DNA of 64,000 nucleotides, taken from assembly GCA_029782355.1 (NCBI GenBank), contig JAKOUY010000016.1, positions 248,001-312,000 of the forward strand, written 5' to 3'. This DNA is from Actinomycetes bacterium. Lineage in GTDB: Bacteria; Actinomycetota; Acidimicrobiia; Acidimicrobiales; Ilumatobacteraceae. A program made the translations under genes and the position numbers. The notes beneath the pieces are model-generated. The model ran no database searches, had not been told where the DNA came from, and worked only from the letters and a program-made list of their open reading frames with translations. Below, one piece after another: positions 1 through 64,000 of the stretch; the first letter of the stretch is position 1; the number at the start of each line of letters is the position of its first letter.

Positions 1-726
1 CTCGTCCAATGCGTCGGGCGTGGTCGGCCGGGCGCCGACCAGGGTGGCCACGTCCTCGGCCACCGCCTGGACCCGGGCCAGCGGGGTGCGCAGCTCGTGG
101 GCCGCGGCGGTCAGGAACTCGTCGCGCTGGCGCAGCGATGCGGCCGCCGGCCGGATCGAGCGTCCGGCCAACCACCACCCGCACACACCCACGGCCCCCA
201 CCAGCAGGACGGCCGCGATCCACGTCCAGCGGGCCACCACGTTGCCGGGGGTCGGGCGGCGAGCAGCCACCACCACCGCCCCGCCGATGGTGTCGTCGAC
301 GAACAGCGGCATCGCCGCCGCCCGGCGGACCTGGCCCCCGATGCGGACCTCGCCGGGCGTGCCGCGCTCGGCGGCGTCGGCCGTGGCCCGCCGAGCCAGC
401 TCGAGCGCTCCGGACAGGTCGGCTCGCCCACCGAGCAGCACCAGTCGCCCGTCGTCCCCCGGAGCGAACGCCGCCCACCACACCCGCTCGGCCACCACGT
501 CGTCGGCAATGGCGTGCGGGTCGAGGCGCCGACCGCTGTCGTCGACGAGAGAGGCGGCCCGACCGGCCCAGCCGACCAGCTCGTCGACCTCGCGCTGGTC
601 GCGCAGGTGCCGCTCGACGACGGTCACCACGAGGGCGAGCAGGACGACGGCCAGGGCGCTGGTGAGCGAGTACCACAGCGTCAGCCGCCGGCGCAGCCGG
701 CGCAGGTCACCCGTCGGGTCGCTCAC
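1..726 (-). CDS. sensor histidine kinase, 3' end outside window
   Basis: Membrane sensor kinase of a two-component pair; it should autophosphorylate on a histidine and pass the phosphate to the regulator encoded just upstream. The GTG start overlaps the regulator stop by four bases (GTGA, 723-726). From the N-terminus there is a basic stretch, a membrane helix at about residues 15-37, a roughly 125-residue extracytoplasmic sensor, a second helix near 165-186, and the HisKA H-box HELRTPL near residue 205. The window ends about 37 residues later, so the ATP-binding domain is not visible. I do not recognise the sensor domain, so the stimulus is unknown. Confidence 0.9.
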   Translation of the reverse strand, partial: MSDPTGDLRRLRRRLTLWYSLTSALAVVLLALVVTVVERHLRDQREVDELVGWAGRAASLVDDSGRRLDPHAIADDVVAERVWWAAFAPGDDGRLVLLGGRADLSGALELARRATADAAERGTPGEVRIGGQVRRAAAMPLFVDDTIGGAVVVAARRPTPGNVVARWTWIAAVLLVGAVGVCGWWLAGRSIRPAAASLRQRDEFLTAAAHELRTPLARVQAVAEDVATLVGARPTTPDALDE

Positions 727-1391
727 TCCCCGACGACCAGTGCGTAGCCCAGCCCGCGGGTCGTCACGATCAACGGCGGGTCACCGAGCTTGCGTCGCAG
801 CGCGGCGATGCGCACGTCGACCACGTTGGAGCGGGGGTCGAGGTGTTCGTCCCAGCAGTGCTCGATCAGATCGCGGCGCGACACCACCTGGCCGGCGCGG
901 CGCATCAGCTCGTGCAGCAGTATGAACTCCTTGCGGGTCAGCTCGATCTCGGCGCCGGCGCGGGTGACCCGGGCGCGCTGCGGTTCGAGCACCACGTCGG
1001 CGACGCGCAACTCGGTCTCGACCGGCGTGAGGGTCGCCCGCCGGGTCAGGGCGTGCACCCGGGCGACCAGCTCGTCCAGGGCGAACGGCTTGACGAGGTA
1101 GTCGTCGGCACCGGCGGCCAACCCCGCTACCCGCTCGGGCACGGCATCGGCGGCGGTGACGAACAGCACCAGGCAACCCCCACCGCGATCGCGCAGGCCG
1201 CGGACCAGCTCGAGGGCGTCGCCGTCGGGGAGGCCGCGGTCGAGCACCGCGATGTCGTAGTCGGTGACGTACAGCTTGAGGTCGGCATCGGCCAGGGTGG
1301 ACGACCGATCGACGGCGAACCCGGCGCGCTCCAGAGCCCTGCTCATCGCTCCGGCGATGTCGTCGTCGTCTTCGAGGAGGAGGACGCGAAT
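723..1391 (-). CDS. OmpR/PhoB-family response regulator, probable ATT start
   Basis: DNA-binding partner of the adjacent kinase. It has a receiver domain with an N-terminal acidic cluster (EDDDD), the phospho-acceptor Asp near residue 51 in AVLDRGLP and the conserved Lys in VKPF, followed by a winged helix ending VTTRGLGYALVVGE. The first ATG (1346) would delete strand 1 and the acidic pocket. Back to the in-frame TAG there is no ATG, GTG or TTG. An ATT at 1389-1391 gives the expected opening MRVLLLEDD and sits seven bases after the hexamer TAGAGT, as in other leaderless starts here. I therefore place the start at ATT; a sequencing error is the alternative. Length 222 residues, normal for the family. 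Confidence 0.85.
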   Translation of the reverse strand: MRVLLLEDDDDIAGAMSRALERAGFAVDRSSTLADADLKLYVTDYDIAVLDRGLPDGDALELVRGLRDRGGGCLVLFVTAADAVPERVAGLAAGADDYLVKPFALDELVARVHALTRRATLTPVETELRVADVVLEPQRARVTRAGAEIELTRKEFILLHELMRRAGQVVSRRDLIEHCWDEHLDPRSNVVDVRIAALRRKLGDPPLIVTTRGLGYALVVGE

Positions 1392-1398
1392 GGTCCCG

Positions 1399-1404
1399 AC
1401 TCTA
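1399..1404 (-). promoter_or_regulatory. -10 element, leaderless response-regulator promoter
   Basis: TAGAGT read on the minus strand ends seven bases before the ATT start. This is the TANNNT-N5-8-start arrangement seen before many other first genes here, so transcription probably begins at the start codon itself. Confidence 0.45.
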
Positions 1405-1465
1405 GGCCGAGACCCGTCGAGCCGGGCCGCTGCCGACCGGTTGCCCGCTAGTCTCTAGGCGTTCT

Positions 1466-1536
1466 GCGGGTGTAGTTCAGAGGCAGAACATCAGCTTCCC
1501 AAGCTGAGAACGCGGGTTCGATTCCCGTCACCCGCT
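1466..1536 (+). tRNA. tRNA-Gly (CCC anticodon)
   Basis: A complete cloverleaf can be drawn: acceptor arms GCGGGTG and CACCCGC, an anticodon stem TCAGC/GCTGA closing the loop TTCCCAA with anticodon CCC at 1498-1500, and a T-arm with GGTTCGATTCC. It decodes GGG. The discriminator base is T. The 3' CCA is not cleanly encoded (TCCCA follows the acceptor), so the CCA-adding enzyme at 23.9-25.3 kb would finish it. Confidence 0.93.
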
Positions 1537-1554
1537 CCCAGCCGGCATCGCCGG

Positions 1555-2211
1555 TCACACGGCCAGGCCGCGGCGGGTCGCCTCGCTGCGGATGGTGGCG
1601 GCCACTCCGGCCACCAGCAGGTGGCGCAGCTCCGGGTTCGGGCGGGTGCCGGCGACCGTGGTGCCGATCAGCTCGCCCGCCAGGTAGCCGCGCAGCGTCA
1701 GGAACGCGTAGCGCACCAGGTCGGCCTCGGTGGCGGCGGCGCCGAGGGTGCGGTCGAACAGCGGCTGCCAGGCGCGCACCAGGCGCTGGCCGTGGACGCG
1801 AGCCGCGGCACGGACCTCCGCCGTACGGTCCGGATTGCCGCCCAGATCGAGCAGGATCTGCAGCTGGACCAGGTGCAGCGGGCTGCCGTAGTGCTCGGCG
1901 AGGACCGCCAGCAGGCAGGCCAGCCGCTGCTCGAGGGTCGCGCCGGTGATCTCGGCCGAGGCCATCGACTGCTGGACGGCGTCCCAGCGGGCGTTGAGCA
2001 CCTCGAGCAGCAAGGCGTCGCGGGTCCGGAACTGGTGCTGGATGGCACCCCAGGTGACCCCGGCCCGCCGAGCGATCTCGTTGGAGCTGGCCCGGTAGTA
2101 GCCGAGCTCGGTGATGGTGGCCACGGCTGCGTCGAGCACCCGTTGGCGGGTCTGGGCGCCGTCGGACCGGTGCGGTCGGCGGGCCGGCGGGACCGTGGCC
2201 TGCCGGCTCAC
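1555..2211 (-). CDS. TetR-family transcriptional regulator
   Basis: Predicted ligand-responsive repressor of 218 residues. The N-terminal helix-turn-helix spans about residues 20-70 (EIARRAGVTWGAIQHQF is the recognition region), followed by an all-helical ligand-binding domain. The GTG start overlaps the stop of the thiolase-like gene by four bases, so it is the last gene of the acyl-CoA operon. By family habit it would repress its own operon and respond to an acyl-CoA intermediate. A perfect inverted repeat in the operon's promoter region (6205-6220) is a candidate operator. The ligand is inference. Confidence 0.88.
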   Translation of the reverse strand: MSRQATVPPARRPHRSDGAQTRQRVLDAAVATITELGYYRASSNEIARRAGVTWGAIQHQFRTRDALLLEVLNARWDAVQQSMASAEITGATLEQRLACLLAVLAEHYGSPLHLVQLQILLDLGGNPDRTAEVRAAARVHGQRLVRAWQPLFDRTLGAAATEADLVRYAFLTLRGYLAGELIGTTVAGTRPNPELRHLLVAGVAATIRSEATRRGLAV

Positions 2212-3374
2212 CAACGCTCCAGGACCACACCGGTCCGCCCGGCGCTGACCAGCACTCGCTGCGGACGGCCGATCTGGTTGGCTGCCACCCCGCGCAGCTG
2301 GCGGACGGCCTCGGACGTCAGGTTCAACCCGTGGATGTAGCCCTCGCCGATCAGGCCCCCGTTCGGGTTGGTGGGCAGCGACCCGGTCGGACCGAGGTGG
2401 CCGTCGGCCACGAAGCCGGCGGCTTCGCCGGGCCCGCAGAACCCGAGACCCTCGAGTTGCATGAACAGCACCGGGGTGAAGGCGTCGTAGATCATCGCCA
2501 CGTCGATGTCCGCCCGAGCGATCCCGGTGCTGCCGAACAGCCGCCGTCCGAGGGCCACGGCGCTGTCCATCACCGCCAGGTCGGGCCGGTAGTGGTTGGT
2601 GGCGACCTCCTCGCCGCCCACCGCCGCACCGGATGCCGCGGCGATGCCCACCGGTGCGGCGAACGACGCGGCGCGTGGCCGATCGGTGATCACCAGGGCC
2701 ACCGCCCCATCGGTCTCCTGGCAGCAGTCGAACAGCCGGATCGAGGGCTCGGCGATCCAGCGCGACGCCTGGTGGTCGGCGAGGGTGATCGGTCGCCCGG
2801 CGAAGTGGGCGTCGGGGTTGGTCGCGGCGTACTGGCGCAACTGCACCACCGCCCGGCCGAAGTCGGCGTTGGTGAGGCCGAAGGTGTGCAGGTAGCGGGT
2901 GGCGTTGAGCGACATCCACGATGCCGGGGTCAGCAGGCCGTACGGCGTGCACCACTGGCTGGCGGTGGTGCCGGCGTGGCTGGTGCCGGCCTGGGTGCCC
3001 ACCTGGGCTCGGCCGAAGCGGTTGCCCGAGCGCGACTTGCAGGCCCGGTAGGCCACCACCGTGGTGGCCGCGCCGGATGCCGTGGCCGCGGCGGCGTGGA
3101 GCAGAACGCCCTGTGAGCCGCCACCCCCGTACGGCACCCGGCTGGACCAGGCCAGCTCCCGAAATCCGATCGCCCGGGCCAACTCGGTCTCCTCGACCGG
3201 ATCGATGGTGTAGCTGACCAAGCCGTCGACGTCGGCGGGTGCCAGGCCGGCGTCGGCCAGGGCGGCGCGGATGGCCTCGGCGGCCAGCTGGGTCTCGCTG
3301 CGCCCGGCCGCTTTGGAGAGCTCGGTCTGGCCCAGGCCGACGATGGCCGCCCGCCCGCCGATGCCGGCACTCAT
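2208..3374 (-). CDS. thiolase-like / SCP-x (Ltp2-type aldolase?) protein
   Basis: A 388-residue member of the thiolase superfamily of the lipid-transfer (SCP-x) type, opening with AIVGLGQTELSK. Proteins of this group partner DUF35 proteins and either cleave 3-ketoacyl-CoAs or, like Ltp2, carry out retro-aldol cleavage of branched acyl-CoAs in steroid side-chain breakdown. The DUF35 gene lies directly upstream with an ATGA overlap (3371-3374), the usual arrangement for an obligate complex. The typical thiolase cysteine context is not obvious; the nearest candidate is in YRACKSRSG near residue 109. I therefore leave thiolase versus aldolase open. Cytoplasmic; no membrane segments. Confidence 0.85.
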   Translation of the reverse strand: MSAGIGGRAAIVGLGQTELSKAAGRSETQLAAEAIRAALADAGLAPADVDGLVSYTIDPVEETELARAIGFRELAWSSRVPYGGGGSQGVLLHAAAATASGAATTVVAYRACKSRSGNRFGRAQVGTQAGTSHAGTTASQWCTPYGLLTPASWMSLNATRYLHTFGLTNADFGRAVVQLRQYAATNPDAHFAGRPITLADHQASRWIAEPSIRLFDCCQETDGAVALVITDRPRAASFAAPVGIAAASGAAVGGEEVATNHYRPDLAVMDSAVALGRRLFGSTGIARADIDVAMIYDAFTPVLFMQLEGLGFCGPGEAAGFVADGHLGPTGSLPTNPNGGLIGEGYIHGLNLTSEAVRQLRGVAANQIGRPQRVLVSAGRTGVVLERW

Positions 3375-3790
3375 CGCTGCGCCGCTCCCGCCACGGTGAA
3401 GACCGGGACCTGCCCCCCGGCGACCGTGGGGGCGAAGCGCAGCTCGACCGGCAGACCGATGCGCACCTCGGCGGCGGCCACGCCGATGAGGTTGGACACC
3501 AGGCGGACACCCTCGTCCAGCTCGACGACGACGGCGATCACCGGGTAGTCGAACGCCGGGTGCTGCGGGTGGTGCAGCAGGGTGTAGCTGTACACCACGC
3601 CCGTGCCGGGGACATCCGTCCAACGCAGGTCCAGTGAGCCGCACGCCGGGCACATCGGCCGCGGCGGGTGGTACCACGCCCGGCACCCGGCGCAGCGCTG
3701 GACGGCCAGGCGGCCGTCGTCGGCGGCATCCCAGAACCCATGGTTGTCCGCCGTGCGCACCGGCTCGGGGTGGGGCCGACCAGGGGTCAT
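3371..3790 (-). CDS. DUF35 Zn-ribbon/OB-fold acyl-CoA-binding protein
   Basis: A 139-residue protein with an N-terminal helix, a four-cysteine zinc ribbon (CAGC and CPAC near residues 33-50) and a C-terminal OB fold. DUF35 proteins such as ChsH2 bind and position acyl-CoA and form complexes with thiolase-like aldolases or hydratases. It sits between the CoA-transferase and the thiolase-like gene with four-base overlaps on both sides, so all three products are probably made together. The substrate cannot be read from the sequence. Confidence 0.88.
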   Translation of the reverse strand: MTPGRPHPEPVRTADNHGFWDAADDGRLAVQRCAGCRAWYHPPRPMCPACGSLDLRWTDVPGTGVVYSYTLLHHPQHPAFDYPVIAVVVELDEGVRLVSNLIGVAAAEVRIGLPVELRFAPTVAGGQVPVFTVAGAAQR

Positions 3791-6192
3791 GACACGCCGA
3801 CCGCGCCGGCAGCGATCAACGCGTCGATCTCCTCCGGGGCGTATCCGGCTTCGCCCAGCAACTGGCGACTGTGCTGGCCGCACCCGCACGGGCCGCGCTG
3901 GACGACGCCCGGGGTGGCCGAGAAGTCGATCAGCAGCCCGGGGTCCTCGAACCGCCCGACCCCGGGAGCCTCGGTGGTGGTGACCCAGCCGAGCCGGGCG
4001 GCCTCGGGGTCGTCGAACAGCGTCCGGCAGAACGACTCGTCGACCACCTCGCACGGCACCCCGGCGGCGTCGAGCAGCTCGAACCAGTCGCCGGCGGTGA
4101 GCTCGGCAAGGCGCGCCGGGCGCTCGCCGGGCGGGCCGGCCAGCTCCGCGAATCGCGCTGCCGAACGGTCGTCGAGCGTGACCACGAAGATCCAGCGCTG
4201 ATCGGCGCAGCGGAACATCCGGTACCGGTCGGACAGGCCGGTCTGCTCGGCGTCGAGCCGTCCCGACTCGGCGGGGGTGCCGTCGGCGCGCAGGTAGCTG
4301 TAGGCCGTGTGCAGCAGGCCGGCGTTGACGATCGCCGTGCTCACGGCCTGGCCCTGGCCGGTGAGCTCGCGGTGGTACAGCGCGGCGCAGATCGCCGCTG
4401 CCGCCAGGAGCGCATTGCCCGTGTCGCCCATGTTCGAACGGCTCCACAGCGGCGGGTTCCCGGCGTCGCAGGCCCCGTCGGCCCACTCGGTCCCGGTCAG
4501 CGCTGCGGCGGTCTGATCGGTGCCGGGCAGCGCCGATCGTGGCCCCGTGTCGTAGCCGCGGGTGTTGCACCAGATCAGCCGGGGGTGGCGGGCGTGCAAG
4601 CCCTCCCAGTCGAGGCCGAGCCGGGCCGCTGCGCCCGGGCGCCAGTTGGTGGTGACCACGTCGGCGGTGCCGACCAGGCGGTGCAGCACGGCCAGGCCGG
4701 CGGCGGACTTCAGGTCGAGGGCGATGCTCCGCTTGCCCCGGTTGGTGCCCAGGCCCATGTGCGTGCCGGCCCAGTAGCCGTCCCACATGGCCATCACCTT
4801 GACCACGTCGGCACCCAGGTCGGCGAGCAGGCGGCCGGTGAACGGCCCGGCCACGCCGAGGCCGAGGTCGAGGACGCGCACGCCGGCCAGCGGGTGGGCC
4901 AGGTGAGCGCCCGCCGGTGCGGGCGGGGACGCCGTCGCCCGGCGGGCCGTGCCCTCGGCGTGCCCGGTGGCCTCGGCGCGCACCTCGGCCGTGTCGGCGC
5001 CGCGGCGATGCGTCGGGCCCTGCACCCGGCCCGGCGTCGCCGAGAAGTCGAGGACCACCCCGACGTGACGGATCGGACCAAGATCCGGGTCGTCGACGGT
5101 GACCACGCAGCCGTCGGCGGCGAACGCCTCGTCGGCCAGGGCTTCGGCCGGCGAGCGCACCGCGGCCACGCCCATGCCGGCCTGCTCGGCGGCGGCGGTC
5201 CACGCCCCGCTCGGGAACTTGGCGAAGGCCTCGGCCAGCAGCGGATGGAGGAACATCCCGGTCAACAGTCCCTCGGGCTCCATCGACAGCCGATCGGGGT
5301 CGTCGCGGTAGGCGGTGTCCAGTGGCGCGGCCGCCAGCGAGTCGCCCGCCGCGGCGCTCAGCACCCAGTGCGGGCGCACCGTCCAGTGGTGCACCCAACG
5401 CCCGTCGGCGCAGCGGTACAGCCCCTCGATGCTGCGGGCGTCGATCGGCCACATCCAGTACAGCGGAGCGTCGGGGCGCTCGACCCGCTGCCAGTTCAGG
5501 CAGGTCGCGGCCAGCGCCCCCTGGAGCAGCGAGGTGTGCACCCGCTGGCCGGTGCCCGTCACGGCTCGGGCCCGCAGCGCCGCGGCCAGGCCCACCGCAC
5601 CGAGGTACATCGCCCCGATGCTGGGCCACGTGGTGCGCGGCAGCACCGGTCCGTCGCGATCGGCGCCGCGCACCAGCCCGTCGGGCGTGCCGAACTCGGG
5701 GTGCGGCCCGGGCCGGCCGGCGATGTACTCCATCGCTCCCCCGACCCGGCCCTTCTGGTCGTACAGCAGACCGGTGCGGGCCATGACCAGGGCGTCGTAG
5801 CCGGGACGGTGGCGGTGGGCCGGGTGCGCGCCGTAGGCACTGATCGACAGGGTGATCAACCTCGGGTTGGAGGACGCCAGGCGATCGTGGTCGAGGCCGA
5901 GCGAGGCGGCCCGCCCCGGCGCGAACGACTCGACGATCACGTCGGCGTCGGCGGCCAGGGCGCGCACGACGGCGAGGTCGGCGGGGTCGCGGAGGTCCAG
6001 CTCGGCCCGTCGCTTGCCGCGGTGCCAGACCCGCTCCCCGCTGCCTAACGGAACGGCGTCGGCACCGGGGCGCTCGATGCGGGTCACCTGGGCACCCTGG
6101 TCGGCGCACAGCATGGTCACCATCGGCCCGGCGATGCCCGTCGACAGATCGACGACCCGCAGACCGTCGTACACCCCCACCCGCCGCAACAT
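3787..6192 (-). CDS. two-domain family III (CaiB/BaiF) CoA-transferase
   Basis: At 801 residues this is twice the length of an ordinary CaiB/BaiF protein and contains two tandem copies. The first opens [17 protein letters not shown] and the second, near residue 430, opens [17 protein letters not shown]. Such enzymes move CoA between acids without a ping-pong thioester exchange on glutamate; the fused form could supply both halves of the interlocked dimer. It leads a four-gene operon with the DUF35, thiolase-like and TetR genes, suggesting activation of a carboxylic acid for degradation. The ATG at 6192 lies five bases after TAGCAT, so the message may be leaderless. The substrate is unknown. 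Confidence 0.9.
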
Positions 6193-6197
6193 AGCGG

Positions 6198-6203
6198 ATG
6201 CTA
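6198..6203 (-). promoter_or_regulatory. -10 element, CoA-transferase operon
   Basis: TAGCAT on the minus strand ends five bases before the ATG at 6192, consistent with a leaderless transcript. It lies inside the 49-base divergent region shared with ppgK. Confidence 0.4.
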
Positions 6204-6204
6204 T

Positions 6205-6220
6205 GGATCGGCCGCGATCC
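6205..6220. promoter_or_regulatory. inverted repeat, candidate TetR operator
   Basis: Perfect 6-bp arms GGATCG and CGATCC separated by GCCG, lying between the divergent CoA-transferase and ppgK -10 elements. A TetR gene ends the CoA-transferase operon, so autoregulation through this site is a reasonable guess. Binding has not been shown. Confidence 0.4.
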
Positions 6221-6228
6221 GGCCTCGC

Positions 6229-6234
6229 TACGAT
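6229..6234 (+). promoter_or_regulatory. -10 element, leaderless ppgK promoter
   Basis: TACGAT ends seven bases before the GTG at 6242. It overlaps the alternative ATG at 6233, which would then lie upstream of the transcript and could not be used. Confidence 0.45.
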
Positions 6235-6241
6235 GCCAGCC

Positions 6242-6994
6242 GTGACGGTCGACCCCAGCTCCATCATCGGCATCGACATCGGCGGATCGGGCATCAAGGG
6301 GGCACCGGTGGACATCGCCGCCGGCAAGCTGTCCGGCGAGCGGATCCGCCTGGTCACCCCGCAGCCGGCGACGCCCCAGGCGGTGGCCGCCACCGTGGCC
6401 GAGCTGGTCGGCCAGCTCAAGGCTCCCGGCCGCCTCGGCATCACCCTGCCGGCCGTGGTCCGCCAGGGCATCGTCGAGACCGCGGCGAACATCGACCCGG
6501 CGTGGGTGGGGACCAACGCCACCCAGCTGTTCGCCGAGGCCACCGGCCGCGAGGTCGTCGTGGTCAACGATGCCGACGCCGCCGGCCTGGCCGAGGTCCG
6601 CTTCGGGGCCGGCAAGGGCCGCACCGGCGTGGTGCTCATGCTCACCCTCGGGACCGGCATCGGCAGCGCTCTGTTCGTCAACGGCGTGCTGGTGCCGAAC
6701 ACCGAGCTCGGCCACGTCGAGCTCGACGGCAAGGGCGACGCCGAGGACTGGTGCGCGGCGTCGGTGCGCGAGCACGACGACCTCAGCTGGAAGGAGTGGG
6801 CCAAGCGGCTGCAGCGCTACTTCCGGTTGCTGGAGAGCGTGATCTGGCCGGACCTGATCATCATCGGCGGTGGGGTCAGCGACAAGTCCGACAAGTTCCT
6901 GCCGCGCATCGACCTGCGCACCGAGATCGTCCCGGCGGTGCTGGAGAACGAGGCCGGCATCGTCGGCGCCGCCATGGTGGCCGCCGAGCGCTGA
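6242..6994 (+). CDS. ppgK: polyphosphate glucokinase
   Basis: ROK-family kinase of 250 residues that phosphorylates glucose, preferentially with polyphosphate as donor. It has the phosphate-binding motif [11 protein letters not shown] at residues 10-20, the catalytic Asp in [24 protein letters not shown], and the PPGK-type sequence NTELGHVEL. The protein matches characterised actinobacterial PPGKs along its length. I chose GTG 6242 over ATG 6233 because the -10 hexamer ends at 6234. It converges on a cytoplasmic glucoamylase gene, which suggests that glucose from glycogen or maltodextrin is recaptured without spending ATP. Confidence 0.93.
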
Positions 6995-7029
6995 ACGTCA
7001 GCGGCCGGACGGAGCACCCGCTCGGCGCC

Positions 7030-7047
7030 GATCAGCCGGCGCTGATC
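7030..7047. terminator. hairpin between convergent ppgK and GH15 genes
   Basis: Perfect inverted repeat GATCAGC-CGGC-GCTGATC overlapping the last codons of the GH15 gene and 36 bases after the ppgK stop. It lacks a T-tract, so it could be a weak two-way terminator or only a stem at the mRNA ends. Confidence 0.3.
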
Positions 7048-9329
7048 GTCACCCGGTGGTCGACTCCCTCCCAGTGCTCGCCGGTGCGCCGGGTGAACGT
7101 CACGTCCCGATGCCCGGCCAGCGTGGCGGCTTCCACCAGGACCCCCCACCGGCCGAAGGGTAGGGGCAGTGCGTCGACCTCGTGCAGCTCCTCCCAGCCG
7201 TCGAACCCGAGGTGCACGGTGAACGGCTGGCGGGCCTCGACCAGCAGGTCACGCCCGGCGGGGAGGACGTCGAACGGGGTGTCGTCGCGCCACGACCACC
7301 GGCTGGCCGGTCGAGCCGTGGCGTAGCGAGCCTCCACCGCGTCGAGCTGCTCGACGCACCGCTTGTTCAACGCGGCGAAGGCCAGCTTGATGAACTCGGC
7401 GTGAGCCCACACCAGCGGCATCGCGCTGCCGGACGCCGAGCCCGGGTACAGCTCGCGCTCGGGGATCGGATCGGTGTCCCACACCTGCTCGGGCAGCATG
7501 CCCCCGGCACTGGCGCACTGCTGCATGGTCCGCAGGTACGGCGTGGCATCCTGCCCGGCCAACACGGCCAGGTGGCCACGCTCACCGGTCAGCAGCGGCC
7601 ACAGACGGCCGACGCCGGATCCGCTGAACGCCGACCCGTCGGCTCGCTCGCCGTAGCCGTCGTTGACGTAGCGCCGGTAGACCACACCCGCCGGGGTGGG
7701 CACGCCCAGCACCGCGTCGACGACGGTCAACGTGTCGACCACCCGAGGATCGTCGGCCCGGCGCAGCCCGAAGCGGACGAGGTAGGAGAACTCCAGGGCC
7801 ACCAGATCGGCGGCGGCGATCATCTCCCCGTCGCGGTTGCGCAGCATGACCTCGCCGTCAAGGCCGCCCTCGCTCGGCACGCTGAGGCGGACGTAGTGAC
7901 CGGGCACGCCGAAGCGGCGGGCCAAGGGCGTGTCCGTGGCGTAGCACCACGTCTCGATCCGCTCGTTCCACTCGTCGGCCAGGACCAAGGCCTCGGCGCG
8001 CTCGGCGGCGGTCAGCCATCGCCCCCCGGCCACGAGGGCCGCGATCATCACGGCGACGGTGAACGGGTTGATCCCGGGGTTCTCCTCCCACCGGTCCTGG
8101 TGGGTGCTCGGCCCCATCCGGGCGAGGCATCCGAGTGCGCTGCGGACCATGGCCGGCACGCCGTACACGGTGGTGCCGGTCACCTCGGCCAGCTTGGCGG
8201 CCAGGACCACCGGGAAGGCGACCTCGTCGAGCTGCTGGCCGTGCCAGTAGACGGTCCCGTCGGGGTACTCGTTCTGCGCCCAGTGACCGTCGGGCAGTTG
8301 GGTGGCCACAAAGCGGGCCAGCACGTGGCGGGCGTCGTCGATCTGCCCGGCGGCCACCAGCGCCAGGGCGGTCAGGCCGGCGTCGCGTGGCCACACTAGG
8401 TGGTAGCCGCCGGCCACGGTGGTGGTGTTGCCCCACGGCACGCTCAGCGAGGCGGCGATGGCCCCCGGGTAGGTGCGGTCCTCGTGCATCTTCAGCACGG
8501 CGGCCGAGGTCATGGCCAGCGCCCGCCAGCGCTCGTCGAAGTGGTCGACGTGCAGGTCGCGCTCCCAGGCCCGCCACCGGGTGACGAAGTCCCGGCGGGC
8601 CAGATCGAAGCCCTCGGCCAGACTGCTGCGCGCCAGGGTTCGAGCCCCGACGGTGGACGTGGCGAAGCCCAGGGCGAGCACGCCGCGGCGGGCCTCGGTG
8701 GACGCGGTGAGGGCCACGTTGCCGGGCCCGGCTGCTTCGTACGACCAGGTCAAGGTGCCGTGCTGGTCGAGGTCCTGCCACCCGTCGCTGACGCCCACCA
8801 CCCCGACGCTGCGATGGATCAACGGCACGTCGGCGCGCAGGGTGACCGCCCGGTCGTGGCCCTGCGTGGCCACCAGGCCGTCCTCGTGGACCACGGCGAC
8901 GTTGTCGTGGCCGCTGCCGCCGAGGTGCGGGGCGGCGATGACCACCAACTGGTACTCGCCCTCGACGGTGAAGCGGACGAGCAGCACGTCACGGCGCGGG
9001 TCGGGCAGCGGTTCGAGGGTGACCCGGTAGTCCTCGCCCTCGTGGACGATGGTCAGCACGGGCACGGCCGGCGACTCGACGCTGAGCCGGTAGGTGCGCA
9101 CCCGCTTGAGGTCGATCCAGCCGTCCTTGCCGACCAGGTAGAAGGTCACGTCGCGCAGCTCCGGCTCCCCGGTCGAGGGCCAGTAGACCTCGTTGATCAC
9201 CCCATGCCCGATGGTGGCCCACAGCCGCGAACGACCGAGGCTGGTGGTCACGAAGTCCTTGTCGCTGCTGCACCAGGTGGGCGCGAGGAACTGGCCGCTG
9301 CCCGGCGCCTGCACGCTGGCGGTGCTCAT
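7032..9329 (-). CDS. GH15 glucoamylase (glucan 1,4-alpha-glucosidase)
   Basis: A 765-residue glycoside hydrolase family 15 enzyme that should release glucose from the ends of alpha-glucans. An N-terminal beta-sandwich (about residues 1-270) is followed by an alpha/alpha barrel with GGYHLVWPRDAG near residue 305 and the catalytic-acid region LPEQVWD near residue 613. A C-terminal beta region follows. No signal peptide is present, so it acts in the cytoplasm, probably on glycogen or maltodextrins. TAACGT ends seven bases before the ATG, so it can be transcribed alone even though an ABC operon lies 55 bases upstream. Trehalase activity, also found in GH15, is the main alternative. Confidence 0.88.
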   Translation of the reverse strand: MSTASVQAPGSGQFLAPTWCSSDKDFVTTSLGRSRLWATIGHGVINEVYWPSTGEPELRDVTFYLVGKDGWIDLKRVRTYRLSVESPAVPVLTIVHEGEDYRVTLEPLPDPRRDVLLVRFTVEGEYQLVVIAAPHLGGSGHDNVAVVHEDGLVATQGHDRAVTLRADVPLIHRSVGVVGVSDGWQDLDQHGTLTWSYEAAGPGNVALTASTEARRGVLALGFATSTVGARTLARSSLAEGFDLARRDFVTRWRAWERDLHVDHFDERWRALAMTSAAVLKMHEDRTYPGAIAASLSVPWGNTTTVAGGYHLVWPRDAGLTALALVAAGQIDDARHVLARFVATQLPDGHWAQNEYPDGTVYWHGQQLDEVAFPVVLAAKLAEVTGTTVYGVPAMVRSALGCLARMGPSTHQDRWEENPGINPFTVAVMIAALVAGGRWLTAAERAEALVLADEWNERIETWCYATDTPLARRFGVPGHYVRLSVPSEGGLDGEVMLRNRDGEMIAAADLVALEFSYLVRFGLRRADDPRVVDTLTVVDAVLGVPTPAGVVYRRYVNDGYGERADGSAFSGSGVGRLWPLLTGERGHLAVLAGQDATPYLRTMQQCASAGGMLPEQVWDTDPIPERELYPGSASGSAMPLVWAHAEFIKLAFAALNKRCVEQLDAVEARYATARPASRWSWRDDTPFDVLPAGRDLLVEARQPFTVHLGFDGWEELHEVDALPLPFGRWGVLVEAATLAGHRDVTFTRRTGEHWEGVDHRVTISAG

Positions 9330-9336
9330 CGGCGCG

Positions 9337-9342
9337 ACGTTA
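9337..9342 (-). promoter_or_regulatory. -10 element, leaderless GH15 promoter
   Basis: TAACGT on the minus strand ends seven bases before the ATG at 9329. Confidence 0.45.
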
Positions 9343-9384
9343 GCGGTCGGCGCAGCCAGCGGATTTCGCGTCGGCCGGCACCGA

Positions 9385-10128
9385 TCACTGGCTCAGCCGG
9401 CCGTCCTCGATGCGCACGGTGCGGTCGGCGTAGTGGGTGATCCGCTCGTCGTGGGTGACGATGATGGCCGAGGTGCCGCGGGACTTCATCTCCTCGCGGA
9501 TCAGGCCGACCACCTGGTCACCGAGCTGCGAGTCGAGTGCCGAGGTCGGCTCGTCGAACAGCACCAGCGCCGGATCGTTCATCAACGCCCGGCCGATGGC
9601 CACCCGTTGGCGCTGCCCACCGGAGAGCTGCGCCGGGAGGTTGGCGGCGCGATCGGTGAGGCCCAGCTCGCCGAGCAGCTCGTCGGCCCGCTTGCCGGCA
9701 GCACGCCGGCCACGACGCTGGCGACCGGCGAGCTCGTCGACCACCAGCAGGTTCTCCCGGGCGGTGAGGAACGGGACCAGGTTGACGGTCTGGAAGACGA
9801 ACCCGACCGAGGTCCGGCGGAACTCGGTGAGCTCGGCCGCCGACCGGCCGGTGATGTCCCGTCCGCCCACCTCGACGGTGCCCGACGTGGCCCGCAGCAG
9901 CCCGCCGGCGATCGAGCACAGCGTGGTCTTGCCCGAGCCGGAGGGGCCGACGAGGGCGACGATCTCGCCGTCGGCCACGTCCAGGTCGGCGTGGTCGAGG
10001 GCGACGATCTCGTTGTCGCCGACCTGGTAGGTCTTGCGCACGGCGCGCAGGCGGAGGGCGACGGGGCTCGGGGAGGTGCGCATCGTGGGAACCACCTGTG
10101 GGGTGTGGCGGTCGTCGGGCCCGGTCAT
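9385..10128 (-). CDS. ABC transporter ATP-binding protein (MacB/LolD type)
   Basis: ATPase of 247 residues powering the two FtsX-type permeases encoded upstream. It shows Walker A GPSGSGKT at residues 61-68, signature LSGGQRQR near 155, Walker B LVLFDEPTS near 175, and the H-loop IIVTHD. The ATG at 10128 overlaps the permease stop by four bases. A later ATG at 10083 is possible but breaks the overlap. LolD/MacB relatives drive efflux or lipoprotein and peptide handling at the outer membrane face; the cargo here is unknown. Confidence 0.9.
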   Translation of the reverse strand: MTGPDDRHTPQVVPTMRTSPSPVALRLRAVRKTYQVGDNEIVALDHADLDVADGEIVALVGPSGSGKTTLCSIAGGLLRATSGTVEVGGRDITGRSAAELTEFRRTSVGFVFQTVNLVPFLTARENLLVVDELAGRQRRGRRAAGKRADELLGELGLTDRAANLPAQLSGGQRQRVAIGRALMNDPALVLFDEPTSALDSQLGDQVVGLIREEMKSRGTSAIIVTHDERITHYADRTVRIEDGRLSQ

Positions 10129-11243
10129 GTCCCGGCTCCGATGGCCGAGGCCGGGTCGACGCGCAGGACGCGCCGGAGGGAGAAGGCGCTGCCGAACACC
10201 GCGGCGGCCACCATCAGGGCGACGCTGCTGGCCAGTCGCGCCGGTGTCACCTGGAACGGGATCGTCCCGGCGGGGATGACCGCGGCGAGCAGCAGGGTGG
10301 TGAGCACCCCGACCAGGCTGGACGCCAGGGCGATGGCCACCGCTTGGACGAGCACCCCGGCGAACAGTCGCGAGCTGGAGGCGCCGATGGCTTTGAGGAT
10401 GCCGTACAGGCCGAGACGCTCCAGGGTGATCAAGGCGAAGAAGAGGGCGACGACGATCAGCACGATCAGCGCGGTGACCCCGATGATCTGGGTGAACGTG
10501 GCCCGCTGCTGGGAGACGCCGGGCAACGCCTCGATCGCCTGCTGGCGGGTCAGGGTGGTGGTCGCGCCCTGCGTCGCCGCGTCGATGGCCTGGGCCACCG
10601 CGCCGCTCGCGGCCCCGCGGACGACCACCACGGCGGCCTGCACGGTCGAATCGCCGAGGGCCAGGTCGGGGCGGTTGGCCGCCACCACCTGGCGCCACGT
10701 CGCCAGCGAGGTCCACAACGTCGACTGCCCGGAGAAGCGGGTGTCGTCGACGAAGCCGACGACCGTGATCGGGGTGCGCGCCGGGCCGACCAGCAGGACG
10801 TCACCGGTCCGCACGCCCTTGGCCGTGGCCGAACGGTCGGCGATGGCCTGGCCGAGCGGCGGCGGTTCGGCCGGGAGCCCGGCCGGAGCCAGGTCGTAGC
10901 CCAGGACCGCGGTGGAGATCAGCCGGCGCGGATCGCCCTCGGACTGCCGGCGCGACCCGAGCTGGGCGCTGCCGAGCCGCCCGACCTGCGCGACGCCCGG
11001 CACGGCGGCGATCCGAGCCAGCACGTCGGCCGTCAGCCGGCTGCGCACCAGCGACTGGCGAGCGTCGGCGGAATACACGACCAGGTCGGCGCGCTGGGCT
11101 CGGTAGGCGCCGGTCTGCGAGCCGACCAGGCCGTCCAGCAGCGACCCGAGGAACATCAGCAGGACGGCGAGCACGGTCAGCACGGCGGTGGCGATGGCGA
11201 ATCGCCCCGGGCGGCGGCGCAGCTCGCGCCAGGCCAGCCTCAT
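10125..11243 (-). CDS. FtsX-family ABC permease
   Basis: Membrane subunit of 372 residues with the MacB/FtsX plan: one helix at about residues 15-37, a large extracytoplasmic domain of about 215 residues, then three helices near 255-285, 300-330 and 338-360. It overlaps the second permease and the ATPase by four bases on each side, so the three genes are one translational unit. The two permeases are related but not identical, suggesting a heterodimer. Confidence 0.88.
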   Translation of the reverse strand: MRLAWRELRRRPGRFAIATAVLTVLAVLLMFLGSLLDGLVGSQTGAYRAQRADLVVYSADARQSLVRSRLTADVLARIAAVPGVAQVGRLGSAQLGSRRQSEGDPRRLISTAVLGYDLAPAGLPAEPPPLGQAIADRSATAKGVRTGDVLLVGPARTPITVVGFVDDTRFSGQSTLWTSLATWRQVVAANRPDLALGDSTVQAAVVVVRGAASGAVAQAIDAATQGATTTLTRQQAIEALPGVSQQRATFTQIIGVTALIVLIVVALFFALITLERLGLYGILKAIGASSSRLFAGVLVQAVAIALASSLVGVLTTLLLAAVIPAGTIPFQVTPARLASSVALMVAAAVFGSAFSLRRVLRVDPASAIGAGT

Positions 11244-12361
11244 CGCCCACCCGCCCCGGTGGTCGCCTCGATCGGGTCGATGCGCAGCACCCGGCGCAAC
11301 GACGCCATCGCTCCGACCAGCGCCAGCACGGTGAAGATGGCCGACCAGGCCCCCACGGCCGCGGGGTCGTAGCGCAGCAGCAACCCGCCGACCCGGCCGC
11401 GGGCCACCGCGGCGTACAACCCGACGCCGATGACGATGCCGGCCACGGTGACGATCAGCACCTGCCAGATCAGGCTGCGGGCCAGCAGGGCGGTGCGTGC
11501 CCCGATGGCCCGCAGCAACGTCAGCGCCCGAGACTTCTGCAGGGTGACGATCAGGAAGAACAGCCCGGTGACCAGCGGGACCACCAACCCGTACAGCAGG
11601 AAGATCAGGCCGAACGATTGGCGCACCTGGGCAACACCGGGGGTGGTGTCGGCGGCAACCTGACGGGTGACTGCGTCGGCGTCGGGGACCGTGTCGGTGA
11701 TCCGCCGGGCGACGTCGGCCGCGCGCTGACCAGTGTCCGGGGCGACGACCAGGGCGCTGGGCCGCGGCGACGCACCGGCCGGGTTCACCGCCGCAGCCGC
11801 CTGGGCGTAGCTGGCCGCGTCGACGAACACCGTCGGCGTGACGTTGAGTTGGACGTCGTCGGCCAGGCCGACCACCGTGAAGCGGGCCGGGCCGGCCGGC
11901 CCGCGCCCGGACACGGTGACGGTGTCGCCGAGATGGAAGTCGGCGGCACTGCCGACCGCCTCGCCGGCGGCGCGCACTGCGCGACCCGCCGCCAACGTGC
12001 GCGGCCGACCGAGGCGCCGATCGTCGGAGCCCACCACGGCGGCGTCCTTCGGCGGGCCGCCGTTGATGGTCACGGTGAACGTCGACTGGAACAGCCGCGC
12101 CGCCGTTCCCACGCCCGGAACGGCGCGCACCGCCGCCTCCATGGCGTCGGGGATCACGCTGCCCTGGAGCGTCCGTTGGGCATCGAGCCCGTAGACGAGG
12201 ACCGGCGCCTCCTGGTTCTGCACCCCGCCGACGAACGCCGTGATCAGCCCGTTCTGCAGGGCCTGCTGGAACAGCACGAGGAACAGCAGCAACCCGACAG
12301 CTCCGGCCAGCAGGGCGAAGCGCACGATGCTGCGGCGCAGTTCACGCAGGGCCAGGAACAT
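11240..12361 (-). CDS. FtsX-family ABC permease
   Basis: A 373-residue permease with the same one-plus-three helix layout as its neighbour and a conserved C-terminal RRVLRIDPIEA. It is the first of the three transporter genes. CATACT ends six bases before its ATG (12368-12373), so it may have its own leaderless promoter although the anti-sigma gene ends only 28 bases upstream. Whether the SigK-like sigma factor drives the transporter cannot be told from the sequence. Confidence 0.87.
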   Translation of the reverse strand: MFLALRELRRSIVRFALLAGAVGLLLFLVLFQQALQNGLITAFVGGVQNQEAPVLVYGLDAQRTLQGSVIPDAMEAAVRAVPGVGTAARLFQSTFTVTINGGPPKDAAVVGSDDRRLGRPRTLAAGRAVRAAGEAVGSAADFHLGDTVTVSGRGPAGPARFTVVGLADDVQLNVTPTVFVDAASYAQAAAAVNPAGASPRPSALVVAPDTGQRAADVARRITDTVPDADAVTRQVAADTTPGVAQVRQSFGLIFLLYGLVVPLVTGLFFLIVTLQKSRALTLLRAIGARTALLARSLIWQVLIVTVAGIVIGVGLYAAVARGRVGGLLLRYDPAAVGAWSAIFTVLALVGAMASLRRVLRIDPIEATTGAGGR

Positions 12362-12389
12362 CGCACCAGTATGCAGAGGCGAGCACCGC

Positions 12390-13094
12390 TCAGAACCGAT
12401 CCGTGGACATCATCACGTCTCCGGTGGGCGTCGGCGACCCGCCGACGGGCTCGACGGTCACGGCGAACTGGTGCGTCCCCGGCATCAACGTCCCGGCGGC
12501 GGCCACGACCCGGCCGCCGGTCGGGGCGAACGTCGCCCCCGGCATCATCGCCCCGTCGACCTGGTACCACAGCTGCAGGACCCGGTCGGCGGGCATGTCC
12601 CCCAACCCGTCGAGGACCACCACCATCCGCCCGACGCTGGGCGAGAACACCAACCGGCCGCTGCCGTGGTCCCCGTGCAGCGCCATGACCTCGGCGTCGG
12701 CCGCGGTCAGCACCCGGTTGAGGGCCATGGCCTCGTCCCGCTGGCGGCCCACGCTCACCAGGCGCACGGCGAGCACGGCCAGGATCATGGCGGCCGCCAC
12801 GCTCAGCCCGGCGGTGACCCACCGCCGGGACCGACTCGGCGCGCTCGGCAGCGGGCGAGCCTGCGGGGTCTGGCCGATCTCGGACAGGACCGCGGCGCGC
12901 AGCGTGGGGGGCGGCTCGGCGGCGACGTGGGCGGCCAGCATGCCGGCCACCTCCCGGTACTCGTCCAGGTCGCGGCGGCACGCCGGGCAGCGAGCCAGGT
13001 GGGCCTCGAAGCGGACTCGCTCGAGATCGTCGACCGCGTCGAGGGCATAGGCGGCGACGAGGTCGTGGATGTCGTCGTTGGTCGGACGGTTCAT
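12390..13094 (-). CDS. RskA-like zinc-binding anti-sigma factor
   Basis: A 234-residue membrane anti-sigma factor. The cytoplasmic N-terminus carries the ZAS motif (His32, Cys36, Cys39 in HLARCPACR), followed by one helix at about residues 90-112 and an extracytoplasmic RskA domain rich in GTxMPGTHQFAVTVEP-type sequence. It should hold the adjacent sigma factor at the membrane until proteolysis. The start overlaps the sigma stop (ATGA 13091-13094), the usual sigK-rskA arrangement. Confidence 0.9.
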   Translation of the reverse strand: MNRPTNDDIHDLVAAYALDAVDDLERVRFEAHLARCPACRRDLDEYREVAGMLAAHVAAEPPPTLRAAVLSEIGQTPQARPLPSAPSRSRRWVTAGLSVAAAMILAVLAVRLVSVGRQRDEAMALNRVLTAADAEVMALHGDHGSGRLVFSPSVGRMVVVLDGLGDMPADRVLQLWYQVDGAMMPGATFAPTGGRVVAAAGTLMPGTHQFAVTVEPVGGSPTPTGDVMMSTDRF

Positions 13095-13690
13095 GGGTGG
13101 TCCCCCAAGGCATCGCGCAGGCGGATCAGGCCGTCGCGCACTCGCGTCTTCACCGTGCCGAGCGGCACGTCCAGCAGGTCGGCGATCTCCGTGTGGGTGT
13201 GCCCGCCGTAGTAGGCCAGTTCGACGACCTGGCGCTGCAGTTCGGTCAGCGAGCCGAGCGCCCGCCCGACACGCCGCCGGTCGAAGTCGTCGATCACGTC
13301 GCCGGCCGGATCGGCGCCGACGACCGGGTCGAGCAGCCCGACGCGTTCGTCGCGGCGCTGTCGGGACGACTCGGAGCGCACCCGGTCGACGGCACGGCGA
13401 TGGGCGATCATCGCCGCCCAGGCACCCACCGAGGCCCGATCGCGGTCGAATGTGCGCGCCGTGCGCCACAGCTCGACGAAGACCTCCTGGGCCACCTCGT
13501 CGGCCTGGGCCGGGTTGCGCAGGACACGCCGGGCAACCCCGACCACGGTGGGCGCCAAGCGGTCGTAGAGCCGGGCGAAGGCCTGCTCGTCGCCCCGGCA
13601 CACCTGCGCCATCAGACCGGCGTCGCCGTCGGCCGCGCCGACAGGGGCGACGGTCGGCGCGGGGCGACGTGCGACGGGCACGTCAGCCAT
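13091..13690 (-). CDS. ECF sigma factor, SigK-like
   Basis: Group IV sigma factor of 199 residues: region 2 spans about residues 30-100 (NPAQADEVAQEVFVELW) and region 4 about 135-190 (HTEIADLLDVPLGTVKTRV). It is paired with the RskA-like gene. The 212 bases upstream (13691-13902) contain no recognisable gene. I see no clear Shine-Dalgarno or TANNNT hexamer at the expected distance, so its promoter remains undefined. Confidence 0.9.
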   Translation of the reverse strand: MADVPVARRPAPTVAPVGAADGDAGLMAQVCRGDEQAFARLYDRLAPTVVGVARRVLRNPAQADEVAQEVFVELWRTARTFDRDRASVGAWAAMIAHRRAVDRVRSESSRQRRDERVGLLDPVVGADPAGDVIDDFDRRRVGRALGSLTELQRQVVELAYYGGHTHTEIADLLDVPLGTVKTRVRDGLIRLRDALGDHP

Positions 13691-13902
13691 GTTGGCAGGC
13701 GCGGCGAGGCCGCCTCGGTGAGCTCACGCCATCCATTCGGCGCCGGCGGTCGAGCGGATGGGTGCGACCACGCCCGCCGGTTCGCCCACCGAACGCCAGC
13801 CACCTCACCGACGCCTCGGCGGAGGATCCTCGTCCGCCCGTCGCTCCGCTCCGTGTTCGTCGGCGGCCGGCCTCATCGACCGGCGCCGGCGGTCCCGCCT
13901 GG

Positions 13903-14145
13903 TCACCTGGTGATCAGGCTGACCAGGGCGATGACGGCGACGACGAAGCCGATCAGCGCCATCAGCGCGCTGCGACCGCGCGGCGCCTGGGCCAGGTCGC
14001 CCTCGTCGCGGCGCAGTGCCGGCGGCCGGACGATGGCCAGCACGTTGCCGGCGAACAGCGCCGCGCCCAGCGCCAGCAGCAACCAGACGATCAGGTTGTC
14101 CCCGAGGAATGCCCCCGAGCCGTCGGCCAGCAGCGCCACGCTCAC
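13903..14145 (-). CDS. small two-helix membrane protein behind dnaB
   Basis: An 80-residue protein with two predicted membrane helices, at about residues 18-38 and 60-78, separated by a charged loop containing RRDEGDLAQAPRGR. Its GTG start overlaps the dnaB stop by four bases (14142-14145), which is the main evidence that it is real. I do not recognise the family. Confidence 0.65.
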   Translation of the reverse strand: MSVALLADGSGAFLGDNLIVWLLLALGAALFAGNVLAIVRPPALRRDEGDLAQAPRGRSALMALIGFVVAVIALVSLITR

Positions 14146-15521
14146 ACGCCCCTCGCCGCGTCGCCGAACTTGGTGTACTGGCCGCGGAAGACCAGCCGGA
14201 CGATCCCCGTCGGACCCGAGCGGTGCTTGGCGATGCTCAGTTCGGCCATCGCCTTGTCGGCCGAGTCCCGGTGGTAGACCTCGTCGCGGTACAGGAACAT
14301 GACCACGTCGGCATCCTGCTCCAGCGATCCCGACTCACGCAGATCCGACAGCGCCGGGCGCTTGTCGGCTCGATCCTCCAACTTGCGGCTCAGCTGGCTC
14401 AGGGCGACGATGGGCACCTCCAGCTCGCGGGCCAGGATCTTCAACCCACGGCTGATCTCGCTGACCTCGAGCTGGCGGTTCTCCACCGAGGCGCCACTGC
14501 TCATCAGCTGCAGGTAGTCGATGACGATCAGGGCCAGCCCGCCGTACTGGGCGCGGATCCGCCGTGCCCGGGCGCGGATCTCCATCACGGTGATCCGCGG
14601 GTTCTCGTCGAGGAACAGGGGGATCTCCAGGCGGGCGTAGGCCCGGCCGATGCGACTCCAGTCCTGCTCGGACAGCCGCCCGGTGCGCATCTTCTGGGAG
14701 TCGACCTCGGCCTCGCTGCCCAGGATCCGCTGGGTCAGCTCGGCATGACCCATCTCCAGGCTGAAGACCAACACCGGCTTGCGCGTCACCTTGGCGACGT
14801 TGACCGCGATGCCCAACCCCAGCGCGGTCTTGCCCATGGCCGGGCGGGCCCCGATGATGTTCAGGGTCGAGGGCTGCAGCCCGGACAGCAGCTCGTCGAG
14901 GTCGTTGAAGCCCGTCGGGGTGCCGGTGATCGTGTCGCCGCGCTCGCAGGTCTCCTGGAGGCGGTCCATGGTGATGGGCAGCAGCTCGGACAGCTCGCGG
15001 GCCGAGTCGGTGACCCGCCGGTCGGCGATCTCGAAGACCCGGGTCTCGGCCTCGTCGAGGGCCTTGGTGACGTCGTCGGGCTCGGAGAAGGCCAGCTCGG
15101 CCACCTCCCCGGCGACCCCGATCAACCGCCGCAGGAGGGCCGTGTCCTGGACGATCTTGGCGTAGCGCCCGGCGTTGGAGATGGCCGGGGTGGCGTTCTG
15201 CAGTTCCAGCAGGACCTGCGGCCCACCGATCAGCTCGAGCAGGCCGCTGCGGCGCAGTTCGTCGGCAACCGTGACGGCGTCGACCGGTTCGCCGGCATTG
15301 GCCAGCCCACGGATGGCGGCGTAGATGTGCTGGTGGGCCGGCTTGTAGAACTCGTCGGCGGCCAGGCGCATCTCCGCCGCCTGGTGCATCGCCTCGCGCG
15401 AGAGCAGCAGGGCGCCGAGCAGGCTCTCCTCGGCGCTGAGGTTGTGGGGTGGGACGCGTCCGTCGCCTCGCCGCTGCTGGCGATCACGGACGCCGTCGCG
15501 GCTGTCGCGGGTGTCGATCAT
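14142..15521 (-). CDS. dnaB: replicative DNA helicase DnaB
   Basis: Hexameric helicase of 459 residues that unwinds DNA at the fork. The N-terminal DnaG-interaction domain starts at NLSAEESLLGALL. The RecA-like domain has Walker A GARPAMGKTALG near residue 230, Walker B LIVIDYLQLM and the arginine-finger region. The length shows there is no intein, unlike mycobacterial dnaB. It lies after rplI as usual, but a methyltransferase gene is inserted between. Three DnaA-box-like 9-mers lie in the 137 bases upstream. Confidence 0.97.
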   Translation of the reverse strand: MIDTRDSRDGVRDRQQRRGDGRVPPHNLSAEESLLGALLLSREAMHQAAEMRLAADEFYKPAHQHIYAAIRGLANAGEPVDAVTVADELRRSGLLELIGGPQVLLELQNATPAISNAGRYAKIVQDTALLRRLIGVAGEVAELAFSEPDDVTKALDEAETRVFEIADRRVTDSARELSELLPITMDRLQETCERGDTITGTPTGFNDLDELLSGLQPSTLNIIGARPAMGKTALGLGIAVNVAKVTRKPVLVFSLEMGHAELTQRILGSEAEVDSQKMRTGRLSEQDWSRIGRAYARLEIPLFLDENPRITVMEIRARARRIRAQYGGLALIVIDYLQLMSSGASVENRQLEVSEISRGLKILARELEVPIVALSQLSRKLEDRADKRPALSDLRESGSLEQDADVVMFLYRDEVYHRDSADKAMAELSIAKHRSGPTGIVRLVFRGQYTKFGDAARGV

Positions 15522-15548
15522 GGGGCACCTACCCTGCCCGAGGGGCGT

Positions 15549-15622
15549 TGTGGATCGCTAGAGGGTCAACCGCTGAATCTGGCTGTGGACGAACCCCGGC
15601 GAGCTGTGGCATCTGTGGACAA
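15549..15622. promoter_or_regulatory. DnaA-box cluster upstream of dnaB
   Basis: In the intergenic region before dnaB there are TGTGGATCG (15549-15557), TGTGGACGA (15584-15592) and TGTGGACAA (15614-15622). The last is a perfect match to the actinobacterial DnaA box TTGTCCACA in reverse. The placement suggests control of dnaB by DnaA or a DnaA titration site. Confidence 0.5.
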
Positions 15623-15658
15623 CCCCTACCAGAGGGGCGCGCGCCGGTTCGCGGATGG

Positions 15659-17149
15659 TCACCCGCCGTCGAGCGGACCGCGCCGGGCCAACTCGGCTCG
15701 CGACCAGAAGCCGGGGAGGGGCCGGTGCCTGGCTCCTCCGGCGGCGTACGCCGCCAACCGGGCTCGCCCGTCCGCCGATCGGGCCTCGACGACGTCGAAC
15801 AGCACCTGCGGCCCGGCGGCGCGCAGCGTGGTGTCGGCCTCCGAGCGGCGCGCCGGCAGCTCGGTGGTCAGCACCAGCACCGGCACCTCGTCGCCGGCCC
15901 CGGCCAGGGCACTGGCCCGGCCGATGACCCGCCAGGCGACGTCGACCCGGGTCAGCCCGCCGCGCCGGGCGGTGAACGGACCACCGACCTCCACGTACCA
16001 CGGCTCGCCGGCGGCGTCGGTGGCCACCAGGTCGACGCTGACCCCCGTGCGCCGGACGCGGCGGGCCCGGTGGGTGATGTGGAAGCCGGCTTCGACCAGG
16101 GCGTCCTCGGCCATCCGGCGGGCGCCCAGCCCCGACGGCGAGACCTCGTCGAGGTGGCCCTCGGGCGATCCCGTCGACAGCGTGTCGGCGCGCCGGGCGT
16201 GGACCTCGGCGACCCGCTGGCGGGCCAGCTGGACGTAGTCGGCGTCCAGGTCGTAGCCCACGTACCGCCGGCCGAGCGCCGCGGCCGCGCACAGGGTCGA
16301 TCCGCTGCCCATGAACGGGTCGAGCACCAGGTCGTTCTCGAAGGTGTACAGGCGGATCAGCGCCTCGGGCAGCTCCACGGGGAACGGCGCCGGATGGCCG
16401 ACCCGCCGGGCGCTCTCGGCCGGGATCGACCACACGTCGAGGGTCGACGCGAGGAAGTCGTCGGCCAGCATCGTCGAGCGATGCGGCAGCCCCTCGGCCG
16501 CCCGGCGGGCCACCGATCGGGCCCGATCGAAGCGGCCCTTGCTGGCCACCACCACCCGCTCGGTCACGTCGCGCAGCACCGGGTTCGCCGCGCTGCGATA
16601 CGAGCCCCACGCGCAACTCCCGCTGGCTCCCTCGGCCTTCTGCCAGATCAGCTCGCCGCGCAGCAGCAGACCGAGACGGTCCTGGAGGATGTGGATGACG
16701 TCGGCCGACAGGCTGCGGTACGGGCGGCGACCGAGGTTGGCGACGTTGACGGCGATCCGCCCGCCCGGCTCCAGGGTGCGCACGCACTCGGCGAAGACCT
16801 CGGTCAGCAGTTCGAGGTACTCGAGGTAGGACCCCGGCACCCCGTCGCGACCCAGCTCCTCCTCGTACTGCTTCCCCGCGAAGTACGGCGGCGAGGTGAC
16901 CACCAGTGCCACCGAGCCGTCGGCGAGCTCGGACATCGAGCGGGCGTCGCCGAGGACGAACGGCTCGGCGACGTCGCCGGGTGGGGCGACGTGGTCGTCG
17001 GTGGAGAGCTGCGGGGCGACGAACCGGTCGTAGAAGGCCGAGCTGTCGTGGCTCTCCCGGGCGCCGACGCCGAAGTTGGAGGTCGACGTGCGTCGGCCGG
17101 CGACGCGCCGCCGCGAGCCAACCGGCGGGTCGGGCGGGCCGGCGCTCAC
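15659..17149 (-). CDS. DNA methyltransferase fused to a degenerate nuclease-like domain
   Basis: A 496-residue amino-methyltransferase. The catalytic motif TSPPY (near residue 87) precedes the SAM-binding motif DPFMGSGSTL (near 279), the beta-class order; TSPPY favours N4-cytosine, though N6-adenine is possible. After about residue 330 there is an extra domain resembling PD-(D/E)XK nucleases: VDLVA near 372 and WYVEVGG near 386, where the expected lysine is glycine. No separate restriction gene is nearby, so it may be a solitary epigenetic methylase. The GTG start lies seven bases after TAGTCT. It interrupts the usual rplI-dnaB adjacency. Confidence 0.85.
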   Translation of the reverse strand: MSAGPPDPPVGSRRRVAGRRTSTSNFGVGARESHDSSAFYDRFVAPQLSTDDHVAPPGDVAEPFVLGDARSMSELADGSVALVVTSPPYFAGKQYEEELGRDGVPGSYLEYLELLTEVFAECVRTLEPGGRIAVNVANLGRRPYRSLSADVIHILQDRLGLLLRGELIWQKAEGASGSCAWGSYRSAANPVLRDVTERVVVASKGRFDRARSVARRAAEGLPHRSTMLADDFLASTLDVWSIPAESARRVGHPAPFPVELPEALIRLYTFENDLVLDPFMGSGSTLCAAAALGRRYVGYDLDADYVQLARQRVAEVHARRADTLSTGSPEGHLDEVSPSGLGARRMAEDALVEAGFHITHRARRVRRTGVSVDLVATDAAGEPWYVEVGGPFTARRGGLTRVDVAWRVIGRASALAGAGDEVPVLVLTTELPARRSEADTTLRAAGPQVLFDVVEARSADGRARLAAYAAGGARHRPLPGFWSRAELARRGPLDGG

Positions 17150-17156
17150 CGGGCGC

Positions 17157-17162
17157 AGACTA
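17157..17162 (-). promoter_or_regulatory. -10 element, leaderless methyltransferase promoter
   Basis: TAGTCT on the minus strand ends seven bases before the GTG at 17149, inside the 28-base gap after rplI. Confidence 0.4.
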
Positions 17163-17177
17163 CCGAACGGGGACCGG

Positions 17178-17621
17178 CTACTTCTTGGTCACCGCCACGG
17201 TGATCGGGAACTCGACGTCGTGGTGCAGCTTGGCCGTGACGGTGTGCTCGCCGACCGTCTTGATGTGCTCGAGGTGCAGCTTGCGGCGGTCGAGGGTGAT
17301 GCCGGTCTGGGACTGGACGGCCTCGGCCACGTCGTGGGCGGTCACCGAGCCGAACAGCTTGCCCTCGGCGCCGGCCTTCATCGGGATGCTGATGACCTTG
17401 GCCACCAGCGCCGATGCCACCGTCTGGGCGGCCTCACGGTCGGCCTGATCGCGCAGGTCGCGGGCTCGGCGCATGGCCGCAGCCTGGCTGACCGCGCCGT
17501 CGGTGGCGACGATGCCGTGACCCTTGGGCAGCAAGAAGTTACGGGCGTAGCCGTCGCTGACCTCGACGATGTCGCCGCGCTTGCCCAGCCCGGCCCGATC
17601 ACTGCGGAGGATGACCTTCAT
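17178..17621 (-). CDS. rplI: ribosomal protein bL9
   Basis: Large-subunit protein of 147 residues, normal length. The N-terminal domain opens KVILRSDRAGLGKRGDIVEV with the family glycine/lysine signature, then the long connecting helix and the C-terminal rRNA-binding domain. It follows rpsR by two bases in the rpsF-ssb-rpsR-rplI operon. Confidence 0.97.
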   Translation of the reverse strand: MKVILRSDRAGLGKRGDIVEVSDGYARNFLLPKGHGIVATDGAVSQAAAMRRARDLRDQADREAAQTVASALVAKVISIPMKAGAEGKLFGSVTAHDVAEAVQSQTGITLDRRKLHLEHIKTVGEHTVTAKLHHDVEFPITVAVTKK

Positions 17622-17623
17622 GC

Positions 17624-18019
17624 TCAGGCCTCCGCCGTCTCGCCGGTGTCGGTCGACTCGATGGTGTCGTCGACCTGCTCGGGGGTCTCGGTGACCTCCT
17701 CGTTGCGCCGGCGGCCCTCGCCGTCGCCGCGGCCGCCGCGCCCGGTGCGGGTCTGGGCGACCCGCTTGGTGTAGGGCAACAGGGCCATCTCCCGGGCGTT
17801 CTTGATGGCCGTGGCGATGTCCCGCTGCTGCTGGACGTCGTTGCCGGTCACCCGCCGGTTGCGGATCTTGCTGCGGTCGCTGACGAAGCGGGTCAGCAGG
17901 TTGACGTCCTTGTAGTCGACGTACTCGACCTGCTCGGTCACCAGGACGCTGGTCTTCTTCTTGAACTTCTTGGCGCTGTCGCCCTTCGGGCTGCGCGCCT
18001 TGTTGCGCTTGCTGGTCAT
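17624..18019 (-). CDS. rpsR: ribosomal protein bS18 with acidic C-terminal tail
   Basis: Small-subunit protein; the S18 core (about residues 20-88) includes [17 protein letters not shown]. There are no zinc cysteines, so it is the C-minus type. The protein is 131 residues, against about 75-85 normally. The extra roughly 40 residues after VAQTRTGR are Gly/Arg-rich and then acidic ([16 protein letters not shown]). The reading frame is uninterrupted to a stop two bases before rplI, so this looks like a true extension. ATG 18019 is chosen over ATG 18024, which hits a stop at once. Confidence 0.95.
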
Positions 18020-18050
18020 GTCATGGGTTCTTTCGTCGGAACGGTGGGGG

Positions 18051-18497
18051 TCAGAACGGCTCTTCGTCGCCGTACACGGGATCGGGGGCGCGGCTGGCGC
18101 TGGGGGCCGACGAACCGCCACCGGACGAGCTCTGCCCGCCCTCGCGGGCGACGCGCTCGACCTCGGCGCGGGCCCAGCGCAGCGACGGCCCGATCTCGTC
18201 GGCGATCACCTCGACGATCGAGCGCTTGTCGCCTTGGGGTGTGTCCCACGAGCGCTGCTCGAGCCGGCCGGTGACGATGACGCGCATGCCCTTGTTCAGC
18301 GAGGCGGCGGCGTTCTCGGCCAGGGTGCCCCAGGCGACGACGTTGAAGAACGAGGTCTGCTCCTGCCACTCGCCGTTCTGCTGCCAGCGGCGGTTCACGG
18401 CGAGGCCGAAGCTGCAGTTGCCGCGGCCGCCGGTGGTGAAGCGGATCTCCGGGTCCTTGGTCAGGTTGCCGGTGAGGGTGACGGTGCTGTCGGCCAT
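18051..18497 (-). CDS. ssb: single-stranded DNA-binding protein
   Basis: A 148-residue SSB that coats single-stranded DNA at forks. The OB fold covers about residues 1-110 ([16 protein letters not shown]), then a Ser/Gly linker, then the acidic partner-binding tip DEEPF. The ATG at 18497 has a strong Shine-Dalgarno AAGGAGG seven bases upstream. It lies between rpsF and rpsR as in most bacteria. Confidence 0.97.
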
Positions 18498-18522
18498 GTC
18501 GGGCCTCCTTGGTGGTGCAGCC

Positions 18523-18852
18523 TCAGGCTGCGGAGCCCATGCCGCGGCGGGCAGCCTCGGCGTCGGGCAGGCGGATGAGCTTGTGGCGGACGATGTCGTC
18601 AGCGATGCGCAGCGTGCGCTCCAGGTCGTCGAGCGCCCCGCCGGGGGCCTCGACGTTGAGCACGATGTAGTAGCCGTACTCCTTCTTGTCGATCGGGTAG
18701 GCGAACTGCCGCTTGCCCCACCAATCCGGCTTGCCGTGGACCGAGCCACCCGCAGCCGTGATCGAGTCGCTCAACGACTTGGTCCACGCCTGGGCGGCGG
18801 TCTCTTCGACATCGCCGTCGACGATGACCATCAATTCATAGGCACGCGCCAT
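18523..18852 (-). CDS. rpsF: ribosomal protein bS6
   Basis: Small-subunit protein of 109 residues that binds S18 on 16S rRNA. It starts MARAYELMVIVDGD and contains the family region KRQFAYPIDKKEYGYY. GGGAGG lies nine bases before the ATG. First gene of the rpsF-ssb-rpsR-rplI operon. Confidence 0.96.
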   Translation of the reverse strand: MARAYELMVIVDGDVEETAAQAWTKSLSDSITAAGGSVHGKPDWWGKRQFAYPIDKKEYGYYIVLNVEAPGGALDDLERTLRIADDIVRHKLIRLPDAEAARRGMGSAA

Positions 18853-18923
18853 GCGTGCAACCTCCCTTCGGACCCGGCGGGCGCCGGGGCCCCTGGACGG
18901 GGCAGGGCCAATATGACCCGGCA

Positions 18924-18929
18924 AGTGTA
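18924..18929 (-). promoter_or_regulatory. candidate -10 of the rpsF operon
   Basis: TACACT on the minus strand, 71 bases before the rpsF ATG, giving a normal leader with a Shine-Dalgarno. No convincing -35 was found. Confidence 0.3.
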
Positions 18930-19000
18930 GCGGGGGGCGTCGCCGACCACGCCGTCGATGCTGCTCCACGGGTGTCATGCGGATCTGCGGCGGGCGCCGA

Positions 19001-19006
19001 TACGGT
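19001..19006 (+). promoter_or_regulatory. -10 element, leaderless DinB-like gene
   Basis: TACGGT ends seven bases before the GTG at 19014 and so argues for that start over the GTG at 19005. Confidence 0.4.
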
Positions 19007-19013
19007 GCATCAC

Positions 19014-19598
19014 GTGGATCTGCTCGGTTGGATCACCGCCGATCTGGCGGCGATGCGCCAGCGACTAGACGACGGCGTGCTCGGCCTGGTGCCCGTCGAG
19101 CGGTGGGCCGAACAGGCCGACGGTGGTGGCTCGTCGATCAACCACCTCGTCCTGCACCTCGCCCGCCACCAGGACCTGGCGGTGAACACGGCCATCCGCA
19201 ACCGGGCTCCCCTGTTCGCCGCCCACGCCGCGGCGCTCGGCATGCACGACCCGGCGCCCGCCGCCGGGCTGGCCGAGCGGGAGGACCGCCACGTCACCGG
19301 GGGGCTGACGCCCGATGCCCTGCGCCGGTACGTGGCCGCGGTGTTCGACGGCACGGCCCGCTGGTTGCGCGGGCCGGCAGCGCAGGACCCGGATGGCCTG
19401 CTCGACACCATCCCGCCCACCTCCCGGCGCCTCGCCGCCAAGGGGGCGATCTCGGTCGACGAGGCCGGTTGGCTGCATCGCATGTGGGATGGTCGATCGA
19501 TCGGCTGGCTGGTCCAATGGCCGGTGGTCGGCCACGGCCACACCCACGTGGGCGAAGCGACCTCGGTGCGCAACCGCCTCGGGTTCAGCCCCTTCTGA
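19014..19598 (+). CDS. DinB-like metalloenzyme superfamily protein
   Basis: A 194-residue all-helical protein resembling the DinB/maleylpyruvate-isomerase superfamily, whose members bind a metal through three histidines and often act as thiol-dependent S-transferases. Candidate ligands are the His residues in SINHLVLHLARH (about residue 45) and in VVGHGHTHVGEA near the C-terminus. The start is set by the TACGGT hexamer. It converges on the DUF5318 gene, 15 bases apart. The specific reaction is unknown. Confidence 0.7.
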   Translation: MDLLGWITADLAAMRQRLDDGVLGLVPVERWAEQADGGGSSINHLVLHLARHQDLAVNTAIRNRAPLFAAHAAALGMHDPAPAAGLAEREDRHVTGGLTPDALRRYVAAVFDGTARWLRGPAAQDPDGLLDTIPPTSRRLAAKGAISVDEAGWLHRMWDGRSIGWLVQWPVVGHGHTHVGEATSVRNRLGFSPF

Positions 19599-19613
19599 CC
19601 GCCTCGCCGGCGA

Positions 19614-20027
19614 TCAGCCGGTGCGCCGGGCCCGGCGCCCGCCGAGCGGCAGGGCGCGCAGCAGATGGTGCCAACGGCACTCGACGCACGCCTCGACCAC
19701 GTAGGCGGTGAACTCGTCGGTGCGCACGTCGAGCTTGGCCAGCTCGGCGGCGGTGGACACGCAACGTCCGTGGGCGGGCAGGCGCGGCCCGAAGACGTAG
19801 GTCACCAGGCGCAGCGCCGGCTCCTGGCAGATCGGGCAGGGAACCGATGCCGGGGCGCCGACGTTCGTGGCGGCACGGATCAGCTCCGGGTGGGCATCAC
19901 AGACCTGGTCGGGTCGCAGCCGGCCGCGGCGGAACTCGTTGATCAGGTGGCGGCGGGCCATCCGATGGTCGACGACCCCCGCGCCGCGGCGCAGCATCGC
20001 CTCGCCGAAGGCCGGTTCCGCGGTCAT
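19614..20027 (-). CDS. DUF5318 actinobacterial zinc-ribbon protein
   Basis: A 137-residue protein similar to mycobacterial Rv0049: a helical N-terminus with VCDAHPELIRAA, then CPIC and CVEC pairs making a probable zinc ribbon, with VTYVFGPRL between them. In mycobacteria the relative also lies near rpsF-ssb-rpsR. The role is not known. The ATG at 20027 follows TAGCCT with an eight-base gap. It is divergent from the methyltransferase gene at 20081. Confidence 0.85.
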   Translation of the reverse strand: MTAEPAFGEAMLRRGAGVVDHRMARRHLINEFRRGRLRPDQVCDAHPELIRAATNVGAPASVPCPICQEPALRLVTYVFGPRLPAHGRCVSTAAELAKLDVRTDEFTAYVVEACVECRWHHLLRALPLGGRRARRTG

Positions 20028-20035
20028 GGCCGGCC

Positions 20036-20041
20036 AGGCTA
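20036..20041 (-). promoter_or_regulatory. -10 element, DUF5318 gene
   Basis: TAGCCT on the minus strand ends eight bases before the ATG at 20027. Confidence 0.35.
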
Positions 20042-20080
20042 TCCCCCGCTCCGACGGCCCCAGGGAGCACACTGGGCCGC

Positions 20081-20656
20081 ATGACGATCTCCTATGGCGC
20101 GCACGTCGCCGACGACGGCGAGCTCCGCCTGTGCGGCGACCTGGCCGGCAAGCGAGCGCTCGAACTGGGCGTCGCCGACCCGCCGAACGCGGTGACCATG
20201 GCCGTTGCCGGGGCCAAGGTGATCGCCATCGATCCCGACGGCGACCGCCTCGCCGCGGTGCGCGGCGCAGCCACGGCCGCCGAGGTCCACGTCGAGTGCC
20301 GCCATCACCAGCTGGCCGACCTGGGAGATCTGACCAGCGGCTCGGTCGACCTGGTGCTGGCGGTCCACGCGCTCGGGAGGGTCGACGACATCAACCGCCT
20401 GTTCCGCCAGGTCCACCGGGTGCTGAAGGTCGGGGCCAGCTTCGTGGTCAGCCTGCCCCACCCGGTGGCGGCGATGCTGGATCAGCACGGCTCGCTCACG
20501 GCCCGCTACGGGGCGACCTCGCCCACCTGGAGCGAGCTGTACGCCGCGTTCGAGCGGACCAACTTCCACGTCGACGCGATCCACGAACTGGCCGCTTCGA
20601 CGCACGACCTGGCCCCGGCCGAACTGGTCCTGCGGGCACGCAAGCAGGGCAACTGA
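20081..20656 (+). CDS. class I SAM-dependent methyltransferase
   Basis: A 191-residue Rossmann-fold methyltransferase. Motif I is slightly unusual (ALELGVADPPNAVTM), motif II ends in the acidic residue of VIAIDPDGDRL, and motif IV is VDLVLAVHALGRV followed by FRQVHRVLKVGASFV. These are the methyltransferase type 11 features. The substrate is unknown. CACACT, a variant hexamer, ends seven bases before the ATG. It converges on the WYL regulator with four bases between. Confidence 0.8.
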   Translation: MTISYGAHVADDGELRLCGDLAGKRALELGVADPPNAVTMAVAGAKVIAIDPDGDRLAAVRGAATAAEVHVECRHHQLADLGDLTSGSVDLVLAVHALGRVDDINRLFRQVHRVLKVGASFVVSLPHPVAAMLDQHGSLTARYGATSPTWSELYAAFERTNFHVDAIHELAASTHDLAPAELVLRARKQGN

Positions 20657-20660
20657 CGGG

Positions 20661-21629
20661 TCACCTGCCGGCCGGGCGATCGACGCTCCCGGCCAACCGG
20701 CCGGCCAGCTCGGCCAGCGCCTGGCGGACCTCGGGCCCCGCCACGACACGGAACGGAACGCGGATCCGGGCCAGCTGCTCGGCGTACCACACCGGCTCAC
20801 TGGTCGAGCCGATCACCCGGCAGTGCTCGTCGTCGACGGCCTCGAGCCGTCCGAGGGCGCCCGACACCATCCAGCGGATCCGCTCGATCGGGGCCTCGAC
20901 GTGCACCTCGACCGGGTACTCCCACCCCTCGGCCAGGTGCTCCTCGAGCGCCCGCACGGGGTCGAGATCGATCGGCGGCTCGACGTCGACGTTGAGCTGC
21001 TGGACGGCGCCGACCCGGTCGATGCGGTAGGCCCGCCGAGCACCGCGACCCACGGACCAGCACAGCAGGTACCACCGCCCGTGGCGCACGACGACGGCCC
21101 ACGGATCCACCTCCTCGGTCCAGGCGGTCCCGGCCTCCGAGCGGTAGTCGATGCGCACCCGGTGGCGCGCCGCGCAGGCCTCGACTACGGCGGAGATGAT
21201 CGCCGGGTCGGCGCGCACCGCGGCCCGGTCTCGAGCGGCGCGGGCGGTGCGCCGGACCCGCTCCGCCGGTGTGACCACGGCCGCCGGGAGCGCGCTCATC
21301 AGCTTGTCGAGCGCGCTGCCCACCGGCCCGTGAGGGTCGGCGGCGTCGTGATGACCGTCGAGTGCCGCCATCACCAGGCCCAGTGCCTCGGAGGCGGTGA
21401 AGCTCATCGGGGCCAAGCGCACGCTGCGTCCCAGGCGGTACCCACCGAACGGGCCGCGTTCGCCCTCCACCGGCACGCCGGCCTGGCGAAGGATCGCCGC
21501 GTAGCGCCGGGCGGCGCGGTCGGAGACGCCCAGCTCGTCGGCCAGCTCCCGGGCGGTGATGCCCGGGCGGCGCTGGATGCACTGCAACGCCAGCAGGGCT
21601 CGGGCGGTCGGGGTCGACTCGGCGGACAT
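20661..21629 (-). CDS. WYL-domain transcriptional regulator
   Basis: A 322-residue regulator: an N-terminal helix-turn-helix (GITARELADELGVSDRAARR, about residues 24-43), a WYL ligand-sensing domain (about 140-225, with WAVVVRHGRWYLLCW) and a WCX-type C-terminal extension. It is divergent from the VOC gene across 83 bases that contain a perfect 19-bp inverted repeat. WYL proteins sense nucleic acids or small ligands; the effector is unknown. CACACT ends six bases before the ATG. Confidence 0.88.
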   Translation of the reverse strand: MSAESTPTARALLALQCIQRRPGITARELADELGVSDRAARRYAAILRQAGVPVEGERGPFGGYRLGRSVRLAPMSFTASEALGLVMAALDGHHDAADPHGPVGSALDKLMSALPAAVVTPAERVRRTARAARDRAAVRADPAIISAVVEACAARHRVRIDYRSEAGTAWTEEVDPWAVVVRHGRWYLLCWSVGRGARRAYRIDRVGAVQQLNVDVEPPIDLDPVRALEEHLAEGWEYPVEVHVEAPIERIRWMVSGALGRLEAVDDEHCRVIGSTSEPVWYAEQLARIRVPFRVVAGPEVRQALAELAGRLAGSVDRPAGR

Positions 21630-21649
21630 CTCTCCAGTGTGCTCCGCAC

Positions 21650-21668
21650 CCGGACGCCGATCGTCCGG
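21650..21668. promoter_or_regulatory. inverted repeat, candidate WYL-regulator operator
   Basis: Perfect arms CCGGACG and CGTCCGG with a five-base spacer CCGAT, in the divergent region between the WYL regulator and the VOC gene and just before the candidate VOC -10 TACCGT (21680-21685). Confidence 0.45.
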
Positions 21669-21712
21669 ATCCCGTCCTACCGTGGCCCGGCACGCCGTCG
21701 AAGGGAGACCCC

Positions 21713-22081
21713 GTGGACATCACCCGATTCAGCGTCGTGTTCGACGCCGCCGACCTGCTGGCCGAGAGCACCTTCTGGGCCGGCATGCTCGGCGGATCCG
21801 TCGAGATGGCCGCCGAGGACTGGCACCGGGTGAGCGATGCCGCCGGCGCCCATTGCGTGTCCGTCCAGCTGGCCCCCGATCATGTCCCCCCGCAGTGGCC
21901 GGACGGGTCGCCCCAGCAGGTCCACCTCGACCTGTACGTCGACGACATCCGCGACGCGCACGGCCAGGCCATCGCCCTCGGTGCGCGGCTGTTGCAGGCA
22001 GCCGACGATCTCGACGCCGCCGACGGGTTCCAGGTCTACGCCGACCCGGCCGGCCACCCCTTCTGCCTCTGCTGGGGCTGA
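21713..22081 (+). CDS. VOC (glyoxalase/bleomycin-resistance fold) protein
   Basis: A 122-residue vicinal-oxygen-chelate protein made of paired beta-alpha-beta-beta-beta units. It begins DITRFSVVFDAADLLAESTFW and ends VYADPAGHPFCLCW. Candidate metal ligands are His72 in VHLDLYVDD and the histidine of PAGHPF. The GTG has AAGGGAG upstream. It is divergent from the WYL regulator, which probably controls it. The substrate is unknown. Confidence 0.82.
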   Translation: MDITRFSVVFDAADLLAESTFWAGMLGGSVEMAAEDWHRVSDAAGAHCVSVQLAPDHVPPQWPDGSPQQVHLDLYVDDIRDAHGQAIALGARLLQAADDLDAADGFQVYADPAGHPFCLCWG

Positions 22082-22118
22082 GCCAGCCGGTGCCGGACCG
22101 CTCGCCGCGGCGGCCGCG

Positions 22119-23924
22119 CTACAGCCGCCCGGCCGCTGCGGCGGCCGTCTCGGCGGCGTCGATCTGGGCGTCGAGCAGCGACAGGCCGCCGTCCCAGAAG
22201 CCGGGGTCGGCGAGATCGCAGCCGACGATCCGGCCGAGCTCCTCGGGCGGCATCGACCCACCGGCGCCCAGCAGGTGCAGGTAGCGCGAGGTGAAGTCCG
22301 GTCCCTGCACCTGGGCCTGGTGGTACACGCTCATGGCCAGCAACTGGCCGAAGGCGTAGGCATAGACGTAGCCGGGCGAGCCGATGAAGTGCGGGATGTA
22401 GCTCCACCACGTGCGGTACCCGGGAGTGATCTCCACCCCGTCGCCCAACATCGCGCCCTGGGTGTCGGCCCAGATCGTGTTGAGCCGCTCGATCGACAGC
22501 TCGCCCTCGGCCCGGCGGGCGGTGTGCACCCCGTGCTCGAAGCGGTTCATCGCCACCTGGCGGAACACCGTGGCGATGCCGCCGTCGATCGACTCGGCCA
22601 GCAGCGCCAGGCGGTCGTTGGGGTCGGTCGCCTCGGCCAGCAACGCGCCGAACGTCAGCTGCTCGCCGAACACCGACGCCGTCTCGGCCATCGTCAACGG
22701 GGTGGCCTGGCTGAACACGGTCTGGCGGCGAGACAGGTAGGCGTGCACGCCGTGACCGAGCTCGTGGGCCAGGGTCAGCACGTCGCCGCGCCGGGACGTC
22801 CAGTTCAGCAGCACGTACGGGTGATGGGTGGGAACGGTGTAGGCGCAGAACGCCCCGAAGCGCTTCCCGGGGCGGGTGCCGGCGTCGATCCACCGCCGGT
22901 CGAAGAACTCCTGGCACACGTCGGCCAGCTCCGGACTGAAGGCCCGGTAGGCGTCGAGCACGATGCGCGATCCCTCGGAGAACCCGTAGGTCCGGTCGCT
23001 GGTGGCCACGCTGGCCATCCGGTCGTAGTCGCGCAGCCGGTCGACGCCGAGCAGGCGGGCCTTCAGCCGGTACCAGCGCTGGGGCAGGTCGTAGCGGTGC
23101 TGCACGGCGTCGACCAGCGCCTCGACCGACTCGTCGGAGGCCTCGTTGTCCAGGTTGCGCGACGAGATCCACGTCGGGAAGCGGCGCAGCTCGTCGTCGG
23201 TCGCCTTGTCGGCGGCCAGGGTGTTGAGGATGAACGCCCGGGTGGCCATCCCGGGCACCAGCGCCGCGGTGACCGCCTCGGCGTGGACCCGGCGCTGCTC
23301 GGGGTCCGTGCTGCGCAGCCCGGCCAGTCCGAGCTCCAGCGTCGCCGGAGCGCCGTCGAGCTCGACCGAGATGGCCGACACCTGCTCGTCGAACAGGCGG
23401 ACCCAGGCCGAGCGCCCGGTCACCGCCTTGCGTGCCAGGAGTTGCTCGGACCGCTCGTCGAGGAGGTGGTCGCGCATCGCCCGGACCACGGCGAGGTGAT
23501 GGGCGTAGCGCGCCAGTGCCGGATCGGCCATCAGCGCCTCGGCCCGCTCGGCGGGCGCCGCCGCCCACTCCAGATCGACGAACACCACTCGGGTGCCGAG
23601 CTCGGTGGCCCGCTCCTGGGCGCGCTGCATGGTGGCCGCCACCGCCGGGTCGTCGGTGGCGGTGCACCACGCCAGCTCGGCCCACTCCGTGGCCCGGCGG
23701 ACCAGTTCGGTGAACTGCGCCAGGTGGTCGAGCAGCGCGGCGACGGCCACCGCGTCGAGCCCGGCGACGTGGCCGCGATACTGCTGGACGTCGTCGGCGA
23801 TGGTCTCGGCCGCGTCGAAGGCGGCATCCATCCCGCCGACCTCGTCCATCATCGGGTCGAGGTCCCAGCGGACGTCGTTGCCGTCGTCGGGGGTCACGCC
23901 GGCCGGTTGATCGAGGAGGGTCAT
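22119..23924 (-). CDS. pepF: M3-family oligoendopeptidase (PepF type)
   Basis: A 601-residue cytoplasmic zinc endopeptidase that cleaves short peptides. The active site HELGH lies in TLAHELGHGVHAYLS near residue 386, with the third ligand Glu in MAETASVFGEQL. Length and layout fit the PepF/M3B group. Its ATG overlaps the stop of the CCA-adding enzyme (ATGA 23921-23924), so it ends the HDAC-cca-pepF operon. Confidence 0.92.
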   Translation of the reverse strand: MTLLDQPAGVTPDDGNDVRWDLDPMMDEVGGMDAAFDAAETIADDVQQYRGHVAGLDAVAVAALLDHLAQFTELVRRATEWAELAWCTATDDPAVAATMQRAQERATELGTRVVFVDLEWAAAPAERAEALMADPALARYAHHLAVVRAMRDHLLDERSEQLLARKAVTGRSAWVRLFDEQVSAISVELDGAPATLELGLAGLRSTDPEQRRVHAEAVTAALVPGMATRAFILNTLAADKATDDELRRFPTWISSRNLDNEASDESVEALVDAVQHRYDLPQRWYRLKARLLGVDRLRDYDRMASVATSDRTYGFSEGSRIVLDAYRAFSPELADVCQEFFDRRWIDAGTRPGKRFGAFCAYTVPTHHPYVLLNWTSRRGDVLTLAHELGHGVHAYLSRRQTVFSQATPLTMAETASVFGEQLTFGALLAEATDPNDRLALLAESIDGGIATVFRQVAMNRFEHGVHTARRAEGELSIERLNTIWADTQGAMLGDGVEITPGYRTWWSYIPHFIGSPGYVYAYAFGQLLAMSVYHQAQVQGPDFTSRYLHLLGAGGSMPPEELGRIVGCDLADPGFWDGGLSLLDAQIDAAETAAAAAGRL

Positions 23925-25342
23925 GCCTCCACGCTACGTGCCTGCCACCACGCCATCAGCCGGGCCACCGCAGCCTCCCGCCCGATCAGACCATCCTCCA
24001 GGCGGATGTCCATCAGGTACGCCAGGGCCTCGCCCACCGGTCGGCCGGGCGGGATGCCGAGCAGCTCCATCACCTCGACCCCGTCCAGCTCGGGCCGCAG
24101 GGCGCGCAGCTCCTCGTGGGCGGCCAGCTCGGCGATCCGCTCCTCCAGCTCGTCCATCCGCCGGCCCAGCATGGCGGCCTTGCGCGGGTTGCGGGTGGTG
24201 CAGTCGCAGCGGGTCAACACGTTCAGCTCGCCCAAGAGGTCGCCGGCGTCGCGCACGTAGCGGCGCACCGCCGAGTCCGTCCAGCCCATCGAGTAGGTGT
24301 GGAAGCGCAGGTGCAGGGCGACCAGCTCGGTGATCGCCTCGACGTCCTCGTTGCTGTAGCGCAGCGCGGCGAGCCGCTTGCGCGTCATCCTCGCCCCGAC
24401 CGCGTCGTGATGATGGAAGGTCACGCCCTTGCCCGAGGCGTAGCCGCGCGTTCGCGGCTTGCCGACGTCGTGGAACAGCGCCGCCAGGCGGGTGCGGCGG
24501 AAGTCGTAGGTCAGCGCCGGCCACTCCGCCGGGGGGCGGACGTTGTCGATCACCGCGATGGTGTGGGTCAGGACGTCCTTGTGGCGGTGGATCGGGTCCT
24601 GCTCGAGGCGCATCGCCGGCAACTCGGGCAGGAACTGCTCGGCCAGACCGGTGTCGACCACGAACCACAGCCCGGCCGCCGGGTGGGACACGGTGATCAG
24701 CTTGTCCAGCTCGTCACGGATCCGCTCGGCGGACACGATCCCCAACCGCCCGGCCATCGCCCGGACCGCGCCGACCAGCTCGGGGACCGGGGTCAGGTCG
24801 AGGCGAGCCAGGAAGCGAGCGGCGCGCAGCATGCGCAGCGGGTCGTCGCTGAAGCTGATCTCGGGCGACAGGGGGGTGCGCAGCGTGCGAGTCATCAGAT
24901 CGGCTGCGCCGCCGTACGGGTCCACCAGCGTCGGGGTCGCCGCGGTCAGCTCGAGGGCCATGGCGTTGATCGTGAAGTCGCGCCGGGACAGGTCGACGGC
25001 GACGTCGTCGCTGTAGACGACGTCGGGCTTGCGCGACTCGTCGGTGTAGGCCTCGGAGCGGTGGGTGGTGATCTCGTAGGTCCGCCCGGCGCGCATCGCC
25101 CCGATCGTCCCGAAGCGCTCGCCCTGCGTCCAGATCGCCTCCGACCATCCGGCGAGCAGCTGCTTGATCCGCTCCGGGCGGGCATCCGTGGTCAGGTCGA
25201 AGTCGATCGTCGCATGATCCTCGGCCAGCAGCAGGTCGCGCACGGTCCCGCCCACCAGGTACAGGCGCGCCCCGGCCGCCCGGAACCGCTCGGTCAGCTC
25301 TGCGGTCTCGGCCAGCACCGGCTCGAACCGGGGTGGGATCAC
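23921..25342 (-). CDS. cca: CCA tRNA nucleotidyltransferase
   Basis: A 473-residue enzyme that adds or repairs the 3' CCA of tRNAs, matching the actinobacterial PcnA type. The nucleotidyltransferase head shows LYLVGGTVRDLLL near residues 26-38 and the metal-binding DFDLTTDA. An RNA-binding domain and an HD domain (LFHDVGKP) follow. Neither tRNA gene in this window encodes CCA, so the enzyme is needed. The GTG start overlaps the HDAC-like stop by four bases. This gene is a standard member of the actinobacterial origin neighbourhood. Confidence 0.94.
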   Translation of the reverse strand: MIPPRFEPVLAETAELTERFRAAGARLYLVGGTVRDLLLAEDHATIDFDLTTDARPERIKQLLAGWSEAIWTQGERFGTIGAMRAGRTYEITTHRSEAYTDESRKPDVVYSDDVAVDLSRRDFTINAMALELTAATPTLVDPYGGAADLMTRTLRTPLSPEISFSDDPLRMLRAARFLARLDLTPVPELVGAVRAMAGRLGIVSAERIRDELDKLITVSHPAAGLWFVVDTGLAEQFLPELPAMRLEQDPIHRHKDVLTHTIAVIDNVRPPAEWPALTYDFRRTRLAALFHDVGKPRTRGYASGKGVTFHHHDAVGARMTRKRLAALRYSNEDVEAITELVALHLRFHTYSMGWTDSAVRRYVRDAGDLLGELNVLTRCDCTTRNPRKAAMLGRRMDELEERIAELAAHEELRALRPELDGVEVMELLGIPPGRPVGEALAYLMDIRLEDGLIGREAAVARLMAWWQARSVEA

Positions 25343-26355
25343 GCCAGTCCCGCCTCGGCCAGCATCCGCCCGATGCCGTCGATCTGAGCCATGCCCGGCC
25401 CGCCGGCCGTGGCCTCCTCCACCGGCGCGCTGGGCAACCCGGCCAACTCGCGCAGCACCGCCGCGGTGCTGGCCGACAGGGCGTCGAGGTCGTAGCCGCC
25501 CTCCAGCACGACCAGGCGCCGCCCGGCGGGCACGGTGTCGAGCACCCGCCGGGTCAGGGCCGGGTAGTCGGCCGACGACAGCCCGAGCTCGGTGATCGGG
25601 TCGAAGCGATGAGCATCGAAGCCGGCCGAGACGATGGCCCACGTCGGATCGAACTGCTGGGCCACCGGGGCGACGAGGCGGTCGAACGCCGCCAGGAAGA
25701 CGTCACCGGTGGCACCTGGCGGCACCGGCACGTTCAGCGTCGCCCCCCATCCGGCGCCCTGGCCGAGCTCGCCCGGACGACCGGTCCCCGGGTACAGCGG
25801 CCACTGATGGATGCTCACGTAGAGCACCCGCGGGTCGCTGAAGAAGATGTCCTGGGTGCCGTTGCCGTGGTGGGCGTCGTAGTCGAAGATCAACACCCGC
25901 TCGCCGCGCTCGGCCAGCGCCGCGGCAGCGATGGCGACGTTGTTGACGATGCAGAAGCCCATCGACTCCGTCGGGGTGGCGTGATGCCCAGGAGGGCGGA
26001 CGGCGCAGAACGCGGCGTCGCCACGACCGGCATCGAGGGCCTCGATGGCCGACAGCGCCGCCCCGGCGGCGAGCATCGCCGCCTCCCACGTGCCGGCACT
26101 GGCCGAGGTGTCCGGATCGAGCCGGCCTCCACCGGCCGCGCAGACCTGCTCGACGTGGTCGAGCAGCGTGCCCGGGTGGACGCGGCGGATCTCCTCGCCC
26201 GTGGCCTGACGGGGCTCGACCGGTGCCAGCGCGTCGCCCAGGCCGGAGCGCTCGACGCCGCGCCACACCGCCCGCAGCCGCTCCGGGCTCTCCGGATGGT
26301 GCGGGCCGGCGAGATGCTCGAGGCACGCCGGGTGGGTGGCGAAGAGCACGGTCAC
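25339..26355 (-). CDS. histone-deacetylase-like amidohydrolase (AcuC/HdaH type)
   Basis: A 338-residue zinc amidohydrolase of the class II HDAC-like superfamily. It has RPPGHHATPTESMGFC, the zinc motif DYDAHHGNGTQ (about residue 160) and SAGFDAH supplying the third ligand. Bacterial members deacetylate lysines (AcuC) or acetylpolyamines. A GTG seven bases after TAACGT is the start. It leads an operon with cca and pepF, both joined by four-base overlaps, which is an unusual partnership. The substrate is unknown. Confidence 0.9.
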   Translation of the reverse strand: MTVLFATHPACLEHLAGPHHPESPERLRAVWRGVERSGLGDALAPVEPRQATGEEIRRVHPGTLLDHVEQVCAAGGGRLDPDTSASAGTWEAAMLAAGAALSAIEALDAGRGDAAFCAVRPPGHHATPTESMGFCIVNNVAIAAAALAERGERVLIFDYDAHHGNGTQDIFFSDPRVLYVSIHQWPLYPGTGRPGELGQGAGWGATLNVPVPPGATGDVFLAAFDRLVAPVAQQFDPTWAIVSAGFDAHRFDPITELGLSSADYPALTRRVLDTVPAGRRLVVLEGGYDLDALSASTAAVLRELAGLPSAPVEEATAGGPGMAQIDGIGRMLAEAGLA

Positions 26356-26362
26356 CTGCTCG

Positions 26363-26368
26363 ACGTTA
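26363..26368 (-). promoter_or_regulatory. -10 element, leaderless HDAC-like gene
   Basis: TAACGT on the minus strand ends seven bases before the GTG at 26355. Confidence 0.45.
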
Positions 26369-26461
26369 CCGCTCGGTCGGTGGCGGCCACCGGAGCGTGG
26401 GGCGCCGTCGCCCGCCGGCCGCCACCGACGGCCACTACCGTCTCCGGAGGTGAGGGGTGCG

Positions 26462-27199
26462 GTGAGGACGGCGACGGCCGCCACGGTGGACACGGTGACG
26501 TTGCACGGCTCCTCGGTGTCCGCACAGGTCCGCCCGGTCCCCCACCAACCCACGACCGCGCAGCTCACCCTGCTCGGCCAGCACGCCCCGCCATCCGACG
26601 GTGACGTCGCCCGCTGGCTGGCCAGCCTGACCGACCACGGCTACCGGCGGGTGCGCACCGGCGCGCTGAACGCCGCCGCCCGGCGGGTGTTCGATCGCCA
26701 CGGCTTCGTCGTCGCCCAGGAGCTGGCCCTGCTGGAGCACACCCATCCGGCCTGGCGCCACCCACCCCGGCGGCCGACGGCCGGTCGCCTGCGGTCGATC
26801 CGCCCGACCGACCTGACGGCCGCGGCGGACGTCGACACCGCGGCGTTCGGGGTCGCCTGGGGCATGGACGACGCCGCCCTCCAGGACATCTGCCGAGCCA
26901 CCCCGGAGGCCCGAGCCCGGCTGGTGGAGGTGGACGGTCACGTCGTGGCGACGGCCATCAGCGGTCGTGACCGTGAGCTCGGCTTCCTGCAGCGCCTGGC
27001 CGTCCATCCCGACCATCAACGTCGCGGCCACGGCGACGCCCTGGTGGCCGACGCGATGCGGTGGATGGCTCGTCGGCGGGTCCGGCGGGTCCTGGTCAAC
27101 ACCCACGTGGCCAACGACGCCGCGCTGGCGTTGTACCACCGGCATGGCTTCGCCGTGCTGGCCGAGCGGCTCGACGTGTGCGAGCGGGCGGTGCCGTGA
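26462..27199 (+). CDS. GNAT-family N-acetyltransferase
   Basis: A 245-residue acetyltransferase. The C-terminal half is a GNAT domain with the acetyl-CoA loop HPDHQRRGHGDALV and the closing motif NDAALALYHRHGF. The N-terminal half looks like a degenerate second GNAT copy (NAAARRVFDRHGF). GTG 26462 is chosen because GGAGGTGAGG lies just upstream. It overlaps the DUF6049 gene by four bases. Target unknown. Confidence 0.83.
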   Translation: MRTATAATVDTVTLHGSSVSAQVRPVPHQPTTAQLTLLGQHAPPSDGDVARWLASLTDHGYRRVRTGALNAAARRVFDRHGFVVAQELALLEHTHPAWRHPPRRPTAGRLRSIRPTDLTAAADVDTAAFGVAWGMDDAALQDICRATPEARARLVEVDGHVVATAISGRDRELGFLQRLAVHPDHQRRGHGDALVADAMRWMARRRVRRVLVNTHVANDAALALYHRHGFAVLAERLDVCERAVP

Positions 27200-29205
27200 C
27201 GCGGCTGGTGCGGCTCGTGGTGCTCGCCGTCGCCGCTGGCGGGCTGGTCGCCGTCCCCACCCGGGCCACCGCCCCACCGCCCACGGCCCCACCGCCCGGG
27301 GCCGGCACGGCCGTGCCCGTCGACAGCCCCGTGGCAGGGGTGGTGGTCACCGGCCAGGACCTGCGCATCACGCCCGGCCAGCGGCTGCATCTCGAGCTCG
27401 AGCTGCGCGGCGACGTGCAGCCCACCGACACGGTGTACGTCGACGTCGCACCCATCCTCCGGCGACTGGATCTGCAGACGGTGACCGATCTCGATCCCAC
27501 CGACAGCGTCTCGGTCGACGTCGCCACGCTCGGCGGGGCCGGCGCCCGTCGGACCCTCGACGTGCCCACCGAGGTGCTCACCGCGCACGACTCGACGCTG
27601 ACCTTCGACACCCCCGGGCTGTACGCCGTGCGCGTCGCCCTGGCCGACCAACCCCTCCCGTCGGTCACCTTCGTCGAGGTCGCCGGACCGTCGGCAGCGA
27701 CCGGGGCTCTGCCGGTGGCGCTGGTGGCCGGCAGCGCGGGCGGCGTGACCGTGGATCCCGACGGGACGGCACACCTCGACACCGAGGCGACCCGCTCGAT
27801 CGACTCGCTGACCACCGCCCTGGCCGCCTGCCCGGCGCCGATGTCGGTCCATCTCCCGGCCGGGGTGGTCGAGGCGCTGGGCGCCGACGAGCCCCGCCGC
27901 CGGGCCCTGGCCGGCGCGCTGGCCGGCCGGGAGGTGTTCAGCGAACCGCTGCTCCCGCTGGACGCCTCCACCGCCGCCGCCACACACCAGCAGGAGATCT
28001 TCACCACCTGGCTGCGCGAGGGCGAGGACCGGGCCAACGCCACGTTGCAGCTCTCCACCCGGCGGGTCGTCACCCTGGTCGACCGCCCGCTGTCGGAGCC
28101 GGGGGCGATCATGCGACGCGACCTGGGCAGCCGTCTGCTGCTGTTCACGCCGGCGGCCTTCGACGTCCTGCCCGGCACGCCCGGGGTGTTCCTCGACCCC
28201 ACCCGCGTGGTGGCGGTCGGGTTCGCCTCGGGCACGGTGCTGGACGCCACCGTGCCGGATCGGGCCATTGCCACGATCCTCGGCAGCCCGTCGGCGCCGT
28301 GGTCGAGCCCGGCCACCACGGCCGCCTCGATCGTGGCCCAGCTGCTCGCCACGCGGGCCGACCTGCTGGCCAGCGGTGCCGACCTCACCGGCCGCGGCGT
28401 CGTCGTCGGCACGGCGAGCCTCGGGGTCCCGCCGGTCGCGGTCCTCGCCGAGCTGTGCCGGTTGGTCGCTGCGACACCCGAGCTGTCGCCCAGCCGGCTC
28501 GGCGATCTGGCCGGCCGGCTCGACCCGATGACCACGGGCGGTGACCCGCTCATGGTCCACCTCCCCGCCACCGTGTCGCCGCTGGCCGCCCGGCGCACCC
28601 CGGCGGGCGATCTCCGGCGGCAGATCGCGGCCGTGGCCTCGATGCTGCCCGCCACGGACTCCCGACCGGCGGTGTGGCAGCACCGCCTCGACGTGCTCCC
28701 GACCACTGCCCTCGACGAGCACGCCGCCGCCAGCCTGGCGGCGTCCGTCCAGGACGACCTCGCCGATGTCCTCCGTGCCGTGGTCCCCCCGGCACCGTTC
28801 AACGCCACCCTCGGCGGGCGCTCGGCGACGCTCCGGCTGACCATCGCCAACACGTCGGACACGCCGCTGCGGATCCGCCTGCACCTCAGCGCCGGAGCCG
28901 CCAAGGTGGTCTTCCCGGACAACGACCAGATCGTCGAGCTGCGCCCGCGTTCGACCACCCAGGTCCCCGCGCAGATCGAAGCCCGGTCCAACGGACGGAT
29001 CCCGGTGCTCGCCGAACTGCAGACACCGCAGGGCGACGTGGTCGTCGGACAGCCGGTGCCGCTGACCTTCACGGTCAACGGATTGCCGGGACTCGGCTAC
29101 CTGCTCAGCGGGGCGGCGGGGCTGATCCTGGTGACGTGGTGGGTGCGCCACCATCGCCGAGCCACCAGCGCCCGCCGGGCCGGAGCTACCCTGCCCGGAT
29201 CATGA
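27196..29205 (+). CDS. DUF6049 secreted, membrane-anchored protein
   Basis: A 669-residue exported protein of the Rv3909 type. It has a signal peptide at about residues 1-26, a long extracytoplasmic region and a C-terminal membrane helix near 630-652 followed by a basic tail. In mycobacteria the relative lies directly before murJ (mviN) in the same neighbourhood; here the next genes are degV and a kinase instead. A role in the cell envelope is inferred from location only. The start overlaps the GNAT stop (GTGA). Confidence 0.8.
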   Translation: MTRLVRLVVLAVAAGGLVAVPTRATAPPPTAPPPGAGTAVPVDSPVAGVVVTGQDLRITPGQRLHLELELRGDVQPTDTVYVDVAPILRRLDLQTVTDLDPTDSVSVDVATLGGAGARRTLDVPTEVLTAHDSTLTFDTPGLYAVRVALADQPLPSVTFVEVAGPSAATGALPVALVAGSAGGVTVDPDGTAHLDTEATRSIDSLTTALAACPAPMSVHLPAGVVEALGADEPRRRALAGALAGREVFSEPLLPLDASTAAATHQQEIFTTWLREGEDRANATLQLSTRRVVTLVDRPLSEPGAIMRRDLGSRLLLFTPAAFDVLPGTPGVFLDPTRVVAVGFASGTVLDATVPDRAIATILGSPSAPWSSPATTAASIVAQLLATRADLLASGADLTGRGVVVGTASLGVPPVAVLAELCRLVAATPELSPSRLGDLAGRLDPMTTGGDPLMVHLPATVSPLAARRTPAGDLRRQIAAVASMLPATDSRPAVWQHRLDVLPTTALDEHAAASLAASVQDDLADVLRAVVPPAPFNATLGGRSATLRLTIANTSDTPLRIRLHLSAGAAKVVFPDNDQIVELRPRSTTQVPAQIEARSNGRIPVLAELQTPQGDVVVGQPVPLTFTVNGLPGLGYLLSGAAGLILVTWWVRHHRRATSARRAGATLPGS

Positions 29206-30056
29206 GCGACTCGCCCGTCCGCATCGTCACCGACTCGGCCTGCGATCTCCCGGCCGCCGTCGCCGAGCAACTCGGCGTGCGCATCGTCCCGCTGACGATC
29301 CGCATCGACGGGGTCGAGTACGTCGACCGCCGCGACCTGACGCCGGCCGAGTTCTGGTCGCGCTGCGCGGCATCGCCCACCCTGCCGGAGACCGCCGCCC
29401 CGGCCCCCGGACAGTTCGAACAGGTCTACCGCGAGCTGGCCGCCGACGGGGCTGGCAGCGTCGTGGTCGTCAACCTGAGCGGGGCACTGTCGGCCACCAT
29501 GCAGTCGGCCGAGCTCGCCGCCCGGGCGGTCGCCGACGTCATCCCGGTGACGGTCGTCGACTCGCGCAGCGTCACCCTCGGTCTCGGGGTCATCGTGTCC
29601 GCCTGCGCCCGGCTGGCCGCTGCCGGTGGCTCCCACGACGAGGTCGTCGCCCTGGCCAACCGCCTGGCCGAGGACACCAAGGTGTGGGGCGCGCTGGACA
29701 CCCTCGACAACTTGAAGAAGGGCGGGCGGATCGGCGGGGCCAAGGCCTTGCTGGCCTCGGCGCTGGCCATCAAGCCGATCATCGAGGTTCGCCACGGCCT
29801 GGTCGAGCAGGGCGGCAAGCAGCGCACCCGGGGCAAGGCCTTGGCCTTCCTCGTCGACAAGCTGCGCTCCTCCGGCGCGGTCGAGAACCTCTCGGTGCTG
29901 CACGCCGACTGCGACGACGTCGAGCAGTTCCTGGCCATGCTCCGCCCGCACTACGCCGGCGAGATCGTCGTCGGCGACATCGGCCCGGTGGTCGGATCGC
30001 ACGCCGGGCGCGGCACCATCGGCGTGGCCTTCACCGTGGCCCGGCCGACTCGATAG
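29202..30056 (+). CDS. DegV-family fatty-acid-binding protein
   Basis: A 284-residue DegV/FakB-like protein that should bind a free fatty acid, possibly presenting it to a kinase (FakA) not seen in this window. It opens VRIVTDSACDLP and carries the family core LDTLDNLKKGGRIG followed by AIKPII. Its ATG overlaps the DUF6049 stop. Confidence 0.9.
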   Translation: MSDSPVRIVTDSACDLPAAVAEQLGVRIVPLTIRIDGVEYVDRRDLTPAEFWSRCAASPTLPETAAPAPGQFEQVYRELAADGAGSVVVVNLSGALSATMQSAELAARAVADVIPVTVVDSRSVTLGLGVIVSACARLAAAGGSHDEVVALANRLAEDTKVWGALDTLDNLKKGGRIGGAKALLASALAIKPIIEVRHGLVEQGGKQRTRGKALAFLVDKLRSSGAVENLSVLHADCDDVEQFLAMLRPHYAGEIVVGDIGPVVGSHAGRGTIGVAFTVARPTR

Positions 30057-30134
30057 GCCACACCAGCCGGCCGACCCGTGCGCCGAGCGGAGTTGGCGCG
30101 TCTCGATTGCCGGGAACGCGCCGGGTCGCCCAAC

Positions 30135-30140
30135 TAGCGT
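30135..30140 (+). promoter_or_regulatory. candidate promoter of the kinase-sigma operon
   Basis: TAGCGT, with GGGAAC (30112-30117) 17 bases upstream. The upstream box resembles the -35 of ECF-sigma promoters, which would allow autoregulation by the sigma factor encoded in the operon. The gap to the ATG is 13 bases. Confidence 0.3.
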
Positions 30141-30153
30141 GAACGGCGCGCCC

Positions 30154-31890
30154 ATGTCCACCCAACAGTCCGTCGACACTCCTGCCGCGCCCCAGGCCGC
30201 GGCCGTCCTGGCCGGTCGGTACCGGTTGGATCGACGCTTGGCGCAGGGCGGGATGGCCGAGGTGTGGGTCGGGTCCGATCTGCTGCTCACCCGCCAGGTG
30301 GCCATCAAGCTGCTGAAGCCGAACCTGGCAGCCGACCCGATCGTGGCCGAGCGCTTCCGCCGCGAGGCGATCGCCGTCGCCCAGCTCAGCCACCCGAACA
30401 TCGTCACCGTCTACGACGCGGTGGAGGACGACATCCAGGGGCACCGCCGCCAGGCCGTGGTCATGCAACTGATCAGCGGCAAGAGCCTGCGCACCCTGCT
30501 CGACGACCAGAGCAAGCTCAGCCCGGAACTGACGATGCACATCGGCAGCTGCGTGGCCAACGCCCTCGACGCCGCCCATCGCGCCGGCCTGGTGCACCGC
30601 GACGTCAAGCCCGGCAACATCCTGATCACGCCCGACGGGCGGGTGCTGCTCACCGACTTCGGCATCGCCAAGGGCGTGGCCGACGTCGACGACCTGACCA
30701 GCGAGAACATCATGATGGGGACGGCGAAATACCTGTCCCCGGAGCAGGTTCGCGGCCGACGCCTCGACGGCCGGGCCGACCTGTACTCGCTCGGCCTCGT
30801 GCTCTACGAGTGCCTCGCCGGGCGGGTGCCGTTCCAGGGCGAGAACGACGCCGAGACCGCCCTGGCCCGGCTCAACCGGGACCCCACCGACATCGCCCGC
30901 CTGCGGCCGACGCTGCCCAACGGTCTGGCCGATCTCGTCCACCGCCTGCTGGCTCGCAAGCCGGACGATCGCTTCGCCACCGGCGCCGAGGTGCGCGCCG
31001 CGCTGAACGCCATCACCGCCCGCGGGGCCACGACCACCGGCCAGGTTCCGGCGGTCACCGGCAACACCACTCCGACCCGCCTGGCGCGCACCGGCGGGTC
31101 GCCGGCGTCGCCGATGCGCAGCGCGCCGGGCAAGGAGCGCCGGCCGTCCCCCACCCGGCCGACCCCGGGCGGTGGGTACCAGCTCGGCCACGGCGGACGC
31201 CCGGCCGGCGTGCCGCTGCGCCCGGACCGCACGCCCGCCGACCCGAACCGCCCGGAGCCACGACCCAACCGCCAGAACACCCAGCGGCACCGGCCGTCGA
31301 TGCTGCTGATCGGCGGGCTCCTGTTCACCGCCGCCGTCCTGGCGATCGTGATCTTCTCGACGCTCCACGACAACCCGGCTCGTCCACTGTCCACCAAACC
31401 GCCGGCGGTGTCGGGCACCACCGCGGCACCCGGCGCACCGACCCCCCGTCAGCCGTCGCTGCACCTCTTCGACCCCGACGGCGACGGGTCGGAACCGACC
31501 GACGGCATCGCCCTGGCCATGGACGGCAGCCCGGCCACGGCGTGGCAGTCGCTCTGCTACCAGAGCAGCACCCTCGGCGGGAAGCGGGGAGTCGGCCTGC
31601 TGCTCGACCTCGGCCAACCCGAGATCGGCACCCTGTCGGTCACCGTCGGCGACGGGCCCTACGGACTCCAGGTGCTCACCGCCGGGGACGGCCCGGCGCC
31701 GACCCAGTTCGAGCAGATGGACATCGTCAAGCGCGCCCAGGGCCGCCGGGCAGGCACCGTCACCGCCAGCGCCGACAGCCCGGCGCGCTACCTCGCGGTG
31801 GTGTTCGTCGGCTTGCCGAAGGATGCCAGCTGCCCGGCCGGACGCCCGTTCCGTGGCTCCCTGGCCGAGTTGCACTGGTCGGCGGGATGA
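30154..31890 (+). CDS. Ser/Thr protein kinase with MviN-like C-terminal discoidin tail
   Basis: A 578-residue membrane kinase. The cytoplasmic PknB-type domain has the glycine loop QGGMAEVW, Lys in VAIKLL, HRDVKPGNIL near residue 148, DFGIAK near 168 and GTAKYLSPEQ, so it looks active. A Pro/Arg-rich linker and one helix (about 382-405) lead to an extracytoplasmic discoidin-like domain (DPDGDGSEP, AMDGSPATAWQS, GVGLLLDLG). In M. tuberculosis an inactive kinase domain and this tail are fused to the lipid II flippase MurJ. Here they stand alone and MurJ is absent nearby. The next genes are a SigM-like sigma factor and its probable inhibitor. Confidence 0.88.
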   Translation: MSTQQSVDTPAAPQAAAVLAGRYRLDRRLAQGGMAEVWVGSDLLLTRQVAIKLLKPNLAADPIVAERFRREAIAVAQLSHPNIVTVYDAVEDDIQGHRRQAVVMQLISGKSLRTLLDDQSKLSPELTMHIGSCVANALDAAHRAGLVHRDVKPGNILITPDGRVLLTDFGIAKGVADVDDLTSENIMMGTAKYLSPEQVRGRRLDGRADLYSLGLVLYECLAGRVPFQGENDAETALARLNRDPTDIARLRPTLPNGLADLVHRLLARKPDDRFATGAEVRAALNAITARGATTTGQVPAVTGNTTPTRLARTGGSPASPMRSAPGKERRPSPTRPTPGGGYQLGHGGRPAGVPLRPDRTPADPNRPEPRPNRQNTQRHRPSMLLIGGLLFTAAVLAIVIFSTLHDNPARPLSTKPPAVSGTTAAPGAPTPRQPSLHLFDPDGDGSEPTDGIALAMDGSPATAWQSLCYQSSTLGGKRGVGLLLDLGQPEIGTLSVTVGDGPYGLQVLTAGDGPAPTQFEQMDIVKRAQGRRAGTVTASADSPARYLAVVFVGLPKDASCPAGRPFRGSLAELHWSAG

Positions 31891-32498
31891 TCGCCGACGG
31901 CGACCTGGTCACCCGGGCCCAGGCCGGTGACCGCGGGGCGATGGACGACCTGCTCCGCCGACACTACGACCGGATCTACGCCGTCTGCCGGCGGATCACC
32001 GGCCACGAAGCCGATGCTGCCGACGCCGCCCAGAACGCCCTGATCGCCATCGTCCGGTCGTTGGCCGGGTTCGATCGGCGCGCCGCCTTCTCCACCTGGG
32101 CCTACCGCATCGCCACCAACGCCAGCCTCGACGAGCTCCGCCGCCGTCACCGTCGCCCGGCGCCCGTCCTCGACGCTCCGGTCGGCGACGACACCGCCAT
32201 CGAGCTGACCGACGACCAGGCCGCCGACGTCTTCGACCGCTTCGTCGACCGCACCGTGCTGGAGGCCGCGCTCACCGACGTGCCCGAGGACTACCGGATC
32301 CCCGTCGTCCTGCGAGAGGTCGGCGATCTCGACTATCAGGACATCGCCGATCAGCTCCAGCTCCCCCTCGGCACCGTCAAGAGCCGGATCGCCCGCGGTC
32401 GATCGGCCCTGGCCGCGGCCTACCAGCGGCGGATGAGCGCCACCCAGCCGTCCGGGAACCAGCCGGGATCGACCGAACGTCCAAGCAGCGCACCATGA
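31887..32498 (+). CDS. sigM: ECF sigma factor, SigM-like
   Basis: A 203-residue ECF sigma factor. Region 2 covers about residues 10-80 (HEADAADAAQNALIAIVRSL, AFSTWAYRIATNASLDELRR) and region 4 about 125-185 (DYQDIADQLQLPLGTVKSR). Position between a MviN-tail protein and trxB matches mycobacterial sigM. Its ATG overlaps the kinase stop and its stop overlaps the next gene, so the three are translated together. Confidence 0.88.
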   Translation: MIADGDLVTRAQAGDRGAMDDLLRRHYDRIYAVCRRITGHEADAADAAQNALIAIVRSLAGFDRRAAFSTWAYRIATNASLDELRRRHRRPAPVLDAPVGDDTAIELTDDQAADVFDRFVDRTVLEAALTDVPEDYRIPVVLREVGDLDYQDIADQLQLPLGTVKSRIARGRSALAAAYQRRMSATQPSGNQPGSTERPSSAP

Positions 32499-33244
32499 CC
32501 GAGACCCCCGCCGATCCGTCGGACGCGCCCGTCCCCGACGACCCGCTGCAGCGGGCGCTGCGGGACGTCCCCGTTCCGCCCGAGGCGCGCCACTCGGCCG
32601 TCGCCGCGGCCCTCGTGGTGTTCGACGAGCTCGCCGGCCGCCACGCGTCGCCGGTCGCCGCGGCGGCGCCGTCCGTCGGCGCCGTTCCCGCGGCGACGCC
32701 GGTCACCAACGTGGTCCCGCTGCGCCGCCGCTGGCGATCGATGTCCCTCATCGGTGTGGCTGCCGCCGCCGTGGCCGCAGTGGCCTTCGCCATGTTCCGG
32801 CCCAACGCCAGCGACGTCCAGCTGTCCGACGCCCCGGTCAGCGTGGCCAAGGCGGCCTCCCGCCAGGTCTCGACCTCGACACCCGAGGCGGCCGCCGGCG
32901 CGGCGCCGGCCGCCGCCGCGCCCAGTCCGATCACCGGTGCCTCGGACCCGGATCTCGCCACGCAGATGTCGGTGGCGGGCCCGCTGGTGGCCGACTCCGC
33001 GGAGCAGTTGCGCGCCCTGCTGCTCGACCGGCTGAGCACTCGCCAAGCCGCCGGCGCCGCCGATGCGGCCCCATCCGCCGCGACCGTCACCGAGCCCAGC
33101 GTGGCCTCGTGCCTCGCCGATCGGACCGTCGTCGAGCTGGTCGTCTACCAGCGCCGGGCCGCCGTGCTGGTCGACAACGGTGACGGCTCGTACTCGGTGC
33201 TCGACGCCACGAGCTGCGCCGTGGTGGTGACCGTCCGGCCCTGA
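32495..33244 (+). CDS. probable anti-sigma factor (SigM partner)
   Basis: A 249-residue single-pass protein: an acidic cytoplasmic N-terminus, a helix at about residues 85-102 and an Ala/Pro-rich exterior ending in a small domain with two cysteines. It has no ZAS zinc motif. Assignment as the inhibitor of the preceding sigma factor rests on the four-base overlap, topology and the equivalent gene (Rv3912) in mycobacteria. Confidence 0.7.
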   Translation: MTETPADPSDAPVPDDPLQRALRDVPVPPEARHSAVAAALVVFDELAGRHASPVAAAAPSVGAVPAATPVTNVVPLRRRWRSMSLIGVAAAAVAAVAFAMFRPNASDVQLSDAPVSVAKAASRQVSTSTPEAAAGAAPAAAAPSPITGASDPDLATQMSVAGPLVADSAEQLRALLLDRLSTRQAAGAADAAPSAATVTEPSVASCLADRTVVELVVYQRRAAVLVDNGDGSYSVLDATSCAVVVTVRP

Positions 33245-33262
33245 GCTCGCCAGCGCGCCCGG

Positions 33263-33268
33263 TACAGT
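33263..33268 (+). promoter_or_regulatory. -10 element, leaderless small membrane protein
   Basis: TACAGT ends seven bases before the ATG at 33276. Confidence 0.45.
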
Positions 33269-33275
33269 GCTGACC

Positions 33276-33605
33276 ATGCCGGGAAACCCGTTGACCGATC
33301 CCGACTGGGCGGCGAACCTGACCAACACGATCGACCGATACGTCGGCCTGGTCCGCGACAACGCCACCGTCCGGGTCGTCAAGATCGTCCGGCTCGTCGT
33401 GTTCGGGCTGCTCGTCGCCGTCGTCGGGATCATCGCCGCCGTGCTCGCCTCGGTGGTCGGCCTGCGCCTGCTGCAGAACCTGCTGACCACGATCTTCTCC
33501 GTCGGTCACGGGTCGGCGGTGTGGATCTCCTACGTGGCCGTCGGCACGCTGTTCCTCCTGGCCGGTGCGTTCGTCATGCGTTCCCGGCACACTCGCCACG
33601 CATGA
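33276..33605 (+). CDS. small membrane protein upstream of trxB
   Basis: A 109-residue protein with two membrane helices, near residues 40-65 and 80-100. The N-terminus (DWAANLTNTIDRYVGLVRDN) is probably an amphipathic helix. Its stop overlaps the trxB start (ATGA 33602-33605). I do not recognise the family; it loosely resembles short holin-like or phage-shock membrane proteins. Confidence 0.75.
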   Translation: MPGNPLTDPDWAANLTNTIDRYVGLVRDNATVRVVKIVRLVVFGLLVAVVGIIAAVLASVVGLRLLQNLLTTIFSVGHGSAVWISYVAVGTLFLLAGAFVMRSRHTRHA

Positions 33606-34543
33606 CCCACCATCGCATCGTCATCATCGGATCCGGACCCGCCGGGCTGACCGCGGCCATCTACACCGCCCGGGCCAACCTGGAGCCGCTGATCATCGAG
33701 GGCGAGCCGAGCAGCACCAGCGACCAGCCCGGCGGGCAACTGATGCTCACCACCGAGGTCGAGAACTTCCCCGGCTTCCCCGACGGCATCATGGGCCCGG
33801 AGTTGATGGGCCGGATGCGCCAGCAGGCCGAGCGGTTCGGCGCCGAGTTCCTGACCGAGAAGGTCACGGCCGTCGACTTCTCGGTCCGCCCCTTCGTGGT
33901 CACCGTCCGCCAGCACACCGTCACCGCCGATTCGGTCATCGTCTCCACCGGCGCCCAGAGCCTGATGCTCGGGCTCGAGGACGAGGCCCGCCTGCTCGGG
34001 CACGGCCTGTCGACCTGCGCCACCTGCGACGGCTTCTTCTTCCGTGGCCAGGAGATCGCCGTGGTCGGGGGCGGTGACAGTGCCGTGGAGGAGGCCACCT
34101 TCCTCACCAAGTTCGCCTCCAAGGTCCACCTGATCCACCGCCGCGACACGCTGCGAGCCAGCAAGATCATGCAGGACCGGGCCTTGTCCAACCCGATCAT
34201 CGAGCCGGTCTGGAACGCCGTGGTCGAGCGCCTGCTCGGCACCGACCGGCTCGAAGGCGCCGTGCTGCGCGACACCGTCACCGGCCAGACCCGCACGTTG
34301 CCCCTGCAGGGCCTGTTCGTGGCCATCGGTCACCGACCGAACACGGACCTGTTCCGCGGCATCCTCGACATGGAGGACAACGGCTACCTGATCACCCGCC
34401 CGGGCTCGACGGCCACGAACATCGACGGCGTGTTCGCCTGCGGCGACGTCCAGGACCACACCTATCGCCAGGCGATCACCGCCGCCGGCTCTGGCTGCAT
34501 GGCCGCGATCGACGCCGAGCGCTGGCTCGAGTCGAGCCACTGA
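33602..34543 (+). CDS. trxB: thioredoxin reductase
   Basis: NADPH-dependent flavoenzyme of 313 residues that reduces thioredoxin. The FAD motif GSGPAGLTAA is at the N-terminus, the redox pair is CATC near residues 138-141, the NADPH motif is GGGDSAVEE, and the second FAD motif is FACGDVQD. Followed by a strong hairpin and then trxA, which therefore has its own transcript start. Confidence 0.97.
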   Translation: MTHHRIVIIGSGPAGLTAAIYTARANLEPLIIEGEPSSTSDQPGGQLMLTTEVENFPGFPDGIMGPELMGRMRQQAERFGAEFLTEKVTAVDFSVRPFVVTVRQHTVTADSVIVSTGAQSLMLGLEDEARLLGHGLSTCATCDGFFFRGQEIAVVGGGDSAVEEATFLTKFASKVHLIHRRDTLRASKIMQDRALSNPIIEPVWNAVVERLLGTDRLEGAVLRDTVTGQTRTLPLQGLFVAIGHRPNTDLFRGILDMEDNGYLITRPGSTATNIDGVFACGDVQDHTYRQAITAAGSGCMAAIDAERWLESSH

Positions 34544-34546
34544 CCG

Positions 34547-34577
34547 GCGGACCTCGCCCCGCCCGGGGGAGGTCCGC
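34547..34577. terminator. hairpin after trxB
   Basis: Nine-base perfect arms GCGGACCTC and GAGGTCCGC, continued inward by CCCC/GGGG around a short loop with one bulged G, four bases after the trxB stop. There is no T-tract. The trxA -10 follows immediately. Confidence 0.5.
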
Positions 34578-34581
34578 TCGG

Positions 34582-34587
34582 TAGCAT
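34582..34587 (+). promoter_or_regulatory. candidate -10 of trxA
   Basis: TAGCAT 27 bases before the trxA ATG, with the Shine-Dalgarno AAAGGA in the leader. Confidence 0.4.
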
Positions 34588-34613
34588 GATCCTCTGACGA
34601 AAGGATCTGCCTC

Positions 34614-34952
34614 ATGGCTGATGGCATCGTGACCCTCACCACCTCGACCTTCGACGAGACGATCAACTCGGCCAGCACGCCGGTGGTCGTCGACCTGTGG
34701 GCGGAGTGGTGCGGCCCGTGCAAGATGATCGCCCCGATCCTGGCCGAGATCGCCACCGAGCAAGCCGGCAAGCTCACCATTGCCAAGGTCAACGTCGACG
34801 AGAACCCCGACCTGGCCATGCGCTACAACGTGATGAGCATCCCCACCCTGCTGGTGTTCGACGGCGGCGAGGTGCGCAAGCGCCTCGTCGGTGCCAAGGG
34901 CAAGGGCCAGCTGCTCCAGGAGCTCAGCGAATTCCTGCCCGCTTCCCTCTGA
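34614..34952 (+). CDS. trxA: thioredoxin
   Basis: A 112-residue thioredoxin with the active site WCGPC near residues 32-36 in [14 protein letters not shown] and the cis-proline region SIPTLLVF. It keeps cytoplasmic disulfides reduced, recycled by the adjacent trxB product. AAAGGA precedes the ATG. Confidence 0.97.
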
Positions 34953-35911
34953 CCGCGGGTCAGCGGGGCGAGGCAGTTCGCGATCTCCAACGGCGGCTGA
35001 CGGCGGCCGGTTTCGCCCGCTCGGGCCACCTCGAACCCGCGTTGCTCTGCGAGGCGACCGTGGACGCAGTCCGCGAGTTCCAGCGCGCCCGCGGGTTGTT
35101 CGTCACCGGCGTGTGCGACGAGCACACCTGGAGCGCCCTGGTCGAGGCGAGCTGGGAGCTCGGCGACCGCCCACTGTTCCTGACCTCGCCGAACCTGCGC
35201 GGGGACGACGTCATCCAGCTGCAGACCCGGCTGGCCCGCCTCGGCTTCGACTGTGGACGGGTCGACGGCATCTTCGGCCCGCGAGCCGTCCACGCCGTCA
35301 CCGCCTTCCAGGACGAGGCCGGCCTGGTGGCCGACGGGGTCTGCGGCCCGAAGACCCTCCAAGCGCTGTCCGTGCTGGCCGACCACTCCGGTAGCGGTCC
35401 GGGCGTGGCGATGATCCGCGAGCACGAGGGCCTCCGCGATCACGCCGGCTCGGTCGCCGGGGCACGCATCGTCGTCGGACAGTTCGGCGCCCTGGGCTCG
35501 GTCGTCCGGCTCCTGGCTCGCGACCTGCGTGACCGAGGTGCATCGGTGATCGTCCTCGACGAACCCGACCCGCTGGCTCAGGCCGAGACGGCCAACCAGT
35601 TCGGGGCGACGATCTACCTGGCCTTCGAGGCCACGGAGCAGGCCCGGCTGGACATCCACTTCTACCAGGTGCCGTCGTTCGAGTCGGTCCGCGGCCACCT
35701 GCTGGCCGATCGAATGGCCGAGGCCGTCGCCGACCGCCTCGGACGCACCGCCACGGTCCAGGGCATGCGCCTCCCGGTCCTGCGCGAGACCCGGATGCCC
35801 GCCCTGCACGTCGTGCTCGGGCCGGTGCACGAGTTCACCGATCAAGCCCGAGAGTTGGCCTGGGCGACGGCGGCAGCGGTCCAGTCATGGATCTCAGGTC
35901 GCGCGTCATAG
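34949..35911 (+). CDS. cwlM: CwlM-like peptidoglycan-binding pseudo-amidase, apparent CTG start
   Basis: A 320-residue cytoplasmic protein with two PG_binding_1 repeats (about residues 4-60 and 75-135) and an amidase_3-like domain (about 155-315). The amidase zinc ligands are missing: no DPGHGG-type motif, and the usual SIHAN stretch reads YLAFEA. In mycobacteria CwlM likewise acts as a regulator of peptidoglycan precursor synthesis rather than as an amidase. No ATG, GTG or TTG lies near the start of the first domain. The only suitable codon is CTG 34949, which overlaps the trxA stop as CTGA, parallel to the ATGA/GTGA overlaps elsewhere. Confidence 0.82.
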
Positions 35912-35912
35912 T

Positions 35913-35933
35913 TTGTCCACACCCTCGTCCACA
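35913..35933. promoter_or_regulatory. DnaA boxes between cwlM and parB
   Basis: TTGTCCACA (35913-35921, perfect) and TCGTCCACA (35925-35933, one mismatch) in the 74-base gap between the convergent cwlM and parB genes. A short inverted repeat CGTGAC-TATTC-GTCACG (35981-35997) overlaps the parB stop. Confidence 0.5.
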
Positions 35934-35985
35934 GATGTGTGTAACCCTGCCGCGCGAGGTTGGGGACAGGGTTTACGAAACGTGA

Positions 35986-36915
35986 CTATTCGTCACGCTC
36001 TGTGGTAACCATTCGGTAGTAGATCCGCTCGAGGTCCTCTAGGTCGGCGAAGTCGACCGTCAGCCGACCCTTCTTGCGCCCCAACGTCACCGCCACCGGT
36101 GTGGATAAGTGGTCGCTGAGCAACCGCTCCAACTCGAGCAAGCCAGGCGGTCGGAGTCGGGTCCCCGGCGCGATCCCGGCCCCGTCGACGGTTCCCGCGG
36201 TTGGCGTGGGCGCCGCGCTCTCGCTGGACGGCGGCTCGGCCGCCGGATCGGCGCGCATCGCCGCCTCCAACATGCGGACCGACCAGCCCTCGGCGACGGC
36301 CTCCTGGGCGAGGTGCTCCTGGCGGGCCCGGTCCGGGCTGGCCAGCAGAACCTTGGCATGACCGGCCGACAGACGCCCATCGCCGAGCAGGTGCAGCACG
36401 GCCGGCGGGAGGGACAGGAGCCGGAGGGTGTTGGTGACGGCAGACCGGCTCTTGCCGACTCGGGCGGCGACCTGCTCGTGGGTCAGCTCGAAGTCCTCGA
36501 CGAGCTGCTGGTAGGCGGCGCCCTCTTCGAGCACGGTCAGGTCCTGACGATGGAGGTTCTCGACCAAGGCCCGCTCCACCGAGCCGAGATCATCGGTCTC
36601 TCGGACGATCGCCGGGATGGTCGACAGATCGGCTCGTCCGGCAGCCCGCCACCGGCGCTCGCCGGCGATCAACTCGTACTGACCGTCTCCGACCGGCCGG
36701 ACCAAGACCGGTTGGAGGACGCCGAGCTCGGCGACCGAGGCGGCCAGCTCGGCCAGCGAGGCCTCGTCGAAGTGCACCCGCGGCTGATGGGCATTCGGTC
36801 GGATGGCTGCCACCGGCAGCTCGACCAGGCGCGGTTGGTCACCGGGGGCCGGGAGCCGGGTCGCCTCGGTGGGGATCAGCGAGCCGAGTCCCCTACCCAA
36901 TCCGGGTCGAACCAT
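35986..36915 (-). CDS. parB: chromosome partitioning protein ParB
   Basis: A 309-residue CTP-dependent clamp that loads at parS and spreads. It opens GLGRGLGSLIP, followed by the ParB/Srx domain with GERRWRAA and ENLHRQDL, a helix-turn-helix (LTHEQVAARVGKSRSAVTN) and a C-terminal dimerisation domain. ATG 36915 has GGAGGTG upstream and lies within parA, giving a 23-base overlap. A run of codons TTA TCC ACA near the 3' end creates a perfect DnaA box (36100-36108). Confidence 0.97.
   Translation of the reverse strand: MVRPGLGRGLGSLIPTEATRLPAPGDQPRLVELPVAAIRPNAHQPRVHFDEASLAELAASVAELGVLQPVLVRPVGDGQYELIAGERRWRAAGRADLSTIPAIVRETDDLGSVERALVENLHRQDLTVLEEGAAYQQLVEDFELTHEQVAARVGKSRSAVTNTLRLLSLPPAVLHLLGDGRLSAGHAKVLLASPDRARQEHLAQEAVAEGWSVRMLEAAMRADPAAEPPSSESAAPTPTAGTVDGAGIAPGTRLRPPGLLELERLLSDHLSTPVAVTLGRKKGRLTVDFADLEDLERIYYRMVTTERDE
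36100..36108. promoter_or_regulatory. DnaA box inside parB
   Basis: TGTGGATAA, the exact reverse of TTATCCACA, formed in parB by the rare leucine codon TTA followed by TCC ACA. It lies 167 bases from the intergenic pair at 35913-35933. Confidence 0.4.
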
Positions 36916-37735
36916 GGTGCACCTCCTGGGCAACGGCGCGATACGCCGAGGCACCGCGTGACATGGGGTCGAAGGTGATGATCGGCTGGCCGTACGACGG
37001 CGCTTCGGACAGCCGCACCGTGCGCGGCACGACCGTGCGGCAGACCGTGTCGCCGAAGTGGTTGCGCACCTCGTCGACGACCTGCTCGGCCAACTTGGTC
37101 CGAGCGTCGTACATCACGCAGACGATCGTCGACAGCTCCAGCCGTGGATTGAGGTTGCGCTGGACCAGATCGACGTTGCGCAGCAGCTGACCGAGGCCCT
37201 CCAGGGCGTAGTACTCGCACTGGATGGGCACCAGCACCTCATGGGCAGCGTTCAGCCCGTTGACGGTGAGCAACCCGAGCGATGGGGGGCAATCGATGAG
37301 CACGTAGTCGTAGTCGTCGAGCACCGCCTCGATGGCCTTGCGCAGACGATGCTCCCGGCTGAACAGGGGCACCAGCTCGATCTCCGCCCCGGCCAGATCG
37401 AGACTGGCCGGGGCGAGGAACAGGCCGCGCACCGCCGTCGGTTCGACACAGTCCTCCAGCGGCACGTCGTGCAGCAGCACGTGGTACATCGAGGTGGCCA
37501 ACCCCCGTGTCTCGATCCCCAGACCGGTCGAGGCGTTGCCCTGCGGATCGAGGTCGACGATCAGCGTCCGGCAGCCCAACTCGGCCAGGCAGGCTCCGAG
37601 ATTGATGGCCGTGGTGGTCTTGCCGACCCCGCCCTTCTGGTTGGCCACGGCGATGACCCGGGGGAGCGGGCGGCGCAGCGTGGAGGCTCGGTCGTCGGCC
37701 GACGGGGGGACGGTCCGCTCGGGCTCGTCGCTCAT
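36893..37735 (-). CDS. parA: chromosome partitioning ATPase ParA (Soj)
   Basis: A 280-residue deviant Walker ATPase that moves ParB-parS complexes over the nucleoid. The P-loop KGGVGKTT is at residues 34-41, Walker A' is DLDPQGNAS, and Walker B is VLIDCPPSLGLLT. First gene of parA-parB on this strand. Two parS sites lie between its start and the 3' end of rsmG. Confidence 0.97.
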   Translation of the reverse strand: MSDEPERTVPPSADDRASTLRRPLPRVIAVANQKGGVGKTTTAINLGACLAELGCRTLIVDLDPQGNASTGLGIETRGLATSMYHVLLHDVPLEDCVEPTAVRGLFLAPASLDLAGAEIELVPLFSREHRLRKAIEAVLDDYDYVLIDCPPSLGLLTVNGLNAAHEVLVPIQCEYYALEGLGQLLRNVDLVQRNLNPRLELSTIVCVMYDARTKLAEQVVDEVRNHFGDTVCRTVVPRTVRLSEAPSYGQPIITFDPMSRGASAYRAVAQEVHHGSTRIG

Positions 37736-37772
37736 GGGCGACACGATATCCCGAGCAGCCCGGGCCACCGGA

Positions 37773-37788
37773 TGTTCCACGTGGAACC
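37773..37788. other. parS site 1
   Basis: TGTTCCACGTGGAACC contains the palindrome GTTCCACGTGGAAC, matching actinobacterial parS. It lies 38 bases upstream of the parA start. Confidence 0.9.
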
Positions 37789-37828
37789 ATCCGAGCGGCG
37801 AGCTGGGTTCTCGCCGGCGATCCGTGGC

Positions 37829-37844
37829 GGTTCCACGTGGAACA
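37829..37844. other. parS site 2
   Basis: GGTTCCACGTGGAACA carries the same 14-bp palindromic core, 41 bases from site 1 and directly abutting the rsmG stop codon. The two sites form the local ParB nucleation centre. Confidence 0.9.
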
Positions 37845-38387
37845 TCACCGATGCTGCAGGTGGCGCAGGCCGTCGTGTGCTCCGAGGTCGACCATGCTCC
37901 ATCGGTCGAGCAGCTCAGCCGGCCACCGCGCTCCATCCACCGGATCGCCCGGCGGTTCGCTGACCAGGGCGATCCCGCCCTCCCGGAGCAGGGCCGCAGC
38001 CCATCGAAGGGTGACGGGCGGGGCGGCGAAGCTGCGCGCCGTGACCACGTCGAACCGGCCGGGGTGCGACGTCGCCACCTGGCGAACGTCGGCGACGAGG
38101 ACGGCGGCGCTCGACAGGCCGAGTGCCACGACGGCCCGATGCAGCTGATCGGCCCGGCTCTGGCGGCGCTCGACCAACGTCACGGCCAGCTGCGGGCGTC
38201 GCCAGGCGATGACCAGGCCGGGAAGTCCACCTCCGGAACCCAGATCGACGAGATCTCGGGCGCCGTCGGGGATGGCGCCCACGAACCGGTCGGCGTGGGC
38301 CACAGCCCGGGACAGCGACCGTTCGCCGATCGCCCCCCGTCGGCGGATGTGCTCGAGGACGACCAGCAGGTCGTCGTCGCCGGCCAC
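37845..38387 (-). CDS. rsmG: 16S rRNA m7G527 methyltransferase
   Basis: SAM-dependent methyltransferase acting on G527 of 16S rRNA; its loss gives low-level streptomycin resistance. The SAM motif is VDLGSGGGLPGLVIA and the catalytic-core region FDVVTARSFA. At 180 residues from GTG 38387 it is a little shorter than usual (about 205), mainly at the ends. It lies ten bases after jag in the rpmH-to-parA order. Confidence 0.93.
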   Translation of the reverse strand: MAGDDDLLVVLEHIRRRGAIGERSLSRAVAHADRFVGAIPDGARDLVDLGSGGGLPGLVIAWRRPQLAVTLVERRQSRADQLHRAVVALGLSSAAVLVADVRQVATSHPGRFDVVTARSFAAPPVTLRWAAALLREGGIALVSEPPGDPVDGARWPAELLDRWSMVDLGAHDGLRHLQHR

Positions 38388-38397
38388 GTCCGGTCGT

Positions 38398-39225
38398 TCA
38401 GCCCGACGGGGCGATCACCACGCGGCGGTAGGGATCCTCCCCCTCGGAACGGGTCGAGATGCCGTCCATGCCTGCGAGCGCATCGTGGATCGCCTTGCGA
38501 TCGGCCGAGCCCATCGGCTCGAGGACCCGGGCCGTGCCCGACGCCTTGACATCCTCGGCCATCTTCGTGGCGAACGCGCCAAGGGCCTCCTGGCGGCGCT
38601 GGCGGTATCCGCCGATGTCGACCCGCAGCCTAGTGTCGTGATCGCCGAGACGTCGCTGCGAGGCAACCCGGGCCAGGTCCTGGATGGCCTGGAGGGTGGT
38701 GCCTCGCGGTCCCACGAGCAAGCCGACGTTGGCCCCGGACACGCGGATCTCCAACTCACTGCCCGCTCCGGACAGGTCCGTGGTGGCCTCCAGCCCGAAG
38801 GCCTCGACCAGTCCGCCGACGAAGCGGCGGGCTTCCTCGCCGACCTGCGCGGCGTCGACCGCTGGGCCAGCCGGACGATCGGCCCGCGGAGTCGACGGAC
38901 GCGGCTCGCTGCGCCGGGCCCGCTCGGCCGGTCGCCTTGGGGTGGCGTCGGCCGCCGGGGTCGTGCTGGCAGCGCCTGCCGCTCCCGTCGTCGGCGCCGC
39001 GGCCTCCTTCTTCGGCCGCCGCTCACGGCGCTCCGGCTTGGTGCGCACCTGCGTCGGGCGCACCCGGGCGCGCACTCGCGCCTCGCCCCGAACCCGACCG
39101 AACAGGCCGGCCTTCGGCTCGTCGAGCACGTCGAACTCGGCCTCGTCCTCGGCCACGCCGAGCTGATCCAGGGCCTTGCCCTTGGCTTCATCCAGCGTCT
39201 TGCCGGTGGTTTCCACCCACTCCAT
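38398..39225 (-). CDS. jag: Jag/KhpB RNA-binding protein
   Basis: A 275-residue RNA-binding protein: Jag-N domain (residues 1-50, TTGKTLDEAKGKALDQLG), a long Ala/Pro/Arg/Glu linker, a KH domain (about 155-200, VGPRGTTLQAIQDL) and an R3H domain (about 210-272, YRQRRQEAL and RKAIHDAL). It probably partners a KhpA protein in RNA regulation of growth and division. Next to yidC as in most Gram-positives. Confidence 0.93.
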   Translation of the reverse strand: MEWVETTGKTLDEAKGKALDQLGVAEDEAEFDVLDEPKAGLFGRVRGEARVRARVRPTQVRTKPERRERRPKKEAAAPTTGAAGAASTTPAADATPRRPAERARRSEPRPSTPRADRPAGPAVDAAQVGEEARRFVGGLVEAFGLEATTDLSGAGSELEIRVSGANVGLLVGPRGTTLQAIQDLARVASQRRLGDHDTRLRVDIGGYRQRRQEALGAFATKMAEDVKASGTARVLEPMGSADRKAIHDALAGMDGISTRSEGEDPYRRVVIAPSG

Positions 39226-39245
39226 GACGTCCTCCGTCTCTCCTG

Positions 39246-40325
39246 CTACTTCTTCTTCGACTGCTTCTGCTGGGCACGTGACCCGTCACGCACCGCTCGC
39301 CCACTGGATGCCGGCCGGCTGGCCGACGCCCGCCCACCCGTGGGGCGGTTCTTCGGCGGCGTGACCCGCTTGCTGACCACGGGCGTCGCCGCCTCGGCCG
39401 CAGCCGGCTGCGCGTCCCGGCGAGCCTGGGCCTCGCGGCGGGCCTGGGCGAACAGCCCGCCACCACCGCCGGCATCCTTGTCGGCCTTGGCGATCTCCCG
39501 GGCCCGCTCCCCGGCGGCGTGCGCCTGGCGGCCGAGCGAGTCCTCACCCTTGTAGAACCGATGGGTGATGTAGTGCTGCAGACCGATGCGGATGATCGCC
39601 TGGGCCATGTAGTAGATGATCAGACCGGTGGGCCAGAACACCAGGATGACGGCGAAGACCACCGGCAGGTACTGCATGATCTTCTGCTGGGTCGCCGACA
39701 TGTTCGGTGCGGCCATGGCCCGGGCGGCGATCTGGCGTTGCTGGATGAGGTACAGGCCACCGAGGGCGACGACCAGCAGGGCGTACGGCCAGCCGGCACC
39801 GATGCTGTGGGCGATCTTCGACGACGGACGGGCGGCGAGGTCGAAGCCCCACTGGAGCATCTCCTTCTTGCCGACGAGCGACTTGTAGAGCACCGAGCCG
39901 TGGTCGACGTACTTGGGCTCGAAGGCGTCCTGGACGATCGTGACCCCGTCGACCACGGCCGGCTTGACATCGGCGTGCCGGAAGGTCAGACCACTGAGGA
40001 CCTTGAACATGATCCAGAAGACGGGCATCTGCAGCAGCAGCGGGAAGCACGAGGCCAGCGGGTTGACCTTGTGCTCCTGGTAGAGCTTCATCATCTCTTC
40101 GTTGAGCTTCTGGCGGTCGCCGCGGTACTGCTGCTGGAGCTTGCGCATCTCGGGCTGCAGGCGCTGCATCTCCAGCATCCCCTTGGTGCTCTTCAGCAGC
40201 AGGGGCGCGGTGATCGCCATGACGATGAAGGCCATGAACGACACCGACAAGATGTAATTGTGGGTCAGGCCATAGAACCATTGGTACGGCTTGGCAAAGA
40301 CGTCAAACAGGCCGGCGGCAATCAT
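39246..40325 (-). CDS. yidC: membrane protein insertase YidC
   Basis: A 359-residue Oxa1/YidC insertase of the Gram-positive type. There are about five membrane helices, beginning near residue 5-20 (re-entrant start region), with [20 protein letters not shown], then the coiled cytoplasmic hairpin [20 protein letters not shown] and helices near 95-115, 175-195 and 215-245. The C-terminal tail is very basic (ending QQKQSKKK), typical of ribosome-binding YidC without SecDF partners nearby. No lipobox. The ATG overlaps the yidD stop. Confidence 0.94.
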
Positions 40326-40549
40326 CGGCGAGCCTTTCGGTGAGGGACCCGAGCAGGGGCTCGGTCCGGGACGGGGTCATATCCGGATGGCCCGAACGGC
40401 CGGCAGCGGATCAGCCGGCGCGCTGCCAGCCAGGCACCGCGCCACCGACCGTGGTCGACCACGGCCTGGCGGGCGTACTCCGAGCACGACGGGGTGAAGC
40501 GGCACGGCGAGGGCCGGCCCTCCATCGCCCGCTGGTACTGATCGATCAG
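40322..40549 (-). CDS. yidD: membrane protein insertion efficiency factor, apparent CTG start
   Basis: A 75-residue YidD protein that aids YidC-dependent insertion. Core motif [11 protein letters not shown], then the conserved [17 protein letters not shown]. No ATG, GTG or TTG precedes the conserved helix in frame within about 80 codons, and ATG 40519-region codons would remove [10 protein letters not shown] or part of it. A CTG at 40549 overlaps the rnpA stop as CTGA and gives a normal length. This matches the TTGA and ATGA overlaps of its neighbours. Confidence 0.85.
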
Positions 40550-40878
40550 CCAGAGGAGTGCGCCGCGTCGAACCGGCGGCGCAGTTCGGTCAGGTCGAAC
40601 TGCAGTTCGCCGTAGCTGGATGCGGTGGCGGCTGGCGTGGCGCCGATCAGGTACCAGCCGGGCGGCAGCGGGTCGCCAGCCACCAGCGAGCGCAGCCGGC
40701 GGCGCAACCGGTTGCGTGCCACGGCCGGCCCGCAGGCGCGGCCGATCGCAAAGGCCAGGCGCGGCGGTTGCGCCGATTCGTCGAGAAGGTAGGTGCACCA
40801 CAGCACTCCGGCCCGGACGCGCCGTCCCCGACCCGCCAACCGGGCGAAGTCGTCGCGCTCGCGGATACGCCAGATCAA
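40546..40878 (-). CDS. rnpA: ribonuclease P protein component
   Basis: A 110-residue protein subunit of RNase P. The N-terminal [18 protein letters not shown] and the RNR motif [12 protein letters not shown] are clear. The start is a TTG overlapping the rpmH stop by four bases (TTGA, 40875-40878). Confidence 0.95.
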
Positions 40879-41009
40879 GCCGACAGGCGGTAGCGACCCT
40901 TGGCCCGGCGAGCCTTGAGCACCGCTCGCCCCGCCCGGGTGCTCATCCGCTGGCGGAATCCATGCTTCTTGGCCCGACGGCGGTTGTTGGGTTGGTAGGT
41001 GCGCTTCAC
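40875..41009 (-). CDS. rpmH: ribosomal protein bL34
   Basis: A 44-residue large-subunit protein with the family sequence [18 protein letters not shown]. The GTG start has GAGGAGG six bases upstream. It heads the rpmH-rnpA-yidD-yidC-jag-rsmG-parA-parB strand leading away from the origin. Confidence 0.97.
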
Positions 41010-41332
41010 GCAGCCCTCCTCACGACAGCTCACGACACCGGCCGGACCGGTGGACACGACGACAACTTGGCGACCACGTGACGCTCGGCGACGACGCGGC
41101 TCGCGGCGACGCCAACGGGCGAAGGCCGTCCGACAGGCTACGGTCGAGCGCCCACGGTCCGCAACACCCGGCGTCCCGGCCACGCGGTGGGGGGGAGCGG
41201 CGCCGTTTCCGTGCTCCCGAGCGTGCTGCTAGCGTGGGCAATTCAGTCGTCAGGCCCGCGCGCTGCCCGCTTCCACACACCTTGTGGACAAACGTGTGGA
41301 CAGGCGAGGGTGATGCTGCGGAGGGATTGCCG
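41010..41332. promoter_or_regulatory. rpmH-dnaA divergent region with dnaA promoter and DnaA boxes
   Basis: No gene is seen in these 323 bases. TAGCGT (41230-41235) is a candidate dnaA -10, with TTTCCG 18 bases upstream. The roughly 90-base leader contains TGTGGACAA (41283-41291, perfect DnaA box in reverse) and TGTGGACAG (41295-41303), placed for autorepression by DnaA. GGAGGG precedes the dnaA GTG. Confidence 0.6.
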
Positions 41333-42709
41333 GTGAGCGACGCGGAACAGCTGTGGAAAGCCGTCTCCCAGCTGTTGCGCGCCCAGGTGTCCGAGGCGGT
41401 GTGGCTGTCCACGTTCCAGGACGTCGCCGCCATCGACGACGATGGCGCACTGCACCTGGTGGCGCCGAACTCGCTGACCCGCGACCGGATCATGTCGCGG
41501 TACCTGCCGATGCTGCGCGACGCCCTCGAGGAGCTCAACCATGGCGACCACCCGGTCACGGTGGACGTTGCCGACGCCGTCGACGAGCCGACCCAGCTGA
41601 CCTTGGCCGACGCCCCGTCCGCCTCGTCGTCCGCCTCGTCGTCCGCCGGATCGTCGGGTGACGACACCGGGGAGATCGCCCTCGGCGGCGGCCTGAATCC
41701 GCGCTACACCTTCGAGGCCTTCGTCAAGGGGCAGTCCAACCAGTTCGCCCTCGCCGCCGCCCAGCGGGTCGCCGAGACGCCGGGACGCAGCTACAACCCG
41801 CTGTTCATCTATGGCTCGGCTGGGTTGGGCAAGACCCACCTGCTCCACGCCATCGGTCATTACGTGCGCTCCCACTACCAGCACGACGTGGTCCGCTACG
41901 TCAGCACGGAGACGTTTCTCAACGAGTACGTCGACGGGATCCGCACCGACACGATCGCCAACTTCAAGCGCCGCTATCGGGACATCGACGTCCTCTTGAT
42001 CGACGACATCCAGTTCATGGAGAACAAGGAAGGTCTGCAGGAGGAGTTCTTCCACACCTTCAACACCCTGCACGGCCAGAACAAGCAGATCGTCATCTCG
42101 AGCGACCGGATGCCCGACGCCATCCCCACCCTGGAGGAGCGGTTGCGCGGCCGGTTCAAGTGGGGCCTGATCACCGACATCCAGCCGCCCGACATGGAGA
42201 CCCGCCTGGCCATCTTGCGCAACAAGGCCGAGCGGGACCGCAGCCCGGTCCCCGGCGAGATCCTCGAGTTCATCGCCTCCAAGGTGACCTCGAACATCCG
42301 TGCCCTGGAAGGGGCACTGATCCGGGTCACCGCCTACGCCAGCCTGAACAGCGTGCCGATCAGCACCCACCTGGCCCAGCAGTTGCTGGCCGACCTCCTG
42401 ACGGACAGTTATGTCAAGCCACGCACCGACGACGAGTTGCTCGACGAGATCGCCGTGATCCTCGGGTTCAGCGTCGACGCCCTGCGCGGCAAGAGCCGCC
42501 AGCGGCCGCTGGTCACCGCCCGGCAGATGGCCATGTACGTGTTCCGCGAGCTCACCGATCTCAGCTACCCGGCCATCGCCCGGTTGTTCGGAGGTCGCGA
42601 CCACACCACGGTGATCCACGCCGTCGACAAGGTCCAGCGGTTGATGCGCGAGCGCAAGCAGATCTACGACCAGGTCACCGACCTGATCACCCGACTGAAG
42701 AAGAGCTGA
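41333..42709 (+). CDS. dnaA: chromosomal replication initiator DnaA
   Basis: A 458-residue initiator that binds DnaA boxes and opens the origin. Domain I is residues 1-80. A short Ser-rich domain II follows (about 95-115), unusually compact compared with Streptomyces. Domain III has Walker A GSAGLGKTH near 162-170 and Walker B LLIDDIQF. Domain IV carries GGRDHTTVIHAVDKV near 420. GTG 41333 is preceded by GGAGGG. Confidence 0.98.
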   Translation: MSDAEQLWKAVSQLLRAQVSEAVWLSTFQDVAAIDDDGALHLVAPNSLTRDRIMSRYLPMLRDALEELNHGDHPVTVDVADAVDEPTQLTLADAPSASSSASSSAGSSGDDTGEIALGGGLNPRYTFEAFVKGQSNQFALAAAQRVAETPGRSYNPLFIYGSAGLGKTHLLHAIGHYVRSHYQHDVVRYVSTETFLNEYVDGIRTDTIANFKRRYRDIDVLLIDDIQFMENKEGLQEEFFHTFNTLHGQNKQIVISSDRMPDAIPTLEERLRGRFKWGLITDIQPPDMETRLAILRNKAERDRSPVPGEILEFIASKVTSNIRALEGALIRVTAYASLNSVPISTHLAQQLLADLLTDSYVKPRTDDELLDEIAVILGFSVDALRGKSRQRPLVTARQMAMYVFRELTDLSYPAIARLFGGRDHTTVIHAVDKVQRLMRERKQIYDQVTDLITRLKKS

Positions 42710-42931
42710 CGATGCTGTGCACCAGCTGTGGACGAGGGCCGCTCGCCAGTGGACGGCGTCATGGTTGTCCCCCGAATCACAGCACGGTGATTCGCCAGCT
42801 GTGGGCGACGGTGGTCAACCTGTGCACCGCCGCGACCCCTGCATGCAGGCCGAACGCCGACTTATGCACAATCCACACCACTTATTAGAACTACTACGAC
42901 CTAGAGACGAAACGACGAGAAAGGTAACGCT
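42710..42931. other. predicted oriC (dnaA-dnaN intergenic)
   Basis: Box-like 9-mers include TGTGGACGA (42727-42735), TTATGCACA (42862-42870) and CAATCCACA (42869-42877), with weaker ones such as TGTGGGCGA and TGTGCACCG between. The last 70 bases (42861-42931) are clearly richer in A and T than the rest of the window and are the likely unwinding element. At 222 bases with few consensus boxes it is small for an actinobacterial origin. Confidence 0.7.
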
Positions 42932-44032
42932 GTGAGATTCCGTTGCGAGCGAGACGTGTTGGCCGATGCCCTGGGAACGGCGGGGCGCGCCGCCACGGGA
43001 CGGACTGGCGCGCTGCCGGTGCTGTCCGGAGTTCGCCTGGTGCTGGACGGCAATCAGCTCAGCGTGACCGGGACCGACCTCGACCTGACCATCCAACTCA
43101 CCGTCGAGGTGGGGGGCGAGGCCGACGGCGGGGTCGTGCTCCCGGCCCGGCTGGCGTCCGACATCGTCCGTTCGCTGCCCGCCGGCAAGGTCGAGCTGGA
43201 GGTGTCCGACGACAACGTCCACGTCAGCGGTGGGCGGTCGCAGTTCACCGTGCGACCGCTGTCGATCGACGACTACCCGAAGCTCGCCGCGCCGACGACC
43301 AGCGCCACGACCCTGCCGGCGGCCGAGTTCGGGGAGGCCCTCCGCCAGGTGGTCCGCGCGGCCAGCACCGACGACGCCCGACCGATCCTGACCGGGGTGC
43401 TGTTCTCGGCCGAGGAGGACGGGCTGCGCATGGTGGCCACCGACTCGTACCGCCTGGCGGTGCGTGATCTGCCCGGTCAGCAGGCGCTGGCCAACGCCCA
43501 GCGGGTGCTGGTGCCCGGCCGGGCCCTGGGCGAACTGGCCCGCCTGGTCGGTGGGGGAGCCGACCTGGTCATGCGCCTCGGTGACCGGGACGCCTCCTTC
43601 GAGGTCGGCAGCACCCGGTTGACGACGCGGTTGATCGACGGGGAGTTCCCCAACTACCGCCAGCTGATCCCGGCCGATCACCCGAACCTGCTGACCGTGG
43701 AGCGCGACGCACTGCTCGACGCCATCCGCCGGGTGAAGATCCTGGCCCGTGAGTCGACGCCGGTCCGCCTGGCCATGGGTGGCGAGACGCTGCGGATCAG
43801 TGCGATCACCCAGGACGTCGGCAACGCCAGCGAGGAGCTCGACGCCGAGTTCCGCGGCACCGATCTGGTCGTGGCCTTCAACCCCGACTACCTGATCGCC
43901 GGCGTCGAGGCCTGCACCGGCGAGCACGTCACCCTGGCGACCCGCGACGGGATGAAGCCGGCCGTGCTGCGCGGTCAGGACGCCGCCGACTACCTCTACC
44001 TGCTCATGCCGGTGCGCGTCCCGGGCAGCTGA
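42932..44032 (+). CDS. dnaN: DNA polymerase III sliding clamp
   Basis: A 366-residue beta clamp with three repeated clamp folds (about residues 1-120, 125-240 and 245-366), ending with the conserved LYLLMPVRV. It encircles DNA and tethers polymerase. The GTG start is preceded by GAAAGG. recF follows after three bases. Confidence 0.97.
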   Translation: MRFRCERDVLADALGTAGRAATGRTGALPVLSGVRLVLDGNQLSVTGTDLDLTIQLTVEVGGEADGGVVLPARLASDIVRSLPAGKVELEVSDDNVHVSGGRSQFTVRPLSIDDYPKLAAPTTSATTLPAAEFGEALRQVVRAASTDDARPILTGVLFSAEEDGLRMVATDSYRLAVRDLPGQQALANAQRVLVPGRALGELARLVGGGADLVMRLGDRDASFEVGSTRLTTRLIDGEFPNYRQLIPADHPNLLTVERDALLDAIRRVKILARESTPVRLAMGGETLRISAITQDVGNASEELDAEFRGTDLVVAFNPDYLIAGVEACTGEHVTLATRDGMKPAVLRGQDAADYLYLLMPVRVPGS

Positions 44033-44035
44033 CGG

Positions 44036-45112
44036 GTGATCGTCCGCCACCTCGAGCTGGTCGACTTCCGCAACTACGCCGCCGCCACCTTCGACCTCCA
44101 CCCCGGCATCACCGCGGTGGTCGGGCGCAACGGGCAGGGCAAGACCAACCTGGCCGAGGCGCTGGGCTACCTGGCCACCACCGACAGCTTCCGCGGGGCG
44201 CCGGACGACGCAGTGATCCGAGTGGGCACCGACGAGGCCGTCGTCCGGGCCACGGTGGTGGACGGCGAGCGCGAGCAACTGATCGAGCTGTCGCTCAGCC
44301 GTCACGGGCGGAACCGGGTGCAGGTCAACCGCCAGCGCCTGCAGCGGGCCCGGGATCTCCTCGGCGCGCTGCGCGTGACGGTGTTCTCGCCGGACGACCT
44401 GGCGGTGGTGAAGGAGGGGCCCGGGGTGCGCCGGACGTTCCTCGACCGGACCCTGACCGACCTGGCGGTCAAGTACGACGCCCTGCGCCTGGAGCTGGAC
44501 CGGGTGGTCCGCCAGCGGAACACGTTGCTCAAGCAGCTGGCCGGCCGGCTGGACGACGCCGACACCTCGACGCTCGACGTCTGGGACGAGCGCTTGGCCA
44601 CGGTGGGCGATCGCTTCGGCGTGGCCCGGGGCACGCTGGTCGAGCGGTTGGCGCCGATGGTGGCCGAGGCCTACGCCCAGCTGGCCGGGATCGGCACACC
44701 GGTGGAGCTTCGCTACGATCCGCCATGGCGGGACGGCGGCCTGCTCGCGGCACTGGGAGCGGCTCGGGCCGACGACGTGCGCCGGGCCACGACCACGGTC
44801 GGCCCGCACCGCGACGAGCTGGAGCTGTCCGTCAACGGCATGCCCGCTCGCCTCCAGGCGTCGCAGGGCGAGCAGCGCACGCTGGCCCTGGCGCTGCGCC
44901 TGGCCGCCCACCGGCTGGTCACCGAGCGCACCGGCTCGGCCCCGGTGCTGGTGCTGGACGACGTCCTCAGCGAGCTCGACCAGCAGCGCTGCACCGCCCT
45001 GTTGCACCACCTGCCACCCGGCCAGGTGGTCATCACCACGGCGGGTGTCCTGCCCGACGCCGCCCACCCCGACGCCGTGCTGCACATCGCCGCCGGCGCC
45101 GTGGCCGGGTGA
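44036..45112 (+). CDS. recF: DNA repair protein RecF
   Basis: A 358-residue SMC-like ATPase that loads RecA at gaps. Walker A GRNGQGKT at residues 30-37, signature region LQASQGEQRTLALALRLA, and Walker B VLVLDDVLSELD. Start GTG 44036. Usual position after dnaN. Confidence 0.96.
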   Translation: MIVRHLELVDFRNYAAATFDLHPGITAVVGRNGQGKTNLAEALGYLATTDSFRGAPDDAVIRVGTDEAVVRATVVDGEREQLIELSLSRHGRNRVQVNRQRLQRARDLLGALRVTVFSPDDLAVVKEGPGVRRTFLDRTLTDLAVKYDALRLELDRVVRQRNTLLKQLAGRLDDADTSTLDVWDERLATVGDRFGVARGTLVERLAPMVAEAYAQLAGIGTPVELRYDPPWRDGGLLAALGAARADDVRRATTTVGPHRDELELSVNGMPARLQASQGEQRTLALALRLAAHRLVTERTGSAPVLVLDDVLSELDQQRCTALLHHLPPGQVVITTAGVLPDAAHPDAVLHIAAGAVAG

Positions 45113-45148
45113 CCGGCCCAGCCGAGCGCGCCGTGGCACAGTGAGGCG

Positions 45149-45472
45149 ATGGAGGAGGGACCGATCCCGCTGAGCGAGAGCCTGGCCGGGGTGGTCCGCG
45201 CCCTGCGCGGCCCCGGCGGGCGGGCCGACCAACCGGCCCCGGCGGTGGTCGGTGGGGTCTTCGGCCGCTGGAACGACGCCGTCGGCGAGGCGATCGCCGC
45301 CCATGTCCAGCCGGTTCGTCTCGACGGGACCCGCCTGCTGGTCGAGGTCGACGACCCGGCGTGGGCCACCCAGGTGCAGTTCTTCGCCCAGACGATCTGC
45401 CAGCGTCTGGCGGAGGTGGCCGGGGCCACGGTGGAGCACCTCGAGGCCCGGGTCGCCGGGCGCCGGCACTGA
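45149..45472 (+). CDS. DUF721 protein (Rv0004-like)
   Basis: A 107-residue DUF721 protein as found between recF and gyrB throughout actinobacteria. Typical core VFGRWNDAVGEAIAAHVQPV and VEVDDPAWATQVQF. It is thought to bind nucleic acid or replication proteins; the role here is unknown. CACAGT, a variant hexamer, ends six bases before the ATG. Confidence 0.88.
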   Translation: MEEGPIPLSESLAGVVRALRGPGGRADQPAPAVVGGVFGRWNDAVGEAIAAHVQPVRLDGTRLLVEVDDPAWATQVQFFAQTICQRLAEVAGATVEHLEARVAGRRH

Positions 45473-45561
45473 CCGTGCCGTGCCCGTCGGGGCCCGGTGG
45501 CGTGGTGGTCCGGACGGGGTCGGCAACCGGGACTGTCCGCCACTCCGTGACACCCTCCCGG

Positions 45562-45567
45562 TAGACT
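45562..45567 (+). promoter_or_regulatory. candidate -10 of gyrB
   Basis: TAGACT in the 221-base gap before gyrB, giving a leader of about 120 bases with GAGG before the GTG. No gene is seen in 45473-45693. Confidence 0.4.
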
Positions 45568-45693
45568 GGATCAACATCGCGACCACCGTCCGGAGCGCAG
45601 CGCCCACGGTGCCGTCGCCCGAAAAACACCAGGTCAGCCCGGGTGCGCGCCACGGCGTGCAGGCGGGCGGGCACGACGGATCGAGGTCATCGC

Positions 45694-47670
<1,977 letters not shown>

Positions 47671-47687
47671 ACCGGAACCACTGAACG

Positions 47688-50162
47688 ATGTCTGACACCC
47701 CCACCCCCACCGGCCCGGCGGCCGACGGCGGCGACGACGGCGAGCGCCTGGCCGTCGAGCCGATCCAGCTCCAGGACGAGATGGAGCGCAGCTTCCTCGA
47801 CTACGCCATGTCGGTCATCATGGCCCGGGCCCTGCCCGACGTTCGTGACGGGCTCAAGCCGGTGCACCGCCGGATCATCTGGGACATGGAGGAGCAGGGC
47901 TTCCGCCCCAACCGCCCCTACGTCAAGTCGGCCCGCGTCACCGGCGACACGATGGCCAAGTTCCACCCCCACGGCGATTCGGCGATCTACGACGCCCTGG
48001 TGCGCATGGCCCAGCCGTTCTCCCTGCGCCACCCGCTGATCGACTTCCACGGCAACTACGGATCTCCCGACTTCTCCGCGGCGGCGTCGCGCTACACCGA
48101 GTGCCGGTTGGACCCGCTGGCGATGGAGATGCTGGCCGACATCGACGAGGACACCGTCGACATGGTCCGGAACTACGACGACTCGCTCGACGAGCCGACG
48201 GTGCTGCCGGCGCGGTTCCCCAACCTGCTGGTCAACGGCAGCCAGGGCATCGCCGTGGGCATGGCGACGAACATCCCCCCGCACAACCTCGGCGAGGTGA
48301 TCGATGCCACCATCCACCTGATCGACCATCCCGAGGCCACCCCCGACGACCTGATGCACTTCGTCAAGGGCCCGGACTTCCCGACCGGCGGGCAGATTCT
48401 CGGGCGGGCCGGGATGATCGAGGCCTACCGCACCGGGCGGGGCAGCATCAAGATGCGGGCCACGGCCACCATCGAGGAGACCAAGCGCGGCGGGTTCCAG
48501 ATCATCGTCAGCGAGCTGCCCTACCAGGCCAGCTGCGAGGCCATCTCCCGGCGGATCCAGGAACTCGTCGACGCTGGCGAGCTGGACGGGATCAGCGACG
48601 TCAACGACAGCTCGGCCGGCGGCAAGACGAAGCTGGTGGTCACGCTGAAGCGCGACGGCAACGCCAACGTGGTGCTCAACAACCTGTTCAAGATGACCCA
48701 GCTGCAGACCAGCTTCGGGGTCAACATGGTCGCCCTGGTCGACGGGGTGCCGCGCACGCTGAACCTGGCCGACGCCCTGGCCGGCTACATCCGTCACCAG
48801 ATCGACGTCATCACCCGGCGCACCGAGCATCGCCTCGCCGAGGCCAAGCGCCGCCTGCACATCTACGAGGGCCGGCACAAGGCGCTGAACGTGATCGATG
48901 CGATCATCGCGCTGATCCGGGCCAGCGACGACACCGCCGCGGCGCGCGCCGGGCTGATGGCGCCGCCCTTCGAGTTCTCCGAGCTGCAGGCCAACGACAT
49001 CCTCGAGATGCGTCTCGGCCAGCTCACCAAGCTCAGCCGGATCGACATCGAGGCCGAGATCGAGTCGCTGAAGGTCAAGATCACCGAGCTGCAGGGCATC
49101 CTCGACGATCCGGTGGTGCTGCGCGGCGTGATCAAGACCGAGCTGGCCGCGGTGAAGGAACGCTTCGCCACGCCACGGGTCTGCCAGGTCACCCTGGACA
49201 CCGGCGACATGAGCGTCGAGGACCTGGTCGAGGACAAGGAACTGGTCATCGTCATGACCCAGGCCCAGTACGTCAAGGCCGTGCCGGCCGGGTCGTTCAA
49301 GACCCAGGGCCGCGGCGGGCGGGGCGTGTCGGGCGCCAAGTTGAAGGCCGACGACATCGTCCGCAACGTCATCTTCACGACCGCCCACGCCTACCTGCTG
49401 TTCTTCTCCAACCGCGGCAAGGTCTACCGGTTGCGCGCCCTGGACATCCCCGAGCGGGAGCGCACGGCCAAGGGCATGCCCATCGTCAACCTCCTGCCCC
49501 TGCAAGCCGGGGAGACCATCGAGGCCATCATCGACACCCGCGACTTCGCCGGCGAGCGCTACCTGTTCTTCGCCACCCGCCAGGGCGTGGTCAAGAAGAC
49601 GGCGTTCAACGAGTACGACAACGGCCGGCGCGACGGATTGATCGCCGTCAACCTGCGTGACGGCGACGAGTTGGTCCGGGTGATCGAGACCAGCGGCACC
49701 GACGACATCTTCATGGTCAGCCGCACGGGCATGACCATCCGCTTCAACGAGGACGAGGTTCGGGCCATGGGCCGGGCCGCGGCCGGGGTGCGCGGCATGA
49801 AGCTGAAGCCGGGCGACGAGGTGGTGTCCGTCGACGTCGCCCGTGACGACACCGCCATCCTGATGGTCACCGAGGCCGGGTACGGCAAGCGCACCCAGCT
49901 GGACCGCTTCAACGTCCAGGGCCGCGGCGGCCAGGGCGTCATCGGGATCCGCCTGACCGGCAAGAAGGGTCAGGTGGTGGCGGCGTTCATGGTCGGCCTG
50001 GACGACGACATCGTCGCCGTGTCCGATGCCGGCGTGACCATCCGGATGAACGTGCGCGAGATCTCCTCCCAGGGTCGCGACGCCACCGGGGTCCGGGTGA
50101 TGAACCTGGACAACGGCCAGACGGTCGCCTCGGTCGCCCCGATCCTGTCCAGCGACGAGTAG
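47688..50162 (+). CDS. gyrA: DNA gyrase subunit A
   Basis: An 824-residue breakage-reunion subunit. The catalytic Tyr is in RYTECRL near residue 136. The quinolone-determining region reads [12 protein letters not shown], with the Ser and Asp residues typical of susceptible enzymes. C-terminal beta-pinwheel repeats include the GyrA-box-like QGRGGRG and QGRGGQG. It follows gyrB by 17 bases. No intein. Confidence 0.98.
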
Positions 50163-50168
50163 GCCCAC

Positions 50169-50184
50169 CGGGTCGCTCGACCCG
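50169..50184. terminator. hairpin after gyrA
   Basis: Perfect arms CGGGTCG and CGACCCG with a two-base loop, six bases after the gyrA stop, no T-tract. Probable 3' end of the gyrB-gyrA message. Confidence 0.4.
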
Positions 50185-50281
50185 TCCATCGGCCGCTCGT
50201 GCGGCCCACCTCGTGGGTTCGGCCCACCGCAACCGGTGGAGCGGGCCGCGACCTGGCCCGCCGTGGGCCTGGAGGTGTCCG

Positions 50282-50596
50282 ATGCGACGCACGTCCGATC
50301 GGGGTCAGGCGATGCCTCTCGTTCTCGTCATCGTGGCACTGTCCGTGGTGGCGGCAGTTGCCGCCGGGGTCGCAGCCGGCGAGGTGACCAAGCGAGGGCG
50401 CGCCCAGGCTGCGGCCGATGCCGCAGCCCTCGCCGGACTCGATGGCGGACAGCCGGCCGCAGCCGGCTTGGCGGCGCGCAACGGGGCCGTGCTGACCTCC
50501 TTCGTCCGGATCGGTGCGGTGGTGACCGTGACGGTCGAGGTCGACGGCATTGGCGCGTCGGCCCGGGCCTCGAACGGCCCGGGCCCCGCCCCGTGA
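50282..50596 (+). CDS. TadE/TadG-like small membrane protein
   Basis: A 104-residue protein starting RRTSDRGQAMPLVLVIVAL, a pilin-like motif and membrane helix (about residues 8-35), followed by RGRAQAAADAAALAGL as in putative Flp-pilus TadE/G-like proteins. GGAGGTG precedes the ATG at good spacing. It usually belongs to a tad secretion cluster, but none is present here, so it appears solitary. Its stop lies directly before the tandem-repeat locus. Confidence 0.75.
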   Translation: MRRTSDRGQAMPLVLVIVALSVVAAVAAGVAAGEVTKRGRAQAAADAAALAGLDGGQPAAAGLAARNGAVLTSFVRIGAVVTVTVEVDGIGASARASNGPGPAP

Positions 50597-50600
50597 CGAC

Positions 50601-50708
50601 GCCCACCCGCCGTCCCCCTGGCCTCGCCCACCCGCCGTCCCCCTGGCCTCGCCCACCCGCCTGTCCCGTGAGCGCCCTCGCCCGTCCCGTCCCGTGAGCG
50701 CCCTCGCC
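50601..50708. repeat. short tandem repeats (25- and 26-bp periods)
   Basis: A 25-bp unit beginning GCCCACCCGCCGTCCCCCTG occurs at 50601-50625 and 50626-50650 with a partial third copy. Then a 20-bp unit beginning GTCCCGTGAGCG occurs at 50663-50682 and 50689-50708. C-rich minisatellite-like sequence, not coding. Confidence 0.85.
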
Positions 50709-50710
50709 GC

Positions 50711-51085
50711 CCGTCTGCGTTGCGGCGGACCCATGGGCGCGCAATGTGCCGATCGTGCACGTTGTGGTCCCCATGGGGGCGGGAGTGGTCGGTCGGGCGC
50801 TGGCGAGGTGGCGTCGCCGCTCGGCGCGTCCCGTGGTGTCGCTCGCCTGCTCGTCTGCGTTGTGGCGGACCCATGGGCGCGCAATGTGCCGATCGTGCAC
50901 GTTGTGGTCCCCATGGGGGTGGGAGTGGTCGGTCGGGCGCTGGCGAGGTGGCGTCGCCGCCTGGCGCGTCCCGTGGCGTCGCTGACCTGCTCGTCTGCGT
51001 TGTGGCGGACCCATGGGCGCGCAATGTGCCGATCGTGCACGTTGTGGTCTCCATGGGGGCGGGAGTGGTCGGTCGAGCGCCGGCC
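50711..51085. repeat. 140-bp tandem repeat with conserved extended hairpin (2.7 copies)
   Basis: Copies start near 50711, 50851 and 50991, exactly 140 bp apart, and differ by only a few bases; the third stops after about 95 bp. Each holds a long imperfect hairpin: outer arms CCCATGGG (50730-50737 and 50770-50777 in copy 1), inner arms CAATGTGC and GCACGTTG, and loop CGATCGT. In copy 3 an outer-arm C-to-T change is tolerated by a G-U pair. No conserved reading frame with a plausible start serves all copies. The next 67 bases to the DUF3566 start hold only its -10-like CATACT. Confidence 0.85.
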
Positions 51086-51152
51086 CGGGACCACCGGCCG
51101 CCACCCGACGGTGCGACGCCCCGGCGCGCGACCCGGCTGCCATACTTGCCGG

Positions 51153-52538
51153 GTGGATTCCGCCTCCGACCTCGGGGTCGGCTCCGACTCGACCGCTGCC
51201 GACGGCAACGGTGCGGTTCGTCGGGCGATCGATCCGATCGTCGCCCAGCTGAGCCCTGGTCGCCCGGACTCGCCGGCGCTGCCGGCTGTGGAGGCGGCGG
51301 TGGCGTTGCCGGCGGGGTCGCCGGCCGAGGATCGCACCGAACCGCTGCCGCGGCCGATCGACGTGCTCGAGCTGCCGTCGGCGGCACCGGCCGATGACGC
51401 GGCCGACCTCGAGCCGATCGCGCCCGCCGAGGCGCGGCCGATCGCCCTCGGCGTGGCCGACGCGGACGACGTCGGGGAGACGCTCGGCGGCGAGACCGAG
51501 GCGGCTCCGCAGACCGCCGGGGTCGAGTCCGGCACGACCGATCGAGCGGATCCGGCTGGCGCCGATGTGCCGGCGGACCAGCCCGACGAGGCTGCCGCCG
51601 ACGGGGCGAGCAGCGAGCCCGTCGAGCCGCCGGTCGAGGCTCGTCCCTCGCTCGTTCCGCCCCCACCGAATCCAGAGGCCTTCGACGACGACGCCCTGGC
51701 ACAGTCCGTGGGACTGTTCGACCCGGTGAGCGGGCCGACTGCCGCTGCCCCCGCCGAGGACCCCGTGGTCCTGCTCGACCCGCAGGCCGCCGCCGCTGGC
51801 GTCGCCGCTGGCGTCGCCGCTGCTGGGGTGGGAGCTGCCGGGGCCTCGGCCGCTCCAGCGGTTGCGCCACCCGCCACGCCGTCGGCTCGCTCGGTCCCGC
51901 CGGCCGCCCCGCCACGTCCGGCCGTGCCCGTCGTTCCGGCCGGCGGCGCCCCGCCGCGCCGCCCGGCGATCGCCCCGGCTGACCCGGACTCCACCGGCGA
52001 GATCATGAAGCGGCCGCAGCGTCCGGCGCGCCCGCTGCAGCAGCCGGTCGCCGTCCGGCGCCCACCGCGCAGCCGCGTCCGGCGGGTCACGCGTGTCGTG
52101 CGCAGCCTGGACACGTGGAGCGTGTTCAAGGTGGCGGCCATCTTCAACCTGTTCATGCTCGTCGTCACCCTGACCACCGGCGTGCTCCTCTGGAAGGTGG
52201 CCGTCGCCACCGGGACGATCGACAACGTCGAGCGTGGCTTCGAGAACGTCGGCTGGCAGGTCATCGACCTGAAGAGCAAGGGCGGGGAGATCTTCCGCAA
52301 CGCGCTCATTGCCGGACTGTTCGTGGCCATTGGCCTCACCGGCCTGGCCGTCATGTTGGCCACGCTGTTCAACCTGATCACCGATCTGGTCGGTGGGATT
52401 CGCGTCACCGTGCTGGAGGAAGAGGTCCGCACCAAGGACGAGCGGCCCCCGATGGTCGTCCAGCAGCGGCCCGGCCAACCGGTCGGTCAGCCGACCCGTC
52501 CCGCCGTCCGCCAGCCGGGAGCCCCGCCCGGCGGTTGA
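51153..52538 (+). CDS. DUF3566 membrane protein with long disordered N-terminus
   Basis: A 461-residue protein. The C-terminal third is the DUF3566 domain found downstream of gyrA in actinobacteria (Rv0007 type), with two helices near residues 325-350 and 383-410. The first 300 residues are low-complexity: acidic, then Ala/Pro-rich, and probably disordered. GTG 51153 follows CATACT with a six-base gap. In other actinobacteria the family has been linked to polar growth and envelope functions; the role here is unproven. Confidence 0.85.
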   Translation: MDSASDLGVGSDSTAADGNGAVRRAIDPIVAQLSPGRPDSPALPAVEAAVALPAGSPAEDRTEPLPRPIDVLELPSAAPADDAADLEPIAPAEARPIALGVADADDVGETLGGETEAAPQTAGVESGTTDRADPAGADVPADQPDEAAADGASSEPVEPPVEARPSLVPPPPNPEAFDDDALAQSVGLFDPVSGPTAAAPAEDPVVLLDPQAAAAGVAAGVAAAGVGAAGASAAPAVAPPATPSARSVPPAAPPRPAVPVVPAGGAPPRRPAIAPADPDSTGEIMKRPQRPARPLQQPVAVRRPPRSRVRRVTRVVRSLDTWSVFKVAAIFNLFMLVVTLTTGVLLWKVAVATGTIDNVERGFENVGWQVIDLKSKGGEIFRNALIAGLFVAIGLTGLAVMLATLFNLITDLVGGIRVTVLEEEVRTKDERPPMVVQQRPGQPVGQPTRPAVRQPGAPPGG

Positions 52539-52578
52539 GTCGGGCGAGGCCCGCCGATATCCTCAGTCCGCCGCTAGC

Positions 52579-52652
52579 GGGGCTATAGCTCAGTCGGTTA
52601 GAGCGCATCCCTGATAAGGATGAGGTCACAAGTTCGATTCTTGTTAGCCCCA
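52579..52652 (+). tRNA. tRNA-Ile (GAT anticodon)
   Basis: Complete cloverleaf: acceptor GGGGCTA/TAGCCCC, anticodon stem CATCC/GGATG, loop CTGATAA with anticodon GAT at 52613-52615, T-arm with AGTTCGATTCT, discriminator A. No encoded CCA. The tRNA-Ala that often follows in actinobacteria is absent. Confidence 0.95.
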
Positions 52653-52719
52653 CCCCCGCCGCTGCAGGCGCTGGCGATGATCGCCACCACTGGCGTCGCC
52701 GGGCCGCCGGGTGACCACC

Positions 52720-52725
52720 TAGATT
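52720..52725 (+). promoter_or_regulatory. -10 element, leaderless 46-residue gene
   Basis: TAGATT ends seven bases before the ATG at 52733. Confidence 0.45.
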
Positions 52726-52732
52726 GAGGCCG

Positions 52733-52873
52733 ATGAAGGCTCTGCGGCGGATCTTCGTGGCCCTGACCATGGCTGGGGCGATCGCCGGTGCGCTGCGCTT
52801 CCGCGGCAAGGGTGGGGTGCCGCCACAGCAGGGTGGCTGGCGCGAGGTCCCGCCGCCCACGCCGGGTTCGTGA
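52733..52873 (+). CDS. 46-residue membrane peptide (DLW-39-like position)
   Basis: Starts MKALRRIFVALTMAGAIAGA, a basic head and single hydrophobic helix, then a Gly/Pro-rich tail. The ATG has a leaderless-type hexamer and the stop overlaps the next gene start (GTGA 52870-52873), so it is probably translated. Many actinobacteria encode a tiny DLW-39 protein next to DUF3566 and tRNA-Ile; this one has the position and size but lacks the DLW motif. Function unknown. Confidence 0.7.
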   Translation: MKALRRIFVALTMAGAIAGALRFRGKGGVPPQQGGWREVPPPTPGS

Positions 52874-53880
52874 CCGGCGAGGCCGCCGGCTCGCCGCGGT
52901 CCGGCTCGCCAGCGGCGCCGACCATCGCGGTCGTCGGGATGGGCGTCACCGGTCGAGCCACCGCCGATCGGCTGACCGAACACGGGTGTGCGGTCGTGTC
53001 GGTCCACGCCCCGCGGCTGGGTGACGAGGCCGGCAGCTTCTCGCCCGGCGACCTGACCGGTGTCGACCTCGCCGTGCTGTGCCAGGGCGCATCGCACGCC
53101 CCCCTGGCGGCGAGGCTGGTGCGCGCCGGCTGTCCGGTCGTGAGCGTCGCGGACCAGCTCGACGACGTCGACGACCTGCTGGCCCTCGATGAGGTGGCTC
53201 GAAGCAACGGTGTGGCCCTGGTCGTGGGTGCCGGCATGTCGCCCGGCCTCAGCGGGTTGCTGGCCCGCCACCTGGCGGCACAGGTCGCGGTGGTCGAGGA
53301 GATCCATGTCGCCGTGCACGGCACTGGTGGGCCGGCGTGCGCTCGTCAGCACCACGAATCCTTGGGTCGCGGCGGCATCGCCTGGCACGACGGCGAGTGG
53401 CTGGAACGACCCGGCGGCAGCGGGCGGGAGCTGTGCTGGTTCCCCGAGCCGGTCGACGCCCGCGACTGCTACCGGGCTGCACTCGCCGACCCGCGGCTCC
53501 TGCAGCGGTGCTTCCCGCAGGCTCGCCGGGTGTCGGCTCGGGTGTCGGCCAATCGCCGTGACCGGCTGACCGCTCGCCTGCCGATGTTCATCCCACCGAG
53601 AAGCGGTGGCGACGAGGGCGCCGTGCGGGTCGAGGTGCGCGGCGCGCAGCACGACGCCAGCCGTGAGACCGTGGTGATCGGTGCGGCCGGGCGGGTTGCC
53701 GACCTCGCCGGGGCGGTCGCCGCGGCGACGGCCGTCGAGGTTGCCGCCCGGCAACCGCCCGACGGCGTCGTCGTCCTCGGGGACACGACGGTGGATGCGG
53801 CGGCGATCCTCGGTCGGGCGCAGCGCTTCGGTGTCGTCCTTCAGGAGTTCACCGGGCTGGCGCGCGCCACCGCCTGGTGA
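52870..53880 (+). CDS. Rossmann-fold dehydrogenase-like protein (saccharopine dehydrogenase type)
   Basis: A 336-residue protein with an N-terminal NAD(P)-binding fold (VVGMGVTGRATADRL, about residues 20-35) and GAGMSPGLSGLLARHL near 118, as in saccharopine-dehydrogenase-like proteins. The C-terminal domain is less conserved. The GTG overlaps the stop of the 46-residue gene. No catalytic assignment is possible from sequence alone. Confidence 0.72.
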   Translation: MTGEAAGSPRSGSPAAPTIAVVGMGVTGRATADRLTEHGCAVVSVHAPRLGDEAGSFSPGDLTGVDLAVLCQGASHAPLAARLVRAGCPVVSVADQLDDVDDLLALDEVARSNGVALVVGAGMSPGLSGLLARHLAAQVAVVEEIHVAVHGTGGPACARQHHESLGRGGIAWHDGEWLERPGGSGRELCWFPEPVDARDCYRAALADPRLLQRCFPQARRVSARVSANRRDRLTARLPMFIPPRSGGDEGAVRVEVRGAQHDASRETVVIGAAGRVADLAGAVAAATAVEVAARQPPDGVVVLGDTTVDAAAILGRAQRFGVVLQEFTGLARATAW

Positions 53881-53886
53881 CGGGGA

Positions 53887-54432
53887 TCAGGCCGTGGCCT
53901 GCTCGCCTGCTGCCGGCGCGGCGGCCCCGTCGAGTTGCGCCAGCCGGTCGGTGAGCCGCTCGACCGCTCGGGTCAGCCTGTCCAGGCGCTCGTCGAGCTC
54001 CTGGCTGGTGACCACGTCGCCCAGTGCCATGCGCACCCCGGCCAGCTCACGGGCGAGGAACTCGGTATCCGCCTGGGTTCGCTCGGCCACCCGGCGGTCG
54101 TTCTCGCTCTGCTGGCGGTCGCGGATCTCCTGGCGATTCTGGGCCAGGAGGATCAACGGTGCGGCGTAGGCCGCCTGCGTGCTGAACGCCAGGTTGAGGA
54201 GGATGAACGGGAACGGATCGAACAGGCCCTTGTGGACGTTGCTGAAGCGCAGCACGCCCCAGGTGATGTTGATCGCCATCCAGATGATGACGATGACGCT
54301 CTGGATGACCAGGAAGCGGGCGGTACCGAAGAAGCGGGCGATCGACTCGCTGAACTCGCCGAACTTCTCGCTGTCGTAGTGCACCCCGATGCGGCGCGGC
54401 TGGCGCGGCGTCGTCAGGTCGCGGTTGCTCAT
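53887..54432 (-). CDS. DUF1003 membrane protein
   Basis: A 181-residue protein with two helices (about residues 38-60 and 72-95) and the DUF1003 core FPFILLNLAFSTQAAYAAPLI, ending in a coiled coil with leucine heptads (LDERLDRLTRAVERLTDRL). It follows the MgtE-like gene with an ATGA overlap; mycobacteria have the same pairing. A role with divalent-cation handling is inferred from that. Confidence 0.9.
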   Translation of the reverse strand: MSNRDLTTPRQPRRIGVHYDSEKFGEFSESIARFFGTARFLVIQSVIVIIWMAINITWGVLRFSNVHKGLFDPFPFILLNLAFSTQAAYAAPLILLAQNRQEIRDRQQSENDRRVAERTQADTEFLARELAGVRMALGDVVTSQELDERLDRLTRAVERLTDRLAQLDGAAAPAAGEQATA

Positions 54433-55679
54433 CCGCTCACCTCCTCGCGGAGGTGCACGCTGGGCCGGCGACGCAGCCGCCAGTCCCGTGGCAGCGCCCG
54501 GTCGAGGACGTCGTCGACCGTGATCGCCCCGAGCAGCCGGCCGGCATCGTCGGTGACGCCGACGGCCAGCATGTTGTAGCTGGCCAGGCGTTCGGCCACC
54601 TCTCGCTCGGGCATGTTCGGCGAGATCGTCGGCTCCTTGACCAGGCAGGTGGTGAGCTCGGCCATTGGCGGTTCGCGCAGCAGCCGCTGGAAGTGGACCA
54701 CGCCGAGGTAGGTGCCCGTCGGCGGCTTGAACGGCGGGCGGACCACGAAGACCTGGGCGGCGATCGACACCAGCCAATCAGGATCGCGCACCTGGGCCAG
54801 GGCCTCGGCCACCGTGCTGGTCGGGCCGAGGATGACGATCTCCGGGGTCAACAGGTGGCCGGCCGTGCCCTCGCTGTAGCTGAGCAGGCGGCGCATCGTC
54901 TCGGCATCGTCGTCGTCCATCGCCTCCAGCACCCGGGTGCGCTGCTCCCCGGGCATCTCGGCCAGGAGGTCGGCGAGGTCGTCGAACTCCATCTCCTCGA
55001 GCACGTTGACCAACCGCTCGGTGTCGAGACCTTCGATGATCCGCAGCTGCTCGGCCTCGGGGAGTTCCTCGAGCATGTCCGCCAGGCGGTCGTCGTCCAT
55101 CGCCGCAGCCAGCTGCTTGCGGCGCTCGAGCGGCATCTGGCGGACGGCGGTGGCGACGTCGCTGGCGTGCATGTCGCGCAGCCGGGCCACCTCGGCGGCC
55201 ACCTCGGCGCCGGCGAACGAGGCGAACAGCTGAGGGACGTCGTCGAAGTCGACCAGCCGGTAGCTGGGTCGCCGGCGGATGGTCGAGCGCTTCGCCAGGC
55301 GGATCTTGGCCGGCTCCCACCACTGGCTGCGGGCGTCGCCCATCGAGCGCAGGGCGACGTCGGACACGGTCTCGTCACCGACCTTCTTGTCGATCAGGTC
55401 GCGGCCGATGAGGACCTCGCCGACCCGTGGCTTGAACGGGTTGAGGTCGACGTCCCAACTGCGCAGTCGGGCGCCGTCGGCGTCCAGTGCGGAGAGTCGC
55501 CCGGCGTTGACGAAGATCCGCCGCCGCTGGCTGGTGGCGACGAACCCGAGGACCCGCGGCTGGCGACCTTGCACCGGTGGGGCGACGACGATGTCGTCGA
55601 CCTTGCCGATCGGCGACCCGCCGGCGTCGAGCAGTGGCAGGCGCATGATGCGGAACGCATAGATCAGCTCGCCGGCCAT
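54429..55679 (-). CDS. PRC-barrel/MgtE-N/CBS protein
   Basis: A 416-residue soluble protein: a PRC-barrel-like N-terminus (LLDAGGSPIGKVDDIVV), an MgtE intracellular N domain of helical repeats (about 130-270, MPLERRKQLAAAMDDDRLADMLEELPE) and a CBS pair (about 275-400). It has no membrane channel domain, so it cannot transport magnesium alone; the DUF1003 partner may supply the membrane part. The ATG follows TAACCT with a six-base gap. Confidence 0.88.
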   Translation of the reverse strand: MAGELIYAFRIMRLPLLDAGGSPIGKVDDIVVAPPVQGRQPRVLGFVATSQRRRIFVNAGRLSALDADGARLRSWDVDLNPFKPRVGEVLIGRDLIDKKVGDETVSDVALRSMGDARSQWWEPAKIRLAKRSTIRRRPSYRLVDFDDVPQLFASFAGAEVAAEVARLRDMHASDVATAVRQMPLERRKQLAAAMDDDRLADMLEELPEAEQLRIIEGLDTERLVNVLEEMEFDDLADLLAEMPGEQRTRVLEAMDDDDAETMRRLLSYSEGTAGHLLTPEIVILGPTSTVAEALAQVRDPDWLVSIAAQVFVVRPPFKPPTGTYLGVVHFQRLLREPPMAELTTCLVKEPTISPNMPEREVAERLASYNMLAVGVTDDAGRLLGAITVDDVLDRALPRDWRLRRRPSVHLREEVSG

Positions 55680-55685
55680 CGGGCC

Positions 55686-55691
55686 AGGTTA
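55686..55691 (-). promoter_or_regulatory. -10 element, leaderless MgtE-like gene
   Basis: TAACCT on the minus strand ends six bases before the ATG at 55679. Confidence 0.45.
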
Positions 55692-55754
55692 CTCGGCACG
55701 CTTTCCACCGAACCCGTGAAAGACCTGCCCGTCCCGTGGGTTAGACGTGTCGTG

Positions 55755-56237
55755 ATGACCACGCCCGAACGGACCGTCGCCGACGAGTTCGCCCGGTTCG
55801 TGGCCGACGCGGGTGTCAGCGTGCGCCGTGCCCTGGTGGCCCGCTACGGCGTCGACGTCGGGACGGAAGCGGCCGCCGCCGCGCTGGCCGTTGCCTGGGA
55901 GCGGTGGGCGCAGATCCGGATCATGGACCGCCCGGCCGGCTACGTGTATCGCATCGGTCAGAGCCGGGCGCGCCCGCACGTGCGCTGGCGCCGCCGGGCC
56001 GTCCAGTTCCCGGGCGAGTCGGCGACCACCGCCGACGTGAACGCCGAGGTGCTCGATCTGTTCGCCGCCCTGCGCCGGCTGCCCGCTCGGGAGCGCACCG
56101 CGCTGGTGCTGGTCAAGAGCTACGGCTACTCGCACCGGCGCGTCGCCGAGCTGCTCGGCGTTCCCGACACCACCGTCAACAACCTCGTGCACCGCGGCCT
56201 GCAGCGCGTGCGCGCCCTGCTGGAGGTCACCGAATGA
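55755..56237 (+). CDS. ECF sigma factor (short, SigE-type)
   Basis: A 160-residue sigma-70-like protein. Region 2 is reduced (GTEAAAAALAVAWERW, GYVYRIGQSRAR) and region 4 is clear (LPARERTALVLVKSYGYSHR, then VAELLGVPDTTVNNLVHRG). It forms a pair with the following membrane protein through an ATGA overlap. An in-frame GTG lies three bases upstream of the ATG. TAGACG lies seven bases before that ATG, a weak match to the local hexamer. Confidence 0.85.
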   Translation: MTTPERTVADEFARFVADAGVSVRRALVARYGVDVGTEAAAAALAVAWERWAQIRIMDRPAGYVYRIGQSRARPHVRWRRRAVQFPGESATTADVNAEVLDLFAALRRLPARERTALVLVKSYGYSHRRVAELLGVPDTTVNNLVHRGLQRVRALLEVTE

Positions 56238-57232
56238 ACCTCGATCAACGCTTCGTCGCCGCCGGCGACGTGCTCGACCTGGCCACCGCTCACGCCACGC
56301 CGTCCGCTCCGCCGGCGGAGCATCGTCGGGCCCGCCGCCTGGTCGTGGCGGGCGCGGCAGCGGTCTTGGCCGCGGGCGGCGCGGCATGGTGGGCGCGACC
56401 GCCTGCGCCGGGTCACGGCAGCATGACCAGCGTTCCCCAACCGAGCGCTGCGCAGATCTGGGTGCCGCCCTCGTCCATCGACCGGATCGAGGTCGATCCC
56501 AGCTTCTTCGAGAGCGGAACGCGGCAGTACGGCCAGATGCGCTCGCCCTCCGGTCAGGTGTTCGGCGTCGGTGTCGGCGAGAACCTGCTCGGCACCCTGC
56601 CGTCTGATCGCGACCGTCGAACCGTCGACGGGACGACGTTCGGGCGCTTCGAGGAGATGTCCGTCGCCGTCTACACCGCCGTCAACGAGTGCACTGCGGT
56701 CGGCGTGCAGACCGTGGAACCGGCATGGAGCGATGAGGTCATGGCAGTACTGGCCGCCGTGCACCTCGAAGCCGGAACCGTGTCGGTCCGGCTGCCCGCC
56801 GGCTGGACGTCGCTCGGCAGCGGCCCCGTGGTCCCCGTGATCCGCATCCAGTTCGACGCCACGATCGACGGACATCCGGCGACCTACCAGCTCAAGGAGG
56901 CCGTCGGTCAACCGCTCGGTTCACTCGAAGGGCCGGTCGGCGGGCTGATACCCGTCGACGTCGGCGACTCGCCGGGCTGGTTGGGGAACGGCGAGGCCCG
57001 GGTGCTTCGGTGGGAGCGCGACGGCGTTGCACTCCAACTCGCAGCCACCAACGTCACCACGGACGAGATCCTGCGGGTGGCGACCTCGCTGGTCCAGATG
57101 CCCCTCGACCGGGCCCGCTCCAGCGCCCCGCCCGCCGCCGCTGGCTCGACGGCCACGACGACGGCCCTGATCCCGGTGAGCCAGCCCGCATCCTGCCCGA
57201 CGAACCGGACCCTGACCATCACCAACCCCTGA
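56234..57232 (+). CDS. single-pass membrane protein, probable anti-sigma factor
   Basis: A 332-residue protein with a short cytoplasmic part, one helix at about residues 36-52 (RLVVAGAAAVLAAGGAAWWA) and a large extracytoplasmic domain of unknown type ending in a Ser/Thr-rich tail. The overlap with the sigma gene and the topology suggest an anti-sigma role. No zinc motif is present. Confidence 0.68.
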   Translation: MNLDQRFVAAGDVLDLATAHATPSAPPAEHRRARRLVVAGAAAVLAAGGAAWWARPPAPGHGSMTSVPQPSAAQIWVPPSSIDRIEVDPSFFESGTRQYGQMRSPSGQVFGVGVGENLLGTLPSDRDRRTVDGTTFGRFEEMSVAVYTAVNECTAVGVQTVEPAWSDEVMAVLAAVHLEAGTVSVRLPAGWTSLGSGPVVPVIRIQFDATIDGHPATYQLKEAVGQPLGSLEGPVGGLIPVDVGDSPGWLGNGEARVLRWERDGVALQLAATNVTTDEILRVATSLVQMPLDRARSSAPPAAAGSTATTTALIPVSQPASCPTNRTLTITNP

Positions 57233-57279
57233 GGTGATCAGCGAATGTCGGCATGGCACCGACAACCGATGATCACCGC

Positions 57280-57374
57280 GGCGGGGAGCGGCGGGAGCGG
57301 GGAGTGGCGGGAGCGGGGAGCGGGGCGGCGGGAGGTGGGAGCGGGGAGGCGGGAGCGGGGGCACAATGGGGGGC
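57280..57374 (+). repeat. G-rich low-complexity tract upstream of LLM gene
   Basis: Imperfect repeats of GGGAGCGGGGAG-type sequence with more than ten runs of three or more G on the plus strand, reaching to the start codon of the LLM gene. It is capable in principle of G-quadruplex formation in DNA or in the mRNA leader. Confidence 0.7.
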
Positions 57375-58151
57375 ATGACCGATCGACCGCTGCGCATCGC
57401 CGTCCAGCTGCATCCCCAGCATGCCGAGTACGCCCAGATCCGGGACGCCGTGCGCCGCGCCGAAGATCTCGGCGTCGACGCGGTGTTCAACTGGGACCAC
57501 TTCTTCCCGCTGTACGGAGCGCCCGACGGCGAGCACTTCGAGTGCTGGACGATGCTGGCCGCGTGGGCCGAGCAGACCGAGCGGGTCGAGATCGGTGCCC
57601 TGGTGACCTGCAACTCGTACCGCAACCCGGAGCTGCTGGCCGACATGGCTCGCACCGTCGACCACATCAGCAACGGCCGGTTGATCCTGGGCATCGGTTC
57701 GGGCTGGTTCGAGCGCGACTACACCGAGTACGGGTACGAGTTCGGCACGGCGGGCGGACGGCTCGACGCCCTCGGTGCGGCGCTGCCACGCATCCGTGAC
57801 CGGTGGTCGAAGCTCAACCCGGCTCCCACCCGTCCGATCCCCGTGCTGATCGGCGGGGGTGGGGAGCGCAAGACCCTGCGCCACGTGGCCGAGCACGCCG
57901 ACATCTGGCACAGCTTCAGCGATCTCGACACCCTGGCCCGCAAGCGCGAGATCCTCGAGCGGCACTGCGCCGACGTCGGTCGCTCCCCGTCGGCCATCGA
58001 GCTCTCCGTCGAGGTCAGCCAGCTCCAGCCGACCGACGCGGGTGGGGGGCTCGTGGCCGCGGGCGTCACCCTGTTCACCATCGGCGTCGGCGGGCCGGAC
58101 TACGACCTCGGTCACGCCGAGGACTGGATCGCCTGGCGCAACGCCCAGTAG
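57375..58151 (+). CDS. LLM-class F420-dependent oxidoreductase
   Basis: A 258-residue luciferase-like TIM-barrel protein. It has VFNWDHFFPLYG, EIGALVTCNSYRNPELLADMARTVDHI in separate family segments, and GIGSGWFERDYTEYGYEF, typical of F420-using members. It would reduce or oxidise an unknown substrate with hydride from F420. ATG 57375 is preferred; ATG 57366 adds three residues. The leader is the G-rich tract. Confidence 0.85.
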   Translation: MTDRPLRIAVQLHPQHAEYAQIRDAVRRAEDLGVDAVFNWDHFFPLYGAPDGEHFECWTMLAAWAEQTERVEIGALVTCNSYRNPELLADMARTVDHISNGRLILGIGSGWFERDYTEYGYEFGTAGGRLDALGAALPRIRDRWSKLNPAPTRPIPVLIGGGGERKTLRHVAEHADIWHSFSDLDTLARKREILERHCADVGRSPSAIELSVEVSQLQPTDAGGGLVAAGVTLFTIGVGGPDYDLGHAEDWIAWRNAQ

Positions 58152-58172
58152 GGACATCGGGGTTCAGCGCCC

Positions 58173-60206
58173 TCAGGCGGGTCGGACCCCCACGAGCGTG
58201 TCGCTGTAGGCCACGCCGCCGCCCCACTCGGTGAGCGTGTCGTTGGTGAGCGAGTTGGCCACCTGACCGTTGCCGTGGTGGCGACCCCACCAGCCCCAGG
58301 GAATGGCGACCACGCCCGGGCGCACCCGGGCACTGATTCGCACCGGCACCGGCACGCAACCGCGGTCGTTGAACACCTCGACCGCCTGGCCGTCGGCCAC
58401 GCCGAGCCTGGCGGCGTCGGCCGGGCAGATCTCGACGAACGGGCCGCCCTCCCGCCCGCCGTGGGCGGGCAGGTGCGAGTAGCCCGAGTTGAGGAACCGC
58501 TGGTGGTGCTTGGGGGTGAGCAGCTGGAACGGGAAGCGCTCGGCCCGCGCCGAGCCCGGCCCTTCGAACGGGGCGACGAAGGTGGGCAGCGCCGGCTGGC
58601 CGAGTGCCACGAGCTGCTCGCTGCGCAGTTCCACCTTGCCGCTGACCGTGGGGAACGCCCCGTCGGCGTACGGCCGCCCGTCGGCCGGGTAGGGGACTCG
58701 CTGCCAGCCGGTCTGGCGCAGTGCGGCGAGGTCGACCGTCGGCAGCGCTGCCGCGAGCGCCGTGGCGTCGTCGTCGAACAGGCACGGGTCGGTCATGCCC
58801 ATCGCCCGCGCCAAGCGGCGGAACAGCTCGCTGTTGGACACCGCCTCGCCGCACGGCTCGATCGCCGGTTCGTTCCAGCCCAGCCAGAGGTGACCCCATG
58901 CCGGGGTGACGTCGAGTGCCTCGATCTGCGTCGTCGCCGGCAGCACGATGTCGGCGAACCGGGCCGTGTCGGTGAGGAACTGCTCGTGGCACACGGTGAA
59001 CAGGTCGTCGCGCGAGAGGCCGCGGCGGATGGCCTCGACGTTGGGGGTCGACACCATCGGGTTGGCGTTCCACACCAGCAGCGCGGCGACGGGCGGGTCG
59101 AGGGTCGGGTCGTTCAGCAATCGGCCGAGGTGGCTCATGTTCAGCTGGCGGGGGATCCCGTTCGGGCGCAGGTCCGGCCGGGTCAGGGCGGCGCCGTCGA
59201 TCAGCGGGTCGGCCCACGAACCGACACTGCGGGCCAATCCCCCACCACGGTCGCGCCAGGCACCGACCAGCGCCGGCAGGCAGGCCAGCGTGCGGTAGAA
59301 CATCGCCCCGTTCTCGTGGTGCTCGGCGCCGATCAGGGTGCGGATCGCGGCCGGCCGCACGGTGCCGTACTGCGTCGCCAACTCGACGATGTCGGCGGCG
59401 TCCAGGCCGCACACCGCCGCGGCCCGCTCCGGCGTCCACTCGGCCACGTGCGCGGCCAGCTCGGCGTAGCCGACGGTGTGGGCGTCGACCCACGCCTGGT
59501 CGACCAGCCGATCTCGGATCAGCACGTGCATCATCGCCAGGCACAGGGCGACGTCCGTGCCCGGCAGCGGTTGGAGGAACCAGTCGGCGGCCTCGGCGGT
59601 GACGGTGCGCAGCGGGTCGATGACCACGATCCGGGCACCGGCCGACCGGGCGGCTTCGATGGTCGGCCACAGGTGCCGGTTGGTCAACTTGGTGTTCGTC
59701 CCCCACAGGACGACCAGGCGAGCATGCACCAGCTCCAGCGGGTCGAGGCACAGCCCGGTGCCGTAGGTCATCGACACGCCGGCGCCGACGGTCGGACCAC
59801 ACAGGGCGCGTAGCAGCCGGCTGGCACCGAGGGCGTTCCAGAACCGCTCCGGGAACATGGTGGCCAGCAGGCTCTGATTGCCGGCGTCGCTGTAGGGCAC
59901 GATCGATTCGGGACCGTGGCGGGCGATCGCGTCGCGGAACCGTTCGGCGATCAACGCCAGCGCGTCCTCCCAATCGATCGGCTCGAACTCCGCGGAACCC
60001 TTGGTCCCCACCCGCCGCAGCGGGGTGAGGACTCGGTCGGGCGAGTACACCCGGTCGAGGAAGCGGTTGACCTTCGGGCACAGCTCGCCGGCGCTGTACG
60101 GGTGGGCCGGGTTGCCGCGGACCTGCACGGCGTGGCCGCCCTCGACCGTCACCTGCCACCCGCAACTGTCCGGGCAGTCGTGCGGGCAGGTGCCGTGGAC
60201 GAGCAT
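58173..60206 (-). CDS. molybdopterin (MGD) oxidoreductase
   Basis: A 677-residue member of the DMSO-reductase/formate-dehydrogenase superfamily. Four cysteines at the N-terminus (TCPHDCPDSCGW and GELCPK) bind a 4Fe-4S cluster; MGD-binding motifs include LVVLWGTNTKLTNRHLW and the C-terminal barrel RFPFQLLTPKHHQRFLN. There is no Tat signal, so it is cytoplasmic. No partner subunits are adjacent. The metal-ligand position is not certain, and neither a Cys/Sec nor a Ser ligand can be assigned confidently. The ATG follows TACGAT with a six-base gap. Confidence 0.88.
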   Translation of the reverse strand: MLVHGTCPHDCPDSCGWQVTVEGGHAVQVRGNPAHPYSAGELCPKVNRFLDRVYSPDRVLTPLRRVGTKGSAEFEPIDWEDALALIAERFRDAIARHGPESIVPYSDAGNQSLLATMFPERFWNALGASRLLRALCGPTVGAGVSMTYGTGLCLDPLELVHARLVVLWGTNTKLTNRHLWPTIEAARSAGARIVVIDPLRTVTAEAADWFLQPLPGTDVALCLAMMHVLIRDRLVDQAWVDAHTVGYAELAAHVAEWTPERAAAVCGLDAADIVELATQYGTVRPAAIRTLIGAEHHENGAMFYRTLACLPALVGAWRDRGGGLARSVGSWADPLIDGAALTRPDLRPNGIPRQLNMSHLGRLLNDPTLDPPVAALLVWNANPMVSTPNVEAIRRGLSRDDLFTVCHEQFLTDTARFADIVLPATTQIEALDVTPAWGHLWLGWNEPAIEPCGEAVSNSELFRRLARAMGMTDPCLFDDDATALAAALPTVDLAALRQTGWQRVPYPADGRPYADGAFPTVSGKVELRSEQLVALGQPALPTFVAPFEGPGSARAERFPFQLLTPKHHQRFLNSGYSHLPAHGGREGGPFVEICPADAARLGVADGQAVEVFNDRGCVPVPVRISARVRPGVVAIPWGWWGRHHGNGQVANSLTNDTLTEWGGGVAYSDTLVGVRPA

Positions 60207-60212
60207 CGGGTC

Positions 60213-60218
60213 ATCGTA
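60213..60218 (-). promoter_or_regulatory. -10 element, leaderless molybdopterin oxidoreductase
   Basis: TACGAT on the minus strand ends six bases before the ATG at 60206. Confidence 0.45.
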
Positions 60219-60260
60219 CGACGGCCCGGCGAAACCGGCCGGGCAGGATTTGCACCCGGG

Positions 60261-60266
60261 TACGGT
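60261..60266 (+). promoter_or_regulatory. -10 element, leaderless zinc-ribbon gene
   Basis: TACGGT ends six bases before the ATG at 60273. It is divergent from the oxidoreductase hexamer, 42 bases apart. Confidence 0.45.
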
Positions 60267-60272
60267 GGGGTC

Positions 60273-60467
60273 ATGCCCGACCTGCTCCAGATGACCTGCC
60301 CACGCTGCGGACTGCAGGGAACCCAGGCCTACTACGGGCCGTGCTCGCTGTGCCGCGAGCAGCTGCGCGCTCAATACCACGGGCTGGCCCGCCACGTCGA
60401 GGCCGCCGAGTACGTGCCGAAGATGAACGTCACGCCCAACGCCGTCGCCACCAAGGACGACGACTGA
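60273..60467 (+). CDS. 64-residue zinc-ribbon protein
   Basis: A small protein with two CxxC pairs (CPRC and CSLC in the first 30 residues) forming a probable zinc ribbon, and a helical tail rich in His, Glu and Lys ending KDDD. Supported by the leaderless hexamer and clean codon use. I do not recognise the family. Divergent transcription from the molybdopterin enzyme may mean shared regulation. Confidence 0.72.
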   Translation: MPDLLQMTCPRCGLQGTQAYYGPCSLCREQLRAQYHGLARHVEAAEYVPKMNVTPNAVATKDDD

Positions 60468-60564
60468 CCGCAGCCGTCGGTGATCGACCGACGCTCGTTG
60501 TTCATCCGACGGTCGCTGCTCTGCCAGACTGTCGCCACCAACCGGTGGGGGGAGGACCTTTACC

Positions 60565-60585
60565 GTGTCGGTGTCACACCTACAC
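60565..60585. promoter_or_regulatory. 21-bp imperfect palindrome before the ABC importer
   Basis: Half-sites GTGTCGGTGT and ACACCTACAC around a central C, with one mismatched pair, ending eleven bases before the binding-protein ATG and just before its Shine-Dalgarno GGGGAG. Candidate operator, or an RNA hairpin controlling ribosome access. Confidence 0.45.
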
Positions 60586-60596
60586 AGGGGAGCAAC

Positions 60597-61760
60597 ATGA
60601 AGCGTACGTACGTCTCGCGGTCCATCGCCGCCGGTGCCGTGCTGGCAGCCGTCATCGCCACGGCCTCGGCCACCGCCACCACGCCGGCCGCCGGCACCAC
60701 CGCAGCAGCCGGCACGGGTGCCGCGACCGCAGCGTCCATCCCGCCGGTCCCGCAGGAGTTGATCGACGCCTGCACGGCGGAGAAGAAGGTCAACCTGATC
60801 GCCCTGCCGGACGAGTGGGCCAACTACAAGGGCATCCTCCAGGCGTTCCGTGACAAGTACGCCGGCGTGGAGAACCCGGTGGCCAGCCCGGACATCTCCA
60901 GCCAGGAAGAGCTCGACGCGATCAACAACCTCAAGGGCCAGGCGGACATGCCGGACTCGATCGACGTCAGCCCGGCCAAGGCCCAGGACGCCATCGACCA
61001 GGGCCTGTGGGAGCCGTACAAGCCGTCGAGCTGGGACCAGATCCCCGATGGCCTGAAGGATCCGAACGGCAACTGGGTGGCCGCGTACTACGGCATCATG
61101 GCGATCACGACCAACACCAAGATCGTCAAGGTCGCCCCGAAGACGTTCGCCGACCTGAAGAAGGCCGACTACAAGGGCCAGGTGGCGCTGAACGGCGACC
61201 CGCGCAAGGCGGGCGCGGCGTTCGCCGCGGTCATGGCCGCGTCGCTGGCCAACGGCGGCTCGCCCGACGACATCATGCCCGGCATCCAGTTCTTCGCCGA
61301 CCTGAAGAAGAGCGGCAACCTGATCCCGACCCAGGTCGACAAGCAGACGGTGCTGTCCGGTGAGACCCCGATCGCCATCGACTGGAGCTACAACGTGCCC
61401 GGGCTGCAGAAGGCCCTGCAGGACGCCGGCCTGACGGTGGAGACCAACTTCCCGAGCGACGGCATCTACGGCGGGTACTACGCCCAGGGCGTCGTCAAGG
61501 GCTCGCCGCACCAGAACTGCGCCAAGCTGTGGGTCGAGCACATCCTCTCCGACGAGGGTGCCCTCGGATACCTCGAAGGTGGAGCGATGCCAGCCCGGTT
61601 CAACGCCCTGGTCGCCGAGGGCAAGGTGTCGGCGGAGCAGATGAAGAACCTGCCGCCGGCCGATCTGGTGGCCAAGGTCAGCTTCCTGACCATGGCGCAG
61701 GTCAAGAAGGCCAACGAGGCCCTGCAAGCCAACTGGGGTCCGATGGTGGCCGACGCCTAA
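60597..61760 (+). CDS. ABC importer substrate-binding protein (Fe3+/thiamine/phosphonate type)
   Basis: A 387-residue periplasmic-type binding protein. Signal peptide at about residues 1-26 (KRTYVSRSIAAGAVLAAVIA), Ala/Thr-rich linker, then a two-lobed fold with the family hinge region AYYGIMAITTNTKIV and a closing segment GAMPARFNALV. There is no lipobox cysteine, unusual for a Gram-positive importer, so anchoring is unclear. It heads an operon with two permeases and an ATPase. The ligand is not predictable; spermidine/putrescine, iron and 2-aminoethylphosphonate systems all look like this. Confidence 0.88.
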   Translation: MKRTYVSRSIAAGAVLAAVIATASATATTPAAGTTAAAGTGAATAASIPPVPQELIDACTAEKKVNLIALPDEWANYKGILQAFRDKYAGVENPVASPDISSQEELDAINNLKGQADMPDSIDVSPAKAQDAIDQGLWEPYKPSSWDQIPDGLKDPNGNWVAAYYGIMAITTNTKIVKVAPKTFADLKKADYKGQVALNGDPRKAGAAFAAVMAASLANGGSPDDIMPGIQFFADLKKSGNLIPTQVDKQTVLSGETPIAIDWSYNVPGLQKALQDAGLTVETNFPSDGIYGGYYAQGVVKGSPHQNCAKLWVEHILSDEGALGYLEGGAMPARFNALVAEGKVSAEQMKNLPPADLVAKVSFLTMAQVKKANEALQANWGPMVADA

Positions 61761-62698
61761 TGGGCATTGGCGCTGGACCCCTACTCGGGCCCTATGCCAC
61801 GGTCGATGTCCTGACAGGGGGTCCCGCCGCCGGCGGGGCCCCCTCGGCCGTTTCCACGCCGGAGCGGCGGAGCTGGGCCTGGCTCGGCCTGCTGCCGTTC
61901 CTGGCCTTCGTCGGCATCTTCCTGCTGTTGCCGACGTTCGGGGTGATCCGCAAGGCGTTGCGCGCCCCGGATGGTGGGTTCACATTCCGCGGGATGACCG
62001 ATGCGCTGACCAGCCAGAAGGTTGCCTTCATCAACTCGGTGTGGATCTCGCTGGTCAGCGCGGCCATCGGTGTGGTCCTCGGCGGCCTGCTGGCGTACGC
62101 CGCGGCCACCGCTCGGCGGCCGAAATGGCTGCGCACGCTGGTCACTGCGTTCAGCGGGGTCGGCGCCAACATGGGTGGCGTCATCCTCGCCTTCATGTTC
62201 TTCTCGCTGGTCGGCCGCACCGGGCTGGCCACCAAGTTCATCAAGTACTTCGGGTACGACCTGTACGGCCACGGCTTCGACCTCGCCAAGCCCGCTGGAC
62301 TGATCACGGTCTACACGTACTTCCAGATCCCGCTGATGGTGCTGGTGACGTTGCCGGCCATCGACGGGTTGAAGACCTCGTGGCGCGAAGCGGCTGCCAA
62401 CCTCGGTGGCACCCCCTGGACGTACTGGCGCCGGGTTGGCCTGCCGGTGCTCACCCCGTCGCTGATCGGGGGGTTCCTGCTGCTGTTCGCCAACGCGTTC
62501 AGTGCCTTCGCCACGGCGCGGGCGATCAACCAGGGCGTCAACATCGTGCCTGTCCGGATCAGCTTCTACCTGCAGGGCGACGTGGCCAACGGGGGCTCGC
62601 TGCCGTTCGCCCTGGCGACGTGGATGGTCGTCTTCATGGCCGTCGCCATGACCGGGTACGTCTTCCTGCGGCGATGGGCGGAACGATGGATGCGGTGA
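61760..62698 (+). CDS. ABC importer permease 1
   Basis: A 312-residue permease with six helices; the first is near residues 38-58 (WLGLLPFLAFVGIFLLLP). The EAA loop that contacts the ATPase is WREAAANLGGTPWTYWRRV. ATG 61760 shares one base with the binding-protein stop (TAATG). The first 35 residues are unusually Gly/Pro-rich because a strong RNA hairpin lies in this stretch. Confidence 0.88.
   Translation: MGIGAGPLLGPYATVDVLTGGPAAGGAPSAVSTPERRSWAWLGLLPFLAFVGIFLLLPTFGVIRKALRAPDGGFTFRGMTDALTSQKVAFINSVWISLVSAAIGVVLGGLLAYAAATARRPKWLRTLVTAFSGVGANMGGVILAFMFFSLVGRTGLATKFIKYFGYDLYGHGFDLAKPAGLITVYTYFQIPLMVLVTLPAIDGLKTSWREAAANLGGTPWTYWRRVGLPVLTPSLIGGFLLLFANAFSAFATARAINQGVNIVPVRISFYLQGDVANGGSLPFALATWMVVFMAVAMTGYVFLRRWAERWMR
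61817..61843 (+). terminator. GC hairpin between binding-protein and permease genes
   Basis: A twelve-base-pair stem (GGGGG, T-G wobble, CCCGCC with GGCGGG and CCCCC) around a GCC loop, 57 bases after the binding-protein stop and inside the 5' end of the permease reading frame. No T-tract. It could protect the binding-protein mRNA or attenuate permease expression. Confidence 0.5.
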
Positions 62699-63543
62699 TC
62701 GATCCCGCCCCGACCCGCCGACCCTCGACGTGGCGGTCGCGCATCGGCCCGACGCTGGTCCTGATCGTCTGCGGGCTGTTCTTCGTCCTGCCGATGATCA
62801 CCATGGCGCGCTACAGCCTGCAGAACATCATCACCCCGCTGCTTCGCTGGGAGGACGTGTTCAAGAAGTGGTCGCTGAGCGGGATCAAGGCCGCCGTCAG
62901 CGATCCAGGGTTCTGGCCGGCGCTGAAGCTCAGCTTGGAGCTGGCCGTGGCCACGGTGGCGCTGACCCTGCTGTTGCTGCTGCCGACCCTGCTCTTGGTG
63001 CACATCAAGGTGCCCAAGGCCCGCCCGCTCATCGAGTTCACCACATTGCTGCCGTTCATGATCCCGCCGATCGCCCTCGTCGCCGGTGTCGCCGCCTTCT
63101 TCCGTCCCAACGCCAAGTGGTTCCTGAACAGCAACTTCTCGCTGGTGCCGTTCTACGCGATCCTGGCGTTGCCGTTCACCTTCCGGGCCATCGACGCCGG
63201 GATCCGGGCGATCGACGTGCGCACCCTGATCGACGCCTCGCGCAGCCTCGGTGCCGGGTGGGGCCGAACCCTGTTCCGCGTGCTGATGCCCAATCTGAAG
63301 ATGGCGATCGTCTCGTCGTCGTTCCTGACCTTCACCGTGGTGATGGGCGAGTTCACCATCGCCCAGACCTTGCTGAAGCGGACCTATCCGCAGTTCATGT
63401 ACGAGTTCTATTCGAACCGTGGTCAGGGGGCCACGGCCCTGGCGTTGTTCACGTTCCTCGCCACGACGGCCGTCCTCGGTCTGATGTTCTTCTTCGTCCG
63501 CCGTCGTGACCGCCGGGCCGGCACGACCACCACCGTCTTCTAG
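62686..63543 (+). CDS. ABC importer permease 2
   Basis: A 285-residue permease with about six helices; EAA loop region LIDASRSLGAGWGRTLFRV. ATG 62686 overlaps the first permease by 13 bases. GTG 62695 overlaps its stop by exactly four (GTGA) and would fit the local pattern, giving 282 residues. The N-terminal helix is IGPTLVLIVCGLFFVLPMI. Confidence 0.88.
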   Translation: MDAVIDPAPTRRPSTWRSRIGPTLVLIVCGLFFVLPMITMARYSLQNIITPLLRWEDVFKKWSLSGIKAAVSDPGFWPALKLSLELAVATVALTLLLLLPTLLLVHIKVPKARPLIEFTTLLPFMIPPIALVAGVAAFFRPNAKWFLNSNFSLVPFYAILALPFTFRAIDAGIRAIDVRTLIDASRSLGAGWGRTLFRVLMPNLKMAIVSSSFLTFTVVMGEFTIAQTLLKRTYPQFMYEFYSNRGQGATALALFTFLATTAVLGLMFFFVRRRDRRAGTTTTVF

Positions 63544-63551
63544 GGAACCTC

Positions 63552-64000
63552 ATGAGCCAACTCTCCTTCCAGGCGGTCCGCAAGACCTTCGGTCCGACCG
63601 TGGCACTCGAAGCGCTCGACCTCGACGTCGGCGAGGGTCAGCTGGTCAGCCTGCTCGGCCCCTCCGGCTGCGGGAAGACGACGGCGTTGCGGATCGCCGC
63701 CGGCTTCGAGTTCGCCACGTCCGGCAAGGTGGTGGTGGCGAGCAAGGACATCTCCAACGTCCCGGCCCACAAGCGCAACATGGGCATGGTCTTCCAGAGC
63801 TACAGCCTGTTCCCCAACCTGACGGTGGCCCAGAACGTCGACTTCGGCCTGCGGACCCGCAAGCAGGACAAGGCCCGGCGAACCAAGACGGTGGCGGACA
63901 TGCTCGACCTCGTCGGGCTCACGGCCCAGACCAGCCGGTACCCGCATCAGCTGTCCGGTGGCCAGCAGCAGCGCGTCGCCCTGGCCCGGGCGCTGGCGGT
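63552..64000 (+). CDS. ABC importer ATPase, 3' end outside window
   Basis: The first 149 residues of the ATP-binding subunit, including Walker A GPSGCGKTTALR near 36-47, the Q-loop GMVFQSYSLFPNLTVAQNV and signature LSGGQQQRVALARAL. The window ends before Walker B. It follows permease 2 by eight bases. PotA/FbpC-type. Confidence 0.92.
   Translation, partial: MSQLSFQAVRKTFGPTVALEALDLDVGEGQLVSLLGPSGCGKTTALRIAAGFEFATSGKVVVASKDISNVPAHKRNMGMVFQSYSLFPNLTVAQNVDFGLRTRKQDKARRTKTVADMLDLVGLTAQTSRYPHQLSGGQQQRVALARALA

Follow-up and report, generated by a model that had tools for sequence, protein, structure and literature searches.

What are the three tandem copies of a 140-bp repeat that lie between the gyrase genes and a DUF3566 gene in the 64,000-nucleotide stretch of actinomycete DNA analysed here (hereafter, the window), and is their position beside gyrase meaningful? 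The observation made in the earlier note, which described three copies at an exact 140-bp period with nested inverted arms, is confirmed. The copies occupy 50709-50848, 50849-50988 and 50989-51128, with 94% and 75% identity of the second and third to the first, the third diverging after about 51084. The inverted arms are as described, and the direct sub-repeat is present as GTTGYGG...CCCATGGG, copy 1 having GTTGCGG. The single C-to-T change in copy 3 (51050) does keep a possible G-U pair, although the proposal that pairing is preserved fails when tested across the family (see below). Each copy contains one 74-bp imperfect palindrome, that is, two inverted half-sites of the CCCATGGGCGCG type 40 bp apart, and the features of the locus are as follows.

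47688-50162, plus strand: gyrA, the upstream neighbour.
50333-50596, plus strand: a small open reading frame (ORF) upstream of the array, start uncertain, without a Pfam family.
50717-50790, plus strand: palindromic unit 1 (74 bp; half-site cores CCCATGGG at 50730 and 50770; profile score 66).
50791-50856, no strand: array-specific spacer 1 (66 bp), duplicated with the unit and differing from spacer 2 at 5 of 66 positions.
50857-50930, plus strand: palindromic unit 2 (cores at 50870 and 50910; profile score 68).
50931-50996, no strand: array-specific spacer 2 (66 bp).
50997-51070, plus strand: palindromic unit 3 (core at 51010; the right core reads TCCATGGG at 51050; profile score 62).
51288-52538, plus strand: the DUF3566 gene downstream of the array, start uncertain.

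The identity of the DUF3566 gene is confirmed by Pfam, whereas the small upstream ORF, scanned as an 87-aa version (50333-50593), had no Pfam hit, and its description as TadE-like in the earlier note is not confirmed. The array is not coding, as the note had judged: a period of 140 bp places successive copies in different frames, and although the DUF3566 reading frame stays open through the whole array (ORF 50550-52538, TTG start), as GC-rich DNA allows, our codon-usage gene prediction does not call it coding there. Other short tandem repeats (25-26 bp and 7/14/21 bp periods) lie at 50600-50715, directly before the array, and at 57281-57360.

We first asked whether the repeat is confined to this site, a test that the earlier note had itself set, and found that it is one of dozens of dispersed copies. 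A search of the window's own genome (G000; 3.79 Mb, 40 contigs) with the first unit gave 109 matches at E <= 10, many of them weak, with no convincing match of the spacer elsewhere in the genome, and the exact pattern CCCATGGG-N28-36-CCCATGGG occurs 71 times in the genome, against 0 for the reversed control. A sequence model of 38 units (alignment A1, model R1) gave 157 matches at E <= 0.01, both strands counted and hence most places twice. In the loci analysed in detail, an ungapped profile found 77 units in 33 clusters of 1-4 units, 7 of them single units, with a best score on the reversed sequences of -10.4 against a threshold of 18; this count omits places at C6:1841 and C20:39610-39841 (contig:position in G000) that model R1 finds. 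The geometry is fixed, given that 58 CCCATGGG pairs are exactly 40 bp apart, 1 is at 38 and 1 at 41, other distances being scattered. The conserved ends of the unit are G at column 1 and C at column 74, and columns 71-74 read mostly GGTC, with CGTC only in a minority; there is thus no GTAG or CGTC consensus tag. Spacers are array-specific and, in 14 of the 16 neighbour pairs compared, alignable with the next spacer, which rules out a CRISPR (that is, identical repeats with unique spacers), although in some clusters neighbouring units differ strongly and are not simple duplicates.

None of the 33 clusters overlaps a predicted gene; 13 lie between convergent, 15 between co-directional and 5 between divergent genes, whereas 63 of 361 neighbouring gene pairs in the same loci are convergent (P = 0.0024). 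This background comes from loci chosen around arrays, and the gene calls were made with our own codon-usage script instead of a standard gene finder, trained on G000 also where it was applied to other genomes. Of 65 flanking genes, 40 were compared with Pfam: 35 matched diverse families (for example, cpn60, GMP synthase, DNA polymerase III alpha and DUF3566) and 5 matched none. Among 30 loci, taken from 58 genomes matching the C-terminal part of gyrA, none of 28 relatives has the unit at the gyrA downstream site (of the other two loci, one was too short and one was from the own genome). The gyrase neighbourhood is therefore incidental.

The element does not behave as RNA. The two halves of a unit are no more complementary than halves from different arrays (21.2 against 22.7 of 37; random orientation, one unit per array, 28 arrays), and on A1 the pairing is below shuffles (69.5% against 72.7%, 500 of 500 shuffles at least as high), although unit orientation in A1 was chosen by likelihood, which biases this second test against pairing. 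RNAalifold gave a covariation term of -0.01 and 0 of 12 predicted pairs with both sides changed, no Rfam family matched at the gathering threshold, and none of the 77 units has TTTT beside it. Between clear tandem copies, in contrast, the 24 arm positions vary less (5 of 192) than inner (17 of 192), outer (23 of 208) and spacer (17 of 292) positions (arms against the rest, 5 of 192 against 57 of 692, P = 0.003). Symmetry is thus kept half-site by half-site, as would be expected of a site bound by a protein dimer, which is an inference.

With R1, 5 of 397 genomes of the order match at E <= 1e-4, the own one included, and a loose doublet pattern finds 6 of 397 (of which G053 looks like chance) and 5 of 396 in the phylum (of which G561 and G699 look like chance). 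Look-alikes with a 41-bp spacing occur in three further genomes, G032 (2), G009 (1) and G079 (2). Genome G292 has 78 matches of 48-49 bp near-perfect hairpins (loci L161, L165, L168, L170, L171, L177, L181, L183, L185, L202 and L203), which form three subfamilies among the 50 examined (inner arms AATTGTTCGCG, TAAGGGCGCG and CAATGCACCGG) and, in the 10 contexts examined, lie between genes and often within 30 bp of a gene end. Within these subfamilies own halves are no more complementary than others (fractions of shuffles reaching the observed value 0.16, 0.26 and 0.94), and homology to the G000 element is unproven. Around the R1 match at G282:C12:3743-3795 (locus L163) lies a 33-bp tandem repeat with CCCATGGGTCCTCCGCGAGCGGGAGTGACCGTG. 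A strict doublet pattern run over the GTDB contigs gave 48 stretches, of which 47 (L082-L129 except L105) are from Gamma- and Betaproteobacteria (mostly Luteimonas mephitis, with Luteimonas, Lysobacter, Pseudoxanthomonas, Thermomonas, Gallionellaceae and others represented) and have GTAGGAGCGC-like ends, mostly as GTAGGAGCGC-CCCATGGGCGCG doublets, and loops of variable length; we take these for look-alike GTAG-type REPs (repetitive extragenic palindromes) sharing the core of this element and did not count them as relatives. The remaining stretch, from one actinomycete MAG (L105), has the two cores in direct, not inverted, order and no nuclease homologue in the stretch examined. As no viral contig carries the strict doublet, a phage origin was rejected.

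If the element is dispersed, which gene might be its partner? The transposase of known REPINs (that is, doublets of REPs), the RAYT with its Y1_Tnp domain (PF01797), is absent from 6 of 6 genomes searched, G292 among them, whereas control genomes gave matches. Among the 33 clusters, only one gene lies closely between two of them: the G000 gene at L053:3499-4401, with a unit upstream and an array starting at its stop codon, encodes a 300-aa protein with matches to AbiEi_4 (E 7e-8) and MTES_1575 (E 1.7e-5, below the cut-off), that is, a probable DNA-cutting enzyme of the DUF559/MTES_1575 (Vsr-like) type with an AbiEi-like N-terminus. In G032, a genome of another genus, the two places of the doublet pattern flank one gene, 51% identical to the G000 gene over 298 aa. 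As both cases were noticed because of the elements, we then examined homologues found by protein similarity alone. The single hit in the plasmid collection, a DUF559 gene of Tsukamurella tyrosinosolvens (27% identity), has TGCGGTGGAT-21-ATCCACCGCA on both sides; a second G000 homologue, on the same contig, is flanked by TTCTGTGGAG...CTCCACAGAA, one copy overlapping the end of the reading frame; and in 1.6 Mb of sampled stretches (G000 0.4, G018 0.2, G038 0.6 and G011 0.4 Mb) there were three more, all in G038, flanked by three different palindromes. The palindromes of these five genes are 41-49 bp long.

With one fixed test (a palindrome in each flank with arms alike at 8 of 9 positions), 7 of 7 genes pass, against 29 of 1235 control genes from G000, G018, G038 and G011 only, and for the five found by homology Fisher P = 1.1e-8. 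By an alignment score that asks for a match in both orientations, 6 of 7 reach 19, against 3 of 1235 controls, whereas one gene (L290) has a score of 13, which is reached by 129 of 1235 controls. Two of those three controls are a repeat region in G018, with long near-identical inverted repeats (GTCGGTTGATGTC...) around two genes with SpaA-like domains and weak LPXTG-anchor matches (L266:9514-12805), and the third is a nitrilase-type (carbon-nitrogen hydrolase) gene in G011 (L302:3685-5010) with another REPIN-like palindrome (about GTTTYGCCCCT...GGGGCRAAAC) on both sides; flanking alone is therefore not proof. The association was not seen for four short DUF559 genes on Bacillota plasmids and one AbiEi gene beside its toxin in Thermus (0 of 5), the look-alike elements of G079 and G009 have no such gene within the 8.5 kb examined, and two close element pairs of G292 enclose genes without a tblastn match to the nuclease. 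A stand-alone DUF559 gene of Luteimonas mephitis (L094:1516-2075), examined after the pattern was known, passes the test and is surrounded by three copies of a CCCTCTCC...GGAGAGGG palindrome that recurs in other proteobacterial records (7 in 378 kb; scrambled arms mean 0.5, maximum 7 of 200 trials). Homologues of the nuclease were absent from viral contigs; plasmids gave 1 record for the first G000 gene and none for the second, phages gave 1 partial match, and of the 15 plasmid records matched by the Tsukamurella protein we examined 6.

Three of these other palindromes are also seen elsewhere in their genomes. The Tsukamurella element is found at 7 places in 3 records of one strain at E <= 10 (of the copies inspected, two flank the gene, one lies between convergent and one between divergent genes), the same search listing 33 further records with partial matches in other genera, mostly Sinorhizobium. 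The G038 TGGCACGCG family has 3 copies at its gene and 5 elsewhere in 0.6 Mb, two of them in tandem, one further pattern match (L295) looking like chance, and the second G000 family has 4 further copies in about 0.83 Mb; the other two G038 palindromes were seen only at their genes. Across the seven proteins, E198, D230, E241, H248 and D257 (numbering of the G000 protein) are invariant. DUF559 is above its Pfam cut-off in 5 of 7 (L290 and L293 among those above it), the first G000 gene and that of G032 matching MTES_1575 and DUF559 only below the cut-offs, and an AbiEi-like N-terminus is detected in 5 of 7 (not in L240 and L290). A profile of the seven matches PDB 3hrl (E 1.2e-7) and, weakly, 3r3p, a mobile intron protein (E 0.01), and PvuRts1I (E 0.012); three more hits with E above 0.1 look unrelated.

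On the basis of these observations, we suggest that the array is a three-copy tandem cluster of a REPIN-like element, a short non-coding palindromic DNA element dispersed through intergenic DNA, whose partner is a Vsr-like nuclease in place of a RAYT. The analysis itself establishes the dispersal, the fixed geometry, the enrichment between convergent genes, the local tandem duplication together with the spacer, the absence of covariation and the flanking of a DUF559/MTES_1575-type nuclease gene on both sides. It is only inferred, in contrast, that this predicted nuclease, whose domain resembles Vsr/EDxHD enzymes, binds the doublet as a dimer with one subunit per half-site, nicks or cuts DNA there, and so spreads or maintains the element by repair or copying, as RAYTs are proposed to do for REPINs. 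In this view tandem clusters arise by local duplication, and the copy set in the window probably has no role specific to gyrase. We are confident that the element is REPIN-like, consider it only somewhat more likely than not that the flanked nuclease is its partner in spreading, and hold the joint statement, in its weaker form with the mechanism inferred, with moderate confidence. The interpretation in the earlier note is thus partly supported: of the three options it offered, a mobile palindromic (REP-like) element is supported by the many dispersed copies, movement itself being inferred; a structured RNA array is not supported; and, in place of a protein-binding array tied to the gyrase operon, binding by a protein remains likely but probably, by inference, by the element's own partner nuclease.

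Four alternatives can be considered. The one that survives best, although we consider it unlikely, is a REP-like element that spreads with an unknown or lost transposase, the nuclease gene being just another neighbour; REP families without a dedicated transposase are described (CGTC REPs; PMC3733652) and Y1_Tnp is absent here, but all seven long nuclease genes are flanked, each by its own palindrome, including the five found without regard to flanks. Less likely still is a host-encoded DNA-binding site (for a nucleoid protein or gyrase) selected at convergent 3' ends, which would fit the fixed geometry, the absence of covariation, the low variation of the arms and the convergent preference, but the element is matched in only 5 of 397 genomes of the order, whereas gyrase and most nucleoid proteins are conserved. 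A bidirectional terminator or an mRNA 3'-end stabilizing hairpin is very unlikely: the arm hairpin (pair 16-59) is in the predicted fold of 33 (plus strand) and 35 (minus strand) of 38 units and many clusters follow a stop codon, but the T-run is missing and the pairing tests speak against it. A trans-acting or cis-regulatory structured RNA array is least likely of all: the fold of one 140-nt copy is somewhat more stable than shuffles on the plus strand (z -2.15; minus strand z -0.29), but neither an Rfam family nor covariation was found.

A bolder reading, which we regard as possible but tentative, is that there exists a separate class of bacterial mobile palindromes in which each family is paired with, and moved by, its own Vsr/EDxHD-like nuclease acting as a dimer on the doublet; such a class would have evolved independently of RAYT-REPIN, would be widespread among relatives of this organism and in Tsukamurella, and may extend to Proteobacteria, given the flanked Luteimonas gene. 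Many bacterial palindrome families have no known enzyme, and a nuclease family that is regularly flanked by its own palindromes offers a concrete, testable partner for them, would give a function to DUF559-type proteins now annotated as unknown or as antitoxin-like, and would be a second, unrelated solution to what RAYTs are thought to do for REPINs. Literature searches for a link between DUF559/Vsr-like proteins and palindromes, and for REPs or palindromes in Actinobacteria or Acidimicrobiia, gave none that we recognized as such among the open-licence papers covered.

Compared with known systems, mycobacterial MIRU-VNTR loci are likewise dispersed tandem intergenic repeats, and are not known to be built on a fixed-geometry palindrome. 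The EDxHD homing endonuclease I-Bth0305I (PDB 3r3p), to which the nuclease domain has its weak profile match, is said to dimerise on a target of nearly 60 bp (PMC3943268), and a doublet with fixed spacing would, by inference, suit such a dimer; that enzyme is, however, intron-encoded and is not known to be linked to dispersed palindromes. The GTAG and CGTC REP superfamilies are also short extragenic palindromes placed between convergent and unidirectional genes, and CGTC REPs have no known transposase, but neither consensus tag is present here; both are placed mainly in Proteobacteria, and untagged REP-like families are mentioned, among others, in M. tuberculosis (PMC3733652). REPINs and their RAYTs (PMC3116915, PMC2817692) share with the present element two inverted palindromic half-sites at fixed spacing, the extragenic location, ordered tandem clusters of nearly identical units including flanks, several families per genome and a gene flanked by the cognate palindromes, but differ in spacing (peaks of 71 and 110 bp in P. 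fluorescens against 40 bp here), in the GTAG tag, which is not a consensus here, and in the flanked gene, which here encodes a DUF559/Vsr-like nuclease and not a Y1 tyrosine transposase; so the element works like a REPIN family but is not a RAYT-REPIN family.
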